Assembly (NCBI GenBank): GCA_013388755.1
Contig: JACAEQ010000064.1
Location: 1 to 62,063, forward strand
Origin: Chloroflexota bacterium
Lineage (GTDB): Bacteria; Chloroflexota; Chloroflexia; Chloroflexales; Roseiflexaceae
Length of the DNA stretch: 62,063 bases
Reading direction: 5' to 3'
Positions 1 to 62,063 of the stretch are shown here, piece after piece (positions within the stretch are counted from its first letter, which is position 1; each line of letters starts with the position of its first letter). Made by a program: the position numbers and the translations under genes. The notes under the pieces were generated by a model. It saw only the letters and a program-made list of their open reading frames with translations. It searched no databases and had not been told where the DNA came from.

Positions 1-122
1 GAGGGGGAGAGGGGGAGACAGGGGGAGGGCGGGTTAGCCAGCGCCAGGCTCATGTCTGAAAAGCTATCAAGCCTCTCTAGCTCTCCCCTTCTCCGTTTCT
101 CCCGTTCTCATCGGCTCTCCTA
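1..122. repeat. Purine-tract/pyrimidine-tract dispersed repeat, copy 1
   Basis: A G/A-only arm (1-33) is followed by a core with CCAGGCTC and GTCTGAAAAG, then a CT-rich arm ending near 122. The same order and core recur at 35776-35960. The two arms are complementary in character and could fold into a long imperfect hairpin. The window start cuts this copy. It reads through without a stop in the frame of the neighbouring gene. Confidence 0.75.
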
Positions 123-924
123 TGCCCGAGTTACGCTCGTCTCGGCATTGACGCTGGTGCTTGCCGCCGAACCACTGGCCCGGGCCTTCCATGACGAACT
201 GTTACGCTCGCGCCCGACGACACGCATTCTTGCGGGCGAATGGCTTGCATCCCACACCACTGACGGCGATCGTATCTGGCTGGAGAATAACACGCTCATC
301 CTGCCGTCACGCTTACGCGCTATCGGTGGAGAACCGGCCGCACGTCACGACATCGCATGGTATCGCGAGCAGGGAATCCGGTATATTGTGGTGGATCTTG
401 GCCGTGATACCGGCGCTGCGGCGCTCGCAGCGTTCGGCGAGCCGGCGGCCCGTTTTCTGCGCGCCGGCGAGCGGCATGGTCCCGAACTGGCAATCTTTGC
501 CAGTGGCGCGCCTGATGCTGCAACCGAGGCGCGCACCCCGTCCGGCGCAACGCTCGGCGCCGGTGCAATCATCCTTGAGGGGTACCGGCATGTCGGGGCG
601 GTCAGCGCTGGCGAGACCTTGCCGCTGGTGCTCTTCTGGCGCGCAACGCGCCCGCTGGCGGCGAATTACACCGTCTATGTGCACCTCGTGGATGCGGCGG
701 GCAACAAAGTGGCGCAGCGCGACGTACCGCCGCTCGAAGGGCGCCGCCCGACCAGTGGCTGGGTGGTGGGCGAACTGGTGCGCGACGATCAGGATCTGCC
801 GATTCCGGCAACCGTCGAACCGGGAACATATCGGCTGCTGGTAGGAATGTATGACGGGGCGACACTGGCGGCGATCAATGACGCGGGGCCGATCGACATT
901 GGAACGTTGAACGTTGAACGTTGA
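1..924 (+). CDS. C-terminal part of a membrane glycosyltransferase-like protein (5' end outside window or disrupted)
   Basis: The frame is open from base 1; the first ATG is at 52 but lies inside a dispersed repeat. After the repeat-coded residues comes one hydrophobic helix (VTLVSALTLVLAAEPLA, about bases 130-180), then a soluble region with RTRILAGEWL-type sequence (here TTRILAGEWLASHT) that typically follows the last membrane helix of GT39/ArnT-like proteins. The last 110 residues look like the beta-sandwich tail often seen on Chloroflexota GT39 proteins (LVLFWRATRP, YTVYVHLVDAAGN, GTYRLLVGMYD). The catalytic N-terminal membrane domain is not visible. Either the gene continues upstream and the repeat is an in-frame insertion, or this is a 290-residue remnant starting at 52. 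It converges on the minus-strand kinase. The family assignment is inference from general pattern. Confidence 0.5.
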   Translation, partial: EGERGRQGEGGLASARLMSEKLSSLSSSPLLRFSRSHRLSYARVTLVSALTLVLAAEPLARAFHDELLRSRPTTRILAGEWLASHTTDGDRIWLENNTLILPSRLRAIGGEPAARHDIAWYREQGIRYIVVDLGRDTGAAALAAFGEPAARFLRAGERHGPELAIFASGAPDAATEARTPSGATLGAGAIILEGYRHVGAVSAGETLPLVLFWRATRPLAANYTVYVHLVDAAGNKVAQRDVPPLEGRRPTSGWVVGELVRDDQDLPIPATVEPGTYRLLVGMYDGATLAAINDAGPIDIGTLNVER

Positions 925-942
925 ACGTCGAACGTTGAACGT
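902..942. repeat. GTTGAAC mini-repeat array
   Basis: About six near-perfect copies of the heptamer GTTGAAC overlap the last codons and stop of the preceding gene. Related copies occur at 12530-12559, as an inverted pair, and in degenerate form inside a glycosyltransferase gene at 17699-17750. Confidence 0.8.
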
Positions 943-949
943 CTATCTG

Positions 950-3052
950 TCAACGCCGTATCAGGTCAGTAGCGATCGGGAGGGTGAAGTAGAACGTACT
1001 GCCTTTATTCAGTTTACTTTCGGCCCAGATGCGCCCACCGTGCAACTCGACCAGCGCTCTGGCGATGGAGAGGCCGAGGCCGGTGCCGCCGATACGGCGC
1101 GTATTCGAATTATCCACGCGGAAGAAGCGTTCCCAGATACGCGGCAGATCCTCGGGGGCGATGCCGATCCCCTGGTCGGCGACCGCAATGCGTAAGAAGC
1201 GACCTGGCGGGTGATCGGGCGGCAATGGCGCATCCTCGGTGACAGTCAACCGGATCTCGCCGCCGCGTGGCGAGTACTTTGCCGCATTCGTAATCAGGTT
1301 CACCAGAATCTGCTTCACCTTGTCGCGATCCACATATACCGGAGGGATCTGGGGTGGAATGTCGATCAGCATCGTGTGTTTGCCGCCAATCTGATTATTG
1401 AGCTGCGCCGCAAGTTCGGTAATCAACTGGCGCAATGACACGACCCACTGATCAAGCCGCACATTGCCGGCCTCCAGCCGTGAGACGCCCAGCAAATCTT
1501 CGACAATCTGCGACAGATGGTTCGCCTCGTTGTACACCGTCTGTACGAACTCGCGCTGGTCATTGACATTGAACTCACGGGCCAGGAGCAATTCGGTATA
1601 CCCCATGATCGAGGTAAGCGGCGTGCGCAGTTCGTGTGACACGACCGAAAGAAACTCACTTTTGAGCCGGTCGGCTTCGCGTTCGCGCGTGACATCGCTG
1701 ACCACCCACAACCGGCCGGTCAGCGCACCGAAACTGTCGCGTGTCGGCACCGAGAGGAGCAACACTTCCTGGTGAGGGTTGTTGAGCTGCACAAGCAGTG
1801 ATTGCACCTCGCCGGGCGCACGCTGGCCCTCGGCGCACAACTCGGTCAGCGCCAGCGGATCGCGCAGGCGTGGCAGCAGCAAGGGCACGAGGTCCCATGG
1901 GATCTGGAACGCTTCGCCAATCGCATCGGGCTGCAGCCCCCAGATCGTCAGCCAGGCCGGGTTGTGGCGCAACACGCGCCCCTGCTGATCCATCAGCACC
2001 AGCCCTGTCGGCATGCTGGTGAACACCTGGCCAAGCTGCGCGCTTGTTTCGAGCAACTGCTGATAGTGCAGGGCGCGGTGCAACGGGTTGGCGGCCAGGT
2101 CGCACAGCGCATGGACAAATGCCACTTCGCTCTCGCCGAAGGCCGCCGAACGCGGGCTATCAAGCACCAGCACGGCCAGTGGTCGCTCGCCGCCGATCGG
2201 CGCGGCCAGTTCGGCGCGCACGTCCGGGCTGAATGCCTGGTAATCGGGATTGCGCGAGACATCGCGCAGGAGGATGGCGCGCCCCGTGCGCGCGACCTTG
2301 CCGGCAATGCCCACGTCCCAACTCCAGCGCCGGCGGGTCTCGCCGAAGGCATCGCGGCTGAGGGGGTCGCTGCCGTATCCTTCGTGGGCCTGGAGCACAA
2401 TCTCACCGCGTTCGTGGTCAACCATGCTCACTGCGCCGGCCTCGGCGCCAGTGGCATCGATCGCCCAGCGCAGCAGGAACGTAAGGAGTGCACCGAGATC
2501 GAGTGGTGCCTCGAGTTCGGCGCGCAGCGTGGTCATCAATCGCTGCTGGCGCGTTGTGAGTGCACTGCGCACTGCCATGGCCTCGCCAGGCGCACCACGA
2601 TCAGCTGCGATCGCTGCCGCCAGCAACGGTGTCAACGCATGCACCAGCGCCAGTTCCGCGTCGCTGGTGAATGCCCGGGCCTCGCCTCGTAGTTCCAGCA
2701 CCCCCCACAACCGGTCGCTCCACAGAATCGGCGTGCCGTAGTGGGCCAGCGCGTACCCTCCAGCGCCAGCGGTCACGCGCCGGCTGGAGACATGCTGGTC
2801 GAGTACCTCGCGCAGCACCTCATCGCTCCATGGCTGGCGCCAGCCATTCAGCGCATAACACTGCTCACCTGTCGCTGAGGCAATCGGTTCGCAACGCCAG
2901 TAGGTAACGCGCCCGTCGTGGAACGCAACCGCGCCACGCAAGAGATCGAACGTCTCCTGCAAGCGCGCCACCAGTGGTCGCTCGCTGGCCAGCAGGCGCG
3001 CCGCACTCAGTACCAGCGGGAGGGACATCGTTGTATCGGGAAGTGCGTGCAT
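950..3052 (-). CDS. Soluble hybrid sensor histidine kinase (GAF-GAF-PAS-HisKA-HATPase)
   Basis: The protein of about 700 residues has no membrane segment. In order I see a GAF-like region (about 10-150), a second GAF domain (about 165-330, with WDVGIAGKVARTGRAI), a PAS domain (about 350-455, MPTGLVLMDQQGRVLRHN), a HisKA box with the phospho-acceptor His in SVVSHELRTPLTSI, and a HATPase domain with NLITNAAKYS and GGTGLGLSIARALVELHGG. It would autophosphorylate in response to a cytoplasmic ligand and pass phosphate to an unlinked regulator; none is adjacent. The frame is open to 3193, but a strong minus-strand promoter at 3084-3111 places transcription start near 3077, so I chose ATG 3052 (ATG 3028 is also possible; neither has a clear Shine-Dalgarno). 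Confidence 0.92.
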   Translation of the reverse strand: MHALPDTTMSLPLVLSAARLLASERPLVARLQETFDLLRGAVAFHDGRVTYWRCEPIASATGEQCYALNGWRQPWSDEVLREVLDQHVSSRRVTAGAGGYALAHYGTPILWSDRLWGVLELRGEARAFTSDAELALVHALTPLLAAAIAADRGAPGEAMAVRSALTTRQQRLMTTLRAELEAPLDLGALLTFLLRWAIDATGAEAGAVSMVDHERGEIVLQAHEGYGSDPLSRDAFGETRRRWSWDVGIAGKVARTGRAILLRDVSRNPDYQAFSPDVRAELAAPIGGERPLAVLVLDSPRSAAFGESEVAFVHALCDLAANPLHRALHYQQLLETSAQLGQVFTSMPTGLVLMDQQGRVLRHNPAWLTIWGLQPDAIGEAFQIPWDLVPLLLPRLRDPLALTELCAEGQRAPGEVQSLLVQLNNPHQEVLLLSVPTRDSFGALTGRLWVVSDVTREREADRLKSEFLSVVSHELRTPLTSIMGYTELLLAREFNVNDQREFVQTVYNEANHLSQIVEDLLGVSRLEAGNVRLDQWVVSLRQLITELAAQLNNQIGGKHTMLIDIPPQIPPVYVDRDKVKQILVNLITNAAKYSPRGGEIRLTVTEDAPLPPDHPPGRFLRIAVADQGIGIAPEDLPRIWERFFRVDNSNTRRIGGTGLGLSIARALVELHGGRIWAESKLNKGSTFYFTLPIATDLIRR

Positions 3053-3083
3053 TGACTCATTCGTGTGACCGGTTATGTTGATT

Positions 3084-3111
3084 ATTGTAGCGCCTTGATG
3101 CATGTTGTCAA
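3084..3111 (-). promoter_or_regulatory. Sigma70-type promoter of the GAF/PAS histidine kinase
   Basis: On the minus strand a perfect -35 TTGACA (3106-3111) lies 16 nt from -10 TACAAT (3084-3089). Predicted start near 3077 leaves a short leader of 25-50 nt. Confidence 0.7.
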
Positions 3112-3229
3112 TCGTGACTGTTCCAGCCTGGCGCGAGCCATATCCAGGCGCATGCCCGAGCACGGCACGAATCGCGTGCCCACGGCATACCATTGCCGAG
3201 ATCGCCTGTCGCAGCCGGTCGCCTGTGGC

Positions 3230-3258
3230 TTGACATCCCCGTAGCAGCGTGTTACCAT
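3230..3258 (+). promoter_or_regulatory. Sigma70-type promoter upstream of the ABC uptake operon
   Basis: Perfect -35 TTGACA (3230-3235), 17-nt spacer, -10 TACCAT (3253-3258). It is the only good promoter seen before the solute-binding protein gene and would give a leader of about 270 nt containing a short remnant ORF. Confidence 0.65.
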
Positions 3259-3286
3259 TCCGGCCAATTACACGCTGGTTAAGCCA

Positions 3287-3391
3287 ATGAAACCATTCTC
3301 TCGCCGCGCTGCGGAGATCATGGAAAGCCCGAATATGGATGCGCCGGCGTCGCGCGTTTCCGATCAGGCAGTATGGGTGTTTCCCGGATGA
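3287..3391 (+). pseudogene. Possible 5' remnant of an aminotransferase gene (34 codons)
   Basis: An ATG about 22 nt after the predicted transcription start opens a 34-codon frame beginning MKPFSRRAAEIMESP, which resembles the start of class I/II PLP-dependent aminotransferases (SRRA..I..SPIR). After about 15 residues the resemblance ends and the frame stops at 3391. The rest of the leader to 3538 holds only the Shine-Dalgarno of the next gene. The match is short, so this may be coincidence or a short leader ORF. Confidence 0.3.
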
Positions 3392-3538
3392 GCGCGGCGA
3401 GCACGAAGAGCCGCCCGGCGCGCATAGCGCAAGGAGGGAGCCTATCGGAACAGCCTTTCTCTCACCGTTCAGACACCCACAGGAAGCAGGAGCACTGCAA
3501 CGTCCCTACTGAAGATTCCAGAAAGGAGCATGCTTCGC

Positions 3539-5509
3539 ATGAAGCTTCTCAACAACAGGGTGGCACTGCCACTGATTTTCGCCCTGGTTGTGCCCATTCT
3601 CGCGGCGTGTGGCGGAACGGCGGCACCTTCGGTGGTGCGCGAAACCGTCGTGGTGACGGCGGAGCCGGTGCGCGAGACGGTTGTGGTGCCGCAGACGGTC
3701 GTCTCCGAAGCGCCGACAGCCGAGGCGCCGACCACACCGAGCGCATTTACGACGCCGCATCCGATTCTGGGCGATCCCAGGGTGCGCCAGGCGATTGCCT
3801 ACTGCACCAACCGCGCTGAGTTGATCCAGTCGGTCTATAGCTACCTGACGCCGGAGCAGCAGCAAGGCCTGCTGATGGATACCCACCTGCCGAAGACGCA
3901 CTGGGCGGCTGCCGGCGAAGCGGATGGCATCGTGACCTATCCCTTCGATCCTGATAAGGGCAAGGCGCTGCTCGACGATGCGGGCTGGACATTGCCTGAA
4001 GGTGCGACGGTACGTGCGAAGGATGGGTTGCCACTCTCGCTTGAGTTTACCACCACCAACGCACAGTTCCGCATCACCTGGGCAACCGTGCTGGAGAAGC
4101 AGCTCCTCGACAACTGCGGCATCCAGATCATCCGCAAACATGCCCCGGGTTCCTGGTGGTTCGGTAGCGCCTCCGGTCTGCGCCGGCGCGACTATGAACT
4201 TGGTGCTTTCGCCTGGGTCGGTGAGGCGGATCCGGGTGGCCGCACGCTCTATGCCTGTGACCAGATCCCGCTGCCGGATAACAACTGGAACGGCCAGAAC
4301 TACATGGGCTGGTGCAACGAAACGGCCAGCAAGGCGATCACCGCGGCCAACAATACGTTGAACCGCGAGGAGCGCATCAAGAACTATAAGGCGTTCCAGG
4401 TCGAGTTCACCAAAGATATGGTCAGCCTGCCGCTGTTCCAGCGCCTTGAGGCGTACGGCTGGAACAAGGCGCTGAAGAACATGAAGCCTGACCCGACCGA
4501 GTATATCACTGCCAACGCCTATGAGTGGGAGCGCAGCGACAATGGCAATACGATTGTGCTTGGCTTCACCCAGGAGCCGGACACAATGTTTACGCTCGTG
4601 TCGAGCGCGGCGGTGCAGCGCCAGGCAGCGCAACTCGTCGAGGGCGTGCTGACGACCCAGTACAACTATGACTTCCAGCCGGTGCTGCAGGATGGTCTCT
4701 CGACGATCGAGAGCGGCAAGGCGAAGAATGAAGTCGTCGAGGTCAAAGATGGCGACAAGGTGTGGGACGCCACCGGCGCCGCCGTTGAACTCAAGCCGGG
4801 TGTGGAGATCATCAACTCTGATGGTGAGACGATCAAGTATGAGAGCGGCACGGTCAAGATGAACCAGTTGACCGTCACCTACGACCTGATCAGTGGCATC
4901 AAGTGGTCGGACGGTGAGCCGCTGAAGAAGGCCGACCTGGAACTGTCGGTCAAGATCGTTTGCGATCCTGAGTCGGGCAATGTGAGCCTGACCTTCTGCG
5001 AGTCGCATGACAATGCCAATGGCGTGACGGTCACCAGTGATACCAGCTATACGGTCAAGTTCCTGCCGGGCGTGCAGTGGCCGACGTACTACCTGGCGCC
5101 CTACGGTGGCTACCCCTCGCACGTGACCGTTTCGGACGGGCGGAAACTGGCCGATGTGCCGGCCAAGGATTGGGCGACTCTGCCGGAAGTTGCTGAGCTG
5201 CCGCTGGGCTATGGCCCCTACATTCTGAAGGAATGGAACAAGGGCCAGAGCATGAAGTTCGAGGCCAACCCGAACTTCGTCCTTGGCGCGCCGAAGGTCC
5301 AGAATGTTGTCATCCAGATCTATGCCGACACCAATGCGGCTGTGGCGGCGCTGTTGACCGGTGAGGTTGACATTCTGGAGAAGGCGACGCTCGGCGCCGG
5401 CCCTGAGGTGGAGACGGTGCTCAAGGCGGCGGCAGAGGGCAAGATCGAAGCCAAGACCGATGCCAGCCCGACCTGGGAACACATGGATATGAACCTGTTC
5501 GTACGCTAG
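3539..5509 (+). CDS. Circularly permuted family 5 (peptide/Opp-type) solute-binding lipoprotein
   Basis: Extracytoplasmic substrate receptor of the ABC importer encoded downstream. Start 3539 is preferred over 3530 because AAGGAG lies 10 nt upstream; it gives a lipoprotein signal with lipobox LAAC (Cys24), then a Val/Thr/Glu-rich linker to about residue 65. The domain halves are in swapped order. Residues about 76-335 carry what is normally the C-terminal half (DPRVRQAIAYCTNR at about 79, then FDPDKGKALLDDAGW). Residues about 336-656 carry what is normally the N-terminal half (VLGFTQEPDTMF, WSDGEPLKKADLE at about 456, GYGPYILKEW at about 556, ANPNF, TGEVDILE), ending at MDMNLFVR exactly where the standard chain would run on into DPRVRQAI. 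At 656 residues it holds one domain equivalent plus signal and linker. Ligand unknown; peptides are the family default. Confidence 0.93.
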   Translation: MKLLNNRVALPLIFALVVPILAACGGTAAPSVVRETVVVTAEPVRETVVVPQTVVSEAPTAEAPTTPSAFTTPHPILGDPRVRQAIAYCTNRAELIQSVYSYLTPEQQQGLLMDTHLPKTHWAAAGEADGIVTYPFDPDKGKALLDDAGWTLPEGATVRAKDGLPLSLEFTTTNAQFRITWATVLEKQLLDNCGIQIIRKHAPGSWWFGSASGLRRRDYELGAFAWVGEADPGGRTLYACDQIPLPDNNWNGQNYMGWCNETASKAITAANNTLNREERIKNYKAFQVEFTKDMVSLPLFQRLEAYGWNKALKNMKPDPTEYITANAYEWERSDNGNTIVLGFTQEPDTMFTLVSSAAVQRQAAQLVEGVLTTQYNYDFQPVLQDGLSTIESGKAKNEVVEVKDGDKVWDATGAAVELKPGVEIINSDGETIKYESGTVKMNQLTVTYDLISGIKWSDGEPLKKADLELSVKIVCDPESGNVSLTFCESHDNANGVTVTSDTSYTVKFLPGVQWPTYYLAPYGGYPSHVTVSDGRKLADVPAKDWATLPEVAELPLGYGPYILKEWNKGQSMKFEANPNFVLGAPKVQNVVIQIYADTNAAVAALLTGEVDILEKATLGAGPEVETVLKAAAEGKIEAKTDASPTWEHMDMNLFVR

Positions 5510-5525
5510 ATAGAACCCTGAATAT

Positions 5526-5578
5526 CTTCCGGGAAGGTTGAGGAGGGCGATCGATCTGCGTTTCAACCTTCCCGGAAG
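5526..5578 (+). terminator. Perfect 16-bp inverted repeat after the solute-binding protein gene
   Basis: Arms 5526-5541 and 5563-5578 are exact complements around a 21-nt loop, 16 nt after the stop codon. There is no T-run, so it is more likely an mRNA-stabilising or partial-attenuation hairpin that raises binding-protein levels over the permeases than a strict terminator. Confidence 0.6.
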
Positions 5579-5653
5579 CTATATGTCGAAGTAGTCAGGG
5601 CATACGGTGTTACCTGGTCATCTTCATCAGCCACACGTCGCTCGCTGAACACT

Positions 5654-5707
5654 GTCACTCGCGCTCCGTGCAATGACACGGAGGCGTGGCGTTCTTCGGA
5701 TAGGCAC
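5654..5707. repeat. Dispersed repeat fragment ending TTCGGATAGGCAC
   Basis: Contains GCAATGACA and ends TTCGGATAGGCAC. The same type of end closes the element at 52714-52726 and, as TTCGGATAGGCTC, the MITE at 61005-61163. The rest of the gap 5579-5853 holds no gene I can support. Confidence 0.5.
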
Positions 5708-5853
5708 CTGGCTGGTGTGATGGTGACCCCGGGCGTTGATGGACGCCTGAACATGGCTGGTGGCCTCATCCCTGGCGCGTTGCGCTTCTCCTTCTGGCTG
5801 CGGCGCGGGGGAAGGGAGTGAGGTTTCATAGCACGCCCCCCGGAGCTTATGGC

Positions 5854-7056
5854 ATGACAGCATACCTTATCCGCCGTCTCATTCAGATGGTGATTGTTAC
5901 CATTCTCTCGGCCATGCTTGGCTATACGTTGCTTTATATTGCGCCGGGCGGGCCGTTGTTGTTTTTGCAGCAGATGCAGAACACCGGGCAGCGCCGGGTT
6001 ACCGAAGAAGATATTGCGCGCCTGAAAGCGCGGTATGAACTTGACCTCTATTTGCCTGTTCGTTTTACGCGCTGGCTGGCCGGCATTCCAGCCGGGCCGG
6101 TGCAGATCGGTGGAGTGAATCTGATTTCGCCCGAGACGGTTGTCGGTTGCGCGATTCCCGGCCAGGTCCGTCTGCGCTATCCTGACGGCACAACCGAGAT
6201 TGTCGAAGAAGGGTGCAACCGTGTCGTGACGCTGGCCGATCTGGCCGAACGGCGCACCAGTCGTGGCATTCTGTTCGGCGACTTTGGCCTGTCCCAGCAG
6301 ATCGCCCGCGAGCGGCCGATCAGCGACCTGTTGATGAGTCGCTTACCCTACACGCTGCAGTTGATGGGGGTTTCGACGTTCCTGGCGATTTTGATCGGGG
6401 TGCCGATCGGTATCTATTCAGCCGTGCGCCAGTACTCGCGCTTTGATTATTTGATGACGGGCATTACGTTCGTCGGCTCGTCACTCCCCACGCTCTTCAT
6501 GGGTGTCATGGCGATCCTGATCTTTTCGGTGCTGGCGAAAGGCGCCGGCCTGCCCTACCTCCCCTCCGGTGGCGCGCAGGGGATTCGTGACTATACGGTG
6601 CCGTGGATTGGCGTCGTTGAGGCCGGTTCCGGGCTTGACCGGACCATGCGCTTCATCATGCCGTGTGCGGTGCTGACCTTCTTCAATATTGCCGGCTGGA
6701 GCCGCTTCATTCGTGCCAGCATGCTCGAAGTGTTGCGCCAGGATTATGTGCGCACGGCGCGCGCCAAGGGTGTGCGCGAGCGACTGGTGATTACCAAGCA
6801 CGCCCTGCGTAATGCGTTGATCCCGTTCGTGACGCTGCTGGCCGGCATTTTGCCGACGCTGGTCGCCGGAGCGGCGATTACCGAGTCGGTGTTCAACTGG
6901 CCCGGCATGGGTCGCCTGCTGGTTGATGCACTCGGTCGCAGCGACTACACGGTTGCGATGTCCATTCTGTTCATCAGTACCGTGCTGGTCCTGCTCGGGT
7001 ATCTGATCTCCGATATTCTGTATACGGTCGTTGACCCGCGCATCCGGCTCGCGTAA
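5854..7056 (+). CDS. ABC transporter permease, OppB/DppB type
   Basis: First membrane subunit of the peptide-type importer. Start 5854 (MTAYLIRRLIQM) has GGAG 8 nt upstream; an upstream in-frame ATG at 5818 lacks one. At 400 residues it is longer than usual (about 310-340) because of a roughly 70-residue insertion between helix 1 and the core, around IPAGPVQIGGVNLISPETVV to VTLADLAERR, probably extracytoplasmic. The core has the usual helices and the coupling loop EVLRQDYVRTARAKGVRE that contacts the ATPase. It is followed after 12 nt by the second permease. Confidence 0.93.
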   Translation: MTAYLIRRLIQMVIVTILSAMLGYTLLYIAPGGPLLFLQQMQNTGQRRVTEEDIARLKARYELDLYLPVRFTRWLAGIPAGPVQIGGVNLISPETVVGCAIPGQVRLRYPDGTTEIVEEGCNRVVTLADLAERRTSRGILFGDFGLSQQIARERPISDLLMSRLPYTLQLMGVSTFLAILIGVPIGIYSAVRQYSRFDYLMTGITFVGSSLPTLFMGVMAILIFSVLAKGAGLPYLPSGGAQGIRDYTVPWIGVVEAGSGLDRTMRFIMPCAVLTFFNIAGWSRFIRASMLEVLRQDYVRTARAKGVRERLVITKHALRNALIPFVTLLAGILPTLVAGAAITESVFNWPGMGRLLVDALGRSDYTVAMSILFISTVLVLLGYLISDILYTVVDPRIRLA

Positions 7057-7068
7057 GGAGGGGTTTCG

Positions 7069-8067
7069 ATGGCAACCACGACTGCACCGGCTTCCAGCGC
7101 CATCGAACGTGCGCAGAGTCGCTCCGAGGGGCAGTGGGCGGTCGTCTTCCGCCGCTTCCGGCGGCATCGCCTGGCGATGGTTAGCCTGGGTATTCTGGTA
7201 ATCATTTTCGGCGCCTCGATTCTGGCGCCCTGGATTGCGCCCTTCCCGCGTGATGATATCGGGCTGAATCGCACGACCCTCCCGCCGATGACGCCCGACC
7301 CGGTGACCGGCAGGTTACACGTTCTCGGTACGGATCATCTCGGACGCGATTTCTTTACGCGTGTCATCTATGCGGCGCGCGTCTCACTGATGGTCGCGCT
7401 GTCAGTAACGACGCTGGTGGCGATTACCGGGTCGCTGCTGGGATTGATTGCCGGGTTCTTCGGCGGCTGGGTGGATAATGCCATCAGCCGGGTGATGGAG
7501 TTCGTTGCAACGATACCCGATCTGCCCATTCTGTTGATCCTCAGTTCGATCATGATCCAGAATGCCGATCTCATTGTGTTGCCGGTATGGATCATCGGGC
7601 CGGTGGCGTGGATCATGGCGGTGCCGGCTCGCGAGGCGACGCAGGTGGCGCTCTTGATCCTGGTGCTGGCGTCGCTTGGTTGGGTCGGCGTGGCGCGCTT
7701 GATGCGCGGCATGGTGCTGCAGGTGCGCGAAATGCAGTACATTGAGTCGGCGCGCTCCCTCGGCGGCTCCAATGTCTGGATCCTGGCGAAGCATGTGTTC
7801 CCCAACTCCTTCCCGCCGCTGATTGTGGCCTTTACGCTCGGTCTCAACGGCGCGCTGGTGAGTGAGGTGGCGATCAGTTTCCTCGGCTTCGGTGTCCAGG
7901 ATCCTACGCCGACATGGGGCAATATGATGGGGTTCGCCACCAGTTATATGTTCAACCATCCGTGGATGCCGCTTATCCCGGGGTTGCCGATCTTTCTGTG
8001 CTCGCTGGCCTTCAACTTTATCGGCGATGGTCTGCGTGACGCGCTTGATCCGCGGTTGAAGCTCTAA
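7069..8067 (+). CDS. ABC transporter permease, OppC/DppC type
   Basis: Second membrane subunit, 332 residues. It has the N-terminal OppC_N segment (RRFRRHRLAMVSLGILVIIF), the GTDHLGRDFFTRVIYAARVS motif characteristic of OppC/DppC, several helices, and the coupling loop MQYIESARSLGGSN. A good Shine-Dalgarno (AAGGAGGG) precedes the ATG by 6 nt. It pairs with the OppB-type subunit 12 nt upstream. About 55 residues around 155-190 (MIQNADLIVLPVWIIGPVAW...) form an extra hydrophobic stretch compared with short family members. Confidence 0.93.
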   Translation: MATTTAPASSAIERAQSRSEGQWAVVFRRFRRHRLAMVSLGILVIIFGASILAPWIAPFPRDDIGLNRTTLPPMTPDPVTGRLHVLGTDHLGRDFFTRVIYAARVSLMVALSVTTLVAITGSLLGLIAGFFGGWVDNAISRVMEFVATIPDLPILLILSSIMIQNADLIVLPVWIIGPVAWIMAVPAREATQVALLILVLASLGWVGVARLMRGMVLQVREMQYIESARSLGGSNVWILAKHVFPNSFPPLIVAFTLGLNGALVSEVAISFLGFGVQDPTPTWGNMMGFATSYMFNHPWMPLIPGLPIFLCSLAFNFIGDGLRDALDPRLKL

Positions 8068-8243
8068 TGGGTGACCACACTGAATAATGGGGATTGTGTG
8101 ATTGAGGTTTGTCGCGCTGCAATGCAATCACACACGCAAACAACCCCGTCGTGACCGTGGTTGCTGCCTGGTGGCGCTGTCGCAACCAGCGCTGATCCTG
8201 TCGAAGGGGCAAGAACAATCGTCGGGCGCGGCGCCTGCATCGG

Positions 8244-9320
8244 GTGCCGGTGCAACTCGTATTCAGCAAGAAGAGAACCGTGACGACTTCATCTGTATCC
8301 GCGCCGGACGCCACTCCGCAATCGGCGGCCAGAAACGGCGATGTGCTGCTCAAAGTGCGCGGGCTGAAGACATATTTCTATACCGAGGGCGGGGTTGTGC
8401 GCGCGGTGGATGGAATTGACCTGACGCTGCGCCGGGGCGAGGCGCTTGGCATCGTCGGCGAGAGCGGATGCGGTAAGAGTGTGACTTCACTCTCCATCCT
8501 GCGACTGATCCAGGATCCGCCGGGCAAGATCGTTGAAGGTGAGATAATCTTCGACGGGACCGATGTGCGCGCGCTGAGCGAAGAAGATATGCGCCAGGTG
8601 CGCGGCAACCGTATTTCGATGATCTTCCAGCAGCCAACGACATGCCTCAATCCCGTGTTCCGGGTGGGCGACCAGATCACCGAGGCGCTGGAGATTCACC
8701 AGGGCTTGCGCGGCGAAGAGGCGCGCAAGCGCGCAATCGAGTTGTTCTCCCTCGTCGGTTTGCCTGACCCGGCACGACGTATCAATCAGTACCCCCACGA
8801 ACTGTCGGGCGGGCAGGCGCAGCGTGTCATGATTGCGATGGCGCTGGCCTGCAACCCGGAACTCTTGATTGCTGATGAACCGACGACTGCGCTCGACGTG
8901 ACGATCCAGGCGCAGATCCTCGATCTGATGCGCGCGTTGCGCGAGAAAATCAATACATCCATCATCCTGATCACCCACGACATGGGGGTGGTCGCCGAGA
9001 TGGTTGATACCGTGGCGGTGATGTATGCCGGCCAGATCGTGGAATATGCCGATGTGCTCCAGATCTTCGCTGATCCAAAGCACCCGTATACCCGTGGATT
9101 GCTCGATTCTATTCCGGTCCTGGGTGAGATCGTAGATGAACTGGCAACGATTCCCGGTACGGTGCCAAGCCTGATTGACCCGCCGCAGGGGTGCCGTTTC
9201 GCAGATCGCTGCTCGCGCCGATTTGCGCGCTGTGACGACCCTGTGCCGATGTTCGAACTCGAAGGCGGGCGCCAGGTGCGTTGCTGGCTGTATGCGCCTG
9301 ATGCGCCGCAACAGGAATAA
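8244..9320 (+). CDS. ABC transporter ATPase, OppD/DppD type (pair 1)
   Basis: ATPase energising peptide-type uptake. Walker [10 protein letters not shown]-loop FQQPTTC, signature ELSGGQAQRV, Walker [14 protein letters not shown]-loop THD, and the C-terminal oligopeptide-transporter tail with spaced Cys (GCRFADRCSRRFARC), which in some DppD proteins binds an iron-sulfur cluster. The start is uncertain: GTG 8244 has no Shine-Dalgarno, while GTG 8280 follows AAGAAGAG and may be the true start. The 176-nt gap after oppC contains a 9-bp inverted repeat (GTGTGATTG) and a CTGTCGAAGG tag, but no gene. Confidence 0.92.
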   Translation: MPVQLVFSKKRTVTTSSVSAPDATPQSAARNGDVLLKVRGLKTYFYTEGGVVRAVDGIDLTLRRGEALGIVGESGCGKSVTSLSILRLIQDPPGKIVEGEIIFDGTDVRALSEEDMRQVRGNRISMIFQQPTTCLNPVFRVGDQITEALEIHQGLRGEEARKRAIELFSLVGLPDPARRINQYPHELSGGQAQRVMIAMALACNPELLIADEPTTALDVTIQAQILDLMRALREKINTSIILITHDMGVVAEMVDTVAVMYAGQIVEYADVLQIFADPKHPYTRGLLDSIPVLGEIVDELATIPGTVPSLIDPPQGCRFADRCSRRFARCDDPVPMFELEGGRQVRCWLYAPDAPQQE

Positions 9321-9329
9321 GACGCGACG

Positions 9330-10343
9330 ATGCAGATGATGAACGTACCTGCGAAAACCGGGCTTTCAAGCGATACGCTGCTTGAGGTCAATAACCTGGT
9401 GAAGCATTTCCCGATCAAAGGTGGGGTGCTCCGCCGAACCGTTGCGCTGGTGAAGGCGGTGGACGGCGTGAGTTTTACGCTCAAACGCGGTGAAACCCTT
9501 GGCCTGGTCGGCGAGAGTGGTTGTGGCAAAACGACGACCGGGCGAACGATCTTGCGCCTTGAAAAAGCCACCGACGGCGAAGTCGTGTTCGATGGCAGAG
9601 ATGTGCTGGCCGCGTCGGGCAGCCAGATGAAGGCGTTGCGCCGTGATATGCAGATTGTGTTCCAGGACCCATACGCCTCCCTCGATCCGCGCATGACGAT
9701 CGGCGAGAGTGTGGCCGAAGGGTTAAATATCCATGGTATCGGCAGCAAGGCGGAACGGATCGAACGCGTGCGCGAAGTGCTGGCCAAGGTCGGCATGCAT
9801 CCAGGCCATATGGAACGGTTCCCGCACGAGTTTTCCGGTGGCCAGCGCCAGCGCATCGGCATTGCACGCGCGCTCGTGATGAACCCCAAACTGATCGTGT
9901 GCGATGAACCCGTGTCGGCGCTTGATGTGTCGATCCAGTCGCAGGTGCTCAACCTGTTGCGCAATCTGCAGCAGGAGTTCGGCCTGACCTACCTGTTCAT
10001 TGCGCATAACCTGAGCGTTGTCGAGCACATCAGTAACCGTGTCGGCGTGATGTACCTGGGGAAGATGGTCGAACTTGCCGATCGGGTTGAACTGTTCCGC
10101 CGCCCGCTCCACCCGTATTCAAAAGCGCTGATTTCGGCCATTCCCGTGCCGAATCCGACGGTGCGCCGCGAGCGTATCCTGCTGCAGGGTGATGTGCCCA
10201 GCCCGATCAACCCGCCGAAAGGGTGCCGCTTTCACCCGCGCTGCTGGATGGCGCGCGATATTTGCCGTGAGGTCGAGCCGGCATTCGAGGAAAAGGCACC
10301 GGGCCACTGGTCAGCCTGCCACTTTGCACATGAGGTGTCGTGA
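9330..10343 (+). CDS. ABC transporter ATPase, OppF/DppF type (pair 1)
   Basis: Partner ATPase for the OppD-type subunit 9 nt upstream; the pair forms the nucleotide-binding heterodimer. Residues include the OppF-type [13 protein letters not shown] start, Walker A GESGCGKT, signature [15 protein letters not shown], Walker [13 protein letters not shown], and the C-terminal [15 protein letters not shown] tail. ATGs at 9330, 9336 and 9339 are all possible starts. At 337 residues it is of normal length. Confidence 0.92.
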
Positions 10344-10361
10344 CGTCTGGAAGGAGTAATC

Positions 10362-11381
10362 ATGTCGCAGCCGTTGCTCGTCGTCAAGAACCTGGAAACC
10401 CACTTCAAAACCCAGGACGGTGTCGTCAAAGCCGTCAACAATGTGTCGTTCCATGTGAACCGTGGCGAAACGCTCGGCATCGTCGGCGAGAGCGGCTCGG
10501 GTAAGAGTGTCACGTCATTGTCGATTATGCGGCTCATCCCGAACCCGCCGGGCAGGATTGCCGGCGGGCAGATCATCTTCGACAACGATAACCTGCTCGA
10601 TTACAGCGATGAGGAAATGCGGCACATTCGTGGTAACCGGATCGCGATGATCTTTCAGGATCCGATGACATCGCTCAATCCGGTGCTGACGATCGGCCGC
10701 CAGATTACCGAATCGCTTGAATTGCACATGAAGTTGACGCCCAAAGAGGCGCGCCATCGCGCGGTTGAATTGCTGCAGATGGTCGGCATCCCGGGCGCTG
10801 CGCGCCGCCTCGATGACTACCCGCACCAGTTTTCGGGTGGTATGCGCCAGCGCGTCATGATCGCCATGGCGCTCTCGTGCAACCCGGAATTGCTGATCGC
10901 CGACGAGCCAACGACCGCGCTCGATGTGACGATTCAGGCCCAGATCCTTGAATTGATCGGGCGGTTGCAGCATGAACTCGGTACTGCAGTGATTATCATT
11001 ACGCACGACCTGGGTGTGGTCGCCGGTATGGCCGATCGGGTGATCGTCATGTATGCCGGGCGTATCGTTGAAGAGGGGCCGACCGACGAGATCTTTGCGC
11101 GCCCGCGGATGCCGTACACCATCGGGTTGCTGCGCTCCATCCCGCGCCTGGATGAAAGCGAGGATCGCAAACTTACCCCTATTCGCGGCTTGCCACCCGA
11201 TCTGATTGGCCTGCCGCAGATCTGCCCGTTCAGCCCGCGCTGTGACTATTTCATTCCCGGCAAGTGTGATCAGCAGACGCCGCCGTTGCGTGAGGTGGCG
11301 CCTGACCATAAGGCTGCCTGCCTGTTCGATATTACGCTGGAGACGCCACTCCCCGCAACCGGTGATGAGGTCCCGGTCTGA
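10362..11381 (+). CDS. ABC transporter ATPase, OppD/DppD type (pair 2)
   Basis: Second OppD-type ATPase of the operon, clearly paralogous to the first (same [20 protein letters not shown] and [10 protein letters not shown] blocks). Walker A GESGSGKS, signature [15 protein letters not shown], Walker [13 protein letters not shown], and a C-terminal [15 protein letters not shown] tail. AAGGAG lies 7 nt before the ATG. It directly follows the first OppF gene after 18 nt, so one transcript encodes two complete ATPase pairs for one permease pair. The second pair could serve another permease, or duplicate the first. Confidence 0.92.
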
Positions 11382-11438
11382 CATCCGTCCGTCAGATTGC
11401 ATCCACTGGCTGATTGACGAGTAGATGAGGAACGTACG

Positions 11439-12497
11439 ATGAGCAATGGTTCGACCGACCTGGTCCAGGTGCGTGGCTTGAAGATGCATTTCCCCGTCAC
11501 AAAAGGGGTTGTGATCAAACGCACGGTCGCTCACGTCAAGGCGGTTGACGGTGTGACCTTCTCGATCAAGCGCGGCGAGACGCTGGGCCTGGTGGGGGAG
11601 AGCGGCTGTGGTAAGTCAACGACCGGGCGTGCCATTTTGCAGCTCTACAAGCCAACGGCGGGCGAGGTACTGTTTCAGGGCACCGATCTCACCCGGCTTA
11701 ACGGTGAGGAGATGCGCCGTATGCGGCGCAAGGTGCAGATGATCTTCCAGGACCCGTACGCCTCGCTCAATCCGCGCATGACCGTTGGCGATATTATCGG
11801 CGAGCCGATTGGCGTACATAACCTGCGCCAGGGGCGCGCCGCCATCCGCGAGCGTGTGCAGGAACTGCTTGAGCTTGTCGGCCTGAACCCGTACTTTATC
11901 AACCGGTATCCGCACGAGTTTTCCGGTGGCCAGCGCCAGCGCATCGGTATCGCGCGCGCCCTGGCGGTCGAACCCGAGTTCGTGGTGTGCGACGAGCCGG
12001 TGTCGGCGCTCGATGTCTCCATCCAGGCTCAGGTGCTTAATCTGCTCGAAGACCTGCAGCAGCGCCTGGGGCTGACCTATCTGTTCATCGCGCATGGCCT
12101 GGCGGTCGTCAAACATATCAGCGACCGGGTGGCCGTTATGTACCTCGGCAAGGTGGTCGAACTGGCCGAAGGCAAGAAGCTCTATGCCATGCCGATGCAT
12201 CCGTATACGCAGGCGCTCCTCTCGGCGGCGCCGATCCCTGACCCGTCGGTTGAGAAGCGGCGCCAGCGCGTTATTCTCGAAGGCGATGTGCCCAGCCCGC
12301 TGAACCCGCCCCCCGGCTGTCATTTCCACACCCGTTGCCCGATCGCCATCGAACGCTGCAAGAGCGAAGAACCACCGTTCGAGGATTATGGTGATGGGCA
12401 TTATGTCGCCTGCTGGCGCGCGAAGGAGTCGATCGAACTCTTGCAGACCAGCGTGATGCGCTCGACCAGGTATCGCCCCGATGCAGCGCAGGCATGA
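11439..12497 (+). CDS. ABC transporter ATPase, OppF/DppF type (pair 2)
   Basis: Second OppF-type ATPase, paralogous to the gene at 9330. It shows [14 protein letters not shown], Walker A GESGCGKS, signature [15 protein letters not shown], Walker [13 protein letters not shown] and the tail [22 protein letters not shown] precedes the ATG. It is the last gene of the ABC operon; a GTTGAAC-type inverted repeat follows at 12530-12559 and may act as the 3' end of the transcript. Confidence 0.92.
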
Positions 12498-12529
12498 ACC
12501 GGCGGCAGGGGATGGGTGCGTCGGTGTGC

Positions 12530-12559
12530 GAACGTTGAAGAGGGGAACGTTCAACGTTC
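12530..12559. repeat. GTTGAAC-type inverted repeat
   Basis: GAACGTTGAA (12530-12539) and its exact complement TTCAACGTTC (12550-12559) form a hairpin with a 10-nt loop, between the ABC operon and the next small gene. It is made of the same heptamer as the array at 902-942. Confidence 0.7.
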
Positions 12560-12572
12560 AACAGGTGGTTCC

Positions 12573-12719
12573 ATGACGATTGGCTGGACCGAAGGGCTGA
12601 TTATTCTGATCATCCTGGCGTTTGTGATCGGGCTGGCATTTCGCGGTGGGTATCAGCGCGGCCGGATGCGCCGCTCCGGTGCGGTGCGCAAGAAGGATGA
12701 CGATGTCACTGCCGGTTGA
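12573..12719 (+). CDS. Small single-pass membrane protein of unknown function (48 aa)
   Basis: ATG 12573 opens MTIGWTEGLIILIILAFVIG, one hydrophobic helix followed by a strongly basic stretch (RGGYQRGRMRRSG, RKKDDD), as in small inner-membrane proteins with a cytoplasmic basic tail. An in-frame ATG at 12516 would add repeat-coded residues and is rejected. It overlaps the start of the truncated aminotransferase at 12703, the kind of overlap seen in translationally coupled pairs. I do not recognise a family. Confidence 0.55.
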   Translation: MTIGWTEGLIILIILAFVIGLAFRGGYQRGRMRRSGAVRKKDDDVTAG

Positions 12720-13131
12720 ACAGCATATCTGGGATGATCGGTATGCCGGCGCGGCAGATCTCGTTTCGGCCTCGGCAGTGCGCGAGTTGCTGAAGCTCAC
12801 CGAGCAGCCGGAGTTCATTTCGTTTGCCGGCGGCTTACCCGCGGCGGAATGCTTCCCGGCTGAGGAGATCGCACTTGCCGCCGAGCGCGTCCTGGCGCAG
12901 CAGGCGAGCCGTGTTCTCCAGTATGGCCCGACCGAAGGGTTTCCTCTATTACGCGACTTCCTGGTTGACCTGATGCATGGCCGTGGCCTGGCTGTTGCAC
13001 CTGGGAACCTGGTGGTAACCAGCGGTTCACAGCAGGCGCTCGATATCCTCGCCAGACTCTTGATTGACCCGGGCGATCCTGTGCTCGTCGCGCATCGCAT
13101 CACGCAGCGCACGCCAGCCAATGACCTGTAG
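12703..13131 (+). pseudogene. Truncated class I/II aminotransferase (N-terminal quarter only)
   Basis: ATG 12703 starts MSLPVEQHIWDDRYA, and the next 120 residues match the N-terminus of multifunctional PLP aminotransferases of the 2-aminoadipate/KAT type (PEFISFAGGLPAAECFP, VLQYGPTEGFPLLRDFL, VVTSGSQQALDILARL). Homology stops at PGDPVLVA near 13083; the family would continue into the substrate-binding region and PLP-binding Lys, which are absent. The last dozen codons read antisense through the end of the neighbouring deacetylase gene. The event looks like a deletion joining two convergent genes. The product would be inactive. Confidence 0.85.
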
Positions 13132-13968
13132 CCCATTCTCGCGAACCCAGGCGCGCAATTCGGCGCTGCAGAACGCCTGGTAGTCGGCGACGCGGGCGCG
13201 CCAGTCAGGCGCGATAGCCCGCAGTTCCGGTGTGTCGACGGCCGGGTGAAGGATGAAATAACTCAAACCCGGCTTCAATCCGCCAAGCCGTTCTTTTGCG
13301 ACGTCGATCCGATTCTCATGCTGATCAAGCGGCATACCGAGAATATCGTCCATAAGTGGGATGCCCTGCGCTTCAAGCCGGCGCGCAGCATCTAAAGCGA
13401 AGGCGATCATCTCCTCAGGGATCTGTTCCTCGCGCATACGTTCTTCACTCATGCGCGGAACCATCGGCGGCACACGGCCACGCGCGGCGACGGCAAGATA
13501 TGCCGGCGTGAGTTGTGGGCTGAAGACTGTGCCCATATGCGAGTCGACATGGGTGACATCGATCCCGGCGGTGAGAGCGATATCGAGCTGGGCGTTCAGC
13601 TCCGCCGCAACTGCAACAGGATCGCCATATTTCTGGGCCGCCTCGGTTGAACGATAGAAGTATCCTTCCTCGTCGATCATTCCTGAGGCGCGGTCCCGCG
13701 AGCTGATCGGTCCCCAGCGGTAGACATCCCATTCGCATGTCAGTGTCGTATGAACGCCGATGTCGGCGGCGGGGTTGGCGCGGGCATAAGCCGCGACCGC
13801 CGGGAACCAGGAGCATGGCGTCATTGTCGCCGCCGACGAAACCAGGCCGGCGTCAAAGAGTTCGGCGACGGCGGGAATGGTTGCATGGCACATGCCAAAA
13901 TCGTCCGCGTGAATGATGACGACGCGGTCGTCTTCGGCAAAACCGAGTTGTTGCAGAATCGGGTTCAT
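13027..13968 (-). CDS. ChbG/HpnK (YdjC-like) family carbohydrate deacetylase
   Basis: Predicted metal-dependent deacetylase of N-acetylated sugars. The metal site is visible: Asp-Asp in VVIIHADDFGMCH (residues about 17-29), GVHTTLTCEW, and the His pair in VTHVDSHMGTVFSP. AAGGAACC lies 6 nt before ATG 13968. The last 18 or so residues (HRIARVNQESGEDIERLL) are antisense to the truncated aminotransferase, so the native C-terminus (…VIGWRALRDAM) has been replaced or extended by the junction. It is the most downstream gene of the minus-strand carbohydrate cluster. Its substrate is unknown; chitin-type or lipid-linked GlcNAc sugars are the family norm. Confidence 0.87.
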   Translation of the reverse strand: MNPILQQLGFAEDDRVVIIHADDFGMCHATIPAVAELFDAGLVSSAATMTPCSWFPAVAAYARANPAADIGVHTTLTCEWDVYRWGPISSRDRASGMIDEEGYFYRSTEAAQKYGDPVAVAAELNAQLDIALTAGIDVTHVDSHMGTVFSPQLTPAYLAVAARGRVPPMVPRMSEERMREEQIPEEMIAFALDAARRLEAQGIPLMDDILGMPLDQHENRIDVAKERLGGLKPGLSYFILHPAVDTPELRAIAPDWRARVADYQAFCSAELRAWVRENGLQVIGWRALRDAMRDEHRIARVNQESGEDIERLL

Positions 13969-14100
13969 CGTACTGGTTCCTTATTGACAGGACTTACGTG
14001 GCAGGTGCTGCCATAGCCCTTTTCATGTCACTCTTCGACAGGTTCAGGACAGGCCCCGAGGCGCATCAGCGACGAGGGATCTGGAATGACCATGCCATCT

Positions 14101-16527
14101 CTACAGGCGAATCGTTATCCCGCACGCCTCCACAATGATGCCGCTCATATCGCCGCCGCATACCGTTACCTCCGGAGTCCATCCGCCGCTTGCCGGATCG
14201 CGTCGCTGGCGGTAGGTTCCCCAGCCGCGACCACACGACCAGAGACAGTGGAAGTCATCCGGATCGCCTGACGCCGCCAGTACCGGGTCGAAGCGTATCC
14301 AGCCGGCCGCCATATCGCAGGTAAAGCCGCTGAGTGCGGTCAGGAGCGCCCATGAGGCCATACTGCGGGCGTAGTGATGGCCGCACTCGACGTCGTCCCA
14401 CGGGTTGCGGCGCACGCCGTCGTGGCGCTCCCGCGCCGCAGTAACAATTGCCAGCGCCTGGTCGAGCCATCCTTCATAGATCAGGTGCGCCGCGACCTGG
14501 TATTCGACACCGGTCCATACTTCGTCGGAATAGGGGAACGGAAAGCGTGGTCGTCCGCCGCGCGGCCAGGTGCAGAGCAGCAGGCCGGCTTCATCATTCA
14601 ACGCATACGTCCGCTGGGTGTTGACATGGTCGCGGAAATCGGTGCGGAAGTTATGCTGATAGATGGCTCGTGCCGCCGCGCGCACATGCTCGGCCGGCAA
14701 CAGATCGCCCAGGCCAAGAACACGCGCATGCAACTGGCCGAGCAGTTGATCAGCAAGCATGCCGGCGCCATGCTGGTACTTGTAGGCATTGACATCATCA
14801 AGACGCTGTTCGTAATACTCGCCGTTCCAGAGCAATGAGTCGAGCCGGTCACTGCCCTGCGAGAAGCTGGCGCGGTAGCGCGCCGCCAGGTCATCCTCGC
14901 CCATCACACGCGCCAGCTCTTCGACGGCGCGCAATCCGGCAAGGTAGTAGATGCCGCAGAGCGGGTTGGGCCCATAGAACTCGATATCGTAGGTGTTGTG
15001 CTGCTTGCCATCGAGAACGCCGTCGCCATCGATATCCCATTGTTGTGCGGCAAAGGCGATGGCACGTTTCACGCCGGGCCACACCAGTTCAAGAAATGCC
15101 CGGTCACCGCTGAGCAGCCATTCGCGGTAGACGCGCAGAATACTGCCCATCTGCCCGTCAACAGCGGCCTCCGGGTGCAGGTCGGCGCCCCAGTGCCAGA
15201 TGAAGGTTTCACCAGAGGTGTTGAAGGTGCGAAAGAACATGTACCCGGTGGCGTCGGTCTCGACACAGAACTCGATCCGCCGCATCTCACGTTCGAGTTG
15301 CGGCCAGAGGAAGGCGACGGTATAGGCATAACTCCAGACGTGGGTACATGATCCTTCGCAGCAACCGGCATCGTCGAAGCACCCTTCCCAACCAAAGAAG
15401 CGCCCATCCTCAAGCCAGAAGCAGGTTGTGCTGCGCACCGGCACAATACCTGTCGCCAGCGCATCGGTCACGGCAGGCGGCAGCGTCCCGCCCCAGAGCG
15501 CATCGCGAAACGCGCGCGTCGCCCCATCGAGGCGCGCATAATGATCGGCCAGATAGCGGGCGACATCCCATGCGCCGCCGAACTGCCGTGCATAGTGGAC
15601 GCGTGTGAGCCGTTCGCTCTGGAGCTTCCAGCTATCAGGGCGGTTCGGGAAATACCAGGCCAGCACAAAGCGGTAGGTACGCCGCTCGCCGGGTGCGAGT
15701 GTGTCAACCAGGCCGAGTGAACCGGTGTCGCTCCGGCCTGCTGCTGCCGGCTCGTCATACCCATGGTCGCTCAACATCCCATCGGCGACCAGGTCATCCC
15801 AGAACTCTTGCAGGTCATCCCACCATGCGCCGCGCAACCAGGCGCGTTTCACCGTGACCGTCGAATGGTCGGTAACCAGGCACAACTCGCCGAACGCCGG
15901 TTCATGCCGAGCATACCGGGTCGAACGAAGCAACAGGCCGCGCAGCACACCATCATCGCGCGCTTCGTTGATGTTCCCGCCCAGACCTTCCGATGCCGGG
16001 TTCCCGAACCGATCGTAGGTCAGTCCGCCCACCGGGTTAAACAGCGATGCGACCAGCGTCATCTGGATCGGATCCGGCGCGGTATTTTCAATGCTATAGG
16101 TCAACAGTGCGCATGGCAGGCCGCTCGCTTCGGGATCGAGCGGTACAAGCGGCGTGTATGCCTCCAGCGCGACGCGTACCGGTAACGCAGGATCATCGAA
16201 GGTGACGCTGACGATCGGATACGCGCCACGCATGGTCGCTGCGGCCATGCGCGGCAATCCGGCGCCGGTATTTGGATGATACCCGTGCGAGCCGGTGTGG
16301 GGCGGCTGGATGGGGCCCTCAAGGACGCGCACGACGGCGGGCGCGTCGCCGGCCTGGGTACGGATGGCGAAGAAGGTGTTCGGCAGACGCGAGCCCCTGG
16401 CAGGGCGGTTGAAGATCTCCCAATCGCAGAGATTGCCGCGTGCGCCAAGCGACACATTGCCGGTACCGATGCCGCCAAGTGGAAATGCGGCGGCAGTTGC
16501 CGTCGCCGGGAGATCGCGCGGGTACAT
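14101..16527 (-). CDS. GH116 family glycosidase (non-lysosomal glucosylceramidase-like)
   Basis: Predicted retaining beta-glucosidase/xylosidase of 808 residues. The N-terminal beta-sandwich (GBA2_N-like, about 1-300) begins AAFPLGGIGTGNVSLGARG; the C-terminal (alpha/alpha)6 domain (about 380-780) has the nucleophile Glu in CCEGSCTHVWSY (about 391) and the likely acid/base Asp in NTYDIEFYGPNPLCGIYYLA (about 514), both intact. No signal peptide is visible, so it probably acts in the cytoplasm on imported glycosides or glucolipids. AGAAAGG precedes ATG 16527. It lies between pdxH and the deacetylase gene on the same strand. The gap 13969-14100 carries only a TTCGACAGG-type tag (about 14033). 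Confidence 0.93.
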   Translation of the reverse strand: MYPRDLPATATAAAFPLGGIGTGNVSLGARGNLCDWEIFNRPARGSRLPNTFFAIRTQAGDAPAVVRVLEGPIQPPHTGSHGYHPNTGAGLPRMAAATMRGAYPIVSVTFDDPALPVRVALEAYTPLVPLDPEASGLPCALLTYSIENTAPDPIQMTLVASLFNPVGGLTYDRFGNPASEGLGGNINEARDDGVLRGLLLRSTRYARHEPAFGELCLVTDHSTVTVKRAWLRGAWWDDLQEFWDDLVADGMLSDHGYDEPAAAGRSDTGSLGLVDTLAPGERRTYRFVLAWYFPNRPDSWKLQSERLTRVHYARQFGGAWDVARYLADHYARLDGATRAFRDALWGGTLPPAVTDALATGIVPVRSTTCFWLEDGRFFGWEGCFDDAGCCEGSCTHVWSYAYTVAFLWPQLEREMRRIEFCVETDATGYMFFRTFNTSGETFIWHWGADLHPEAAVDGQMGSILRVYREWLLSGDRAFLELVWPGVKRAIAFAAQQWDIDGDGVLDGKQHNTYDIEFYGPNPLCGIYYLAGLRAVEELARVMGEDDLAARYRASFSQGSDRLDSLLWNGEYYEQRLDDVNAYKYQHGAGMLADQLLGQLHARVLGLGDLLPAEHVRAAARAIYQHNFRTDFRDHVNTQRTYALNDEAGLLLCTWPRGGRPRFPFPYSDEVWTGVEYQVAAHLIYEGWLDQALAIVTAARERHDGVRRNPWDDVECGHHYARSMASWALLTALSGFTCDMAAGWIRFDPVLAASGDPDDFHCLWSCGRGWGTYRQRRDPASGGWTPEVTVCGGDMSGIIVEACGITIRL

Positions 16528-16593
16528 ATGACCACCTTTCTGCTACGCTGCACTCCGTGGGCCCGGCGGCGCTCACTCGTCGCCGCACTCGCC

Positions 16594-17229
16594 TCATGGC
16601 GATAGGCGCTCGATGATCCATGCACTATCCTCGCGGCGGTAACGGATGCGATCGTGCAGCCGACCCGGTCTCCCCTGCCAGAACTCGATGACATCCGGTG
16701 TGACGCGAAATCCGCCCCAGTAGGGTGGGCGCGGAACCTCGCCGCCGGCATAGGTTGCCTCCAGTTCAGCAACCCGTCGCTCTAGTTCAGCGCGCCCGCT
16801 GATGACGCTGCTCTGGCGCGAGGCCCATGCGCCAATCCGGCTGCCATCGGGCCGGGAGGCAAAATATGCGTCGGATTCCTCGGCGGCCACGCGTGCAACA
16901 CGTCCCTCAATTCGCACCTGGCGCTCCAGTTCCGGCCAGTAAAAGACCAGCGCCGCCCAGGGATTGGCAGCCAGCTCATTCCCTTTGCGGCTCTCATAAT
17001 TCGTGAAGAACACGAACCCGCCGGAGTCTACCCCTTTTAATAGCACCATGCGCGCCGACGGGCGGCCATCAGGCGTGGCAGTTGCCAGCGTCATTGCGTT
17101 GGGTTCGGCAAGACCGGCCGCCTGCGCCTGGTCGAACCAGCGCTGAAATTGCCGCAACGGATTCGTATCAACCTCGTCCTCGCTCAAGCCATGCAACGTG
17201 TATTCTTTTCGCAAATCGGCGACCTGCAT
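16594..17229 (-). CDS. pdxH: Pyridoxamine 5'-phosphate oxidase
   Basis: FMN enzyme that oxidises pyridoxine/pyridoxamine phosphate to PLP. Start 17229 ([20 protein letters not shown]) gives 211 residues, the family length; the open frame upstream is antisense to nothing useful and lacks homology. Visible motifs: DPNAMTL-like [21 protein letters not shown]-binding RMVLLKGVD and [37 protein letters not shown], and the C-terminal signature [15 protein letters not shown]. It follows three glycosyltransferase genes on the same strand with a 55-nt gap, so it may be co-transcribed. Confidence 0.95.
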
Positions 17230-17284
17230 ATGGCACCTGTGAACCTTTGTGCGAGTGATTCGCCAGCCGACCGGGTACGCTCTG

Positions 17285-18439
17285 TCATAATACCACACGC
17301 TCGTACACTGCCAGCGTCTGTTCCGCTGTGCGGCGCCAGGAGAATTGCGCCGCGCGCATGAGACCCGCCGCACGCAGGGCCGCCTGTAATGCTGAATCCT
17401 CGAGCACGCGGGCGATCGTCGCTGCCAGTTCTCCCGGATCGTCCGGGTCCACCAGCAGGACCGCGTCATCGGCGACCTCTGGCAGGCTCCCGGCGCGACT
17501 GCAGATCACCGGAGTACCGCATGCCATTGCCTCGAGGGGTGGCAGGCCAAAGCCTTCATAACGTGACGGGTAGACGAAAAGCGCGGCGCCGCTGAACAAT
17601 GCCGCCATGTCCTCCTCGGCCACCGGCCCCAGGTCGCGGATGGTCGCCGTTTCGGGCACCACGCTTTGCTGCGTACGGTGACCTGCAAGGATGAGGTTTG
17701 GGCGTTGAAGGTTGAAGGCTGAAGGCCGGGCGTTGGACGCTGACGGTTCGCACCGATTGACGTTCTGCAACATGTCCCATGCTTCGAGCAGCGTGGCCAG
17801 GTTTTTATGTGGTTTGTCCGATGCGACACACAGGACGTAGATTTCCGGCAGCCGGTAGCGCGCTCGTAACGCCGCCACGCTGGCGGGATCGGCCGGCCGG
17901 AAATGTTCATCTGCCGCTTCGTACACCACCTCGACGCGTACGCGTGGCACGCCATAGAGCTGCACAATATCGTCACGCGAACGTCGCGAGACCGTGATGA
18001 TACCCTGGGCAGCATGCAGCGCGAGCCGGCTCAAGAGACCGAACATCAGCCGCGCACGCCACGATGACTCACCGGGGAACAGGTGTGGAATGGTATCGTG
18101 GAGCGTCACGACCGCCGGGCATGGGAGGCCGGCGTATGGCAAGAGATAATATGGCGCGTGATACACATCGGCGCGCGCCAGGCGCAACAATGCCGGGAGT
18201 GCCGCCTGCCCCGCGATACTGAGCGCCGGCGGCGCAGCCAGCGCCATCACTCCCGGTAATCGCAGCAGCGCTGCCATATCGTAGCGCGTATTCCGCGCAG
18301 CAGGCGCGTGGATGTAGATCAGTTCGTGCGATGTACGCAGCAGCGCCAGCGCCCGCGCCAGGTTGTAGGCGTAGCGACCGATGCCGGGAAAGGTGTCGGT
18401 AACGAAACGTACGTCCAGGGCGATACGCATTGGCAGCAT
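17285..18439 (-). CDS. GT4-type glycosyltransferase with a repeat-derived insertion
   Basis: Retaining NDP-sugar-dependent glycosyltransferase, GT-B fold, 384 residues. The N-terminal half has [17 protein letters not shown] and the acceptor-side [14 protein letters not shown]; the C-terminal donor domain has [36 protein letters not shown] and the Glu-x7-Glu motif spanning that block. Between [13 protein letters not shown] and [10 protein letters not shown] about 20 residues (including [14 protein letters not shown]) are encoded by a GTTGAAG-type mini-repeat (17699-17750). The frame is kept, so the enzyme may tolerate the loop. It is 7 nt downstream of the GT2 gene; start 18439 or 18430. Confidence 0.9.
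17699..17750. repeat. Intragenic GTTGAAG-type mini-repeat
   Basis: Degenerate copies of GTTGAAGG/GCTGAAGG/GTTGGACG lie in frame within the glycosyltransferase gene. They resemble the intergenic heptamer arrays at 902-942 and 12530-12559. Confidence 0.6.
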
Positions 18440-18446
18440 CCGCGCA

Positions 18447-19388
18447 TCAGCTTCCGCCGGTGCGCTCTTTGAACCGGCTCAGTGCCGGGTCACCATACCA
18501 GCCGGTAATATATCCCAGCGCGCTGGCATACGACGCAAGCGCTTTGAGCGGCTTGAACCCCGGTCGCCAGGATGGCGCGGCGTACGAGTAGGGCAGAAAC
18601 ACATTCGGCGCAAGGATCGCAGTGCGAAAAAGAAAATAGGCCAGCGCATGCAACGGCGTGCGCAACGCGCGCCCACGCGCCCGGCCTGGATCGCGACGTA
18701 CCTCCTGCGCATGGCCGAAGCCGTACAGGAACTGCTTGCGCAGCAGTAGGCGCAGCGTGGCAGGCGCCGGGTGATACACCCAGGCGTGGGGCGCCAGAAC
18801 GAAGCGGTAGCGCGCCAACCGCATTCCGTCGCCGGCCTCCTGATCACCCGTATACATTCGCCGCACGCGCACAAAGAACTCCGTATCAACGCCGCGCAGC
18901 AGCGTCTCGTCAAAACCACCCGCCTGCTCGAACACAGCGCGGCGCATGGCGCAGCACGTGGTTGTGATCTCGCTGTAGAACGCCGGTGGGTCAGGGTTGG
19001 TCTCCTGCGGCGTCTCAACCAGCGGGTGAACAATGCGCGGCACCTCGCGCGCGACCCATTGCTGGAACCAGGATGCATCGGGGGGTAAGAGTCTGGCGGC
19101 GCCGGTCACACCGATTGACGGATCGGCGAGAAGCAGCATTGCCAGGCGTTCGATCAGCCGGTCATCGCCCGGGATTGCGTCATCGTCAATGAACAACAGA
19201 AACGGTGAGGTTGTCTGTGCAACGCCCTGGTTACGCGCACGCCCATTGGGGCGCACGCCGGCAACCACGACGATCTCCGCCGGCAGCAGCGTCTGGCGCT
19301 GTAATTCGGCCACCAGCGCATCGGCATGACCATCGAGCGAGGGAACGATAGCCGCAATCCGGGGCACTTCCGCGCCATGTTCCGTCAC
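18447..19388 (-). CDS. GT2 family glycosyltransferase
   Basis: Inverting GT-A glycosyltransferase of 313 residues. It begins RIAAIVPSLDGHADAL, with the nucleotide-sugar site PNGRARNQGVAQTTSPFLLF and the metal-binding DxD-type motif FIDDDAIPGDD; the middle has TTCCAMRRAVFEQAGGFDETL, as in rhamnosyl- or galactofuranosyl-type enzymes. Amphipathic/hydrophobic stretches near the C-terminus (ALAYFLFRTAILAPNVFLPY) suggest membrane association. Its start overlaps the stop of the upstream GT4 gene by 4 nt (ATGA), so the two are translationally coupled. Confidence 0.9.
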   Translation of the reverse strand: MTEHGAEVPRIAAIVPSLDGHADALVAELQRQTLLPAEIVVVAGVRPNGRARNQGVAQTTSPFLLFIDDDAIPGDDRLIERLAMLLLADPSIGVTGAARLLPPDASWFQQWVAREVPRIVHPLVETPQETNPDPPAFYSEITTTCCAMRRAVFEQAGGFDETLLRGVDTEFFVRVRRMYTGDQEAGDGMRLARYRFVLAPHAWVYHPAPATLRLLLRKQFLYGFGHAQEVRRDPGRARGRALRTPLHALAYFLFRTAILAPNVFLPYSYAAPSWRPGFKPLKALASYASALGYITGWYGDPALSRFKERTGGS

Positions 19389-20548
19389 GGGCGCACCTCT
19401 TCGACAAACGTGATCACCCCATCAACGATGGTCGTCCATGCAAACGAGCCCTCCGCCGCCGCGCGCGCGCGCGCACCAATAGCTGCCCGCTCGGCATACG
19501 GCAGGTTCAGCAGCCATTGCAGGCGTTCTGCCAGCGCGGCGGCGGCGCCGGGTGGAAAGAGCGCGCCGAGGCGCATCACCTCAATAAACTCCATCCCCGG
19601 CAATGCCGCTGCCAGCACAGGACGCCCGAGCGCCAGATATTCGAAGACCTTGAGCGGCGACACGCCGGTACGCCAGTTACGCTCGATCGGCGCCAGAGGC
19701 GCGGCGAGTACATCGCATGTCGCCAGCACTTGCGGTACATGCGTATGCGGCAGCCGGCCCGTGAACCGTACCCGCGCACCGAGCGGCGCGGCGCGTGCCT
19801 CCAGTCTGGCGCGTTCCACACCATCACCGATCAGCAGCAGGTGTAGCCGCGGGTGAGTGGGCGCAAGCTGAAGAACGGCCTCCACCAGGAGATCCAGTCC
19901 CTGCCAGGCAGCAAAGTTCCCCGCAAAACCAACAACCTGAGCGTCGAGCGGGATGCCGAGCATCCGGCGCGCCACGGTGCTATCACCAGGAACGAAGCGG
20001 TGCGGATTCACACCGTTTGGCGCGACATGCACGGCGCGGGCGCCGTTCTGCCGTGCCACCATGGCGAGTTGCGGCGTCACCGCCACGATGCCGGATGCCA
20101 GCCGATATTCAAGCCGCGCCAGCAGCGTGTAGAACATCCGGCGCGCGGGCGCGGATCGCGTGTCATGCTCCAGTTCATATTCCAGCGCCGGCAGACCATT
20201 CAATTCCAGTATACAGGGTATACCCAGACGGCGCGCAGCCATGATGGCGCCAAGATTAAAGGCCGCCGCGCGCACATAGATCACGTCCGGCTTCAGAGGT
20301 TGCCCGGCGAGCAGCAATGCACGCGCGGCGCGCGCCTGAAAGACCAGTTCACGCGGTGGCCGCGCAGGGAGCGACACCGGCACAAACGGAATCATCGGCA
20401 ACGCCGCCGGCGCGGGTGGCGGGCCAAACAGCGCGAGTGGTCGCGAGCGCGCCAGCGCCTCGCAGAACTCGGCGACATGCGTCGCCTGCCCACCATGGAC
20501 ACCCAGGGATAACGGAGCCAGGTAGAACCATCGCCGGTCGCATCTCAT
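19385..20548 (-). CDS. GT4-type glycosyltransferase
   Basis: First gene of the glycosyltransferase run, 387 residues with start 20548 (MRCDRRWFYLAPLSLGVHGG). GT-B features: GVHGGQATHVAEFCEAL at the N-terminus, VTPQLAMVARQNGARAVHVAPNGVN in the middle, the donor-domain block GFAGNFAAWQGLDLLVEA, and FEYLALGRPVLAAALPGMEF. The frame is open to 20686, but upstream sequence is a dispersed repeat, and the start codon itself lies in that repeat with no Shine-Dalgarno, so the native 5' end may have been replaced. Likely role: surface polysaccharide or glycolipid assembly with the two following transferases. Confidence 0.87.
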   Translation of the reverse strand: MRCDRRWFYLAPLSLGVHGGQATHVAEFCEALARSRPLALFGPPPAPAALPMIPFVPVSLPARPPRELVFQARAARALLLAGQPLKPDVIYVRAAAFNLGAIMAARRLGIPCILELNGLPALEYELEHDTRSAPARRMFYTLLARLEYRLASGIVAVTPQLAMVARQNGARAVHVAPNGVNPHRFVPGDSTVARRMLGIPLDAQVVGFAGNFAAWQGLDLLVEAVLQLAPTHPRLHLLLIGDGVERARLEARAAPLGARVRFTGRLPHTHVPQVLATCDVLAAPLAPIERNWRTGVSPLKVFEYLALGRPVLAAALPGMEFIEVMRLGALFPPGAAAALAERLQWLLNLPYAERAAIGARARAAAEGSFAWTTIVDGVITFVEEVRP

Positions 20549-20595
20549 ATGGCACGACGTACGCGGTGGCGTACCAGCAGGGTGGTCTGGAGGGC
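20533..20595. repeat. Dispersed repeat copy at the 5' end of the GT4 gene
   Basis: GCCGGTCGC, TCTCATATG, CACGACGTAC and GGGTGGTCTGGAGGG occur here in the same order as at 52339-52455, where about 50 extra bases sit after the TCTCATATG block. The GT4 start codon lies within it. Confidence 0.65.
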
Positions 20596-20718
20596 GGCAC
20601 GCCCTCCAGGGCCAATCATCCGGCGGTGGGAAGGTGGTCGCAACGCGGAACAGAACACCGTCCTGCCGGCGGAGGGGCACTGGCATTTGCCCGGCTGGCC
20701 GATTACGCGCGTGACCGC

Positions 20719-20979
20719 GTCACTCCAGTCATATGATTGATGCGGTTCAAGCGTATCCCCCAGACGTTGAATACCCACAGGATCAGCGTGGGTCTCAAAG
20801 AGAACGCGTGCGATACCAATCGGCGAGTAGGTACCAGCCGCAACGTCTCGCGGGAAGAGGTAGAGGCTGCCATCCGGCGCGCGGGCAACGGCAGGATTCA
20901 GGACACCCGGTACCTCATCGGGGCTGGCGGGGCCACCGCGCATCACAGTGGACAAACGGCGCATCGCAAAGCGAAGCAT
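20719..20979 (-). pseudogene. N-terminal remnant of a GH130-like glycosidase/phosphorylase
   Basis: From ATG 20979 (MLRFAMRRLSTVMRGGP) the frame matches the start of GH130-type proteins: VLNPAVARAPDGSLYLFPRD, YSPIGIARVLFE, and RLGDTLEPHQSYDW. Homology stops near 20719, where the DNA passes into low-complexity and repeat sequence; catalytic residues further along are missing. The open frame continues to 20545 without family resemblance. A deletion or repeat-mediated exchange has removed most of the gene and put it against the GT4 gene. Confidence 0.7.
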
Positions 20980-21000
20980 CACGGTCACCATCAACCTCTA

Positions 21001-21009
21001 TGCTATAAT
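21001..21009 (+). promoter_or_regulatory. Extended -10 promoter for the 25-codon gene
   Basis: TGCTATAAT (21001-21009) is a perfect extended -10 element (TGnTATAAT). No good -35 is seen, as is usual for this class. Predicted start near 21016, 50 nt before the ATG. Confidence 0.7.
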
Positions 21010-21065
21010 GCCAGGGTCACGCTTACGTGGGCCAATGACGCCCCTGGCACAGAAAGGAGCAGACA

Positions 21066-21143
21066 ATGGGAGACAAGAGTCCGAAAAACGTCAGCAAGCA
21101 GAAGAAACAGTCGGCAGCCAAAAAAGAGCCGAAGAAGAAATAA
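21066..21143 (+). CDS. Highly basic 25-residue microprotein
   Basis: ATG 21066 opens 25 codons beginning MGDKSPKNVSKQKKQSAAKK and ending in EPKKK, with AAAGGAG 8 nt upstream and an extended -10 promoter at 21001. Eleven of 25 residues are Lys or Arg-like basic. Very short proteins beginning MGDKSPK occur in unrelated bacteria and are normally left unannotated; their function is not known to me. A hairpin at 21171-21216 follows, so the gene appears to be its own transcription unit of roughly 200 nt. Confidence 0.75.
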   Translation: MGDKSPKNVSKQKKQSAAKKEPKKK

Positions 21144-21170
21144 CTTCTGCGCTGACCCGCTCCGATCGCG

Positions 21171-21216
21171 CGCGAGGGGGATGTGCAACGACGGCACGTG
21201 CGGCATCCTCCTCGCG
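21171..21216 (+). terminator. Hairpin downstream of the microprotein gene
   Basis: CGCGAGGGGGATG (21171-21183) pairs with CATCCTCCTCGCG (21204-21216) with one G-U pair and a 20-nt loop. There is no T-run, so termination is only probable. Confidence 0.5.
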
Positions 21217-21286
21217 TGGCCATTGCGCCGCCGAGCATAGCACGCAGATCCACCAGCGTCAAGCCATGTTCTGACAGACATACACT

Positions 21287-21793
21287 ATGTGCACACGCCA
21301 TCCAGCACGCAACGAACGGAACGTTTTCTCCGCCATCGTCCACACCGTGTTGCTCATCACCCTGAGCGCTGGACTGGTGGCGTGTACCCTGCCGGACCCG
21401 CCCCAACCCACAACGCCGCGCCCGACTGCGCCGACCATTCTTGAGATCACCCCTGCGCCAACACAGGATGTTGATGCTACTGCGACGGCCTATGCCAGCC
21501 TGCTGGCGCCATCGCCGACACCGGCCGGATTATACATTGTGCAGCCTGGCGATACGCTCAGCGCCCTTGCCGAAGCATTCGGCACGACTGTTGCCGAGAT
21601 CATGGCCGCCAATGGCCTGACCGACCCTGACGCATTGCAGGCTGGCCAGCCCTTGCTCATCCCTTCGCTTGTTGATACATCACCATCACTACGCGCCTCG
21701 CCGACGCCGGGCGCGCCTGTCGGTGGTAGTGACGCGCCGGCGGTCACGGCGACGCCTGCTATGTCCGTCACGCCAACCCTTTCGACGCCATAG
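21287..21793 (+). CDS. LysM-domain lipoprotein
   Basis: The 168-residue protein has a signal peptide with lipobox LVAC (about residue 33), a Pro/Thr-rich spacer (PPQPTTPRPTAPT), one LysM domain (about 83-127: YIVQPGDTLSALAEAFGTT, then ANGLTDPDALQAGQPLLIP), and a Pro/Thr/Ser tail. LysM domains bind N-acetylglucosamine polymers such as peptidoglycan, so this should be an envelope-tethered wall-binding protein. There is no catalytic domain. A TTGACA promoter for the next transcript starts 21 nt after the stop. Confidence 0.88.
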   Translation: MCTRHPARNERNVFSAIVHTVLLITLSAGLVACTLPDPPQPTTPRPTAPTILEITPAPTQDVDATATAYASLLAPSPTPAGLYIVQPGDTLSALAEAFGTTVAEIMAANGLTDPDALQAGQPLLIPSLVDTSPSLRASPTPGAPVGGSDAPAVTATPAMSVTPTLSTP

Positions 21794-21813
21794 CGACCGT
21801 TAAAGATTCGCCC

Positions 21814-21842
21814 TTGACAGGCGTCGTGAAGTTCGGTATAGT
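21814..21842 (+). promoter_or_regulatory. Strong sigma70-type promoter of a ~150-nt transcript
   Basis: Perfect -35 TTGACA (21814-21819), 17-nt spacer, -10 TATAGT (21837-21842). Predicted start near 21850; the terminator at 21969-21999 would give a transcript of about 150 nt. Confidence 0.85.
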
Positions 21843-21883
21843 TGCAACGTCAATCCTTCAATTTGCCGTTCAGGCGTAAAGGA

Positions 21884-21958
21884 GGTGATGCCCATGAGTA
21901 ATGAGCGTAAGGGCATCACCGTTCTGGTGGCGCGGTAGCTCCATCAGCGGTGGTGCCC
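21884..21958 (+). promoter_or_regulatory. Mutually exclusive hairpins that can hide or expose a 12-nt Shine-Dalgarno
   Basis: GGGCATCACC (21911-21920) can pair perfectly with the upstream GGTGATGCCC (21884-21893), which contains part of the Shine-Dalgarno, or with one G-U pair with the downstream GGTGGTGCCC (21949-21958). The first fold buries the ribosome-binding site of the 14-codon ORF; the second frees it. The Shine-Dalgarno AAAGGAGGTGAT (21878-21889) is complementary to 12 nt of the usual 16S rRNA 3' end. The regulatory reading is inference. Confidence 0.6.
21894..21938 (+). CDS. 14-codon ORF (MSNERKGITVLVAR) in a stand-alone short transcript
   Basis: ATG 21894 follows an exceptionally long Shine-Dalgarno (AAAGGAGGTGAT) by 4 nt and ends at TAG 21936-21938. 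It sits in its own transcription unit: consensus promoter at 21814, strong intrinsic terminator at 21969. It may encode a real micropeptide, or serve as a leader whose translation sets the RNA fold. The codons overlap both hairpin arms, so ribosome movement would open the first hairpin. I recognise no family. Confidence 0.5.
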   Translation: MSNERKGITVLVAR

Positions 21959-21968
21959 GGATCAACAC

Positions 21969-21999
21969 AAAAAACCCTCGCCACTGGCGAGGGTTTTTT
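21969..21999. terminator. Bidirectional intrinsic terminator
   Basis: AAAAAACCCTCGCC (21969-21982) and GGCGAGGGTTTTTT (21986-21999) form a perfect 14-bp hairpin with a 3-nt loop and A/T tails on both sides. It ends the short transcript on the plus strand and rplY on the minus strand. Confidence 0.95.
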
Positions 22000-22012
22000 G
22001 ATGCAATTGACG

Positions 22013-22657
22013 TTATTCCGCTTCCTCGACCTCGCGACGCTCACGCACCAGTTCCGGCTCATGCGGCGCTTCCACGGCTTCTTCCTCAGCCACAGCGGCG
22101 CGAGTCGTTGCCAGGTTGACCACCAGTTCATCGCCCGGAGTGACGAGCGCAGCGCCTGGCGGCAACACAAGATCGCGCACGTGGATGCTCCTGTCAAAAC
22201 TGTCAAGACCGCTGATATCAACGGTAACGTGCGCCGGAATATCAGCCGGCAATGCCCGGATTTCAACGACGCTCATGACTTGATTGACAACCGCATCGCC
22301 ACGAGCAGCCAGCGGCGATTCACCAGCGATGTGCAGAGGGACAGCAACCTGTATCTCCTGGCGTAAGTCCACGGCGCGAAAATCAGCGTGAATAATCGCG
22401 CGTGTGACCGGATGGCGCTGCAGGCTATGGATAAACGCCGCCAGCGGCTTCTGCCCGGCGATCTGCAACTCGACCAGAGCGGTGCGCCCGGCGCGACGAT
22501 AGACATCCTGGAAACTACGTGTATCGACCTGGACAGCCATTGGCGCAACGCCTTTGCCGTAGACCGTAGCCGGCAGCACGCCGTTGCGGCGCAACCGACT
22601 GACTTTCTTTCCCAATACCGAACGAACCTCAAGCGATAATGTGTACTTCTCAGACAT
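22013..22657 (-). CDS. rplY: 50S ribosomal protein L25 (Ctc form)
   Basis: 5S-rRNA-binding large-subunit protein, long (Ctc/TL5) form of 214 residues. The N-terminal L25 domain (about 1-95) has [28 protein letters not shown] and [19 protein letters not shown]; the C-terminal TL5 domain (about 96-190) has [18 protein letters not shown] and [17 protein letters not shown]; an acidic Glu-rich tail follows. Start 22657 ([11 protein letters not shown]) matches the family; AAGGAG lies 13 nt upstream, rather far. It has its own promoter at 22738-22766 and ends at the bidirectional terminator. Its leader contains the short palindrome GGGCAATGCCC. Confidence 0.95.
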
Positions 22658-22737
22658 GATGGACCCGGCGCTCCTTATGATGATGCAACTACCTTCGCCA
22701 AAAGCTAAGGGCATTGCCCGGTAGCTCCAAAAATGGC

Positions 22738-22766
22738 ATTGTACTATAATGCCGCACCGCGTGCAA
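22738..22766 (-). promoter_or_regulatory. rplY promoter
   Basis: On the minus strand -35 TTGCAC (22761-22766), 17-nt spacer, -10 TACAAT (22738-22743). Predicted leader of about 75 nt. Confidence 0.75.
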
Positions 22767-22811
22767 GAGCGCCAGCGCGTGACGAGTGATGGGTGATTAG
22801 AAAATATGGGC

Positions 22812-22841
22812 TTGACAAGAACAGGCGTGTTATGTCATAAT
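22812..22841 (+). promoter_or_regulatory. lexA promoter
   Basis: -35 TTGACA (22812-22817), 18-nt spacer, -10 CATAAT (22836-22841). The palindrome at 22857 lies just after the predicted start. Confidence 0.75.
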
Positions 22842-22856
22842 GATCCTACTACATAA

Positions 22857-22868
22857 GTTCTATCGAAC
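22857..22868. promoter_or_regulatory. Candidate LexA operator GTTCTATCGAAC
   Basis: GTTC-N4-GAAC is a perfect dyad at about +8 to +19 of the lexA transcript, the usual place for an autoregulatory operator. It is the inverse order of the Gram-positive GAAC-N4-GTTC box. Binding is inferred from position only. Confidence 0.4.
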
Positions 22869-22930
22869 AAGCTTGCGGCTTACCACGGCGGCTTTCCAGG
22901 CGTCGCCAAAGCACTGAAAGGATAGCACGT

Positions 22931-23587
22931 ATGCGATCTGGAGATCAGCTCTCGGCACGGCAGCGCGAGATTCTCGCTTTCATCGAAGAGTTCGTGCAGG
23001 AGCACGGCTATCCGCCGGCAATCCGGGAGATTCAGGACAGACTCGACATTTCCTCCACCTCGGTTGTGGCCTACAATCTACGCGCGCTCGAGAACAAGGG
23101 CCTGATCGATCGCGAGGGCAAAGTATCGCGCGGGATCAAGCTCAAGCAGATGACCCCGACATTGTTGAGTCGCGCCCGAGGTGGCCAGGTGCCGATCCTG
23201 GGCGTGATCACCGCTGGCCAGCCCTTGCCGAACCCGGAGGATACCAGCGAGGCGACGACCGAGTTGCTTGATGTTCCCGCCGATGTCGTGGCGCCGGAGA
23301 AGTTGCAGCATGTGTATGCGCTTAAGGTACGCGGCCACTCGATGATCGACGCGCTGATCGACGATGGCGACATCGTCCTGATGCGCTATCAGGAAACTGC
23401 CGAAAACGGCCAGATGGTTGCGGTGCGGATCGAAGATGAGAATGCTGTGACGCTCAAGCGCTTTTACCGCGAGGGCGAAAAGGTGCGCCTGCAGCCAGCC
23501 AACGTGACGATGGAGCCCATTTTCGTTGATGCCGCCAATGTTCATATCCAGGGGCGCGTGGTGGGTGTGCTACGCTCGATGGCATGA
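22931..23587 (+). CDS. lexA: LexA repressor
   Basis: SOS transcriptional repressor, 218 residues. N-terminal winged helix (about 1-70: LSARQREILAFIEEFVQEHGYPPAIREI, recognition-helix region SSTSVVAYNLRALENKGLI); C-terminal S24 autopeptidase with cleavage site Ala95-Gly96 (VITAGQP), catalytic Ser137 in VRGHSMIDA and Lys176 in VTLKRF, all intact. RecA-stimulated self-cleavage is expected. GAAAGG lies upstream of ATG 22931. It is monocistronic and converges on the mevalonate operon. Confidence 0.97.
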   Translation: MRSGDQLSARQREILAFIEEFVQEHGYPPAIREIQDRLDISSTSVVAYNLRALENKGLIDREGKVSRGIKLKQMTPTLLSRARGGQVPILGVITAGQPLPNPEDTSEATTELLDVPADVVAPEKLQHVYALKVRGHSMIDALIDDGDIVLMRYQETAENGQMVAVRIEDENAVTLKRFYREGEKVRLQPANVTMEPIFVDAANVHIQGRVVGVLRSMA

Positions 23588-23610
23588 GGTCAGGTGTGGA
23601 ATGGGTGCAG

Positions 23611-23634
23611 GTAGGGGTGCGGCTGCGCCCCTAC
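23611..23634. terminator. REP-like hairpin between lexA and the mevalonate operon
   Basis: GTAGGGG-T-GC and GC-GCCCCTAC pair around a short loop. The hairpin overlaps the stop codon of the DUF35 gene and could separate the two convergent transcripts. It resembles the GTAGGGACGC palindrome at 62025. Confidence 0.5.
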
Positions 23635-24023
23635 ACCACCGGGCGAAACTTGTACCCGTAGACAATCAACCCTGTCGGCCCCAGTGCTCGCAGCTTGCGG
23701 GTCACCATCTCAACCGGCATGTCAATCGTTACCTGGTCGAGATCGCAATCGGTTAGTTGCGCGGTCACCAGCGGTCCTTCCTCAAGGCGCACCAGCGCGA
23801 TCAGATATGGTGCCTGCTCGTCATACCCCTCGGGTGGCTGTCGCACAATGCTGAATGAGTAGACCCGGCCACGCCCGCTCAAGACGTATGGTTCCCAGGA
23901 GTCATGCGCCTCGCCCGGCCGCAGCGGGGCCGGTGGAAAACGCACTTCGCCAGTCGTCCGGTGGCGCTGCCCTTCCAGACGGTAGCGCGCATGGCGTATG
24001 CGCCAGTGTTTTGCCAGATCCAT
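23631..24023 (-). CDS. DUF35 OB-fold protein lacking the zinc-finger cysteines
   Basis: Last gene of the mevalonate operon, 130 residues with start 24023 (MDLAKHWRIRHARYRL; GGAGGT 4 nt upstream). In archaea the DUF35 protein bridges acetoacetyl-CoA thiolase and HMG-CoA synthase and supplies a shared CoA-binding channel. The fold-defining pattern is present (RYRLEG, VRFPP, LSGRGRVYSFSIV, PYLIALVRLEEGPLVTAQL), but the rubredoxin-like CxxC…CxxC motif has become His21, Thr24, Arg35 and Glu38, so no zinc can be bound there. The gene ends in a hairpin shared with lexA's 3' side. Confidence 0.85.
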   Translation of the reverse strand: MDLAKHWRIRHARYRLEGQRHRTTGEVRFPPAPLRPGEAHDSWEPYVLSGRGRVYSFSIVRQPPEGYDEQAPYLIALVRLEEGPLVTAQLTDCDLDQVTIDMPVEMVTRKLRALGPTGLIVYGYKFRPVV

Positions 24024-24036
24024 CCTGACCTCCGCC

Positions 24037-25194
24037 TTATTCCATGGTAAGAATGTGGGTTGCCGCTGTTGCGCCGATGCCGCCGATGCACTGCGCCAGC
24101 GCGACGCTTGCACCGGCCACCTGGGCCGCGCCGGCCTGGCCGCGCAGTTGTGCGACCAGCTCAACCACCTGGTAGATACCATTGGCGCCCACCGCATCGC
24201 CGCGCGCCTTGCAGCCGCCGCCAGTTGCCAGCGGCAGCGCCCCCTTCGGGGTGATCGCGCCGTCACGCGCCAGCGCGACCGCCGCGCCACGCTCGGCAAA
24301 CCCGCCTGCCTCCAGAACGAGTGCCGCCGTGATGCCGTGGGGGTCGGTCACATCCAGTACCTGGATATCACGATGCGTCATCCGGGCAGCGCGCAGTGCC
24401 GTAGCCGTCGAGTGCGCAACGGCCGAGAGCCACAGGGGATCGTGCCGGCTATGAAGCGCCAGCGTATCGGTGGCCACTGCCGATGCGGCCACACACACCG
24501 GTGCGGCGCTGACGTCGCGCGCCAGGCCCTCGCTGGCAATCAGCAATGCAGCCGCCCCATCTGCCGCGGTCGAGCAATCGAGCAGGCCAAGCGGTTCGGC
24601 AACCATTGGCGCGCTACGCACCTTGTCGGCAGTGATCGCAAAACGATACATCGCATTCGGGTTCGCCACGCCGTTTGCGTGAGCATTGACCGGGAAAGGA
24701 GCAAAATCCTCGATGCCATAGCCGTAGTTGTGCATGTACCGGCGCATCAACATTGCCCAGAGCGCCGTCGTCGTCACGCCGTGTATCGCCTCCCACTCGG
24801 CATCGCCTGCCAGGGCAAGCGCCCGCTCGCGACGCGCATCGAGCACGTCGGTCGTTTTCTCCACCCCGACGACCGCCACCAGATCAACGATGCCGGATGC
24901 GACCGCCAGGCAGGCCTGGCGCAATGCAACCCCGCCCGACGCTGTACCGGCTTCGATCGACACCGCCTCGATGCCGGAGATGCCAGCAGCCGTCGCGACC
25001 ATCGGGCCGACCTGGCTCTGTACCTCCAGCGAACCATTTAGCGCACTGGCAACATACAGCGCGCCAACCCGAGACGCTGGTATGTCACCCAGCGCTGCTG
25101 CCAGCGCCTCAACCGCAAGCGAAGCGGCGCTGCGATCCCAGTGTTCTCCAACCGGTGTTGCACCGGTTCCAACAATATAAACGTTTCGCATCAC
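24037..25194 (-). CDS. Archaeal-type thiolase with lost catalytic residues
   Basis: The 385-residue protein aligns by eye throughout with archaeal acetyl-CoA acetyltransferases (VYIVGTGATPVGEHW, SGGVALRQACLAVASG, VAVVGVEKTTDV, PMVAEPLGLLDCSTAADGAAALL). In the family the nucleophile sits in EAACASGG; here it reads EAGTASGG, with Thr84 in place of Cys. The GHPVGATG box reads GDAVGANG (Asp333 for His), and the EVHDAF box reads DVTDPH. Cys369 in AQCIGGIG remains near the usual second Cys/His. Normal thiolysis or Claisen chemistry seems unlikely; a structural or CoA-channelling role with HMG-CoA synthase is my inference. It starts 1 nt after the synthase stop and 13 nt precede the DUF35 gene. Confidence 0.88.
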   Translation of the reverse strand: MMRNVYIVGTGATPVGEHWDRSAASLAVEALAAALGDIPASRVGALYVASALNGSLEVQSQVGPMVATAAGISGIEAVSIEAGTASGGVALRQACLAVASGIVDLVAVVGVEKTTDVLDARRERALALAGDAEWEAIHGVTTTALWAMLMRRYMHNYGYGIEDFAPFPVNAHANGVANPNAMYRFAITADKVRSAPMVAEPLGLLDCSTAADGAAALLIASEGLARDVSAAPVCVAASAVATDTLALHSRHDPLWLSAVAHSTATALRAARMTHRDIQVLDVTDPHGITAALVLEAGGFAERGAAVALARDGAITPKGALPLATGGGCKARGDAVGANGIYQVVELVAQLRGQAGAAQVAGASVALAQCIGGIGATAATHILTME

Positions 25195-25195
25195 A

Positions 25196-26242
25196 TTACC
25201 CCATCACCAGTTTGCCGCGCCACTTGGCGTACACCGCATAGTCCACGAAGGTTTCACGCGCCAGATAGGCAGTGGTGAGCGGGGCGCGCTCACGGCGTTC
25301 AACCAGTGCATCGGTGACCCGCAGCGCATACGCGTCGGAACCGGCACCCGATCCATAGGTCGCCATGAAGATCGTGTCACCCGGTTTTGCCACATCGAGC
25401 ACGGCGCACAGACCAAGAAGCGCGGCGGCTGAGTAGGCATTGCCAATCTTCGGCGATAGGAGGCCGGGCGCAATCTGTTGTGGTGTGAACCCGAGCTGTT
25501 TCGCGACCGTCTGCGGGAAACGCGCGTTTGGCTGGTGAAACACAGCGTAGGTGAAATCCGAAGGCTTTGCGCCAAGATCGTTGAGCAGCCGTTCAGCCGC
25601 ACCGCGCGAGGTGCTGAAGTAGGCGGGTTCGCCCGTAAAACGATGCCCGTGGACCGGATAGGCCGTATCAGCGCGCCGGAAGAAATCGGGTGTATCGGTG
25701 ACGTAGGATGTTGTGCCTTCGATCACCGCAACCGCATCTGCGGCCGGGCCGACCAGGAACGCGGCCGCGCCAGCCGCCGCAGTGTACTCCAGCGCATCAC
25801 CCGGGCGTCCCTGAGCTGTGTCGGCGCCGATTGCCAGGACGTACTCCGCCATCCCGCTGCCGATCATGCCCATCGCTGCCGTCAGCGCCTCCGAGCCGGC
25901 CTTGCAGGCAAATTCCCAGTCAGCGGCGCTGACCCAGGGCGTCGCACCGAGCGCTTCGGCAACCAGTGTGCCTGACGGCTTGACCGAGTAGGGATGGCTC
26001 TCGCTGCCGACCCACACGGCAGAGAGGCGCCCGGCAGCCAGACGCGCGCGAGCCAGCGCGCTGCGCGCCGCTTCGATCGACATCGTGATCGTGTCTTCGT
26101 CCGGGCCGGGGACGCTCTTCGAGTCTACCGGCACACCGCCGGCGCCGTCCCAGATGCGGGCAATTTCACGGGCGGCAATGCGAAAGCGTGGAATATAGAC
26201 GCCGTAGCCGGCGATGCCCACGGGCCGCTCGGGTTTCATCAT
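25196..26242 (-). CDS. Archaeal-type hydroxymethylglutaryl-CoA synthase
   Basis: Condenses acetoacetyl-CoA and acetyl-CoA to HMG-CoA in the mevalonate pathway. Start 26242 has AAGGAG 7 nt upstream and gives 348 residues, the archaeal length. Catalytic residues are intact: Glu81 in VGSESHPYSVKP, Cys113 in DWEFACKAGSEAL, His236 in AVFHQPNARFP; also SVPGPDEDT, ADTAQGRPGDALEYTAAAG and the C-terminal YGSGAGSDAY. It is encoded directly upstream of the thiolase and DUF35 genes, the same order as in archaeal operons, which points to a channelled complex and to ancient transfer between domains. Confidence 0.95.
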   Translation of the reverse strand: MMKPERPVGIAGYGVYIPRFRIAAREIARIWDGAGGVPVDSKSVPGPDEDTITMSIEAARSALARARLAAGRLSAVWVGSESHPYSVKPSGTLVAEALGATPWVSAADWEFACKAGSEALTAAMGMIGSGMAEYVLAIGADTAQGRPGDALEYTAAAGAAAFLVGPAADAVAVIEGTTSYVTDTPDFFRRADTAYPVHGHRFTGEPAYFSTSRGAAERLLNDLGAKPSDFTYAVFHQPNARFPQTVAKQLGFTPQQIAPGLLSPKIGNAYSAAALLGLCAVLDVAKPGDTIFMATYGSGAGSDAYALRVTDALVERRERAPLTTAYLARETFVDYAVYAKWRGKLVMG

Positions 26243-26396
26243 ATGGTTTCTCCTTCCGGGGTCAAAACAAAAGACAGAGACACAATGAACCTGCATCGCG
26301 CCGGTGTGTGGGTAGGTAGCATGAAGAAGGCATCACAGCGGCGGGATGCAACGTTCCTGGTTCTCTGCCTGTTCGTATGACCTTCTGCTCGGGCGA

Positions 26397-27713
26397 TCAG
26401 CTCCTGATTGCCACGACATGCGTTGTGTTTCGTAACTCGGCCAGTAGTTCGCTGGCGCGACCCGGCTTGATCACGCGCTCTTCGACCATGCGGGCCACAA
26501 TGTCGTCAATTTCATGCCCGTGCGCACCCGCCGCCATGGCAATCTGGCGCGCGTGGAGGCTCATGTGACCGCGCTGAATTCCCTCGGTGGCCAGCGCACG
26601 CATCGCTGCCAGGTTCGATGCCAGGCCGGCGCAGACGCAGATCTCGGCAAGCTCGTGGGCATGCGTGACGCCCAGCAGTTTGAGCGCCGCCTGCGCCGCC
26701 GGATGTACCTTCGTCGCGCCGCCGACCACGCCAACCGCCAGTGGCATCTCAAGGGTGCCGACCAGGTTCCCCTGCGCGTCGCGCTCCCAGTGCGACAGTG
26801 ACGTATACTGGCCACTGCGCGCCGCATAGGCGTGGGCGCCCGCTTCAACCGCGCGCCAGTCGTTGCCGGTCGCGATCAGTATCGGGTCAATGCCATTCAG
26901 AATACCTTTGTTGTGTGTCGCCGCGCGATACGGATCTACCACGGCAAAGGCGTGCGCCCACAGGATACCCTCGATCACCTCGTCGCCGCTCAGGCCATCC
27001 CGTGCCAGCGACTGCGCCGGAACGATTGCCCGCGCCCGCGCGAGGCGACGATCGCTCAGGTTCGAAAGAATCCGCAGATATGCGCGCCCACCGCTGAGTT
27101 CTTCGAGCAGCGGCGCAACTGCTTCGGCCATGGTATTGATGGCATTGGCCCCCATCGCGTCGCGGCAGTCGATCATCAGGTGAACGACGAGCATCGGGCC
27201 CATCGGGCTCGTGTCGAAAAAGCGCACTTCAATATCCTGCGCTCCGCCGCCAAGTGCAACCAGGCTACCGCTCTGGCGGTTGGCCAGCGCAAGGATCACA
27301 TGGCGCTGCGCCAGGATCTCGAGTCGCGCGCGATGCGGATCCGCGACGCCAACCAGTTGCACCTGCCCGATCATCAGCGGTGGCGTTGAGTCAGCGTGAA
27401 AGCCGCCACCATCACGCACCAGCTTTGCAGCGTAACTGGCGCCGGCAACGATTGACGGCTCTTCGACCACCATTGGTATCAGTACATCACGACCATTGAT
27501 GCAGAAGTTGGTGGCGATACCAATTGGCAGGTTGAAGGTGCCGATGACATTCTCGATCATCTTGTCAGCGCGCTCGACGGTCAGGGCGCCATTGCCCCCG
27601 TGGAGCTGGCGCAGGTCCTCATCGGTCAACCCGTCGAACGACTTGACCGCATCCAGCCGTTCAAGTGGATTGAGCTGGTAGAACCCGCTGAGCCGTGAGT
27701 TGCGCATTCCCAT
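26397..27713 (-). CDS. Class II hydroxymethylglutaryl-CoA reductase
   Basis: Reduces HMG-CoA to mevalonate (or the reverse). The 438-residue, membrane-free protein has the class II features [17 protein letters not shown], the catalytic Glu in [11 protein letters not shown], Asp in [12 protein letters not shown], Lys in [12 protein letters not shown], and the flap His in [14 protein letters not shown] precedes the start codon. It lies 154 nt upstream of the HMG-CoA synthase gene on the same strand; the gap contains no gene, and the promoter before this gene probably serves the whole operon. Cofactor preference (NADH or NADPH) cannot be read safely. Confidence 0.95.
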
Positions 27714-27766
27714 GGTTGTCCATTGCTCCTGTTGTTTATGTTATGCTCTGATGAGAACTACGCGCG

Positions 27767-27775
27767 AGTATACCA
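27767..27775 (-). promoter_or_regulatory. Extended -10 promoter of the mevalonate operon
   Basis: On the minus strand TGGTATACT (TG at 27774-27775, -10 TATACT at 27767-27772) fits an extended -10. A TTGACA lies too far upstream to pair with it. Predicted leader about 45 nt. Confidence 0.55.
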
Positions 27776-27831
27776 GTGAGATCCATTCAAACCATCCGTG
27801 AAAGCTGTCAAAACCTATCATTCACCTGTCG

Positions 27832-28584
27832 TTGACTTTCATGACACGATCACGAACTGTGCAAGGGTTCCTCATCATCTACGCCATTGCTACACTACTG
27901 GCGTCGTGCAATCTGGCGGTACCCGGCGTTGCGCCTGTCACGACCCGGGCGCTCGTTCCACTTGATACGGCGCTTGCCGCTGCCCCGGCGCCTGCCACGG
28001 CCGCCGGGTATCTACTGCGCGACAGCGCAGGCTTCCGGCTCGTTGGCGGGCTTAGTTTCAGTGCCGGCGCGGATCCCACGCCAATCGATCCGCCGGTACA
28101 ACAGGCGTGGATTGATGCCAGTGCTGCTGACGCTGCACTGAGCGCCGGTATGCAACCCGCTGGCGATACATCATACATGGCCGTTCTGGTCACGGGTATG
28201 TTCGAAGGGCCAGGTTCTTACGGCCCGGGTGGTATCGTTGCCTACTATGTGCGCGATCCGGCAATTGTTCCGCTGTCCTGGCAGGAGACGACCATTGCCC
28301 TGCTGGTGGCAACACCCGATCGGTTCGAGCCTGTGCCGGTGCGTGTCACCGGTGCGCTGGTGGCCAGTGCAAGCGAGGCGTTGCTGGTCGAAGCCATCGG
28401 GCCGGGTGGTCTCCCGGTGCCTTCTGCGCGCCAGGTCAAACTGCGCGCACCGGTACGCGACACGGCGCTGCTGGCAATGCTGACGGCGGCGCCGGGTGGT
28501 GCGGTGCGCTACGGGAAGGTGCAGATCGAAGGGATCTGGCGCAATGGCGAGCTGGTGCCGCTGAGCATACGGATCGTTGCTTGA
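27832..28584 (+). CDS. Secreted lipoprotein of unknown function
   Basis: The 250-residue protein starts with an N-terminal signal containing lipobox LLASC (Cys at about 26), then a short Pro/Ala spacer and a single domain of about 190 residues (GYLLRDSAGFRLVGGLSF, SYMAVLVTGMFEGPGSYGPGG, GKVQIEGIWRNGELVPLSI). The last block resembles a small beta-barrel in which a short-chain product is described by its own text, but I recognise no family. ATG 27832 or 27841 could start it; neither has a clear Shine-Dalgarno. It is divergent from the mevalonate operon. Confidence 0.7.
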   Translation: MTFMTRSRTVQGFLIIYAIATLLASCNLAVPGVAPVTTRALVPLDTALAAAPAPATAAGYLLRDSAGFRLVGGLSFSAGADPTPIDPPVQQAWIDASAADAALSAGMQPAGDTSYMAVLVTGMFEGPGSYGPGGIVAYYVRDPAIVPLSWQETTIALLVATPDRFEPVPVRVTGALVASASEALLVEAIGPGGLPVPSARQVKLRAPVRDTALLAMLTAAPGGAVRYGKVQIEGIWRNGELVPLSIRIVA

Positions 28585-28774
28585 GCGTAGCGATGGCCGG
28601 TTCGCATAAACTATTTCTGCCAGCCCTGCGCCTTCTGGTATGATTATGGCAACATGTACAAACCTTACCCCGGTGGGGTGGTGGTGAGCAGGACCGGCGG
28701 CGCGTCTGCGGTTCGCGGTTGCTGCTCGCCGCTGATGAACATTCAGTATTACAATCGGTAGACGCTCCGCCGTG

Positions 28775-28920
28775 GCCCTGAAGGGCTCGGCTTCGTTCGG
28801 GAAAGGCCGCCTGCGCGGCCTGCTGGTGAGCCCGCGTCGGCGGGCTTCGTACCGCATAGCCGCCTGCCTGCCGGCAGGCAGGCGGGCTTCAGCCCCACGG
28901 CCAGAACGTGCGGTATACCG
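28775..28920. repeat. Cluster of GC-rich palindromes (REP-like)
   Basis: Three stem-loops in tandem: AAGGCCGC…GCGGCC near 28804-28820, GCCCGC…GCGGGC near 28830-28846, and a perfect 26-nt palindrome at 28860-28885 with arm CCGCCTGCCTGCC. Flanking text includes GGCTTCGTACCGCAT and GGCTTCAGCCCC. The rest of the 432-nt gap 28585-29016 shows no gene, only the GAGGAGCGGAGG ribosome-binding region at its end. Confidence 0.7.
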
Positions 28921-29016
28921 GCTTTATTTTTTGATCTTATGAGCGGGGCCTGAATGCCTGGTGATCGGCAGGCGTCCGGGGGCTCGCGTGCGCGATGATG
29001 AGGAGCGGAGGCTGGG

Positions 29017-31005
29017 ATGGAGATAGGCAAACTGCTGATCGCCAACCGGGGGGAAATTGCCGTCCGTATCATGCGCGCCTGCCATGCCCTGGGCATCGCC
29101 ACGGTCGCCGTCTACAGCGAGGCGGACAGGACGGCGCTGCATGTGCGCATGGCCGATGAGGCGCTGCCGATCGGGCCGGCCCCGGCGCCCGAGAGCTACC
29201 TGCGCGGCGACGCCATTATCGAGGCGGCGCTGCGCGTCGGTGCGCAGGCGATCCATCCCGGTTACGGCTTCCTCTCCGAACGCGCTGCCTTTGCCCGTGC
29301 CTGTCGTGCCGCTGGCCTGGTGTTCGTCGGGCCGCCGCCGGAAGCGATTGAAGCGGTTGGCGACAAGATCGCCGCCCGCCGCCTGGCGATCATGGCGGGC
29401 GTGCCCGTGGCGCCGGGTTACCATGGCGCCGCGCAACGTGATGACGAACTGGTGCGTGAAGCAGAGCGGATTGGTTATCCGCTGCTGATCAAGGCCAGCG
29501 CCGGCGGCGGCGGTCGCGGCATGCGGATTGTCGGCCAGGCGGCGGAGTTCCTGCCATTACTCGAAAGCGCCAGGCGCGAGGCGCGCGCCGCCTTTGGCGA
29601 CGATACTGTGTTTCTCGAAAAGCTGATCGCCCGGCCACGCCACATTGAGGTGCAGATTCTCGCAGACGCCCACGGCCATTGCGTTCACCTGTTCGAACGT
29701 GAATGCTCGATCCAGCGCCGCCATCAAAAGATCATCGAGGAGTCGCCCTCAACGGTGCTGACGCCGGCACTGCGCGAGATGATCGGCGCCGCTGCGGTGC
29801 GCCTGGCGCGCGCCGCCGGCTATGTTAACGCCGGGACGGCCGAGTTTCTCTATGACGAGGCCGGCGGTAGTTTCGCTTTCCTCGAAATGAACACCCGCCT
29901 GCAGGTGGAGCATCCGGTGACCGAATGCGTCACCGGTGTGGACCTGGTGCAACTCCAGATTGCAATCGCCGGCGGCGCGCCGCTCCCCTTCCGCCAGGAG
30001 GATCTCCGCCAGCAGGGGCACGCGATCGAGGCACGCATCTGCGCCGAAGATCCGATCACCTTTCTGCCCGCCAGCGGCCATCTGACACGTTTCGCACCGC
30101 CTGCCGGGCCAGGCATTCGTAACGAGGCCGGCGTCGAGACCGGTGATGAGGTTACGGTTCACTATGACTCGCTGCTGGCGAAACTCATCGTCCATGCCAC
30201 GGGCCGCCCGGCCGCCGTGGCGGCGCTGCGTGCCGCGCTCGATGTCTATGATGTGGCGGGTGTGATCACCAATCTGCCGCTGCTGCGCGCAATTGCGGCT
30301 CATCCGGCCTTTGCCGGAGGCGCAACAACGACCGATTTTCTGGTGGCGCATGATATAACCGGGCAACTGGCCGTAACCGTCCAGACGCCTGATGAAGCGT
30401 TCCTGGCGGCGGCGCTTGCCGATGTGGTGCCCGCGATGGCAACCGGAGCGCCGCATGACCCGTGGGCCTGGCCTGGCCCCTGGCGCATGTTGCGCGCCGG
30501 TATGCCGCTCCGTTACCGTGCTGGTGGCGTGGAGCGGCTGGTGATCGTCTCCGAGCGTGCCGTCGGCTGGCGAGTTGAGGTTGATACGGCGCTCTACGAG
30601 GCCGAGGTGCTGGTCGCGCGCCCGAATTACCTGGCCGTGCGCCTGGCGAGCGGGCGAATCGAACGTTTTGCGCTGGCGCGTGATGGCGCGCTGCTCACGA
30701 TTGCATGGCGCGATCGCCGCTACCGCATCGAACGATCCGGTGCGCCGGATGTTGACCATCCGGGTACTCATGGGCACAGCCATGGACGTGCCGGGCTGGA
30801 AGCACCAATGCCCGGGACAATCGTGCGGGTGCTGGCACACGAGGGCGAGCGTGTTGCCGCACACCAGCCGCTTGTGGTGCTTGAGGCGATGAAAATGGAA
30901 CACATCGTTGTCGCGCCATACGATGGCGTGGTGGTGCGTCTGCCGTTTGCCGCCGGCGCGCTTGTCGTCAGGGGCGCGATGCTGGTCGAGCTGGAAGAAG
31001 GATAG
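29017..31005 (+). CDS. Biotin-dependent acyl-CoA carboxylase alpha subunit (biotin carboxylase plus BCCP)
   Basis: ATP-dependent carboxylation of biotin for an acyl-CoA carboxylase, probably propionyl-CoA (or acetyl-/methylcrotonyl-CoA). The 662 residues hold the biotin carboxylase domain (1-445: KLLIANRGEIAVRIMRACH, SAGGGGRGMRIV in the ATP grasp, ECSIQRRHQKIIEESPS, FLEMNTRLQVEHPVTE, GHAIEARICAEDP), a linker domain, and a C-terminal BCCP with biotinyl Lys626 in EAMKMEH. The beta subunit is not in the window. Placement just before the methylmalonyl-CoA mutase genes favours propionyl-CoA, but substrate is set by the missing beta chain. Confidence 0.93.
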   Translation: MEIGKLLIANRGEIAVRIMRACHALGIATVAVYSEADRTALHVRMADEALPIGPAPAPESYLRGDAIIEAALRVGAQAIHPGYGFLSERAAFARACRAAGLVFVGPPPEAIEAVGDKIAARRLAIMAGVPVAPGYHGAAQRDDELVREAERIGYPLLIKASAGGGGRGMRIVGQAAEFLPLLESARREARAAFGDDTVFLEKLIARPRHIEVQILADAHGHCVHLFERECSIQRRHQKIIEESPSTVLTPALREMIGAAAVRLARAAGYVNAGTAEFLYDEAGGSFAFLEMNTRLQVEHPVTECVTGVDLVQLQIAIAGGAPLPFRQEDLRQQGHAIEARICAEDPITFLPASGHLTRFAPPAGPGIRNEAGVETGDEVTVHYDSLLAKLIVHATGRPAAVAALRAALDVYDVAGVITNLPLLRAIAAHPAFAGGATTTDFLVAHDITGQLAVTVQTPDEAFLAAALADVVPAMATGAPHDPWAWPGPWRMLRAGMPLRYRAGGVERLVIVSERAVGWRVEVDTALYEAEVLVARPNYLAVRLASGRIERFALARDGALLTIAWRDRRYRIERSGAPDVDHPGTHGHSHGRAGLEAPMPGTIVRVLAHEGERVAAHQPLVVLEAMKMEHIVVAPYDGVVVRLPFAAGALVVRGAMLVELEEG

Positions 31006-31202
31006 CGCAGGCTGCTGAAGCGCAGCGATCTGTGCTGGCACGATGTCGTCCGGTGGTGCTGCCGATCGCGCGAAGCAACGAGTCTGAACCGCCAGCGATA
31101 GCTTTTGCGTCGCCAGAAAGCCGGAAGAAAGCACGATTCGCAATCAAGCAATGTGGCATCGGTTCTATCGCTGGCCCGGCAACCACACACATGCCTTTTT
31201 AC

Positions 31203-31211
31203 TGATATACT
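31203..31211 (+). promoter_or_regulatory. Extended -10 promoter of the mutAB operon
   Basis: TGATATACT (31203-31211) matches an extended -10. Predicted leader to ATG 31428 is about 210 nt and contains a dispersed repeat. Elsewhere the 422-nt gap 31006-31427 shows nothing recognisable. Confidence 0.5.
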
Positions 31212-31289
31212 ACCAGTACACCGTAAGCTGCACCCAGACCTGGGATTTGTTCACACCTGGGGGAACCATGTCTTTTTGCGTCGGCGGTT

Positions 31290-31400
31290 CGATGGAGCAT
31301 GGCGCTGATGTCGTGGACGCAGCACGCTGCGGCCCGACCCGCCGCCGATGGTTCATGTCGGGAGCATCCCCCGCGCCCCCGATCGTGAACAGTTGCCAGA
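31290..31400. repeat. Dispersed repeat with GCATCCCCCG and CCCGATCGTGA blocks
   Basis: GCTGCGGCCC, GCATCCCCCG and CCCGATCGTGA occur in the same order and spacing class as at about 52515-52600. The function is unknown. Confidence 0.5.
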
Positions 31401-31427
31401 CCTGTTATGCCGGCGAGGAGCATTGCC

Positions 31428-33596
31428 ATGAACGATGATGGGCAGTCAACGGCGATGGGCGACGCTGAGATGCAGCGCCTGTTCGACATGTTTCCGCCTG
31501 CGAGCTATGATCAGTGGCGCCAGGCGGCGGAGAAAACCTTGAAGGGTGCCCCCTTCGAGAAACGGCTGATCACCAGAACGTACGAAGCCATCAACCTTCA
31601 ACCCATCTATGTGGCCGACCATATCGCCGATCTGCCGCACGTGGCGTCACTACCCGGCCAGCCGCCGTATGTCCGCGGTACCCAGGCCTCCGGGCACATC
31701 GTGCACCCCTGGGATATCTGCCAGGAACTGCCCTACCCGACAGCCGCTGAAGTCAACCAGGCCGCGCGCGACGACCTGGTGCGTGGCCTGACGGCGCTCA
31801 ATGTGCCGCTCGATCAGGCAACCCTCCTCGGCATTGACCCCGACCAGGCTCCGGCGAACCTGGTGGGCCAGGGCGGCGTGTCGCTCGCAACCGTGAATGA
31901 CCTGGCCACACTGATTGATGGCATCGCGCTTGATCATACGCCCGTGCTGCTGGCAGCAGGCGCCAACGCGCTCCCGATCGCGGCGCTGCTGATGGTCGCG
32001 GCTGAGCGCCAGGGCATCGCGCATGATCAGGTGTCCGGTTGTATCGGCATGGACCCGCTCGGCGCGCTGGCGGCACACGGAACGGTGCCGCTCGCACTCG
32101 AGCGCAGCTATGACATCATGGCCCGGCTGACCGCATGGGCGCAGACGCATGCGCCCCGGCTGCGCACGATCCTGGTGGCGCTCCATCCATACCACAATGG
32201 AGGTGCCAGCACCGTGCAGGATCTGGCGTATGCGTTGGCCACAGGCGTCGAGTACCTGCGCGCGATGCTGGCCCGTGGCCTGGCGGTGGATCTCGTCGCG
32301 CCGCGGATGCAGTTTGCCTTTTCAATCGGCGCGAACTTCTTCATGGAGATTGCACGCCTGCGCGCCGCGCGCATGCTCTGGGCGCGGGTTGTGTCCGCCT
32401 TCGACGGCGATCTCCAGGCGCAAAAGATGCGCCTCCACGGGCGAACCTCTGCCTGGACCAGGACGCGCTACGATGCCTACAACAATATGCTGCGCGCGAC
32501 AAGCGAGGCGATGGCAGGGGTCATGGGTGGGTGTGACAGCCTGCACGTCGGCCCGTTTGACGAGGCAATCGGCCTGCCTGATGAGTTCTCGCGCCGGATC
32601 GCGCGCAATGTACAGATTATTCTGAAGGAGGAATGTAACTTCTTCCGCCTGGTTGACCCGGCTGGCGGCGCCTGGTCGGTCGAGACGCTGACCGATGAGA
32701 TTGCCCGTAAGGCGTGGGAACTGTTCCAGGAGATCGAACGCCAGGGCGGGATGGCTGCCGCGTTGCGCGCCGGCCTGCCGCAGGCAGCGGTTGCTGCCAC
32801 ACGCAATGAGCGTTTCACCCAGATAGCCCAGCGCCGCGAGGTCATTATCGGCGTCAACATGTATGCCAACCTCAAGGAACAACCACTGGTGGCGCGCCGG
32901 GTGGATAGCGCCACGCTGCAGGTGGAGCGAACCACCGATCTGCAGCGCGCGCGTCTGCAGATCGATCCTGTGGCACATCACGCGGCCCTCGAAGCGCTGG
33001 CGCAGGCGCCTGCCGCAATGCCGGAGCGCCTGGTCGAACTTGCGCTCGAAGCAGTGCGCGCCGGCGCCACCCTCGGCGAGCTCTCTACCGCGCTTGCGGG
33101 GGGGCACACCGGGCTGGCGATTGACGCCATACCGGCCCACCGTGCTGCCGAACGCTTCGAGGCCCTGCGAGCGGCCGCCGACGAGGTAACGGCGCGCACC
33201 GGTGTGCGTCCGGCGGTCTTTCTCGCCAGCATGGGGCCGGTACCGCAACACAAAGCGCGTGCCGATTTTGCGACCGGTTTCTTCGAGGCCGGCGGATTCG
33301 CAGTCATCGGCAATGATGGCTTCGCAACGGCTGAAGAGGCGGCCCGGGCCGCGCTTGCCTCGCAGGCCTCGATTGTCACCATCTGCTCGACCGATGACAC
33401 GTACCCGGCGATTGTACCAGCCCTGACGAGTCTGCTCAAATCGCAACGCCCGGATATCACTGTCGTGCTGGCCGGATATCCGGCCGATCAGATTGAGGCG
33501 CATCGGGCCGCCGGCGTTGATGAGTTCATTCATCTGCGCGCCGACTGCTACGCAACCCTGGCCCGGCTGCAGCAATTGAAAGGAGTTGTCGCGTGA
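31428..33596 (+). CDS. mutA: Methylmalonyl-CoA mutase small (alpha/beta non-catalytic) subunit
   Basis: Non-catalytic partner of the adenosylcobalamin mutase, 722 residues. It shares the TIM-barrel fold ([55 protein letters not shown]) and a C-terminal flavodoxin-like domain, but that domain lacks the cobalamin-ligating DxHxxG: the corresponding stretch reads [15 protein letters not shown]. This is the expected state for the small subunit. Start 31428 is chosen because GAGGAG lies 8 nt upstream; the frame is open from 31407. Its stop overlaps the mutB start. Confidence 0.95.
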
Positions 33597-35773
33597 AAAC
33601 GCCCGATTTCACTACGCTGCCCTACCGTGATGGCGCTGCTGCACCGAGCCTTGCACAATGGCGGGAACAGGTCACGCGCGAAGCCGGCAAACCCCTCGAG
33701 GCGCTGACCTGGCGCACCATGGAACAGATTGATGTGCGCCCGCTCTACACCGCCGAGGATATGGCCGGCCTGGAGCATCTCGGCTTCACCGCGGGCATTC
33801 CGCCATACCTGCGTGGCCCATACCCGACGATGTATGTCACCCAGCCGTGGACGGTGCGCCAGTATGCCGGCTTTTCGACCGCCGAAGCCAGTAATGCCTT
33901 CTACCGGCGCAATCTGGCCGCCGGCCAGAAAGGGCTGTCGGTGGCCTTCGACCTTGCGACCCACCGTGGTTATGACTCGGATCACCCGCGCGTGGTGGGT
34001 GACGTGGGCAAGGCCGGCGTGGCAATTGACTCCATCCTCGACGCCAAGATCCTGTTCGATGGCATCCCGCTCGACCAGATGTCGGTGTCAATGACGATGA
34101 ACGGCGCCGTGATCCCGGTGATGGCCTTCTATATCGTGGCTGCGGAAGAACAGGGGGTGCGCCAGGAGCAACTCACCGGCACGATCCAGAACGACATCCT
34201 CAAAGAGTACATGGTGCGCAATACCTACATCTACCCGCCGGAACCCTCCATGCGCATCATCGCCGATATTTTCGCCTACACCGCGCAGCACATGCCGAAG
34301 TTCAACAGCATCAGTATTTCCGGCTATCACATGCAGGAAGCGGGCGCAACGGCCGATCTTGAGCTCGGCTATACGCTGGCAGACGGCCTCGAATATGTGC
34401 GTGCCGGGCTCAAAGCGGGCATGACCATTGATACCTTTGCGCCGCGCCTTTCGTTCTTCTGGGCCATCGGTATGAACTACTTCATGGAAATCGCCAAGAT
34501 GCGCGCCGGGCGCCTCCTCTGGGCGAAGATCATCAAGCAGTTCGACCCCAGGGATTCGAAATCAATGGCGTTGCGCACGCACTCCCAGACATCGGGCTGG
34601 AGCCTGACGGAACAGGATCCCTTCAATAATGTGGCGCGCACCTGTATCGAGGCCATGGCTGCCGCGCTCGGCCATACCCAGTCGCTCCATACCAACTCGC
34701 TCGATGAGGCCATTGCCCTGCCGACTGACTTCTCGGCGCGTATCGCGCGCAATACGCAACTCTTCCTGCAGGAGGAGACCGGGATCTGCAAGATTGTTGA
34801 CCCGTGGGGCGGCGCCTTTTACCTCGAACGCCTCACGGATGCGCTGGCGCGGCGAGCCTGGGCACACATCCAGGAAGTTGAGGACCTGGGTGGCATGGCA
34901 AAAGCGATCGAGGCTGGCGTGCCGAAGCTGCGCATTGAGGAGGCCGCCGCGCGCCGCCAGGCGCATATCGACTCGGGCCAGGAAACGATTGTTGGCGTCA
35001 ATAAGTATCGCCTGGCATCCGAGGCACCCATCGAGATCCTTGAAGTTGATAACACTGCCGTTCGCCAGGCTCAGATTGAGCGCCTGGCGCGGCTGCGCGC
35101 CGAGCGCGATGAGACCCGCGTGCAGGCGGCGCTGGATGCCCTGACGCATGCCGCCGCCACGGGTGAAGGCAATCTGCTGGGGCTGGCGATCGAAGCGGCG
35201 CGCGCGCGTGCTACACTCGGCGAGATTTCCATGGCGATGGAGAAGGTCTTTGGCCGCTACAAGGCCGTCATTCGCTCGATCTCCGGCGTTTATGAGAGCG
35301 AATACAATGACGCCGAGCAGATCCAGCGCACCCGCGCGCTCGCTGACGCCTTTGCGCAGCAGGAAGGCCGCCGCCCGCGCATCCTGGTGGCCAAGATGGG
35401 CCAGGATGGTCACGACCGCGGCGCCAAGGTGGTGGCCACGGCATTTGCCGATCTCGGCTTCGACGTGGATATCGGCTCACTGTTCCAGACGCCGGAGGAA
35501 GTGGCTCGCCAGGCGGTTGAGAATGATGTACACGTGGTCGGTATCAGTTCGCTGGCTGCTGGCCACAAGACGCTGCTGCCGCAACTGGTGGAGGAACTGG
35601 CGAAACTTGGACGCGATGACATCACTGTCGTCATTGGCGGCGTGATCCCGGCACAGGATTACGCCTTCTTGAGGGAGCATGGCGCGGCCATGATCTTCGG
35701 GCCCGGCACGGTCATTCCGGTCGCGGCGGAAAAACTGTTGCTCGAACTGGGCCGACGGTTGCATACGGCGTGA
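33593..35773 (+). CDS. mutB: Methylmalonyl-CoA mutase large (catalytic) subunit
   Basis: Adenosylcobalamin-dependent isomerisation between methylmalonyl-CoA and succinyl-CoA. The 726 residues contain the substrate-binding barrel ([69 protein letters not shown]) and the C-terminal B12 domain with the cobalt-ligating His in [12 protein letters not shown], followed by the base-off motif residues SLFQTPEE and VIGGVIP. The start codon is GTG, overlapping the mutA stop by 4 nt (GTGA), so the pair is translationally coupled with near-equal output. Confidence 0.97.
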
Positions 35774-35775
35774 GG

Positions 35776-35960
35776 CGGTGGGAGACGGGGGGACGGGGAG
35801 ATGGGGAGATGGGGGGACGGGGAGATGGGGAGACAGGGAGACGGTAGAGTATCCAGATCCAGGCTCGAGTCTGAAAAGTCATCAAATCTCTCCCGCTCTC
35901 CCGCTCTCCTCCACTCTGCTTCTCCTGCTCTCCCGCTCTCCTGCTCTCCGCTTCCCTCGT
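35776..35960. repeat. Purine-tract/pyrimidine-tract dispersed repeat, copy 2
   Basis: A G/A-rich arm (35776-35843, runs of GGGGAGAT/GGGGACGG), a core with ATCCAGGCTC and GTCTGAAAAG, and a CT-rich arm (about 35885-35950, CCGCTCTCC repeats). Same layout as at 1-122. It separates mutB from meaB and has one stop-free frame that runs in frame into meaB. Confidence 0.85.
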
Positions 35961-35989
35961 CTCAGCAGACGATCGACACGAGACGCTTC

Positions 35990-37123
35990 ATGAACAATAG
36001 TGGTGACACCCCTCACTCTGAAGAAACGCCCTTTGGTCTCTCGGTGATGGCCGGCGTCGCTGGCGGGCATGATGGCCTGCCCGGGCAACGGAGCGGCCCG
36101 CCGGGATCGCCGGTGGCACGGCGACGGTTACTGACCGTTGAGGAATATGTCGCCGGGGTGCGGCATGGCGACCGGTCGATCCTGGCGCGTGCGATCACAC
36201 TGATCGAAAGCAATGCTCCGGCGCATCTGGCGCTGGCGCAGGAGGTGTTGCGCGAACTGCTGCCCTATACCGGTGGCGCGCTACGCGTCGGCATCACCGG
36301 TGTGCCGGGCGTCGGCAAGAGCACCTTTATCGAGGCGCTGGGCACACTCCTGTGCGATCGCGGCCATCGCGTGGCTGTGCTTGCGGTCGATCCATCGAGC
36401 AGTATCTCGCGCGGCAGCATTCTGGGCGACAAAACGCGCATGGAGATCCTGGCGCGCCATCCAAACGCCTACATCCGCCCTTCGCCAACCGGCGGCAGCC
36501 TGGGGGGCGTGGCACGCAAGAGCCGCGAAACCCTGCTGGTCTGTGAGGCCGCCGGCTTCGATATCATCCTGGTCGAAACCGTTGGCGTGGGGCAGAGTGA
36601 GATCGCGGTGCGCGGAATGGTCGATTTCTTCCTGTTGCTGATGCTGGCAGGCGCAGGCGATGAGCTCCAGGGGATCAAAAAGGGGATCATCGAACTGGCA
36701 GATGCGTTGCTGATCACCAAGGCCGACGGCGAGAACCGCGCCCGCGCCATGGCAGCGCAGGCCGATTATAATCGCGCGCTACGCTACCTGGCGCCGGCGA
36801 CCGCGGGCTGGCGGACGCGCGCATACACCTGTTCGGCACTGAGCGGCGCCGGGATCGCCGAGATCTGGCGCGAGATCGAACGGTTTCGCGACCAGACCAC
36901 TGCCTCCGGCGTCTTTGCCGAACGGCGGCGCGCCCAGGCGCGTGACTGGGTCTATACACTGATAGAGGATCACCTGCGGACGCGTTTCTTCAGCCATCCG
37001 GCGGTACAGGAACGCCTGCCGGCTATCGAACAGGCGGTCGTGGATGGAACGCTGCCGGTGACGACCGCGGTGCAGACGCTCGTGCAGGCGTTTGAGCAAG
37101 CGATTCATATGGTAGATGGCTAA
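35990..37123 (+). CDS. meaB: MeaB/ArgK-type G3E GTPase, mutase chaperone
   Basis: GTPase that gates cofactor loading and protects methylmalonyl-CoA mutase. With start 35990 it has 377 residues; the ATG follows the repeat, and the open frame back to 35801 is repeat-coded and rejected. Motifs: P-loop GVPGVGKSTF, switch region AVDPSSSISRGSILGDKTRM, ETVGVGQSE, and nucleotide-specificity TKADGEN. A Gly/Pro-rich N-terminal stretch of about 45 residues precedes the usual start. Its stop overlaps that of the convergent transporter gene by 4 nt. Confidence 0.95.
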   Translation: MNNSGDTPHSEETPFGLSVMAGVAGGHDGLPGQRSGPPGSPVARRRLLTVEEYVAGVRHGDRSILARAITLIESNAPAHLALAQEVLRELLPYTGGALRVGITGVPGVGKSTFIEALGTLLCDRGHRVAVLAVDPSSSISRGSILGDKTRMEILARHPNAYIRPSPTGGSLGGVARKSRETLLVCEAAGFDIILVETVGVGQSEIAVRGMVDFFLLLMLAGAGDELQGIKKGIIELADALLITKADGENRARAMAAQADYNRALRYLAPATAGWRTRAYTCSALSGAGIAEIWREIERFRDQTTASGVFAERRRAQARDWVYTLIEDHLRTRFFSHPAVQERLPAIEQAVVDGTLPVTTAVQTLVQAFEQAIHMVDG

Positions 37124-38076
37124 CCTCTGACACCCATTCTGCTCTGACGCCAGAGATAGCCGCTGATCGTCGCCAGCACGAGAAGCGCGCCAAGGACCTG
37201 CCAGTATGATGCCAACCACTCGCCGAGGAGCCATGCCGCCATCGCCAGCGTTGCCACCAGGCGCCAGGCCATCACACTGCTCACCAGCGGCGCGCCCAGC
37301 CGGCGCAATGACACGATCTGCCCCAGATTCGCCCCGAGCAACACGCCAAAAACGAACGCAAAGAACACGGCCCAGTCAACGGGGCCAATCGCAGCAAAGC
37401 GCTCCCACTCCTCACCGATCACCAGGCTGATTGCCGTGCTGGTAACGCTCAAGGTCAGCAGTTGCATGAGGAGAATCGCCTCGCCGGGCAGGGCATGCTT
37501 CACGGTGCGCGGCACCAGAATCATGTAGGCGGCCAGGCAGAATGCCGAGGTCAGCGCCAGCACAATGCCAATCCAGTCGGATGGGCCGAGGTTCAGGCGA
37601 ACACCGGCAGCGCCGATCTCGCCGCTCATCATCAATAACGACCCCAGCAGCGACAGCGCGATCGCCGGCCAGGTCAACGGTGGCAATTGTTCGCGGAAGA
37701 GGCCGGCGCTGAGCAACGCGACCAGCAGCGGTGTCATCAAGGTAATCGGTTGAATGTAGATTGCGAGTGTAAACCGCGCCGCCAGCAGGTTGGTCGTGGC
37801 CCGCAACACGACAATCAGCGCAAAGGCCCAGATGACCCATGAACGAAGGAAACGCTGATCCACGCGCCGCCAGACGAACGGCAAATAGATCGCAAGCGCG
37901 ATAAGATTGCCCACGCCAAGCAGCGCCATACTCGGTAGATCGCTCACCGTCTGGAGATACCGGGCCAGCACCGGGTAGGCGCCCCAGCCGGTATGCGCCA
38001 GCAGCGCGATGCCCATGCCGCCCCAGGTAAATGATGGTCGGCGCGCTGCTACGGCGGAGGTGGATGTTGAATGCAT
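37120..38076 (-). CDS. EamA/DMT-family membrane transporter
   Basis: Drug/metabolite transporter-type protein of 318 residues (start 38076, MHSTSTSAVAARRPSF; an ATG at 38109 also possible). About ten hydrophobic helices form two EamA repeats: GMGIALLAHTGWGAYPVLAR begins the first and SDWIGIVLALTSAFCLAAYMI the second, each ending in a conserved helix (LSLLGSLLMMSGE and VLGALLVLATISGY). Substrate not predictable. The gene converges on meaB, with the two stop codons overlapping by 4 nt. Confidence 0.87.
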   Translation of the reverse strand: MHSTSTSAVAARRPSFTWGGMGIALLAHTGWGAYPVLARYLQTVSDLPSMALLGVGNLIALAIYLPFVWRRVDQRFLRSWVIWAFALIVVLRATTNLLAARFTLAIYIQPITLMTPLLVALLSAGLFREQLPPLTWPAIALSLLGSLLMMSGEIGAAGVRLNLGPSDWIGIVLALTSAFCLAAYMILVPRTVKHALPGEAILLMQLLTLSVTSTAISLVIGEEWERFAAIGPVDWAVFFAFVFGVLLGANLGQIVSLRRLGAPLVSSVMAWRLVATLAMAAWLLGEWLASYWQVLGALLVLATISGYLWRQSRMGVRG

Positions 38077-38169
38077 GATGTCCCGCAGTTCAATAATCAA
38101 ACGGGACATATGATACAGCAGGATCGATCACATTGAGTGGTGGAGTTGGGAGTCGTGGTATGGGCCTGG

Positions 38170-38218
38170 CCACAGCTCCCATTGTAGCGACTGATGATTT
38201 CCTCAATGGGAGCTGTGG
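38170..38218. terminator. Perfect 15-bp inverted repeat
   Basis: CCACAGCTCCCATTG (38170-38184) and its exact complement (38204-38218) enclose a 19-nt loop. It lies upstream of the transporter gene and downstream of the C-terminal fragment at 38238-38489, whose transcript it could end. There is no T-run. Confidence 0.55.
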
Positions 38219-38237
38219 GAGTATGAGGTTTCAGGTA

Positions 38238-38489
38238 TTAGCGCGAGAGCAGGGGAAGATAGACGTTATATCGGGTTGTCTCAATACCTGGAGGAACAAA
38301 CGGAACGCTGGCCGACACGACAGCCGACATGTTGCCGCCGGCGTCCCGGTAACGCACGTAGTAACCGGATGCGAGCGGCATTTCCACATAGAGATGGAAC
38401 GGCTGCCACACCTGTACCTGGTTCTGATCAGTCCATATCTGCATATCAGTAATTGCTCCGCCTGCACTCTGCGCAGCGAGTTCGAGCAA
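38238..38489 (-). pseudogene. C-terminal fragment of a secreted protein ending in YLPLLSR
   Basis: The frame encodes about 80 residues (TDMQIWTDQNQVQVWQPFHLYVEM, YYVRYRDAGGNMSAVV) and ends NVYLPLLSR. Chloroflexota exoproteins very often end in a hydrophobic YLPL(V/L)-type tail with a basic last residue. No start, signal peptide or upstream domain is present, and sequence homology breaks off near 38489, where a fragment of a different gene begins on the other strand. I read this as a remnant left by rearrangement. Confidence 0.65.
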
Positions 38490-38498
38490 GGGAGTTGA

Positions 38499-39447
38499 CA
38501 GTCATCGCTCGATGTGATCGCCGCCGAACTGGGCGACTTGCCGCTGGCATTGCATCTTGCCGGCGGTTTTATTGAACGCTATGGTTCTATCGTCACCGCC
38601 GAGAGTTATCTCGCCGGTCTGCGCGCCGCCCCATTCCGGCAACTTACTCACGATCGGGACTCTGTGCCCGGCGGCTATCGACCGGACGTCGCCGCATCAT
38701 TTGCGCTCAGTTACGACCGGCTGTCGCCTGACGATCCAACCGATGCGCTGGCGCTTACCTTATTGCGGCATGCGGCATGTTTTGCGCCAGGCGAGTCGAT
38801 CCCGCGCGATCTTATCCTGGCGTCGCTCGAATTGACGGGAACCGACCTGGATTCCGCACGTCGCTCTGCCGACGCGCTGGCGCGCCTGACGAACCTCGGC
38901 CTGCTTGAGTCCGGCGATCAGGGGGACGTGCGCCTGCACCGGTTGCTCTGTATGTTTGTCGCTGACATCGGCAACCTGGACGAGGCGCGCGCAGCGGTGG
39001 AACGCGCGCTGATCGCCGAGGCGCGCCAGCTTGCCGAGGTGCGCAATGTGGCGCAGATGCTGGCGATCCAGGGTCATCTGCGCGCCATCGCCGAGCATGC
39101 AGCCGATACGGAACGCGCTGTGACGCTCTTTCTGCTTCTGGGATGGCACCTGACGATTCTGTATAATTGGGAAGGTGTGCGCTGCCGAAGGTGACCCGGC
39201 TGGCGGGCGAATGCTGCTGGAACAGGCCGAGGCGATCTTCGAGTCACGCTCCGGGCCGCGGAATGTCGATACTGCATGGTGTATAGAGCAGCTTGGGCAT
39301 GTATGTCTGGCGCTCGGCGACCATCCGACGGCGCGGCGGCGGTTCCAGGCGGCGCTCGCCGTATATCAGCAGCAGTTCCTTGCCGATCACCCCTGGACGC
39401 GCCGCGCCCTGGCGGCGCTCGCCACCATCGAAATGCCGCCCGCGTAA
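38499..39447 (+). pseudogene. Decayed STAND (NB-ARC/TPR) regulatory ATPase
   Basis: The frame from 38499 to 39194 carries the region that follows the ATPase core in STAND proteins: ELGDLPLALHLAGGFI (GxP motif), the winged-helix part SFALSYDRL…RHAACFAPGESIPRDL, and the start of an alpha-helical repeat region. The P-loop half is missing. After a frame break near 39180 the other frame (39175-39447) gives the last TPR-like repeats (GHVCLALGDHPTARRRFQAAL) and a stop. So it is truncated at the 5' end and internally deleted or frameshifted. Complete relatives act as signal-triggered switches. Confidence 0.75.
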
Positions 39448-39562
39448 AAGTGTGCTACCATGCATCGCGCGCGGCCAGAGCATTCGTGCAGCGAATCTTC
39501 GGTTCAGCAGGCTGCACCGACGAGCGCGCGTGCCATCGCCCGCCTCAACCTGGAGTCTGCCC

Positions 39563-40369
39563 ATGACAGCCACCACCGTCGGCAGCATACCGCCCGATGT
39601 CGCCCCACCCGATGATCCGTTCCGTTACGGCTGGCGTGTCGTGCGCCGCGACATTGGCGACGGTCATCTGGAAGAAGAACTGATCCCACTTCGCCTTATC
39701 GATTTGCTCCATCCTGAAGAGGGGGATCAGGTGATCCAGAATTATGCCCACCAGCGCCATGTTCGCTATCTCGCCGATGTCTTTCAGGCGCGGGTGGCCG
39801 GCGACCCACATGCTGTGGTGCTTGCCGATATGCGTATTGCCTGGGATGTTCCTGAACTCAAGGCGCATGGCCCTGATGTGATGGTCATCTTTGACGTACG
39901 CGAACTGCGCAACTGGGGCACATTCGATGTGGCGCAAGAAGGAACGCGCCCTGCGATCATCGTCGAGGTTACCTCGCCTGAGACGCGCAAATTCGATCTG
40001 TATGACAAAGTCGAAGCCTACGATCGTGCCGGCGTTCCGCTCTACATTGTTGTCGATGCGGTTGAGCGTCAGGGGAAAACGGTCATTCGCCTTCTGGGAT
40101 ACGAACGAGTCATGTCGGTGTATCAGCCACTGATTCCTGACGAACGTGGCTGGCTCTGGCTGGCGCCGTTGCGTATCTGGCTGGGAGTGCGCGACAACGA
40201 GGTGTACTGTTTCGACGAGCAGGGGAAACAGATTGGCGACTATACCGAACTGGTAGAGCATCTGGTTGAAGCTGAAGAGCGCGCCAGGGCGGAAGCCGCC
40301 GCCCGCGCCGCTGCCGAACAGCGTATCCGTGAGCTTGAGGAAGAGTTACGCCGCCTCCGCGGCGAGTAA
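39563..40369 (+). CDS. Uma2-family (DUF820) PD-(D/E)XK nuclease-like protein
   Basis: The 268-residue protein starts at 39563 (MTATTVGSIPPDVAPPDDPF); upstream in-frame sequence overlaps the STAND remnant. The nuclease-like core shows HGPDVMVIFDV (Asp of the active site), PAIIVEVTSPETRKFDLYDKVEAYDRAGVPLYIVVD (Glu-x-Ser/Thr and Lys), matching the PD…ExK pattern. The last 40 residues form a charged coiled coil (EAEERARAEAAARAAAEQRI), typical of the large Uma2 families of Chloroflexota and cyanobacteria. Biological role is not established. Confidence 0.88.
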   Translation: MTATTVGSIPPDVAPPDDPFRYGWRVVRRDIGDGHLEEELIPLRLIDLLHPEEGDQVIQNYAHQRHVRYLADVFQARVAGDPHAVVLADMRIAWDVPELKAHGPDVMVIFDVRELRNWGTFDVAQEGTRPAIIVEVTSPETRKFDLYDKVEAYDRAGVPLYIVVDAVERQGKTVIRLLGYERVMSVYQPLIPDERGWLWLAPLRIWLGVRDNEVYCFDEQGKQIGDYTELVEHLVEAEERARAEAAARAAAEQRIRELEEELRRLRGE

Positions 40370-40378
40370 GGAATGCCG

Positions 40379-41812
40379 ATGACTACCAGCGACACGCCGG
40401 AGTATCGCTTTTTTCTGGCGGGCGAATGGCGCACCGGCGCGCCCTATACGATTGCCTGCCCATATGACGGCGCTGCCGTCGCCGTCGTGCATCGCGCCGC
40501 GCCCGCCGATCTCGAGCTGGCTATCCAGGCGGCTGTCAGGGCATTCGAGACGTCTCGTCGCATACCATTGCATCGTCGCGCCGCCGCATTACGCGCAATT
40601 GCCGCAGGTATCGAATCGCGCGCCGAAGAACTGGCGCGCTCGATTGCGCTGGAAGCCGGTAAGCCAATCAAGCAGGCGCGTGTCGAGGTGGCGCGCAGTA
40701 TCACGACCTTCTCTACCGCCGCCGACGAAGCAACCCGTTCGCACGACGAGGCATTGCGTCTCGACGCGGCGCCTGGCGGCGAGGGGCGCCAGGCGATCGT
40801 GCGGCGTTTCCCCATCGGTCCGGTTGCGGCGATTTCGCCGTTCAATTTCCCGCTCAACCTGGTGGCGCACAAACTCGCGCCGGCGATCGCCGCCGGATGC
40901 CCGGTGGTGCTCAAGCCAGCCTCGCAAACGCCAGTTGTTGCGCTGAAACTGGCCGAAATCATCGCCGCGTCAGGGTGGCCACCCGAGGCGCTCAGCGTCC
41001 TGCCGCTCGCCAGCCGCGATGCCGCACCGCTCGTAGAAGACGAACGTTTCGGCCTGCTTACCTTCACGGGTTCGCCAGCAGTTGGCTGGGACATGAAACG
41101 CCGCGCCGGTCGCAAGCGCGTGACGCTCGAACTTGGCGGCAATGCCGGCGTCATCGTGCATTCCGATGCCGATCTGGCTGTCGCTGCGGCGCGTTGTGTC
41201 ATGGGCGGATTTTCGTATGCCGGCCAGAGCTGTATCAGCGTTCAGCGCATTTTCGTTCACGCGCCGGTGTATGAAGCGTTCATGGAGCGCTTTGTGCCGC
41301 AGGTGCAGGCCCTGAATGTCGGGCATCCGCTTGACGAGGCAAGCGACCTGAGCGCGCTGATTGGCGCGTCGGAAACTGAGCGCGTCGCCGCCTGGCTTGA
41401 TGAGGCGCGCGCCGCGGGCGCCGAGTGCCTGGTTGGTGGAAGCATACAGGGCGGCGTGGTTGCGCCGACGGTTGTGGTGCGAGCGTCGCCGGAGTTGCGT
41501 GTGAATTGCCAGGAGATATTTGCGCCGGTTGTGACGGTGCAAACCTATGCTACATTTGAAGAGGCGCTGGCCGCGGTCAACAACAGCGATTTCGGGTTGC
41601 AGGCCGGTGTATTCACCCGCGATGTAGCTAGAATCTTCCAGGCCTATGAGACGCTGGAGGTGGGCGGGGTTATTGTGAATGATGTGCCGACGTGGCGGAT
41701 TGACCCGATGCCGTACGGCGGCGTCAAACACTCCGGCTTCGGGCGCGAAGGGTTGCGGTATGCGATCGAGGAAATGACTGAGCCGAAGTTGCTGGTGATA
41801 AACCTTATGTAG
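40379..41812 (+). CDS. NAD(P)-dependent aldehyde dehydrogenase
   Basis: Oxidises an aldehyde to the acid (or acyl product); 477 residues with start 40379, which has AAGGA 6 nt upstream (40373 is also an ATG). Motifs are intact: ISPFNFPLNLVAHKLAPAIA and KPASQTP (cofactor), FTGSPAVGWDM, general base Glu in LELGGNAG, and nucleophile Cys in YAGQSCISVQRI. The pattern is close to lactaldehyde/glyceraldehyde-3-phosphate (non-phosphorylating) and succinate-semialdehyde-type enzymes; I cannot fix the substrate. It starts 9 nt after the Uma2 stop. Confidence 0.92.
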   Translation: MTTSDTPEYRFFLAGEWRTGAPYTIACPYDGAAVAVVHRAAPADLELAIQAAVRAFETSRRIPLHRRAAALRAIAAGIESRAEELARSIALEAGKPIKQARVEVARSITTFSTAADEATRSHDEALRLDAAPGGEGRQAIVRRFPIGPVAAISPFNFPLNLVAHKLAPAIAAGCPVVLKPASQTPVVALKLAEIIAASGWPPEALSVLPLASRDAAPLVEDERFGLLTFTGSPAVGWDMKRRAGRKRVTLELGGNAGVIVHSDADLAVAAARCVMGGFSYAGQSCISVQRIFVHAPVYEAFMERFVPQVQALNVGHPLDEASDLSALIGASETERVAAWLDEARAAGAECLVGGSIQGGVVAPTVVVRASPELRVNCQEIFAPVVTVQTYATFEEALAAVNNSDFGLQAGVFTRDVARIFQAYETLEVGGVIVNDVPTWRIDPMPYGGVKHSGFGREGLRYAIEEMTEPKLLVINLM

Positions 41813-41890
41813 GGGTTAGGGGTTAGCTGCATTGAATGCACCGATTCCATTGATCTCAATGGATTAACCCTTAACCCGTAACCCTTAACT
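41813..41890. repeat. GGGGTTA / TAACCC inverted mini-repeat
   Basis: GGGGTTAGGGGTTAG just after the dehydrogenase stop is mirrored by TAACCCTTAACCC at about 41865-41890, around a 40-nt centre. The hairpin lies between two convergent genes and could end both transcripts. Confidence 0.6.
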
Positions 41891-41891
41891 C

Positions 41892-42890
41892 CTAATTCCC
41901 GACCCAGGCGCGCCATTCGTCGGCCAGTTCGTCGAGCGATGCACCGTACACACCCTCGTAGTCGGAGGAGCCAGGTTCGCGGCTGCGCCCGCTGGCGTAC
42001 AGCAGGTGCAGCTTCTCCATCCCATCACGCTCGATCAGGAAATCAACGAACGACGCCCATAGTTCATAGGCGATGTCGCTGCCGTAGCGTTGCGGTTGCA
42101 GCAAGCGCAATGGCACGCCCATGTCGCGAATCTGGCGCGCTCGCGCCTTCCAGCTTTCGGCGCCATTCATTGCCAGCCAGGGCGGGCCGGTGATCCAGGT
42201 TGCCAGCCCTTCAAGCAAAATGATGTCAGCGCGCTTCTGGATATCCTCGCCGTACCGTTGCGCCTGTAGATGGTGTGCCAGTTCGTGCGACGCGACCACC
42301 AGCGCGCGTTCAATGTCTTCGTGTGGGCGATAGAACACCGCCGCGCGCCCTTCCTCAGTATAGGCAATCCCACGCGTGTCCTTCGACGGCGCAAGTGAAG
42401 GGCGGTAAAATGCCAGCGAAACGCGCGATTGCAGCATGAAACCGAATCGCTCTTCATTGTCGCGCAGCAACCGTTCGATCCGTGGTGTTATGGCCGCGAC
42501 CTGTTCGGGTGTGAACGTGCGCAGCCCGACATACACATCGATCCGTCCGGTCTGTGCCACGCGCGTCCCGGGCATGGGCGGCCCGTCGCCGGCGATACCC
42601 GGTGCAGGAACCATCGCTCCGGGCAGCGCGGCGGTCATCTCGCCGGGCGGGGGAATCTGCGCCTCGATCGGCAGTGGCACCGTATCCACCAGCAACGCAG
42701 GCTGTATCTGCACTGCCTGCGTTGTCGGTTCACGTATCGTCACGACGGCAGGTTGCGCTCTGAGAAACAGTGGCGGCGCAGAGGACACGCTGGTCGCCGC
42801 AAACGCAACTGGTGGCGTGCCGGTCGTTATGACGCAGGGGAATACGGTGGCGATCATGAGGAGGCAGGCGCGTAACAGAACACGCAACAT
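41892..42890 (-). CDS. Secreted gluzincin-type zinc metallopeptidase (peptidase MA-like)
   Basis: The 332-residue protein has an N-terminal signal peptide (RVLLRACLLMIATVF…), a Pro-rich spacer, then a peptidase domain (about 110-320). The zinc site is SHELAHH (HExxH type) with the third ligand Glu in LLEGLATW. GGRTxVYVG-like IDVYVGLRTFTPEQVAAI begins the domain. Chloroflexota carry several such short extracytoplasmic proteases; the target is unknown. It is on its own, converging on the dehydrogenase gene; a possible promoter TTGACA (43079-43084, minus strand) lies upstream. Confidence 0.87.
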   Translation of the reverse strand: MLRVLLRACLLMIATVFPCVITTGTPPVAFAATSVSSAPPLFLRAQPAVVTIREPTTQAVQIQPALLVDTVPLPIEAQIPPPGEMTAALPGAMVPAPGIAGDGPPMPGTRVAQTGRIDVYVGLRTFTPEQVAAITPRIERLLRDNEERFGFMLQSRVSLAFYRPSLAPSKDTRGIAYTEEGRAAVFYRPHEDIERALVVASHELAHHLQAQRYGEDIQKRADIILLEGLATWITGPPWLAMNGAESWKARARQIRDMGVPLRLLQPQRYGSDIAYELWASFVDFLIERDGMEKLHLLYASGRSREPGSSDYEGVYGASLDELADEWRAWVGN

Positions 42891-43344
42891 GGCGTTCCCT
42901 CTCGGCGGCGGCGGTCATGGTCGCCCCGGTGTGCAATGAGCGCATCGCCCGCGGGTGTGCTCCGCGCGCTGGTCAGGCACCACAGGCACATGGCTCGCTG
43001 GCCGGCAAGATCTGGCGCTCATCTATCTGATTTCGTATCGGTCGCTTGCCGCCATGAGGTACCATAAGGTTAATGATTTGTCAAACGGCCACCTGCAATG
43101 CTGAAGCGGGGCGCTTCCTCCGACCGCTCAAGCTGGTGGGCTGCCGCGCCTAAAGGCGAGCATTCGCGAAACTGTATCAGCTTCTGGTACAATACGGCAT
43201 GCACCACACCGTATGGCTCCACCTCAATGCCGAGGTGTTCCAGATGTATCGGCGGCGATTATTCTCCGCCGTCTCGCTCACGGCGGCGCACCCGCCTGAC
43301 GCAGCGGCTGCGCCGTCCGGATCAATGATGAAAGAGCACCTGCC
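42891..43344. other. Divergent intergenic region between peptidase and citrate synthase
   Basis: 454 nt without a supported gene. It holds a minus-strand TTGACA (43079-43084) with a weak TACCTC -10 for the peptidase, and a plus-strand extended -10 TGGTACAAT (43185-43193) for citrate synthase. Confidence 0.5.
43185..43193 (+). promoter_or_regulatory. Extended -10 promoter of citrate synthase
   Basis: TGGTACAAT fits TGnTAnAAT; no clear -35. Predicted leader about 145 nt. Confidence 0.5.
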
Positions 43345-44631
43345 ATGACCAGAAACACCCTCACCATCACCGACAATCGTACCGGCAAGACGTACGAAGT
43401 GCCGATCGAGCATGACACGATCCGCGCCACCGATCTTCGCCAGATCAAGGTCAATCCGGACGACTTTGGTCTGATGTCCTACGATCCAGCGTACATGAAC
43501 ACTGCGGCGGGCACCAGTACCATCACCTACATCGACGGCGACAAAGGCATTCTGGAGTACCGCGGCTATCCGATCGAGCAACTCGCCGAGCAGAGTTCGT
43601 ATCTTGAGGTCGCCTACCTGCTCCTCTATGGCGAATTACCGTCAAAGGAGCGCCTCGACTGGTGGGAATACCGTATCAGCCGGCATCGCTTCATTCACAA
43701 TAGCCTGGTTGAGCTGATTCAGGCCTTCCGGTATGATGCCCATCCCATGGGCATTTTGATCAGTTCAGTCGCGGCCATGTCAACACTCTATCCGGAAGCG
43801 AAGAACGTTGACGATCCGGCGGTGCGCGAAAAACAGATCTGGCGCATGCTGGGGATGATCCCTACAATTGCCGCATTCGCCTATCGCCATCGCATTGGCC
43901 GGCCGTTCAACCAGCCCGACAGTTCGCTCAGTTATACTGCCAACCTGCTCTATATGATGGACTACATGAACCAGCGTGATTATGAGGTCAACCCGGTTCT
44001 GGCCAAGGCGCTGGACGTGCTGTTCATTCTGCATGCCGACCACGAGCAGAATTGCTCGACCGCCACCATGCGCGGGGTGGGTTCGAGCCGGGTTGACCCG
44101 TACTGTGCGCTCTCGGCAGCGGCGGCGGCGCTGTACGGCCCGCTGCACGGTGGCGCAAACGAGGCGGTATTGCGCATGCTGCAGAATATTGGCAGTGTCA
44201 AGAACGTGCCGGCCTTTATCGAACGTGTGAAGAAAGGCGAAACACGCCTGATGGGCTTCGGGCACCGGGTGTACAAGAATTATGACCCGCGCGCGAAGAT
44301 TATCCGGAAGGTGGCGTATGAGGTGTTTGAGGCGACAACCGCCAATCCGCTGCTAGAAATTGCGGTGGAACTGGAACGGATCGCACTTGAGGATGAGTAC
44401 TTCATCTCTCGCAAGCTCTACCCGAATGTTGACTTCTATAGCGGCCTGATCTATCAGGCGCTGCGCTTCCCGATCGAGTATTTCCCCTTCCTGTTCGCCA
44501 TTCCGCGCGCGTCGGGCTGGCTGGCGCAATGGCTGGAGATGCTCGACGATCCAGAGCAGAAGATCATGCGCCCGCGCCAGGTCTACCTGGGGCATGCCCG
44601 GCGCGATTACGTTCCGGTTGATAAGCGGTAG
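43345..44631 (+). CDS. gltA: Citrate synthase
   Basis: Condenses acetyl-CoA with oxaloacetate at the entry of the TCA cycle. At 428 residues it is the hexameric (type II-like) length. Catalytic residues are present: His in CSTATMRGVGSSRVDPY-following GPLHGGANEAVLRML, His in GFGHRVYKNYDPRAKI, and Asp in PNVDFYSGLIY. The N-terminus has the typical NTAAGTSTITYIDGDKGILEYRGYPIEQLA. It is monocistronic, with palindromes at 44658 downstream. It supplies the cycle that the mutase product succinyl-CoA also feeds. Confidence 0.97.
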   Translation: MTRNTLTITDNRTGKTYEVPIEHDTIRATDLRQIKVNPDDFGLMSYDPAYMNTAAGTSTITYIDGDKGILEYRGYPIEQLAEQSSYLEVAYLLLYGELPSKERLDWWEYRISRHRFIHNSLVELIQAFRYDAHPMGILISSVAAMSTLYPEAKNVDDPAVREKQIWRMLGMIPTIAAFAYRHRIGRPFNQPDSSLSYTANLLYMMDYMNQRDYEVNPVLAKALDVLFILHADHEQNCSTATMRGVGSSRVDPYCALSAAAAALYGPLHGGANEAVLRMLQNIGSVKNVPAFIERVKKGETRLMGFGHRVYKNYDPRAKIIRKVAYEVFEATTANPLLEIAVELERIALEDEYFISRKLYPNVDFYSGLIYQALRFPIEYFPFLFAIPRASGWLAQWLEMLDDPEQKIMRPRQVYLGHARRDYVPVDKR

Positions 44632-44657
44632 GGCGATGGCCCGGAGGCGGTGCGATT

Positions 44658-44690
44658 GCGGCTCGCGAGCCGCGCCTCGCGAGCCGCGCT
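44658..44690. repeat. Tandem GC palindromes after citrate synthase
   Basis: GCGGCTCGCGAGCCGC (44658-44673) is a perfect 16-nt palindrome, followed directly by CTCGCGAG within a second copy. It lies between convergent gltA and the kinase gene and may serve as a shared transcript end. Confidence 0.6.
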
Positions 44691-44700
44691 GCCGAGTTGC

Positions 44701-46065
44701 TCAGTTGCTATGCATCACGGGAAGGACCATCGTAAAGGTGGTGCCGGCGCCGAGGGTTGAATCAACGCGAATACTTCCTCCATGCGCTTCGATGATGGCC
44801 TTCGCGATCGCCAGGCCCAGGCCGGAGTTTGATCCGTCGCCCCGTGTGCGTGCCGGGTCAACGCGGTAGAACCGGTCGAAGACCAGCGGCAGGTCCTCCG
44901 GCGCAATGCCCGTACCTGTGTCGCGCACCTGAAGGACGAGATGCTGTGTTCCTTCAGCAGCTGCCGCCAGTACGATCTCGCCCTGTTTTGTGAAACGCAG
45001 CGCATTCGCCACCAGGTTGTTCAGCACCTGCGCCATGCGGTCCGTATCAACCGGCACCGAGGGAAGCGATTCCGGGGCTTCTACCCGCAATGTCACTCCC
45101 TGCTGTTCCGCCTGCACGACGTGCGCCAGCGCGGCCCGTTCGAGCAGCGCGCGCGGATCGACGGCGCGCCGGTTCAGCGAGAGTGCGCCGGCATCCGCCA
45201 GTGAGAGCAGGCGCAGATCGTCAATCAGGCGCTGTAAATGCTCGACCTCGCCATGCATGATTCGATAGATCGCCGGCGTTCCGGTGATTCGCGCTTCCTG
45301 CAACCCTTCGGTATACCCGCGCAGAATACTGAGCGGCGTGCGTAGATCGTGCGCAAGATCTGCGGTCATCTGGCGGCGCGCCTGGATCGCCCGGCCAAGA
45401 TCGGCGCTCATCTGGTTGAAGGCACGCGCCAGCTCACCGATCTCGTCGTGTGAACGAACGGTCACGCGCTGGTCGAGCCGCCCGCTCGCCAGTGCGCGTG
45501 TTGCGAGCGTCAGTTCGCGGATCGGGCGGGTGAGCGTACGCGCCAGCAAGGTGCCGACGATCAGGGCAGCGATAATGGCGATACCGGCACTGATGGCTGT
45601 TGCCGTGGTTAACCGCTCGAGGAGCGCCGCCTCCGCTGCCCAGCGCGGATCGCCGCGAATAGGAATAATAACCGGACCCGGCACATCAATCAGCGCATAT
45701 CCGACGACCGCGCCATCCACGCGGACCGGATCGGCGCGCGCCAGGGCACTGGCAGGTAAGCTGCGGCCTGGACGGTATGGCCCGCGACCGCGAACAACGG
45801 TTCCGGTTGCATCCGTCAACACCAGGGTGCGGCCGTAGAAATCGAGCGGTGGCGTCTGTTCGAGCATCGCGTCAACGCCCAGCCAGCTGTCGTTCGCTTG
45901 ATAGTATGCACTCAGCGCGTTCAGCAAAGTTGTGCGATCGCGCGTCGAAAGAAAGACGTCGAACTCGGAACGTGTGCGGAGACCGACTGCGAGGGCGACC
46001 AGCAGCGAGCCAATCAGACCGACAAGCAGGAATGCCAGCGTAAGTTTGAGGGTCAACGAGCGCAT
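44701..46065 (-). CDS. Membrane sensor histidine kinase (HAMP-HisKA-HATPase)
   Basis: The 454-residue sensor kinase has transmembrane helix 1 (about 7-28), an extracytoplasmic sensor of about 125 residues (to about 155), helix 2 (LTTATAISAGIAIIAALIVGTLLA), a HAMP domain (TLTRPIRELTLATRALASGRLD), HisKA with His in TADLAHDLRTPLSI, and HATPase motifs NNLVANALRFT, DTGTGIAPEDLPLVFDRFYR, and SGLGLAIAKAIIEAHGG. It is the last gene of a four-gene run, 15 nt after the response regulator, which is its probable partner. The sensor domain has no recognisable ligand motif. Confidence 0.93.
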   Translation of the reverse strand: MRSLTLKLTLAFLLVGLIGSLLVALAVGLRTRSEFDVFLSTRDRTTLLNALSAYYQANDSWLGVDAMLEQTPPLDFYGRTLVLTDATGTVVRGRGPYRPGRSLPASALARADPVRVDGAVVGYALIDVPGPVIIPIRGDPRWAAEAALLERLTTATAISAGIAIIAALIVGTLLARTLTRPIRELTLATRALASGRLDQRVTVRSHDEIGELARAFNQMSADLGRAIQARRQMTADLAHDLRTPLSILRGYTEGLQEARITGTPAIYRIMHGEVEHLQRLIDDLRLLSLADAGALSLNRRAVDPRALLERAALAHVVQAEQQGVTLRVEAPESLPSVPVDTDRMAQVLNNLVANALRFTKQGEIVLAAAAEGTQHLVLQVRDTGTGIAPEDLPLVFDRFYRVDPARTRGDGSNSGLGLAIAKAIIEAHGGSIRVDSTLGAGTTFTMVLPVMHSN

Positions 46066-46080
46066 GGTCGGTGCGCCAAT

Positions 46081-46782
46081 CTATTGCAGCGCCGGTGCGC
46101 GCGGCAGTGCAAAACGGTATCCCATGCCGTAGACGGTTTCGATATATGCCGGGTGGCGCGGATCGGCCTCGATTTTGGCGCGCAAGTTACGGATATGAAC
46201 GTCAATCGTGCGTTCATACCCTTCGAATGCATCGCCACCGGAGACACGATCGAGCAGGTCGAGCCGTGAGAAGACCTGCCCCGGCGCGGCCATCAACGTC
46301 GCCAGGATGGCGAACTCGGACGGGGTCAGGTCAACATAGCGCTCACCCACCTTCACCGTGCGCCCGGTCCGGTCGAGCACAATGTCTGCCGCGCGCAATA
46401 TATCCGGTTCAATCGGCGCTTGCTGGCTACGGCGCAAGACGGCGCGCACACGTGCAATCAGTTCGCGCACATTGAACGGTTTGGTCACATAGTCATCGGC
46501 GCCGAGCTCCAGGCCAAGGATCTTGTCGGTATCCTCAATCTTCGCCGTCAGCACGATCACCGGGGTGCGTGCCTCTCTGGCAAAGGCGCGCAGGAACTCG
46601 TAGCCGCCCATCTCGGGCATCATCAGATCAAGAATGATCAGGTCAGGTTTCTCGACCCGCGCCACGTATAGCGCCCGGCGACCGTCACCGGCTTCGATGA
46701 CGTGAAACCCTTCCTGTTCGAGATAGAGCCGGAGCATGTCACGGAGCGCCGGCTCATCATCAACGACCAGAATCGTGCTCAT
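46081..46782 (-). CDS. OmpR/PhoB-family response regulator
   Basis: The 233-residue DNA-binding regulator has a receiver domain (1-120: ILVVDDEPALRDML, phospho-acceptor Asp in LIILDLMMPEMGG, Thr in PVIVLTA, Lys in DDYVTKPF) and a winged-helix output domain (about 135-228: VDLTPSEFAILATLMAAPGQVFSRLDLLDRV, YERTIDVHIRNLRAKIE, ETVYGMGYRF). It overlaps the upstream small membrane gene by 4 nt and is followed by the cognate kinase. It most likely controls its own operon. Confidence 0.96.
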   Translation of the reverse strand: MSTILVVDDEPALRDMLRLYLEQEGFHVIEAGDGRRALYVARVEKPDLIILDLMMPEMGGYEFLRAFAREARTPVIVLTAKIEDTDKILGLELGADDYVTKPFNVRELIARVRAVLRRSQQAPIEPDILRAADIVLDRTGRTVKVGERYVDLTPSEFAILATLMAAPGQVFSRLDLLDRVSGGDAFEGYERTIDVHIRNLRAKIEADPRHPAYIETVYGMGYRFALPRAPALQ

Positions 46783-47138
46783 GAAGGAGGTTCCGTTTCG
46801 ACCTGTCGTGCCACGGTTCGCTGCCTCAATCCGCGCGTTACCCGCTCCAGCATGACCACCAGTGCAACAATGGCGGCAATGATCGCCAGGTTTTTGCCGA
46901 CCTCGACCAGACCGGCCAGGCTGGCCTGGTGTTCATCACCCCCTGCGCGGTTGCGATGCTCGAACCCGCCTGGTGCAAACCCACCCGGGCGCGCCTCGCC
47001 CGCCTCTATCCGCATACGCCCTGGCCTGGTCTCACCCGGCATCCGGGCATACTCCGTCTGCCGGAAGGCGAACAGTGCGCCGGCAATCACCAGTGCCGCC
47101 GCCAGGATGATGAGTGTGCGTCCGATGATCTTCATCAC
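46779..47138 (-). CDS. Two-helix membrane protein of unknown function in a two-component operon
   Basis: The 119-residue protein has an N-terminal helix (IIGRTLIILAAALVIAGALFAF), a Gly/Pro/Arg-rich polar loop of about 55 residues (MPGETRPGRMRIEAGEARPGGF), and a C-terminal helix (NLAIIAAIVALVVMLERV) followed by a basic tail. It overlaps both neighbours by 4 nt, so its translation is coupled to the upstream His-rich membrane protein and the downstream regulator. I recognise no family; an accessory role in sensing or in the membrane electron-transfer protein is inference. Confidence 0.8.
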   Translation of the reverse strand: MMKIIGRTLIILAAALVIAGALFAFRQTEYARMPGETRPGRMRIEAGEARPGGFAPGGFEHRNRAGGDEHQASLAGLVEVGKNLAIIAAIVALVVMLERVTRGLRQRTVARQVETEPPS

Positions 47139-47668
47139 GGCACCTCCCGTACAGCCCGCGACGTGACCGTCACAGGTTCGGTGATCGACGCAGGGCGGCG
47201 CGTCGAGATCCGCAGCAGACGGCGGGTGGAATGCACGATCCAGCGCCAGTGCAGCGCCACGTGGAATCCGATCAGAAGAACGGCAGCATCAGACGCTAGC
47301 CGGTGCACCTGCGACCAGATATGATCATGCGGCAATTGCATGCCGAGCAATGGTAAGGCTGCTTCGGAGATCATCAGGCCGGTGGCGATAATGATCGTCA
47401 TCGCAATGAACAACAGCGTGTTCAACACATAGTTCACACGTGCCGTCCACGTCACTTTGCCGAAGAACCGCCGCGCTACTTCGATGATCCACTGCCAGTG
47501 CAGCAGCAGATGGGTCATGATGGCCACACCGAAGGCGATGCCGAGCCATTCGTGGATCGCGATTCCGGTAAGACGCGGGGCCGTCGCCGCCAGGAATGCA
47601 CCGAAGATGGCGCTGTCAAGCGCCAGGTTGATGGTTGTGCGTTGCTGTGCCCCTGCTCCTCGTGCCAT
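47135..47668 (-). CDS. DUF4405-like four-helix His-rich membrane protein
   Basis: First gene of the operon, 177 residues. Four hydrophobic helices carry regularly placed His: AIHEWLGIAFG, MTHLLLHWQWIIEVARRFFG, QVHRLASDAAVLLIGFHVALHWRW. This matches the DUF4405/cytochrome-b-like pattern in which intramembrane His ligate haem b and link to electron transfer. Haem binding is inference from spacing. It overlaps the next gene by 4 nt; downstream come a small membrane protein, regulator and kinase, suggesting that the membrane redox protein and the two-component system work together. The gap 47669-47937 shows only GC stem-loops. Confidence 0.85.
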   Translation of the reverse strand: MARGAGAQQRTTINLALDSAIFGAFLAATAPRLTGIAIHEWLGIAFGVAIMTHLLLHWQWIIEVARRFFGKVTWTARVNYVLNTLLFIAMTIIIATGLMISEAALPLLGMQLPHDHIWSQVHRLASDAAVLLIGFHVALHWRWIVHSTRRLLRISTRRPASITEPVTVTSRAVREVP

Positions 47669-47937
47669 GATTATACCTCCGCGAGTGTTTCCAGAGAGCC
47701 GGTTTCACACTTCGCGAGTATCGTAGCCGGCACGTCTTCAGAGATTGTTAAGAAGTCCTGCGGAGAATATGAGGAACGAACGTTGTGGTGACGTTTCGCA
47801 TGCTGTGCTGAGGAAGACTTTCTGACAGGCAGGGCGCGGATCATAACGATGGCGCAAAAAAGCGGCGGCCAGCGGCTACGCTGCCGCCATCCGCCGCCAC
47901 ACACCCTTCCTTCGCTGCGTACGGAGCGACGACCGCC

Positions 47938-48486
47938 CTATGGCTCGCGGATCGCCGCCGTGACGGGGACCTCGCCGGCCTTTTCGAACTGCAAGGTTAG
48001 CTGCACATTCTCACCGGCCTTCATGTCGCGCGTCAGGCCAATCAGCATCACGTGGTAGCCGCCCGGCTTTAACGTGACTTCGCCGCCGGCCGGGATCTCG
48101 ATGCCGCCCTCGACCGGGCGCATCTGCATCATACCATTCTCCTGAACGACCGTATGAATCTCAACCGTCTTCGCAACATCGCTGCGCGCCGCAACCAGCC
48201 GGTCAGCAGCGGTGCCAGTGTTGCGAATAACCATGTATGCCGCGCTATTTGCGCCACCCATCTCCATGCCGCTGTGCCCCATACTGCCTTCCGGCGCCTT
48301 TGTCGGCGATTCCATGCCACCCATGGCGCCACCTTCCATCATCATCGCACGCGCCCACGGATCGCTGATCTGAATCGTCGCACCGCTTGCACCGCCGGAA
48401 CCCGCGGGGGGCGCTGGCGATGCCGTGCTGCATGCCGCCAGCGCAATGGCGCCCAGCAACAGGGTGATATATCGGTACAGGTTCAT
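47938..48486 (-). CDS. PCuAC-type periplasmic copper chaperone lipoprotein with Met-rich insertion
   Basis: Copper(I) chaperone of the PCuAC/DUF461 family, thought to deliver copper to cytochrome c oxidase. Start 48486 (MNLYRYITLLLG; AAGGGAG upstream) gives 182 residues with lipobox LAAC (Cys19). The core motif is present (VEIHTVVQENGMMQMRPV and GGYHVMLIGLT). Between DPWARA and SAAYMVIRN lie about 31 residues (48-78) with eight Met and one His (AMMMEGGAMGGME, GSMGHSGMEMGG), an extra potential Cu-binding loop not found in short family members. No oxidase genes are adjacent. Confidence 0.92.
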   Translation of the reverse strand: MNLYRYITLLLGAIALAACSTASPAPPAGSGGASGATIQISDPWARAMMMEGGAMGGMESPTKAPEGSMGHSGMEMGGANSAAYMVIRNTGTAADRLVAARSDVAKTVEIHTVVQENGMMQMRPVEGGIEIPAGGEVTLKPGGYHVMLIGLTRDMKAGENVQLTLQFEKAGEVPVTAAIREP

Positions 48487-48716
48487 TGGTGTGTCTCCCT
48501 TCTTCAGTAATGACTTGAACACGACATAATATGCCGGCCAGACGATTACGGCACATACGCTGATCTGGTGGACGGGACATCGCGTACCGCCATGGCGAGA
48601 GCGTAGGAAGCGATTAACCGGGATAATGGCGTCGAGTCGGCGGTCGTTCCGGCCTTACATTCCTGCCGCCCGGCACCCTGGTGATTGCGCGATGAGGTTC
48701 GCCACACGCCACACCC

Positions 48717-49085
48717 TTATGGCATCCGGCTGTGGTCCTGCTTCGGCGGCGGCGCAGGTGGAGGAGGAACGTCACGACCATGGATGATGCAGGCTGCCGC
48801 TTTCAGGAGCATAAGCGGTAACAAGACGATCACCAGAGAGGAGAGTGCAAGCGTGCCTTCGTAGAATGCGCGCGGTGCAGCGGGCAACGTCCCGATCGTG
48901 CCCGGGTCTGTCGGAGCCTGCAACACCACGCCGAGGTGGCACACGAACCTGTTCGCGGCGCGATGCGGCGCAGGCGGCTGCGCGACGACGGCGCAATGCA
49001 CCATGCAGATCAAGGGATTGAGGAAGCCCAGCGTTACTGCCAGAAGGACGATGATACTGGTGTGCAACGGCAGTTCCGGCAGCAT
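48717..49085 (-). CDS. Two-helix membrane protein with Cys/His residues, unknown function
   Basis: From ATG 49085 the 122-residue product has a helix (TSIIVLLAVTLGFLNPLICMVHCAVV), a loop with Pro, His and Cys (PPAPHRAANRFVCHLG), a second helix (GTLALSSLVIVLLPLMLLKAAACIIHG), and a Pro-rich tail (VPPPPAPPPKQDHS). A GTG at 49136 would add 17 residues. The Cys-His pairs (CMVHC, CHLG, CIIHG) next to a copper chaperone gene hint at metal handling, but this is weak. I recognise no family. Confidence 0.6.
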   Translation of the reverse strand: MLPELPLHTSIIVLLAVTLGFLNPLICMVHCAVVAQPPAPHRAANRFVCHLGVVLQAPTDPGTIGTLPAAPRAFYEGTLALSSLVIVLLPLMLLKAAACIIHGRDVPPPPAPPPKQDHSRMP

Positions 49086-49253
49086 CCGGTGTATGCGCGG
49101 GTTCCCTGGGATCGATACCGCTGCTTCCAATGGCACACTTCAACAAGATGATCTCCAGTGATTGTGCAGTATACCACAATGTACGGCGGTCAGGTTGACT
49201 ACGCTTTCCAGCACGCTGGTGTGATAACCGTCGCGAGATCCGCTGCATCCGGT

Positions 49254-49407
49254 CGTCCGAAACGAAGATTTCGGCATACAGGCCGGAGGTGTGCAACAAT
49301 TCCTGGTGTAAGCCGCGTGCCACGATCCTGCCGCGTTCCAGCACCAGGATCAGGTCCGCCTCGCGCAGTGTGCTCAGCCATTGTGCGATCACGAATGACC
49401 GAGAAGG
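49254..49407 (-). pseudogene. Remnant of an ABC exporter ATPase C-terminus
   Basis: About 51 residues match the segment after Walker B in ABC exporters: IAQWLSTLREADLILVLERG (H-loop His replaced by Gln), then RIVARGLHQELLHTSGLYAEIF. Nothing of the Walker A, signature or membrane domain is nearby. The frame continues into unrelated sequence antisense-offset to the gene at 48717. Confidence 0.75.
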
Positions 49408-49479
49408 GGCGGTGGGCCACAACGGCGTAGCTGTCGCCGCAACCCACCGCTCCCGATCACCGTTTCCTGTGTCCGCGGA

Positions 49480-52206
49480 TCAGAGTGCCGCGAGGTCGGC
49501 GGCAATCGCGGCCAGGCGATCCGGTGTCAACCGGTCGGGCGCGAAACCGGCCATCTGCGCCAGCGTCAGGCCCATCATCACGCCAAATCCCGCCTGCGCC
49601 GCAAATCCCGGCAGGTGGCGCTCGATCACCGCGCGCGCGCCGGCATGCTCCAGCAGATCCTTCACCAGCATATCAATACCCGGGACGGCCGGCGGCTTCT
49701 CCGGCCCGCCAAAGATGGCCGTTTCCGCCAGGCGGAACTCCGCCCGTGCCCGGATGTCTTGCGATGAGCTCCCCACCAGCACCTCGAATGCGCCGGCCTC
49801 GGCAACCCACGCATGGTTGAGATCGTCCCAGTATGCCAGCGCTTCTCGATCGAGCGTGAGCGTGACGCTCCTGGTCTCGCCCGGCGTCAGCGCCACCTTC
49901 GAGAATCCTTTCAGTTCCTTCTCGGGACGAGCGACCCGCGCGGCACAATCGCGCACATAGAGCTGTACAACTTCCTGGCCTGCCATGCGCCCGGTATTGG
50001 TGATATCAATACTGATCGTGAGTACCTCGTCGGGCGCCATCACGTCGGTGCTTAACCGCAGGTTGTCGTAACTGAAGCTGGTATACGAGAGGCCATGGCC
50101 GAACGGAAACAGCGGCGCGACATTCTTCTTTTCATAGTATCGGTAACCAACAAAGATTCGTTCGCCATAATACACCCGGCCATTCTCGCCAGGGTAGTTG
50201 ATATACGTCGGGTTATCCTCCAGGCGGAGCGGGAAGGTTTGCGGCAGTTTACCCGACGGATTCGCGAGGCCGAACAACACGTCGGCAATGGCGTTGCCGC
50301 ATTCCTGGCCAGGATACCAGGCCTGCAACACGCCGGCAACCTTACCCAGCCACGGCATCGTAACCGGCGAGCCGGTCTGGAGCACGACGATCGTGCGTGG
50401 GTTGGCGGCTGCGACCTGCTCAACCAGCTCAACCTGCCTGCCGACAAGTTCCATGTCGGGCCGGTCATACCCTTCGCTCTCCCAGTCCGCATTCAAGCCG
50501 ACAAAGACCAGCGCGACGTCGGAGCGTGCTGCCAGCGCGGCTGCGCGCTCAATGGCGTCGTTGGCGACCGGCGGCATATATCCCAGGCGCACGCCAGCCA
50601 GCATGGTCGCGCCCTGGCTGCTATACTCCAGGCGCAGATCGTACGTCGTACCTGCTTCCAGGTTCACCTGCGCGATCACCTCGGTGCTACCGGAGCCAAA
50701 GTAGGTATCGCCGCGAGTCTGGCTGCTCCAGGTGTCAATCACCAGCGTATTATTCACGAACAGGCGGCTCAAGCCGGCGCTCGCCAGGCTGAAGCTGTGC
50801 GCGCCACCCTCGTGGGGCGTAAAGTGAGCCGCGAGCCGCGCCGAGAATGCGCGCGGATCCACGCCGGGCGCGACCTCGCCCAGCCACATCTGTTCGCTAC
50901 TGCCGGCAATCGCCTGGTGCACCGGATCACCTGTCAGGTCAGGGCTATTGTAGTAGGTGACGGCGAACCCCTGCCCGTTGCTGCCGGGAGGGGTCACCAG
51001 GCGTTGATCGAGCCGTGGCAACTGGCGATGATTGCTACAGCCAATCTCGTAGCCGAGGTTCACCCGGTCGCCAACCCGTGCTGCAATGCCGTCATAGGGG
51101 GTAATCGCATAATGGGCGCTAACCTGGGCGCTACCACCGCCCATGATCTGCGCCGTCTTCGCATTCGGGCCGATGATTGCGATGGATTGCAGGGTCGTAA
51201 GGTCGAGCGGTAGCGCATTGCCATCATTCTTGAGCAGCACCATGCCCTCGGCGGCGGCACGGCGCAATAACGCGCGGTGCTCTGGCCGGTCAATCGCCTG
51301 TTCGGCTCGCAACTCAGGGTGCTCGAATGCGCCAGTGCGCGCGATCGTGCGCAACATCCGGCGCACGGCTTCGTCGATCGCGTCTATCGGAACCCTGCCT
51401 GTTTCGACGGCGGCGATCAGTTGCTCCCCGCGCCAGCGAGGCGGCCCGGGCATCTCAAGATCCAGGCCGTTCGTCGCTGCATCTACGACGCTCTTCGTGC
51501 CGAACCAGTCCGACATGACGATCCCGTCGAACCCCCATTCACGCTTGAGAATATCCAGCAGCAACATCGCATGCTCGCCGGCGTACACGCCATTGACCCT
51601 GTTGTACGATGCCATGACTGCCCAGCTTTTTGCTTCCTGTACGGCGGCGCGGAAGGGTGGCAGATATATCTCGCGGAGCGTGCGTTCGTCAACCTCGGAA
51701 CTGATCGTGTTGCGTTCGAACTCTGAATCGTTGCAGACGAAATGCTTGACCGTGGCGCCGACGCCGCGCCGCTGCAGGCCCGTGATATACGCGACGGCCA
51801 TGCGTGCCGAGAGGTAGGGATCCTCGGAGTAACACTCAAAGTTGCGCCCGTTCAGTGGCGAGCGGTGAATGTTTACCGTCGGCGCAAGGAGCAGGTGTGC
51901 CCCTTTCGACTGCGTCTCTTCAGCCAGCGCTTCGCCCACTTCCTCCAGCACGCCGGTGTTCCAGGTGGCAGCCAGGGCTATGCCAACCGGAAAACAGGCC
52001 GATGTCACGGCTCCACCAACGAAGCCACCAGCGCCACGCGCCCCGTTTGGCCCGTCAGACACCTTGATTGCGGGGATGCCGAGCCGCTCCACCGGCGTCG
52101 TCGTCCACATGCTGTTGCCGGCAAGCAGCGAAACCTTCTCCGCCAGTGTCATCTGTAGTAGTAGCGCTTCGATGCGCTCCTCTGCGTCAGTGCGTTCCCC
52201 GATCAT
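49480..52206 (-). CDS. GH3 beta-glucosidase with PA14 domain
   Basis: Retaining exo-beta-glucosidase, 908 residues from ATG 52206 (AAGGAG 8 nt upstream). The GH3 N-terminal barrel (about 1-310) has VSDGPNGARG, KHFVCNDSEFERN and the nucleophile Asp in GIVMSDWFG (about 232). The second GH3 domain is split by a PA14 domain (about 410-545: FAVTYYNSPDLTG, LFVNNTLVIDTW) as in BglB-like enzymes and resumes with SDVALVFVGLNADWESEGYDR. A fibronectin III-like domain follows (TNTGRMAGQEVVQLYV, KELKGFSKVAL). There is no signal peptide, so it is probably cytoplasmic. A palindromic operator overlaps its transcription start. Confidence 0.96.
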   Translation of the reverse strand: MIGERTDAEERIEALLLQMTLAEKVSLLAGNSMWTTTPVERLGIPAIKVSDGPNGARGAGGFVGGAVTSACFPVGIALAATWNTGVLEEVGEALAEETQSKGAHLLLAPTVNIHRSPLNGRNFECYSEDPYLSARMAVAYITGLQRRGVGATVKHFVCNDSEFERNTISSEVDERTLREIYLPPFRAAVQEAKSWAVMASYNRVNGVYAGEHAMLLLDILKREWGFDGIVMSDWFGTKSVVDAATNGLDLEMPGPPRWRGEQLIAAVETGRVPIDAIDEAVRRMLRTIARTGAFEHPELRAEQAIDRPEHRALLRRAAAEGMVLLKNDGNALPLDLTTLQSIAIIGPNAKTAQIMGGGSAQVSAHYAITPYDGIAARVGDRVNLGYEIGCSNHRQLPRLDQRLVTPPGSNGQGFAVTYYNSPDLTGDPVHQAIAGSSEQMWLGEVAPGVDPRAFSARLAAHFTPHEGGAHSFSLASAGLSRLFVNNTLVIDTWSSQTRGDTYFGSGSTEVIAQVNLEAGTTYDLRLEYSSQGATMLAGVRLGYMPPVANDAIERAAALAARSDVALVFVGLNADWESEGYDRPDMELVGRQVELVEQVAAANPRTIVVLQTGSPVTMPWLGKVAGVLQAWYPGQECGNAIADVLFGLANPSGKLPQTFPLRLEDNPTYINYPGENGRVYYGERIFVGYRYYEKKNVAPLFPFGHGLSYTSFSYDNLRLSTDVMAPDEVLTISIDITNTGRMAGQEVVQLYVRDCAARVARPEKELKGFSKVALTPGETRSVTLTLDREALAYWDDLNHAWVAEAGAFEVLVGSSSQDIRARAEFRLAETAIFGGPEKPPAVPGIDMLVKDLLEHAGARAVIERHLPGFAAQAGFGVMMGLTLAQMAGFAPDRLTPDRLAAIAADLAAL

Positions 52207-52271
52207 GATCCTTGCTCCTTTGTCGCTGTTCGCGCCGTTCCCGGAAGCACAGGCGTCTCGTCCTGTAAAAC

Positions 52272-52283
52272 GGACAATTGTCC
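52272..52283. promoter_or_regulatory. Palindromic operator GGACAATTGTCC before the GH3 gene
   Basis: A perfect 12-nt palindrome begins 10 nt after the -10 box, covering the predicted start of transcription. The size and location suit a LacI-, GntR- or ROK-type sugar repressor; no regulator gene is adjacent. Confidence 0.5.
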
Positions 52284-52292
52284 ATATCAAAG

Positions 52293-52321
52293 AGTATAGC
52301 CAGTCGGCCTTTCTCTGTCAA
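52293..52321 (-). promoter_or_regulatory. GH3 gene promoter
   Basis: On the minus strand perfect -35 TTGACA (52316-52321), 17-nt spacer, -10 TATACT (52293-52298). Confidence 0.85.
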
Positions 52322-52338
52322 GGAGGGTCGCAGAGCCG

Positions 52339-52726
52339 GGCCGGTCGCGTCTCATATGATTCTCTACATTTTCACATACAAAACAAACAATCCCTTCGTA
52401 TACTCTTATGGACACGACGTACACGTGGTTCACGCCGCGGGGTGGTCTGGAGGGTGTCGTTTCGGTGGTGGGGCGTCTCTCGCGTAGCGCGCTGCAGCCC
52501 GGTTGCGCCGCCGAATGCACGACGTGCGGCCCACCGCGTGTGTCATGTCATTTCGGGGGCATCCCCCGAACTCCCGATCGTGACGAGTTGTGGCACGCAC
52601 GTGCGGGCGCATGAACGACTGCATGCGGTCCTTGCGAGGAGCGTCAGCGATGCAGCAATCTCGGCGTTTGATACGGAGATTGCTTTGGTCGCACTGACGC
52701 CAAACCATACGTTTTCGGATAGGCAC
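52339..52726. repeat. Composite of dispersed repeats between GH3 and YceI genes
   Basis: 52339-52455 shares blocks with 20533-20595 (GCCGGTCGC, TCTCATATG, CACGACGTAC, GGGTGGTCTGGAGGG); about 52515-52600 shares GCATCCCCCG and CCCGATCGTGA with 31290-31400; 52618-52726 resembles the MITE interior and ends TTCGGATAGGCAC. No gene is supported in this stretch. Confidence 0.6.
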
Positions 52727-52744
52727 AAAGGAGATACTGCGTTC

Positions 52745-53593
52745 ATGAACCGGTCCCGCATCATTCTGACCGCCATTATCGCGTTGATCGTCATTGGTGG
52801 CGGCATCTGGCTGTACGATAGTGTGCTGGGCGACACGGCGCCCCCCAGTGGCCCGATGACCGCCATCCCGCTTGCAACGCAACCGCCGGTCGCTTCCGAA
52901 CCAGCGGGTGCGCCGGTACAGGCCACCCTCGCACCTGCGACGGCCGCCCCGACGGTTGCGCCTGCGGCGACCCCTGCGCCTGCGACGGCCGCCCCGACGG
53001 TTGCGCCCGCGGCGACGTCCGCTTTACCCGCTTCCTCCAGCAATGCGCCGGACGAAATCCTGCGCTATCAGATCGTGGCAGATGAGTCGGCTGCGCGCTT
53101 CACGCTTCGCGAGGATCTGCGTGGCCAGCGCGTCGAGGTTGTTGGCACAAGTAAGCAGGTTGCCGGCGAACTGGCAGTGAACCCATCTGACCTGTCAAGT
53201 GCACAGATCGGCGTGATCCAGGTCAATGCGCGCGCGTTCGCCACCGACAGCGGCAATCGTGATCGGGCGATCCGCAACTTTATCCTGAACACCGACACCT
53301 ACGAGTTCATTACCTTTACGCCGACCAGTATTGAGGGATTGAGCGGCGCCGCCGCGCTGAATCAGCCCTTCACCTTTACCATCAAGGGTGATCTCACCAT
53401 CCGCGACATCACCCGCCCGGTAACCTTCGAGGCCGTGGTCCAGGCCGAGTCTGCTGACCGGCTTTCCGGCACGGCGACAACGACTGTACGCCGGAGCGAC
53501 TTCAATCTCACCATCCCGGATGTGCCCTTTGTAGCGAATGTGGACGAAGAGGTGGTGCTCACGATTGACTTTGTTGCCGCTGCGACCGGGTAA
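52745..53593 (+). CDS. Membrane-anchored YceI-family lipid-binding protein
   Basis: The 282-residue protein starts at 52745 (AAAGGAG 11 nt upstream). It has an N-terminal membrane anchor (RIILTAIIALIVIGGGIWLY), an Ala/Pro/Thr linker of about 65 residues containing an exact 15-residue tandem duplication, and a YceI domain (about 105-280: LRYQIVADESAARFTLRE, IRNFILNTDTYEFITFTPTSI, FTIKGDLTIRDITRPVTFEAVV). YceI domains form a lipocalin-like barrel that binds isoprenoid chains such as polyprenols or quinones. It precedes an efflux-type gene pair on the same strand. Confidence 0.92.
   Translation: MNRSRIILTAIIALIVIGGGIWLYDSVLGDTAPPSGPMTAIPLATQPPVASEPAGAPVQATLAPATAAPTVAPAATPAPATAAPTVAPAATSALPASSSNAPDEILRYQIVADESAARFTLREDLRGQRVEVVGTSKQVAGELAVNPSDLSSAQIGVIQVNARAFATDSGNRDRAIRNFILNTDTYEFITFTPTSIEGLSGAAALNQPFTFTIKGDLTIRDITRPVTFEAVVQAESADRLSGTATTTVRRSDFNLTIPDVPFVANVDEEVVLTIDFVAAATG
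52931..53020 (+). repeat. Two tandem 45-bp units in the YceI linker
   Basis: Units 52931-52975 and 52976-53020 differ at only a few bases and encode APATAAPTVAPAATP and a variant. It is a recent in-frame duplication that lengthens the linker. Confidence 0.85.
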
Positions 53594-53699
53594 GATTGAC
53601 AGATCCTTCGGCAGGGTGCAGAATCAGGGTCGAGGCGAACCTGGCGCGCATGAGACGCGCCAGGCAGCGCCGTTTCCCTGTAATGAATAGAGGCTGTCC

Positions 53700-55565
53700 A
53701 TGGCAACCCCACGTGTGCGCCGCATGCCCGGCCGGCGCGCCCTTCTCACCGCCGCCGGGCTGGTACTCGCCGTTGCGGCTTGCGCCGCTGGTGTCTTCTT
53801 CCTCCGTGGCGACCAGCAGCCGGCGACACGCACCTATAGTCTGATTACGCCCCGCTATGATACGCTCGTTGCGACCGTCAACGCCACCGGCCAGATTGCG
53901 CCGGTCCAGGTGGTAAACCTGAGTTTCGCCAGCGCCGGTCGCGTCGCCGAGGTGTTCGTGCGTGTTGGCGACGCCGTCGAACAGGGTCAGCCGCTGGCCC
54001 GGCTCGACACGCGCGAACTCGACCTGCGCCTCGCCCAGGCGGAGGCGCAGTTTGCCCAGGCGCAGGCCAGCCTTGACCGCCTGCTGGCTGGCGCGTCGGC
54101 GAACGAAATCGCCGCGGCGGAAGCGCAGCTTGCCCAGGCTGCCGGCCAGTTGCGCCAGGTGCAGGGGAGCGTTACCACCAGCGACATGCGCGCCGCCGAG
54201 GAACAACTACGCCAGGCGCAGGCGCGTCTCGATCTGCTCCTGGCCGGCCCGCGCACATCCGATGTGCAGGCGGCAGAGGCGCGCATCCGCGAGGCCGAAC
54301 TGACCCTCGAACGGCAGCGCAACCAGCTATCAGCCGCCAAGACCAGCGCCCAGATTCAGCTTGACCAGGCAGTGAATCAGTTGACCCAGGCTCAGTCGCG
54401 CTATTCGACGGCGAAACAGAACTGGGAATATGTACGTGATACCGGCGCCGACCCGATCATACGCAGTGTCGCTGATCCATCTCGTCCCGGGCAGACAAAG
54501 CCGAATACCCTGAATGACTCGCAGCGCCAGCAATACTACGATGCGTTTGTTCAGGCCGAAGCAACACTGCGTAATGCAGAGAATGCCGTGGCCCAGGCTC
54601 AGGTGAGCTATGACAATGCGCGCCAGGCCGAAGCGAACGGCGTCGAACTGGCCGAAGGGCAGTTGCTGGTGGCCCGGGCGACCCGTGATCAGCTCTTCGT
54701 CACGCCCGATCCCGACGTTCTTGCTGCGGCGCGCGCCCAGGTGGCAAGCGCCCGCGCTGCGCTCGATCGCATGCGTGGCGACCAGCGCAGTGGTCAGCTC
54801 GAAGCCGCACAGGCCGGGTACGAGGCCGCGAAGGCCAATCTGGAGCGTCTGCGCGCCGACCCGCGCCCCGCGGATCTGGCTGCGGCGCGCGCCCAGGTAG
54901 CTAGTGCCCGCGCCGCACGCGACCTGGCGCAACTGGCGCTTGATGAAGCGGTACTGGTCGCACCATTCGCTGGCGTCATCGCCGAGGTGAACCTCAAGGT
55001 CGGCGAGACGCCGTCTGTGGGGCGCGCCGCCATCGTGCTGGCGGACCTTGCCGGTTTTTATGTTGATGTGACCGTGGACGAAATTGATATTACCCGGGTG
55101 AGCGCCGGCCAGCCGGTCACGCTGACGCTCGACGCGCTCACCGACCTGGCGCTGCCGGCATCGGTCGAGTCGATCGCGCCGCTGGCCCAGGCCCAGGCCG
55201 CCGTTACCTCTTACCGCGTGCGTATTGCCATTCCGAAAGCCGATCCGCGTGTGCGCCCCGGTATGTCGGTCGGCGCGGACATTGTGGTTGCGGAACGAGA
55301 GCAGGTGTTGCTCGTGCCGCGCCGCGCCGTTCGCAGCGATCGCGGCCGCCTGCTGGTGGACGTTGCGCGTGATCCCGGCCTGTGTGCCCTGCCGCCTGAA
55401 CAGTGGCCGGCACGCCCGGAACTCGACCCGCGCGAGGTGGTCGTTGGTCTGAGTAATGAACAGGTGATCGAAATCGTGAGTGGCCTCGATCCACAGGCAT
55501 GCGTCTATGTCGAAGGCATTGATCAACGCTTCTCATTCTTCACCGGCCCGCCCGGCAGGCGCTGA
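53700..55565 (+). CDS. HlyD/MacA-like periplasmic adaptor with long coiled coil
   Basis: Membrane-fusion protein of an efflux or export system, 621 residues. An N-terminal anchor (LLTAAGLVLAVAACAAGVFFL), then the first lipoyl half (VVNLSFASAGRVAEVFVRVGDAV), a very long alpha-hairpin region (about 105-400) rich in AQAEAQ/AARAQVASARAA repeats, the second lipoyl half (APFAGVIAEVNLKVGETPSVG), and a beta-barrel (VDVTVDEIDITRVSAGQPVTLTLDAL). The block AARAQVASARAA occurs twice, pointing to internal duplication. It is 6 nt upstream of a MacB-like permease. In a Chloroflexota-type envelope its outer partner is unclear. Confidence 0.9.
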   Translation: MATPRVRRMPGRRALLTAAGLVLAVAACAAGVFFLRGDQQPATRTYSLITPRYDTLVATVNATGQIAPVQVVNLSFASAGRVAEVFVRVGDAVEQGQPLARLDTRELDLRLAQAEAQFAQAQASLDRLLAGASANEIAAAEAQLAQAAGQLRQVQGSVTTSDMRAAEEQLRQAQARLDLLLAGPRTSDVQAAEARIREAELTLERQRNQLSAAKTSAQIQLDQAVNQLTQAQSRYSTAKQNWEYVRDTGADPIIRSVADPSRPGQTKPNTLNDSQRQQYYDAFVQAEATLRNAENAVAQAQVSYDNARQAEANGVELAEGQLLVARATRDQLFVTPDPDVLAAARAQVASARAALDRMRGDQRSGQLEAAQAGYEAAKANLERLRADPRPADLAAARAQVASARAARDLAQLALDEAVLVAPFAGVIAEVNLKVGETPSVGRAAIVLADLAGFYVDVTVDEIDITRVSAGQPVTLTLDALTDLALPASVESIAPLAQAQAAVTSYRVRIAIPKADPRVRPGMSVGADIVVAEREQVLLVPRRAVRSDRGRLLVDVARDPGLCALPPEQWPARPELDPREVVVGLSNEQVIEIVSGLDPQACVYVEGIDQRFSFFTGPPGRR

Positions 55566-55571
55566 GCCGCT

Positions 55572-56816
<1,245 letters not shown>

Positions 56817-56825
56817 GTGCTGCCT

Positions 56826-58349
56826 TCAATGTCGTACGAACAGAACGGTGAACTCATCGGTGTATACCTCGCGCCATGTCTGTGCGCGCGCGCGCGCGTA
56901 CGCGATCAGCGGCTCCTGCTCCTCCACGCTCAACAACAGGCCATCAATCGCATACTTCGCCAGCAGCGTCTCAACATCCGCGCCCTGGCCAAGCAAGATG
57001 TAATCGCGCCACTGCTCGAACGGGTAGAGCTCGATCCGCGGGTCAATAAAGACCTTCTGTTCCGGCGCGGCCCAGATCAGGTACGATCCGTAGCTCATGG
57101 CATGAAACAGTCTCTCGGGCCGTTGCGGCAGGCGCTGCAGTGCGCGCGTCGCCGCAACCGGCGTTCCTTCTGCCAGGAGCGCGCCCACCTGTGGCGGCAG
57201 CACCGCCGGCTTGACCCATGGTGAGCCGATCACCAGCAATAACGCCAGCATCCCTATCAGGACGCTATTCATCGCTGGAACCCCCGGTGAGCGCTGCGCT
57301 GGCGGCGGTGGCAAGAGCGTAGCAGCCTGCACGGCGAGCAACGGCGTTGCCACAAATCCCAGCCACACGACGTTCCGTGCTGCGCCAAGCGCCAGCCACA
57401 GGAATGCCCCAAACAACAGCAGGTCCGTCAGGTCCGGCTTTGTGCGCGCATAGATCAGCACCAGTGCCACCAGCAGCATAAACAGAAAGAAGATCATGCC
57501 GTTGACGTCGCGGACGGTTGGCGGCGACCACTCGGTCACCAGGCTGGTGACCTGATTGCTACCCAGCAGGTTGGCGACGTACCCCAGCACGCCCGCACCA
57601 CGCGGGTTGAGCAATGTGGCAGCAGCTGTCAACGCCCCCCACGCCAGCAGCGGCCCATCGAGCAGACGCGCCATTGCGTTCGGCCCTCTTTCTCCGGCTC
57701 CGGAAGCGGTTTTCCAACGTCTGACCATAGCACCGACGAACACAATGCCGATCAGCGCCAGCCCCAGTACAAACGAACCATGCATGTTCACCCAGAGCGC
57801 CATCAACGGCGGCATGAGCCACAGGCGACGCGCCATACCCGGCCGGTATTCGGTCAGGATTGTCAGGAAGGCTGCAAAAATGGGGAAGACATAACTCTGG
57901 GGCCGCACGGTCCAGTTATCGAACGAGAGCGGCAACGTCGCCAGCAACAGGATCGCCACGCACAGGCGCAATCGCCCGGTGCGCAGCAGACACAACCGCA
58001 AGAGCAGGCCATATGCCAGGGTCATCACCAGCGCCTGCGCGATGATGACGAGCGGTAACCCACCCAGGTTGTGCAGACCGACCATCAACAGCTGCGCCAG
58101 CCAGCTCTGGTTAAAGAACGGCTCGCCGGCACGCGTGTATGAGAACATGTCCACCTGGGGGATCGCTCTCGTTTCAAGAATCACGCGCCCGGTTGCCATG
58201 TGCCACCAGAAATCGTGCGGCGGTGCCGGGGTCAGGAGGGGGCGCAGCGCGATCAGCATCAGCGCTGCCGCCAGGTAGACGTGATCAAGCGTCGGGCGTG
58301 GCCGCACCGCCGATTGCATGGCAGAATGGCGTTCCGATTGTGCGTTCAT
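56826..58349 (-). CDS. Polytopic membrane protein (HDFWWH family), paralogue A
   Basis: The 507-residue protein has about 10-12 helices and a soluble C-terminus of about 100 residues. Conserved with the neighbouring paralogue: HDFWWHMATGRVI followed by SYTRAGEPFFNQSWLAQ after helix 1, RPQSYVFP, WVNMHGSFVLGL, LLNPRGAGVLGY, TEWSPPTVRD, and C-terminal YGSYLIWAAPEQKVFIDPRIELYP. The organisation is GT-C-like (long first loop with acidic/aromatic residues), but no proven function is known to me. Start 58349 or the ATG at 58319. It converges on the FtsX permease gene. Confidence 0.82.
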   Translation of the reverse strand: MNAQSERHSAMQSAVRPRPTLDHVYLAAALMLIALRPLLTPAPPHDFWWHMATGRVILETRAIPQVDMFSYTRAGEPFFNQSWLAQLLMVGLHNLGGLPLVIIAQALVMTLAYGLLLRLCLLRTGRLRLCVAILLLATLPLSFDNWTVRPQSYVFPIFAAFLTILTEYRPGMARRLWLMPPLMALWVNMHGSFVLGLALIGIVFVGAMVRRWKTASGAGERGPNAMARLLDGPLLAWGALTAAATLLNPRGAGVLGYVANLLGSNQVTSLVTEWSPPTVRDVNGMIFFLFMLLVALVLIYARTKPDLTDLLLFGAFLWLALGAARNVVWLGFVATPLLAVQAATLLPPPPAQRSPGVPAMNSVLIGMLALLLVIGSPWVKPAVLPPQVGALLAEGTPVAATRALQRLPQRPERLFHAMSYGSYLIWAAPEQKVFIDPRIELYPFEQWRDYILLGQGADVETLLAKYAIDGLLLSVEEQEPLIAYARARAQTWREVYTDEFTVLFVRH

Positions 58350-58498
58350 AGATGCTTGCCTTCAGGTGCGGAAACCTGGCCGCCCATGATCTTTCATCTT
58401 CATGAGCGTCGGGAGGAGCGCCACGCTTCAGCGCACGCGTGCGTGGACGTTCGGATACTGCTCTGTACTCTTAGCCGGTGATCTCACTCGATATTGTG

Positions 58499-60052
58499 CT
58501 ACTGACCGGTGGCTCGCCGGTACAGCACGCTATACTGATCCTCATACTCCATGGCCCACGCCGGATCTCTGGCGAGGGCGGCAATGAGCGGCGCCTGCCG
58601 CGAGCGGCTCAGCAACGCGCGGTCCACATCGTAACGCTCAAGCAACGCCTGGTGGTCGCGCGCCTCGCCAATGGCGAGATAGTCCTGCCACAATGCCGGC
58701 GGATAGAGCTCGATGCGCGTGTCAATAAAGACCTGCGGTTTGGGCAACGCCCAGATGAGATACGATCCATAGACCATGTCATTGAACAATTGCCCGCCCG
58801 GGTGGTCGTGCAGATATGCCGCAGACCCCAGCGGCGTATCGGCCCGGTAGAGCAACGGCGCCCCCGGAACATCGGCGAACAGCGACCGGTACGGCGCGGG
58901 CAGGTTCAGGGCAGGCTTGAAGGGCGGCTGCAGCGCGACGATTCCGCCAATCAATACTGCAGCGATCACTGCGCTGATCGGATCACCGCGTGGCCGGGCC
59001 ACCTGTGACGCCGGGCGCGCCAGGCATTGCGCCAGCATCGGCATCGCTACCATGCCGAACCAGACGACGTATCGCATTCCACTCCATGCCAGCCAGAGAA
59101 AGGCACACAGCACCAGCGTGTCGGTTATCGTCAGCCGGCGTCGCCCCAGCGCCAGCGTCGCCACCAGCGCCAGCGTCGCCAGAAAGAAGAAGCGCCCCGC
59201 CAGGCTACGCACGGTTGGCGGCTGCCACTCATTCACCAGGTCCTGGCTTGGCGGGTTGGTCAGCAGATTCACCACATAGCGAAAAATCTCTGGCCCGATC
59301 GGGTTCAGTAGCGTGGCCAGAAGTGTCGCCGCCGCCGCTGCCAGCAACAGCACGAGACGGCGGCGGTCCGGAGCATCCGGCTGCCGTAACAGCATGCGTA
59401 GCGCCTCGCCGCTGCCGGTGAGCGCCAGTAAAATCAATCCCAGTACAAACGAGCCATGAGCATTGACCCAGAAGATCATCAGCGGTGGTAGCGCCAGCAG
59501 CGCGCGCGGTCCCATCCGTCGATCGACGAAGGCGCCAAGGATCATCACGTATGCCATGAATGGTAGCCAGGCCCAGTTCTGCGGCCGGGTTGTCAGATTG
59601 TTGATGGTCATCAACCCGGCAAGCATCACCGCCAGCCCGGCCAGGCGCCACGAGCCACTCCGCCGGTATGCTTCCAGTAGCACCAGTGCAAATGCCACCA
59701 GCCCCAGGAGATTGCGTGCCAGCACTGGCCCCTGCAATCCGGCAAGCCGGTATGTCTGGTAGAACAGCCAGTCACTGAACCATGCCGCATAGACAAATGG
59801 CTGCGTGGCGGGGACCGTCCAGGCGAACAGATTGGTACGCGGTACGCCCGACTCGGCGACCACCTGGCCGACACGCAGGTGCCACCAGAAATCGTGCGGG
59901 TCGGTGGGGGCCAGTGCAATAAACGCACCAATGAACGCCAGCGGGATCAACCCGTACAGGTGGGCAAGCGAAGGGAGCGGCAAGACGCGAGCAATCTGGC
60001 TGGCGGATGAGTCGACAGGAACGCGCGGATGATGCATAGGCTCAGCCAACAT
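58499..60052 (-). CDS. Polytopic membrane protein (HDFWWH family), paralogue B
   Basis: The 517-residue paralogue shares the motifs HDFWWHLRVGQVV, RPQNWAWLPF, WVNAHGSFVLGL, LLNPIGPEIFRY, NEWQPPTVRS, and YGSYLIWALPKPQVFIDTRIELYP with the downstream gene, so the two arose by tandem duplication. It is separated from paralogue A by a 149-nt gap with no gene. A polyprenyl-phosphate-sugar synthase gene lies divergently upstream at 60186, which fits a role as lipid-linked-sugar-dependent glycosyltransferases, but this is inference. Start 60052 or ATG 60037. Confidence 0.82.
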   Translation of the reverse strand: MLAEPMHHPRVPVDSSASQIARVLPLPSLAHLYGLIPLAFIGAFIALAPTDPHDFWWHLRVGQVVAESGVPRTNLFAWTVPATQPFVYAAWFSDWLFYQTYRLAGLQGPVLARNLLGLVAFALVLLEAYRRSGSWRLAGLAVMLAGLMTINNLTTRPQNWAWLPFMAYVMILGAFVDRRMGPRALLALPPLMIFWVNAHGSFVLGLILLALTGSGEALRMLLRQPDAPDRRRLVLLLAAAAATLLATLLNPIGPEIFRYVVNLLTNPPSQDLVNEWQPPTVRSLAGRFFFLATLALVATLALGRRRLTITDTLVLCAFLWLAWSGMRYVVWFGMVAMPMLAQCLARPASQVARPRGDPISAVIAAVLIGGIVALQPPFKPALNLPAPYRSLFADVPGAPLLYRADTPLGSAAYLHDHPGGQLFNDMVYGSYLIWALPKPQVFIDTRIELYPPALWQDYLAIGEARDHQALLERYDVDRALLSRSRQAPLIAALARDPAWAMEYEDQYSVLYRRATGQ

Positions 60053-60113
60053 TCGCTACCATACTGTAACAGCATCGCGACGTGATCGATCGCGATCAGC
60101 GCGGCGCTACGAG

Positions 60114-60119
60114 TATAAT
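60114..60119 (+). promoter_or_regulatory. Consensus -10 before the polyprenol-phosphate sugar synthase gene
   Basis: TATAAT with no recognisable -35; about 67 nt before the start codon. Confidence 0.45.
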
Positions 60120-60185
60120 GGAAAATCGCAGGTTACGCAGCGCGACCGCGCCACCTCAGAATGCGATGGCCAGATAGGGAGAAGC

Positions 60186-60941
60186 ATGATCACGCCGGAC
60201 CTGGTCGACCACGCAAGAATTGCAACCAGTATCGGAACTGCTGACTGCACGGTCGTAATTCCGACCTATAACGAGCGCGAGAACATTGTCGATCTGATCA
60301 ATCGCGTGCTGGCATGGCCGCGCTTTCGTGTACTGGTCGTTGATGACAGTTCCCCCGACGGAACTGCAGCGATAGTTGCTGCGATGGTGGCGGGCGAGCC
60401 GCGCGTTGGCCTGTTGCAGCGACCGGCAAAACAGGGCCTGGGCAGCGCGTATGTTGCAGGCTTTCGTCGTGCGCTTGCAGAAGGGGCGGCATACATTTGC
60501 GAGATGGATGCTGATTTCTCTCACGATCCTGCGTATCTGCCCCAACTGCTGGCAGCCGCTGAAACGCGCTACGATCTCGTCCTCGGCTCGCGGTATGTGC
60601 CCGGTGGCGGCACAACCGACTGGGGCGCGCTCCGGCAGATCATCAGTCGTGGCGGCAATCTCTACGCGCGCGCCATTCTCCAGTTGCCGGTGATGGACGC
60701 AACCGGCGGGTTTCGCTGCTACCGCCGCCGCGTCCTTGAGACCATCAACCTCGGTGACATTCAGTCCAACGGCTACGCCTTCCAGATCGAGCTGGTGTAT
60801 CGTACGCTACGCGCCGGATTTCGCATTGGCGAACTGCCGATCATCTTTCCCGACCGACGCGTCGGTCGCTCGAAAATGTCGCGCCGCATCGTGCTGGAAG
60901 CGCTCGTGAACGTGTGGCGGCTACGCTTTCGTCGCATATAG
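60186..60941 (+). CDS. Polyprenol monophosphomannose synthase-like GT2 enzyme
   Basis: Transfers a sugar (typically mannose from GDP-mannose) to a polyprenyl phosphate on the cytoplasmic face. The 251-residue GT-A protein has VVIPTYNERENIVDLI, VLVVDDSSPDGTAAIV, the DxD in ICEMDADFSHDPAYLP, LVLGSRYVPGGGTTDW, and the C-terminal FPDRRVGRSKMS typical of DPM1. It lacks the C-terminal membrane GtrA domain, as in the short DPM1 form. GGGAGAAGC precedes ATG 60186. It would supply lipid-linked sugar to GT-C-type enzymes, possibly the divergent neighbours. Confidence 0.93.
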   Translation: MITPDLVDHARIATSIGTADCTVVIPTYNERENIVDLINRVLAWPRFRVLVVDDSSPDGTAAIVAAMVAGEPRVGLLQRPAKQGLGSAYVAGFRRALAEGAAYICEMDADFSHDPAYLPQLLAAAETRYDLVLGSRYVPGGGTTDWGALRQIISRGGNLYARAILQLPVMDATGGFRCYRRRVLETINLGDIQSNGYAFQIELVYRTLRAGFRIGELPIIFPDRRVGRSKMSRRIVLEALVNVWRLRFRRI

Positions 60942-61001
60942 TCACCCCATTGCTATCCTCCGCGAATGCCTGGCCCTGCCAGGAGCGATTCTATGATCTG
61001 C

Positions 61002-61166
61002 TTAGAGCCTATCCGAATAACCCATGGGCATGCGGTCATTGCGCGGAGCGCCAGCGACCGCGTGCAGCGAGCGAAGCGTGGCTGAAGCACTCTACCGGCG
61101 CGTGAGGAGATTGCTTCGCTCGCGCTCGCCATGACAGTGACCATCTGGTGTTCGGATAGGCTCTTA
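61002..61166. mobile_element. MITE with 13-bp perfect terminal inverted repeats and TTA duplication
   Basis: GAGCCTATCCGAA (61005-61017) and its exact complement TTCGGATAGGCTC (61151-61163) bound a 159-bp non-coding element. TTA at 61002-61004 and 61164-61166 is a 3-bp target duplication. The interior has GGTCATTGCGCGGAGCG and GAGATTGCTTCGCTCGC blocks that also occur in degenerate form at 52618-52726 and 5654-5707. The size, ends and 3-bp TNA duplication fit a non-autonomous IS5-group element; no transposase copy is in the window. Confidence 0.85.
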
Positions 61167-61367
61167 TCCACAATCCGCGCCGCTGGTTGACATTCGCGCC
61201 GCGTATCTGATGCCAGCACCGTTTGCGTCTCGCCACAGCAGCCGCATGCCGTGTACCCCTGGCCCCCGGCGAAAGCGTTCCACGAACCGCCGATACCCTG
61301 CTGGCAGTCGATCGCCGGTGAGATGAGACAATTGTCGCGGCGTGATATCGAACAGATACGCCGATGC
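61164..61367 (-). pseudogene. Fragment of a phytoene-desaturase-like FAD oxidoreductase
   Basis: A 67-codon frame reads ASAYLFDITPRQLSHLTGDR, LPAGYRRFVERFRRGPGVHG, which matches the segment preceding the substrate pocket in NAD(P)/FAD-dependent phytoene-desaturase-like proteins (YLFD.TPRQ…GD.LP..Y...L.R.R.GPGV). Its stop codon is formed at the MITE target site. Upstream (61378-61614, minus strand) a second frame with WIQPPMPLAQLFDDGHAATL remains unidentified. The stretch 60942-61664 has no intact gene. Confidence 0.6.
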
Positions 61368-61664
61368 CGGCGGTCATTCATCGATATGGGCGACGCGCCA
61401 ACCGGTGCGCATGAAAACCAGCGGCGCCATCAATATGCATCTCACCACCATACCCGAGCACCGTGGCGGTCGTCCGAACCGATCGCTCCAGTGTGGCGGC
61501 GTGCCCATCATCGAACAGTTGCGCCAGCGGCATCGGCGGTTGAATCCAGATCTCCGCGCCATTCGCCACGCTTCCATAATCACAACAGGTTTCATATTTG
61601 CAATGACGCATCATATTGCATCAATGGACGGTTCATCGAGAGGTGAATTCCCAGGAGGCATGCC

Positions 61665-62063
61665 ATGTTTTACGATCCTCAACGCTATCATCGCCGTTCC
61701 GTCCGCCTGAAGGGGTATGATTATTCCTCGCCGGGCGCATATTATGTCACAATCTGCGCCGCGCAACGTGGCCTCCTGTTTGGGCGTGGTGTACAGGGCA
61801 CAATTGAATTGAATGAGATTGGCCAGGTCATCCACGATGTGTGGTTATCGTTGCCGCACCATTATCCACACATCACCCTCGACGCCTTTGTGGTGATGCC
61901 CGATCATGTGCATGGGACTATCGTGATTGTTGATGCACCGGCACCACCGCCACACGGTGCAATCCATGATGTCGGCGGTGGCGATGATGGCGATGATGGC
62001 AATGATGGCAATGATCGCAATGATGTAGGGACGCAGCGCGCTGCGTCCCTACGCCCCCCACAC
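61665..62063 (+). CDS. REP-associated (IS200/Y1-type) transposase, 3' end beyond window
   Basis: ATG 61665 (GGAGG 9 nt upstream) opens MFYDPQRYHRRSVRLKGYDY, then GAYYVTICAAQRGLLFG and the HUH metal-binding motif in VVMPDHVHGTIVIV, the signature of RAYT/Y1 transposases that move or maintain REP palindromes. After about residue 92 comes an Asp/Gly/Asn-rich tandem stretch (GDDGDDGNDGND) and a GTAGGGACGC palindrome read in frame as VGTQRAASLRPP. The catalytic Tyr helix would lie beyond 62063. Part of the frame after 61940 may be an insertion in the protein. Confidence 0.85.
   Translation, partial: MFYDPQRYHRRSVRLKGYDYSSPGAYYVTICAAQRGLLFGRGVQGTIELNEIGQVIHDVWLSLPHHYPHITLDAFVVMPDHVHGTIVIVDAPAPPPHGAIHDVGGGDDGDDGNDGNDRNDVGTQRAASLRPPH
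62025..62052. repeat. 28-nt perfect REP-like palindrome inside the transposase gene
   Basis: Arms GTAGGGACGCAGCG and its complement meet without a loop. It lies in the transposase reading frame after a tandem GATGATGGC/AATGATGGC stretch (about 61978-62024). A related GTAGGGG…CCCCTAC hairpin is at 23611-23634. Confidence 0.9.

Follow-up and report, generated by a model that had tools for sequence, protein, structure and literature searches.

The solute-binding protein (SBP) gene at positions 3530-5509 of the analysed window, i.e. the whole stretch of 62,063 nucleotides from a Chloroflexota bacterium of the Roseiflexaceae, very probably encodes the family 5 receptor of an Opp/Dpp-type importer that has become circularly permuted, with one origin apparently in place within its operon, and that Chloroflexota have retained. 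Few bacterial receptors are more common than family 5 SBPs, and the permuted form is a real, old rewiring of this very common protein found in many Chloroflexota. Its origin was probably single, living members both with and without the change are numerous, conventional relatives sit in operons that can be compared, and the joint looks seamless; the permuted clade can thus be viewed as a natural experiment on whether the location of the chain ends and of the lipid anchor matters for Venus-flytrap closure and permease docking. The gene is composed of the following parts:

3530-5509, + strand: permuted SBP gene, a lipoprotein open reading frame (ORF) of 659 aa with its stop codon at 5507-5509
3530..3610, + strand: signal peptide and lipobox ending at Cys27 (AACGG), recognised from the sequence
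3611..3748, + strand: Val/Thr/Glu/Pro-rich linker from the lipidated Cys to the fold, 47 residues counted from the Cys
3749..4546, + strand: segment B, residues 74-339, from TTPHPILGDPRVRQAI to YEWERSDNG, corresponding to conventional-profile positions 312-566
4523..4546, + strand: new joint EWERSDNG where the former C- and N-termini meet, taken from the joint table of relatives
4547..5506, + strand: segment A, residues 340-659, from NTIVLGFTQEPDTMF to TWEHMDMNLFVR, corresponding to conventional-profile positions 5-305
5447..5491, + strand: C-terminal strand, model residues 571-585 or about residues 640-654, assigned by DSSP and putatively equivalent to a strand described in PMC11192437

A second ATG at 3539, three codons into the ORF of 3530-5509, is an alternative start and the one used in the first-pass annotation of this DNA. 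A lipobox is seen in 25 of the 32 permuted representatives, and the Val/Thr/Glu-rich linker that had been described from the letters alone recurs in most relatives, with a median of 44 residues in permuted relatives versus 30 in conventional ones and overlapping ranges. Segment B, which follows the linker, is the conventional C-terminal part comprising the bulk of lobe 2 together with the final piece of lobe 1, and segment A is the conventional N-terminal part placed second. The joint between them, 4 to 8 residues long in relatives, reads EWERSDNG then NTIVLGF in our protein and EWELSDGG then DTIVLGF in relatives. The new break separates NLFVR from TTPHPILGD, and some ordinary relatives have just one or two residues between the matching motifs. 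The unusual motif order that first drew attention to this gene is indeed present: the DPRVRQAIAYCTNR block sits early in the chain at residue 82 (79 when counted from the second ATG), QEPDTMF and WSDGEP both come late, after residue 340, and the chain stops after TWEHMDMNLFVR.

That these features reflect a circular permutation of one family 5 fold, as had been proposed, is supported by alignment to a duplicated profile, by a structure model and by matches to solved structures. PF00496 scores 161 bits on the permuted SBP (gathering cut-off 32.4; Pfam) in two stretches, and an hmmsearch of its own genome found their order reversed, with profile 202-353 lying upstream of profile 8-207; the 15 other family 5 SBPs of this genome match PF00496 in the usual order, leaving the window gene alone with a swapped one. 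Because of this swapped profile order, we class the protein among permuted variants of PF00496 instead of counting it as an ordinary member. The same exchange is seen in a PDB sequence comparison with the oligopeptide-binding protein of Thermus thermophilus (2d5w), the best solved relative by both sequence and structure and itself of conventional order, where query residues 80-318 match chain residues 322-563 and query residues 559-657 match chain residues 207-311. A conventional profile built from 39 ordinary Chloroflexota relatives aligned in two pieces, with positions 312-566 on aa 77-336 (225 bits) and positions 5-305 on aa 338-656 (189 bits). When the same alignment was written twice to give a duplicated profile, a comparison that the first-pass annotation had suggested as a check, the result was one continuous, unbroken alignment over positions 312-872 of 1134 with 428.5 bits. 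All of the 32 permuted representatives cross the copy boundary of the duplicated profile in like manner; conventional controls kept to one profile copy, with six overrunning via the linker by at most about 33 positions. Judged from these alignments, the swapped order of the two segments lies far beyond chance. We note that tools requiring one collinear match under-score permuted SBPs, and that annotation pipelines see two domain fragments and miss the rearrangement because sequence tools demand a single collinear match.

The AlphaFold2 model of residues 70-659, computed from 50 sequences (49 homologues and the query), reached a pLDDT of 93.9 and a pTM of 0.89, and according to this model the permuted SBP is one confident single unit, the single fold that was expected for a permuted chain. 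In a sequential structure comparison, model residues 7-267 match residues 272-507 of E. coli DppA (1dpe) with a Z of 22.2, and the first half of the model also aligns to AppA, NikZ and NikA, with matches that reach their C-termini or come close to them; Z values of 22-25 were obtained against the C-terminal parts of DppA, NikA and OppA in a comparison that covers the first half alone. Foldseek with the permuted model returned a TM of about 0.3 over about 300 columns, a low value that fits a sequential aligner able to follow only one half. A reading of this TM as a sign of a new fold was dropped, given that such a value is expected for a one-half sequential alignment. A control model of a conventional neighbour, computed from three sequences only, reached a pLDDT of 40 and was left out of the comparison.

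The C-terminal end of the model consists of helix 556-566, from which a short loop leads to a long strand, 571-585 (DSSP). In AliD and AliC of pneumococcus, lobe 2 is made up of domain III alone, and the inter-lobe hinge loop links helix 7 to strand 14 (PMC11192437). If the helix and strand of the model correspond to these elements of AliC and AliD, the hinge loop and its strand would be kept and the break would lie beyond them, i.e. the last helix and the strand leading from lobe 1 to lobe 2 would both be retained at the C-terminus. The first-pass annotation had put the new termini exactly at the inter-lobe hinge; based on the DSSP assignment and the comparison to PMC11192437, we correct this to a position that should lie on the side of lobe 2, shortly beyond the hinge strand, with both inter-lobe crossovers staying covalent.

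A search for the same order of segments in other Chloroflexota had been suggested, and this order was indeed found in samples of the family, the order and the phylum. Collinear full-length homologues are present in 21 of 26 genomes at the level of the family, in 58 of 82 at that of the order and in 43 of the 400 genomes sampled over the phylum, tallies that count a few genomes with a split or partial copy. The permuted form is absent from the families f3 and f4 of the same order (0 of 15 genomes). Among 84,980 species genomes scanned, we found 56 permuted loci that include single-contig genomes and several Anaerolineae lineages and that all come from genomes titled Chloroflexota, except for one (L056). 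This locus belongs to a metagenome-assembled genome titled Singulisphaera sp., yet its permuted SBP resembles those of Roseiflexaceae, and the title or the binning is probably wrong. Across the clade, the chains begin with TTPHPILxD and stop after WEHxDxNL with a few short C-terminal extensions, and conservation of the main copy extends across the whole fold, with a mean column identity of 60%. The plasmid matches listed have less than 60% identity and are mostly partial or in two pieces; in the list read as a whole, none was seen to be permuted.

The permuted proteins form one clade in the trees of half B (SH-aLRT 100), half A (99) and both halves joined (100), and a long stem with about 0.8 changes per column leads to this clade. 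A single origin of the permutation is the simplest reading of these trees. The permeases of the permuted operons likewise form one clade (99), with the permeases of f3/f4 operons with conventional SBPs as sister (96), in a tree where two rows labelled conventional come from operons that also hold a permuted gene. In the comparable operon of f3/f4, a conventional SBP occupies the position of the permuted gene and a second SBP is found at the far end. Because the permease tree and the operon order place these conventional operons nearest, they suggest that the permutation arose in place within an existing operon. AU tests on the SBP trees do not separate the possible conventional sisters of the permuted SBP itself, and neither does the joined tree. 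The f3/f4 group falls outside both the Anaerolineae and the f1/f2 rows, so transfer or loss must have played a part in the history of the permuted form. As to the route, the first-pass annotation had pointed to tandem duplication followed by trimming of both ends. Duplication is the putative route to the permutation; no intermediate with a repeated half was found among the ORFs collected, and the DNA on either side of the gene (3194-3540 and 5507-5830) holds no remnants of lost copies.

Two explanations would account for the swapped halves without the permutation of one gene. An assembly or sequencing join that artificially exchanged them has nothing found in its favour and is vanishingly improbable, as the same order is found in dozens of independent assemblies, complete single-contig genomes among them, and the trees of both halves agree on one clade. 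The many independent genomes thus rule out an assembly artefact, and both findings that had been named as contrary to a permutation, the usual lobe order and an assembly join, are excluded. It is less easy to dismiss, if still rather unlikely, that the gene is a chimera mimicking a permutation, with its back half taken from one SBP gene and its front half from another SBP gene next to it. Comparable operons often carry two SBP genes, with a conventional SBP on each side in f3/f4, several Anaerolineae have a conventional SBP in or directly beside the permuted operon, and the trees of the two halves favour different weak sisters. However, AU tests reject no shared sister for either half, group S2 as the nearest one by the permease tree is compatible with both, and joint and cut are precise without overlap or loss, all of which speaks against a chimera.

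Downstream of the permuted gene, the operon continues with the following features:

5525..5580, + strand: intercistronic RNA hairpin in the gap that separates the SBP and permease genes, strong, with -40.8 kcal/mol and a z of -4.7 for 5510-5600
5818..7056, + strand: DppB/OppB-type permease (NCBIfam Opp2B/Opp4B below equivalog cut-offs; conserved neighbour)
7069..8067, + strand: DppC/OppC-type permease (NCBIfam, conserved neighbour)
8244..9320, + strand: OppD-type ATPase, first copy (NCBIfam, conserved neighbour)
9330..10343, + strand: OppF/DppF-type ATPase, first copy (NCBIfam, conserved neighbour)
10362..12497, + strand: second OppD/OppF-type ATPase pair at 10362-11381 and 11439-12497 (NCBIfam, gene neighbourhood)

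These Opp/Dpp permeases and ATPases are the neighbours of family 5 SBPs, and the order of SBP, two permeases and two ATPases is kept in nearly every permuted locus with enough flanking sequence. Tandem OppD/OppF-type ATPase pairs like those at 8244-12497 of the window also follow the permeases in L033, L043 and L136. In the f3/f4 operons L106, L107 and L109, one conventional SBP precedes the permeases and another, belonging to a different group, follows the ATPases. A hairpin after a receptor gene commonly favours the receptor message over the permease message, and the one after the permuted SBP gene could do the same. The nearest NCBIfam models are oligopeptide and nickel receptors, with scores so far below every equivalog cut-off that a peptide as ligand class is only a guess. 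The AWVGEADP region is conserved, but among 50 sequences position 234 holds D in 40 and E in 9, and due to this variation the Asp that binds the peptide amine gives no ligand call.

In the mechanism that we propose, the old C- and N-termini would have been joined through 4 to 8 residues while a new break opened in the loop just after the strand leading from lobe 1 to lobe 2. The chain would fold into a single two-lobed receptor of the ordinary kind that keeps both inter-lobe crossovers, closes on its ligand and passes it to the adjacent permease, and the lipid anchor with its linker would enter via lobe 2 and not via lobe 1. In E. coli DppABCDF, a scoop motif of the permease inserts between the two lobes of the receptor (PMC12136057), and by analogy the moved lipid anchor could affect docking to the permease. 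It is conceivable, if doubtful, that the phylum-wide permutation of single origin shifts the anchor to lobe 2 from its former place on lobe 1, with the consequence that the receptor docks on its permeases, or is shared among them, in a different way.

The protein might also act in a different manner. A domain-swapped dimer, in which lobe 1 of one chain would close on lobe 2 of another and the permutation would tune the swap, would fit the same sequence data. It has a parallel in AliC, an ordinary family member that crystallised in this way, with the swap located at the hinge loop close to that region (PMC11192437). We consider this improbable, since the monomer model is confident as one unit, the joint is short and, according to its authors, there is no evidence that the swapped AliC dimer is functional (PMC11192437). 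A slightly smaller chance still goes to the permuted protein being a sensor or a decayed copy that rides in the operon and not the receptor of the importer. Some permuted paralogues (L123 and L124) are indeed decayed or have extra domains and lie away from permease genes, but the main copy is conserved over its whole fold, comes first in its operon and has permeases that form a matching clade.

The only natural permutation of an SBP that we found in the literature searched (without subscription journals and preprints) is TpMglB-2 (Tp0684), a glucose receptor of cluster B from Treponema pallidum with a circularly permuted chain, which its authors termed "Type Ic / Cluster Bc" and for which they discussed membrane tethering as a possible reason for the permutation (PMC4990184); within the same scope, no natural permutation was found in family 5. 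Both proteins are tethered lipoproteins and natural circular permutations of a two-lobed SBP. However, TpMglB-2 is a sugar-binding receptor of cluster B in which the permutation adds a fourth crossover, whereas the protein studied here is of cluster C and its crossovers appear unchanged. The permuted SBP matches only PF00496 in Pfam and only family 5 models in NCBIfam, with no match to the cluster B sugar-binding family. With family 5 SBPs such as DppA, OppA and NikA (PF00496; cluster C) it shares homology of both halves, the type of operon and the nature of a lipoprotein receptor, but its parts are swapped, the old termini are fused and the new termini are predicted to be on the lobe 2 side. 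AliC of Streptococcus pneumoniae (PMC11192437) is similar in that its lobes are exchanged via the same inter-lobe region, where the connection can open, yet it has the ordinary chain order and its swap is one between molecules and not a permutation.

Beyond the main copies, we found several divergent, broken or fused relatives. L031 (G013:C146:46416-48155) is a divergent permuted paralogue with ca. 39% identity, no evident lipobox and an altered C-terminus (PSPSAELLAFVLDAQ). The permuted genes at L122:6303-8343 and L082:1663-3862 have frames broken inside segment A and close to the segment joint, respectively, in each case due to either sequencing error or decay. A permuted paralogue of 822 aa at L123:5035-7500 (G229) carries a C-terminal extension past WEHIDMNL that ends in LYLPIINR and in which Pfam found no domain. 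At L124:6431-7675 (also listed as L032; G008, a single-contig genome), an apparently decayed permuted paralogue has its frame broken near the start of the fold and has lost the whole lobe 1 part, with SLPLFLRSN running straight into ATVWEHIDFNLQ and a beta-rich tail ending in FLPMVMR. Finally, the genome of the window itself has a single open frame of 1502 codons in which a conventional SBP_bac_5 domain is fused downstream of an AAA_16 ATPase (L103, C102:8829-9899).
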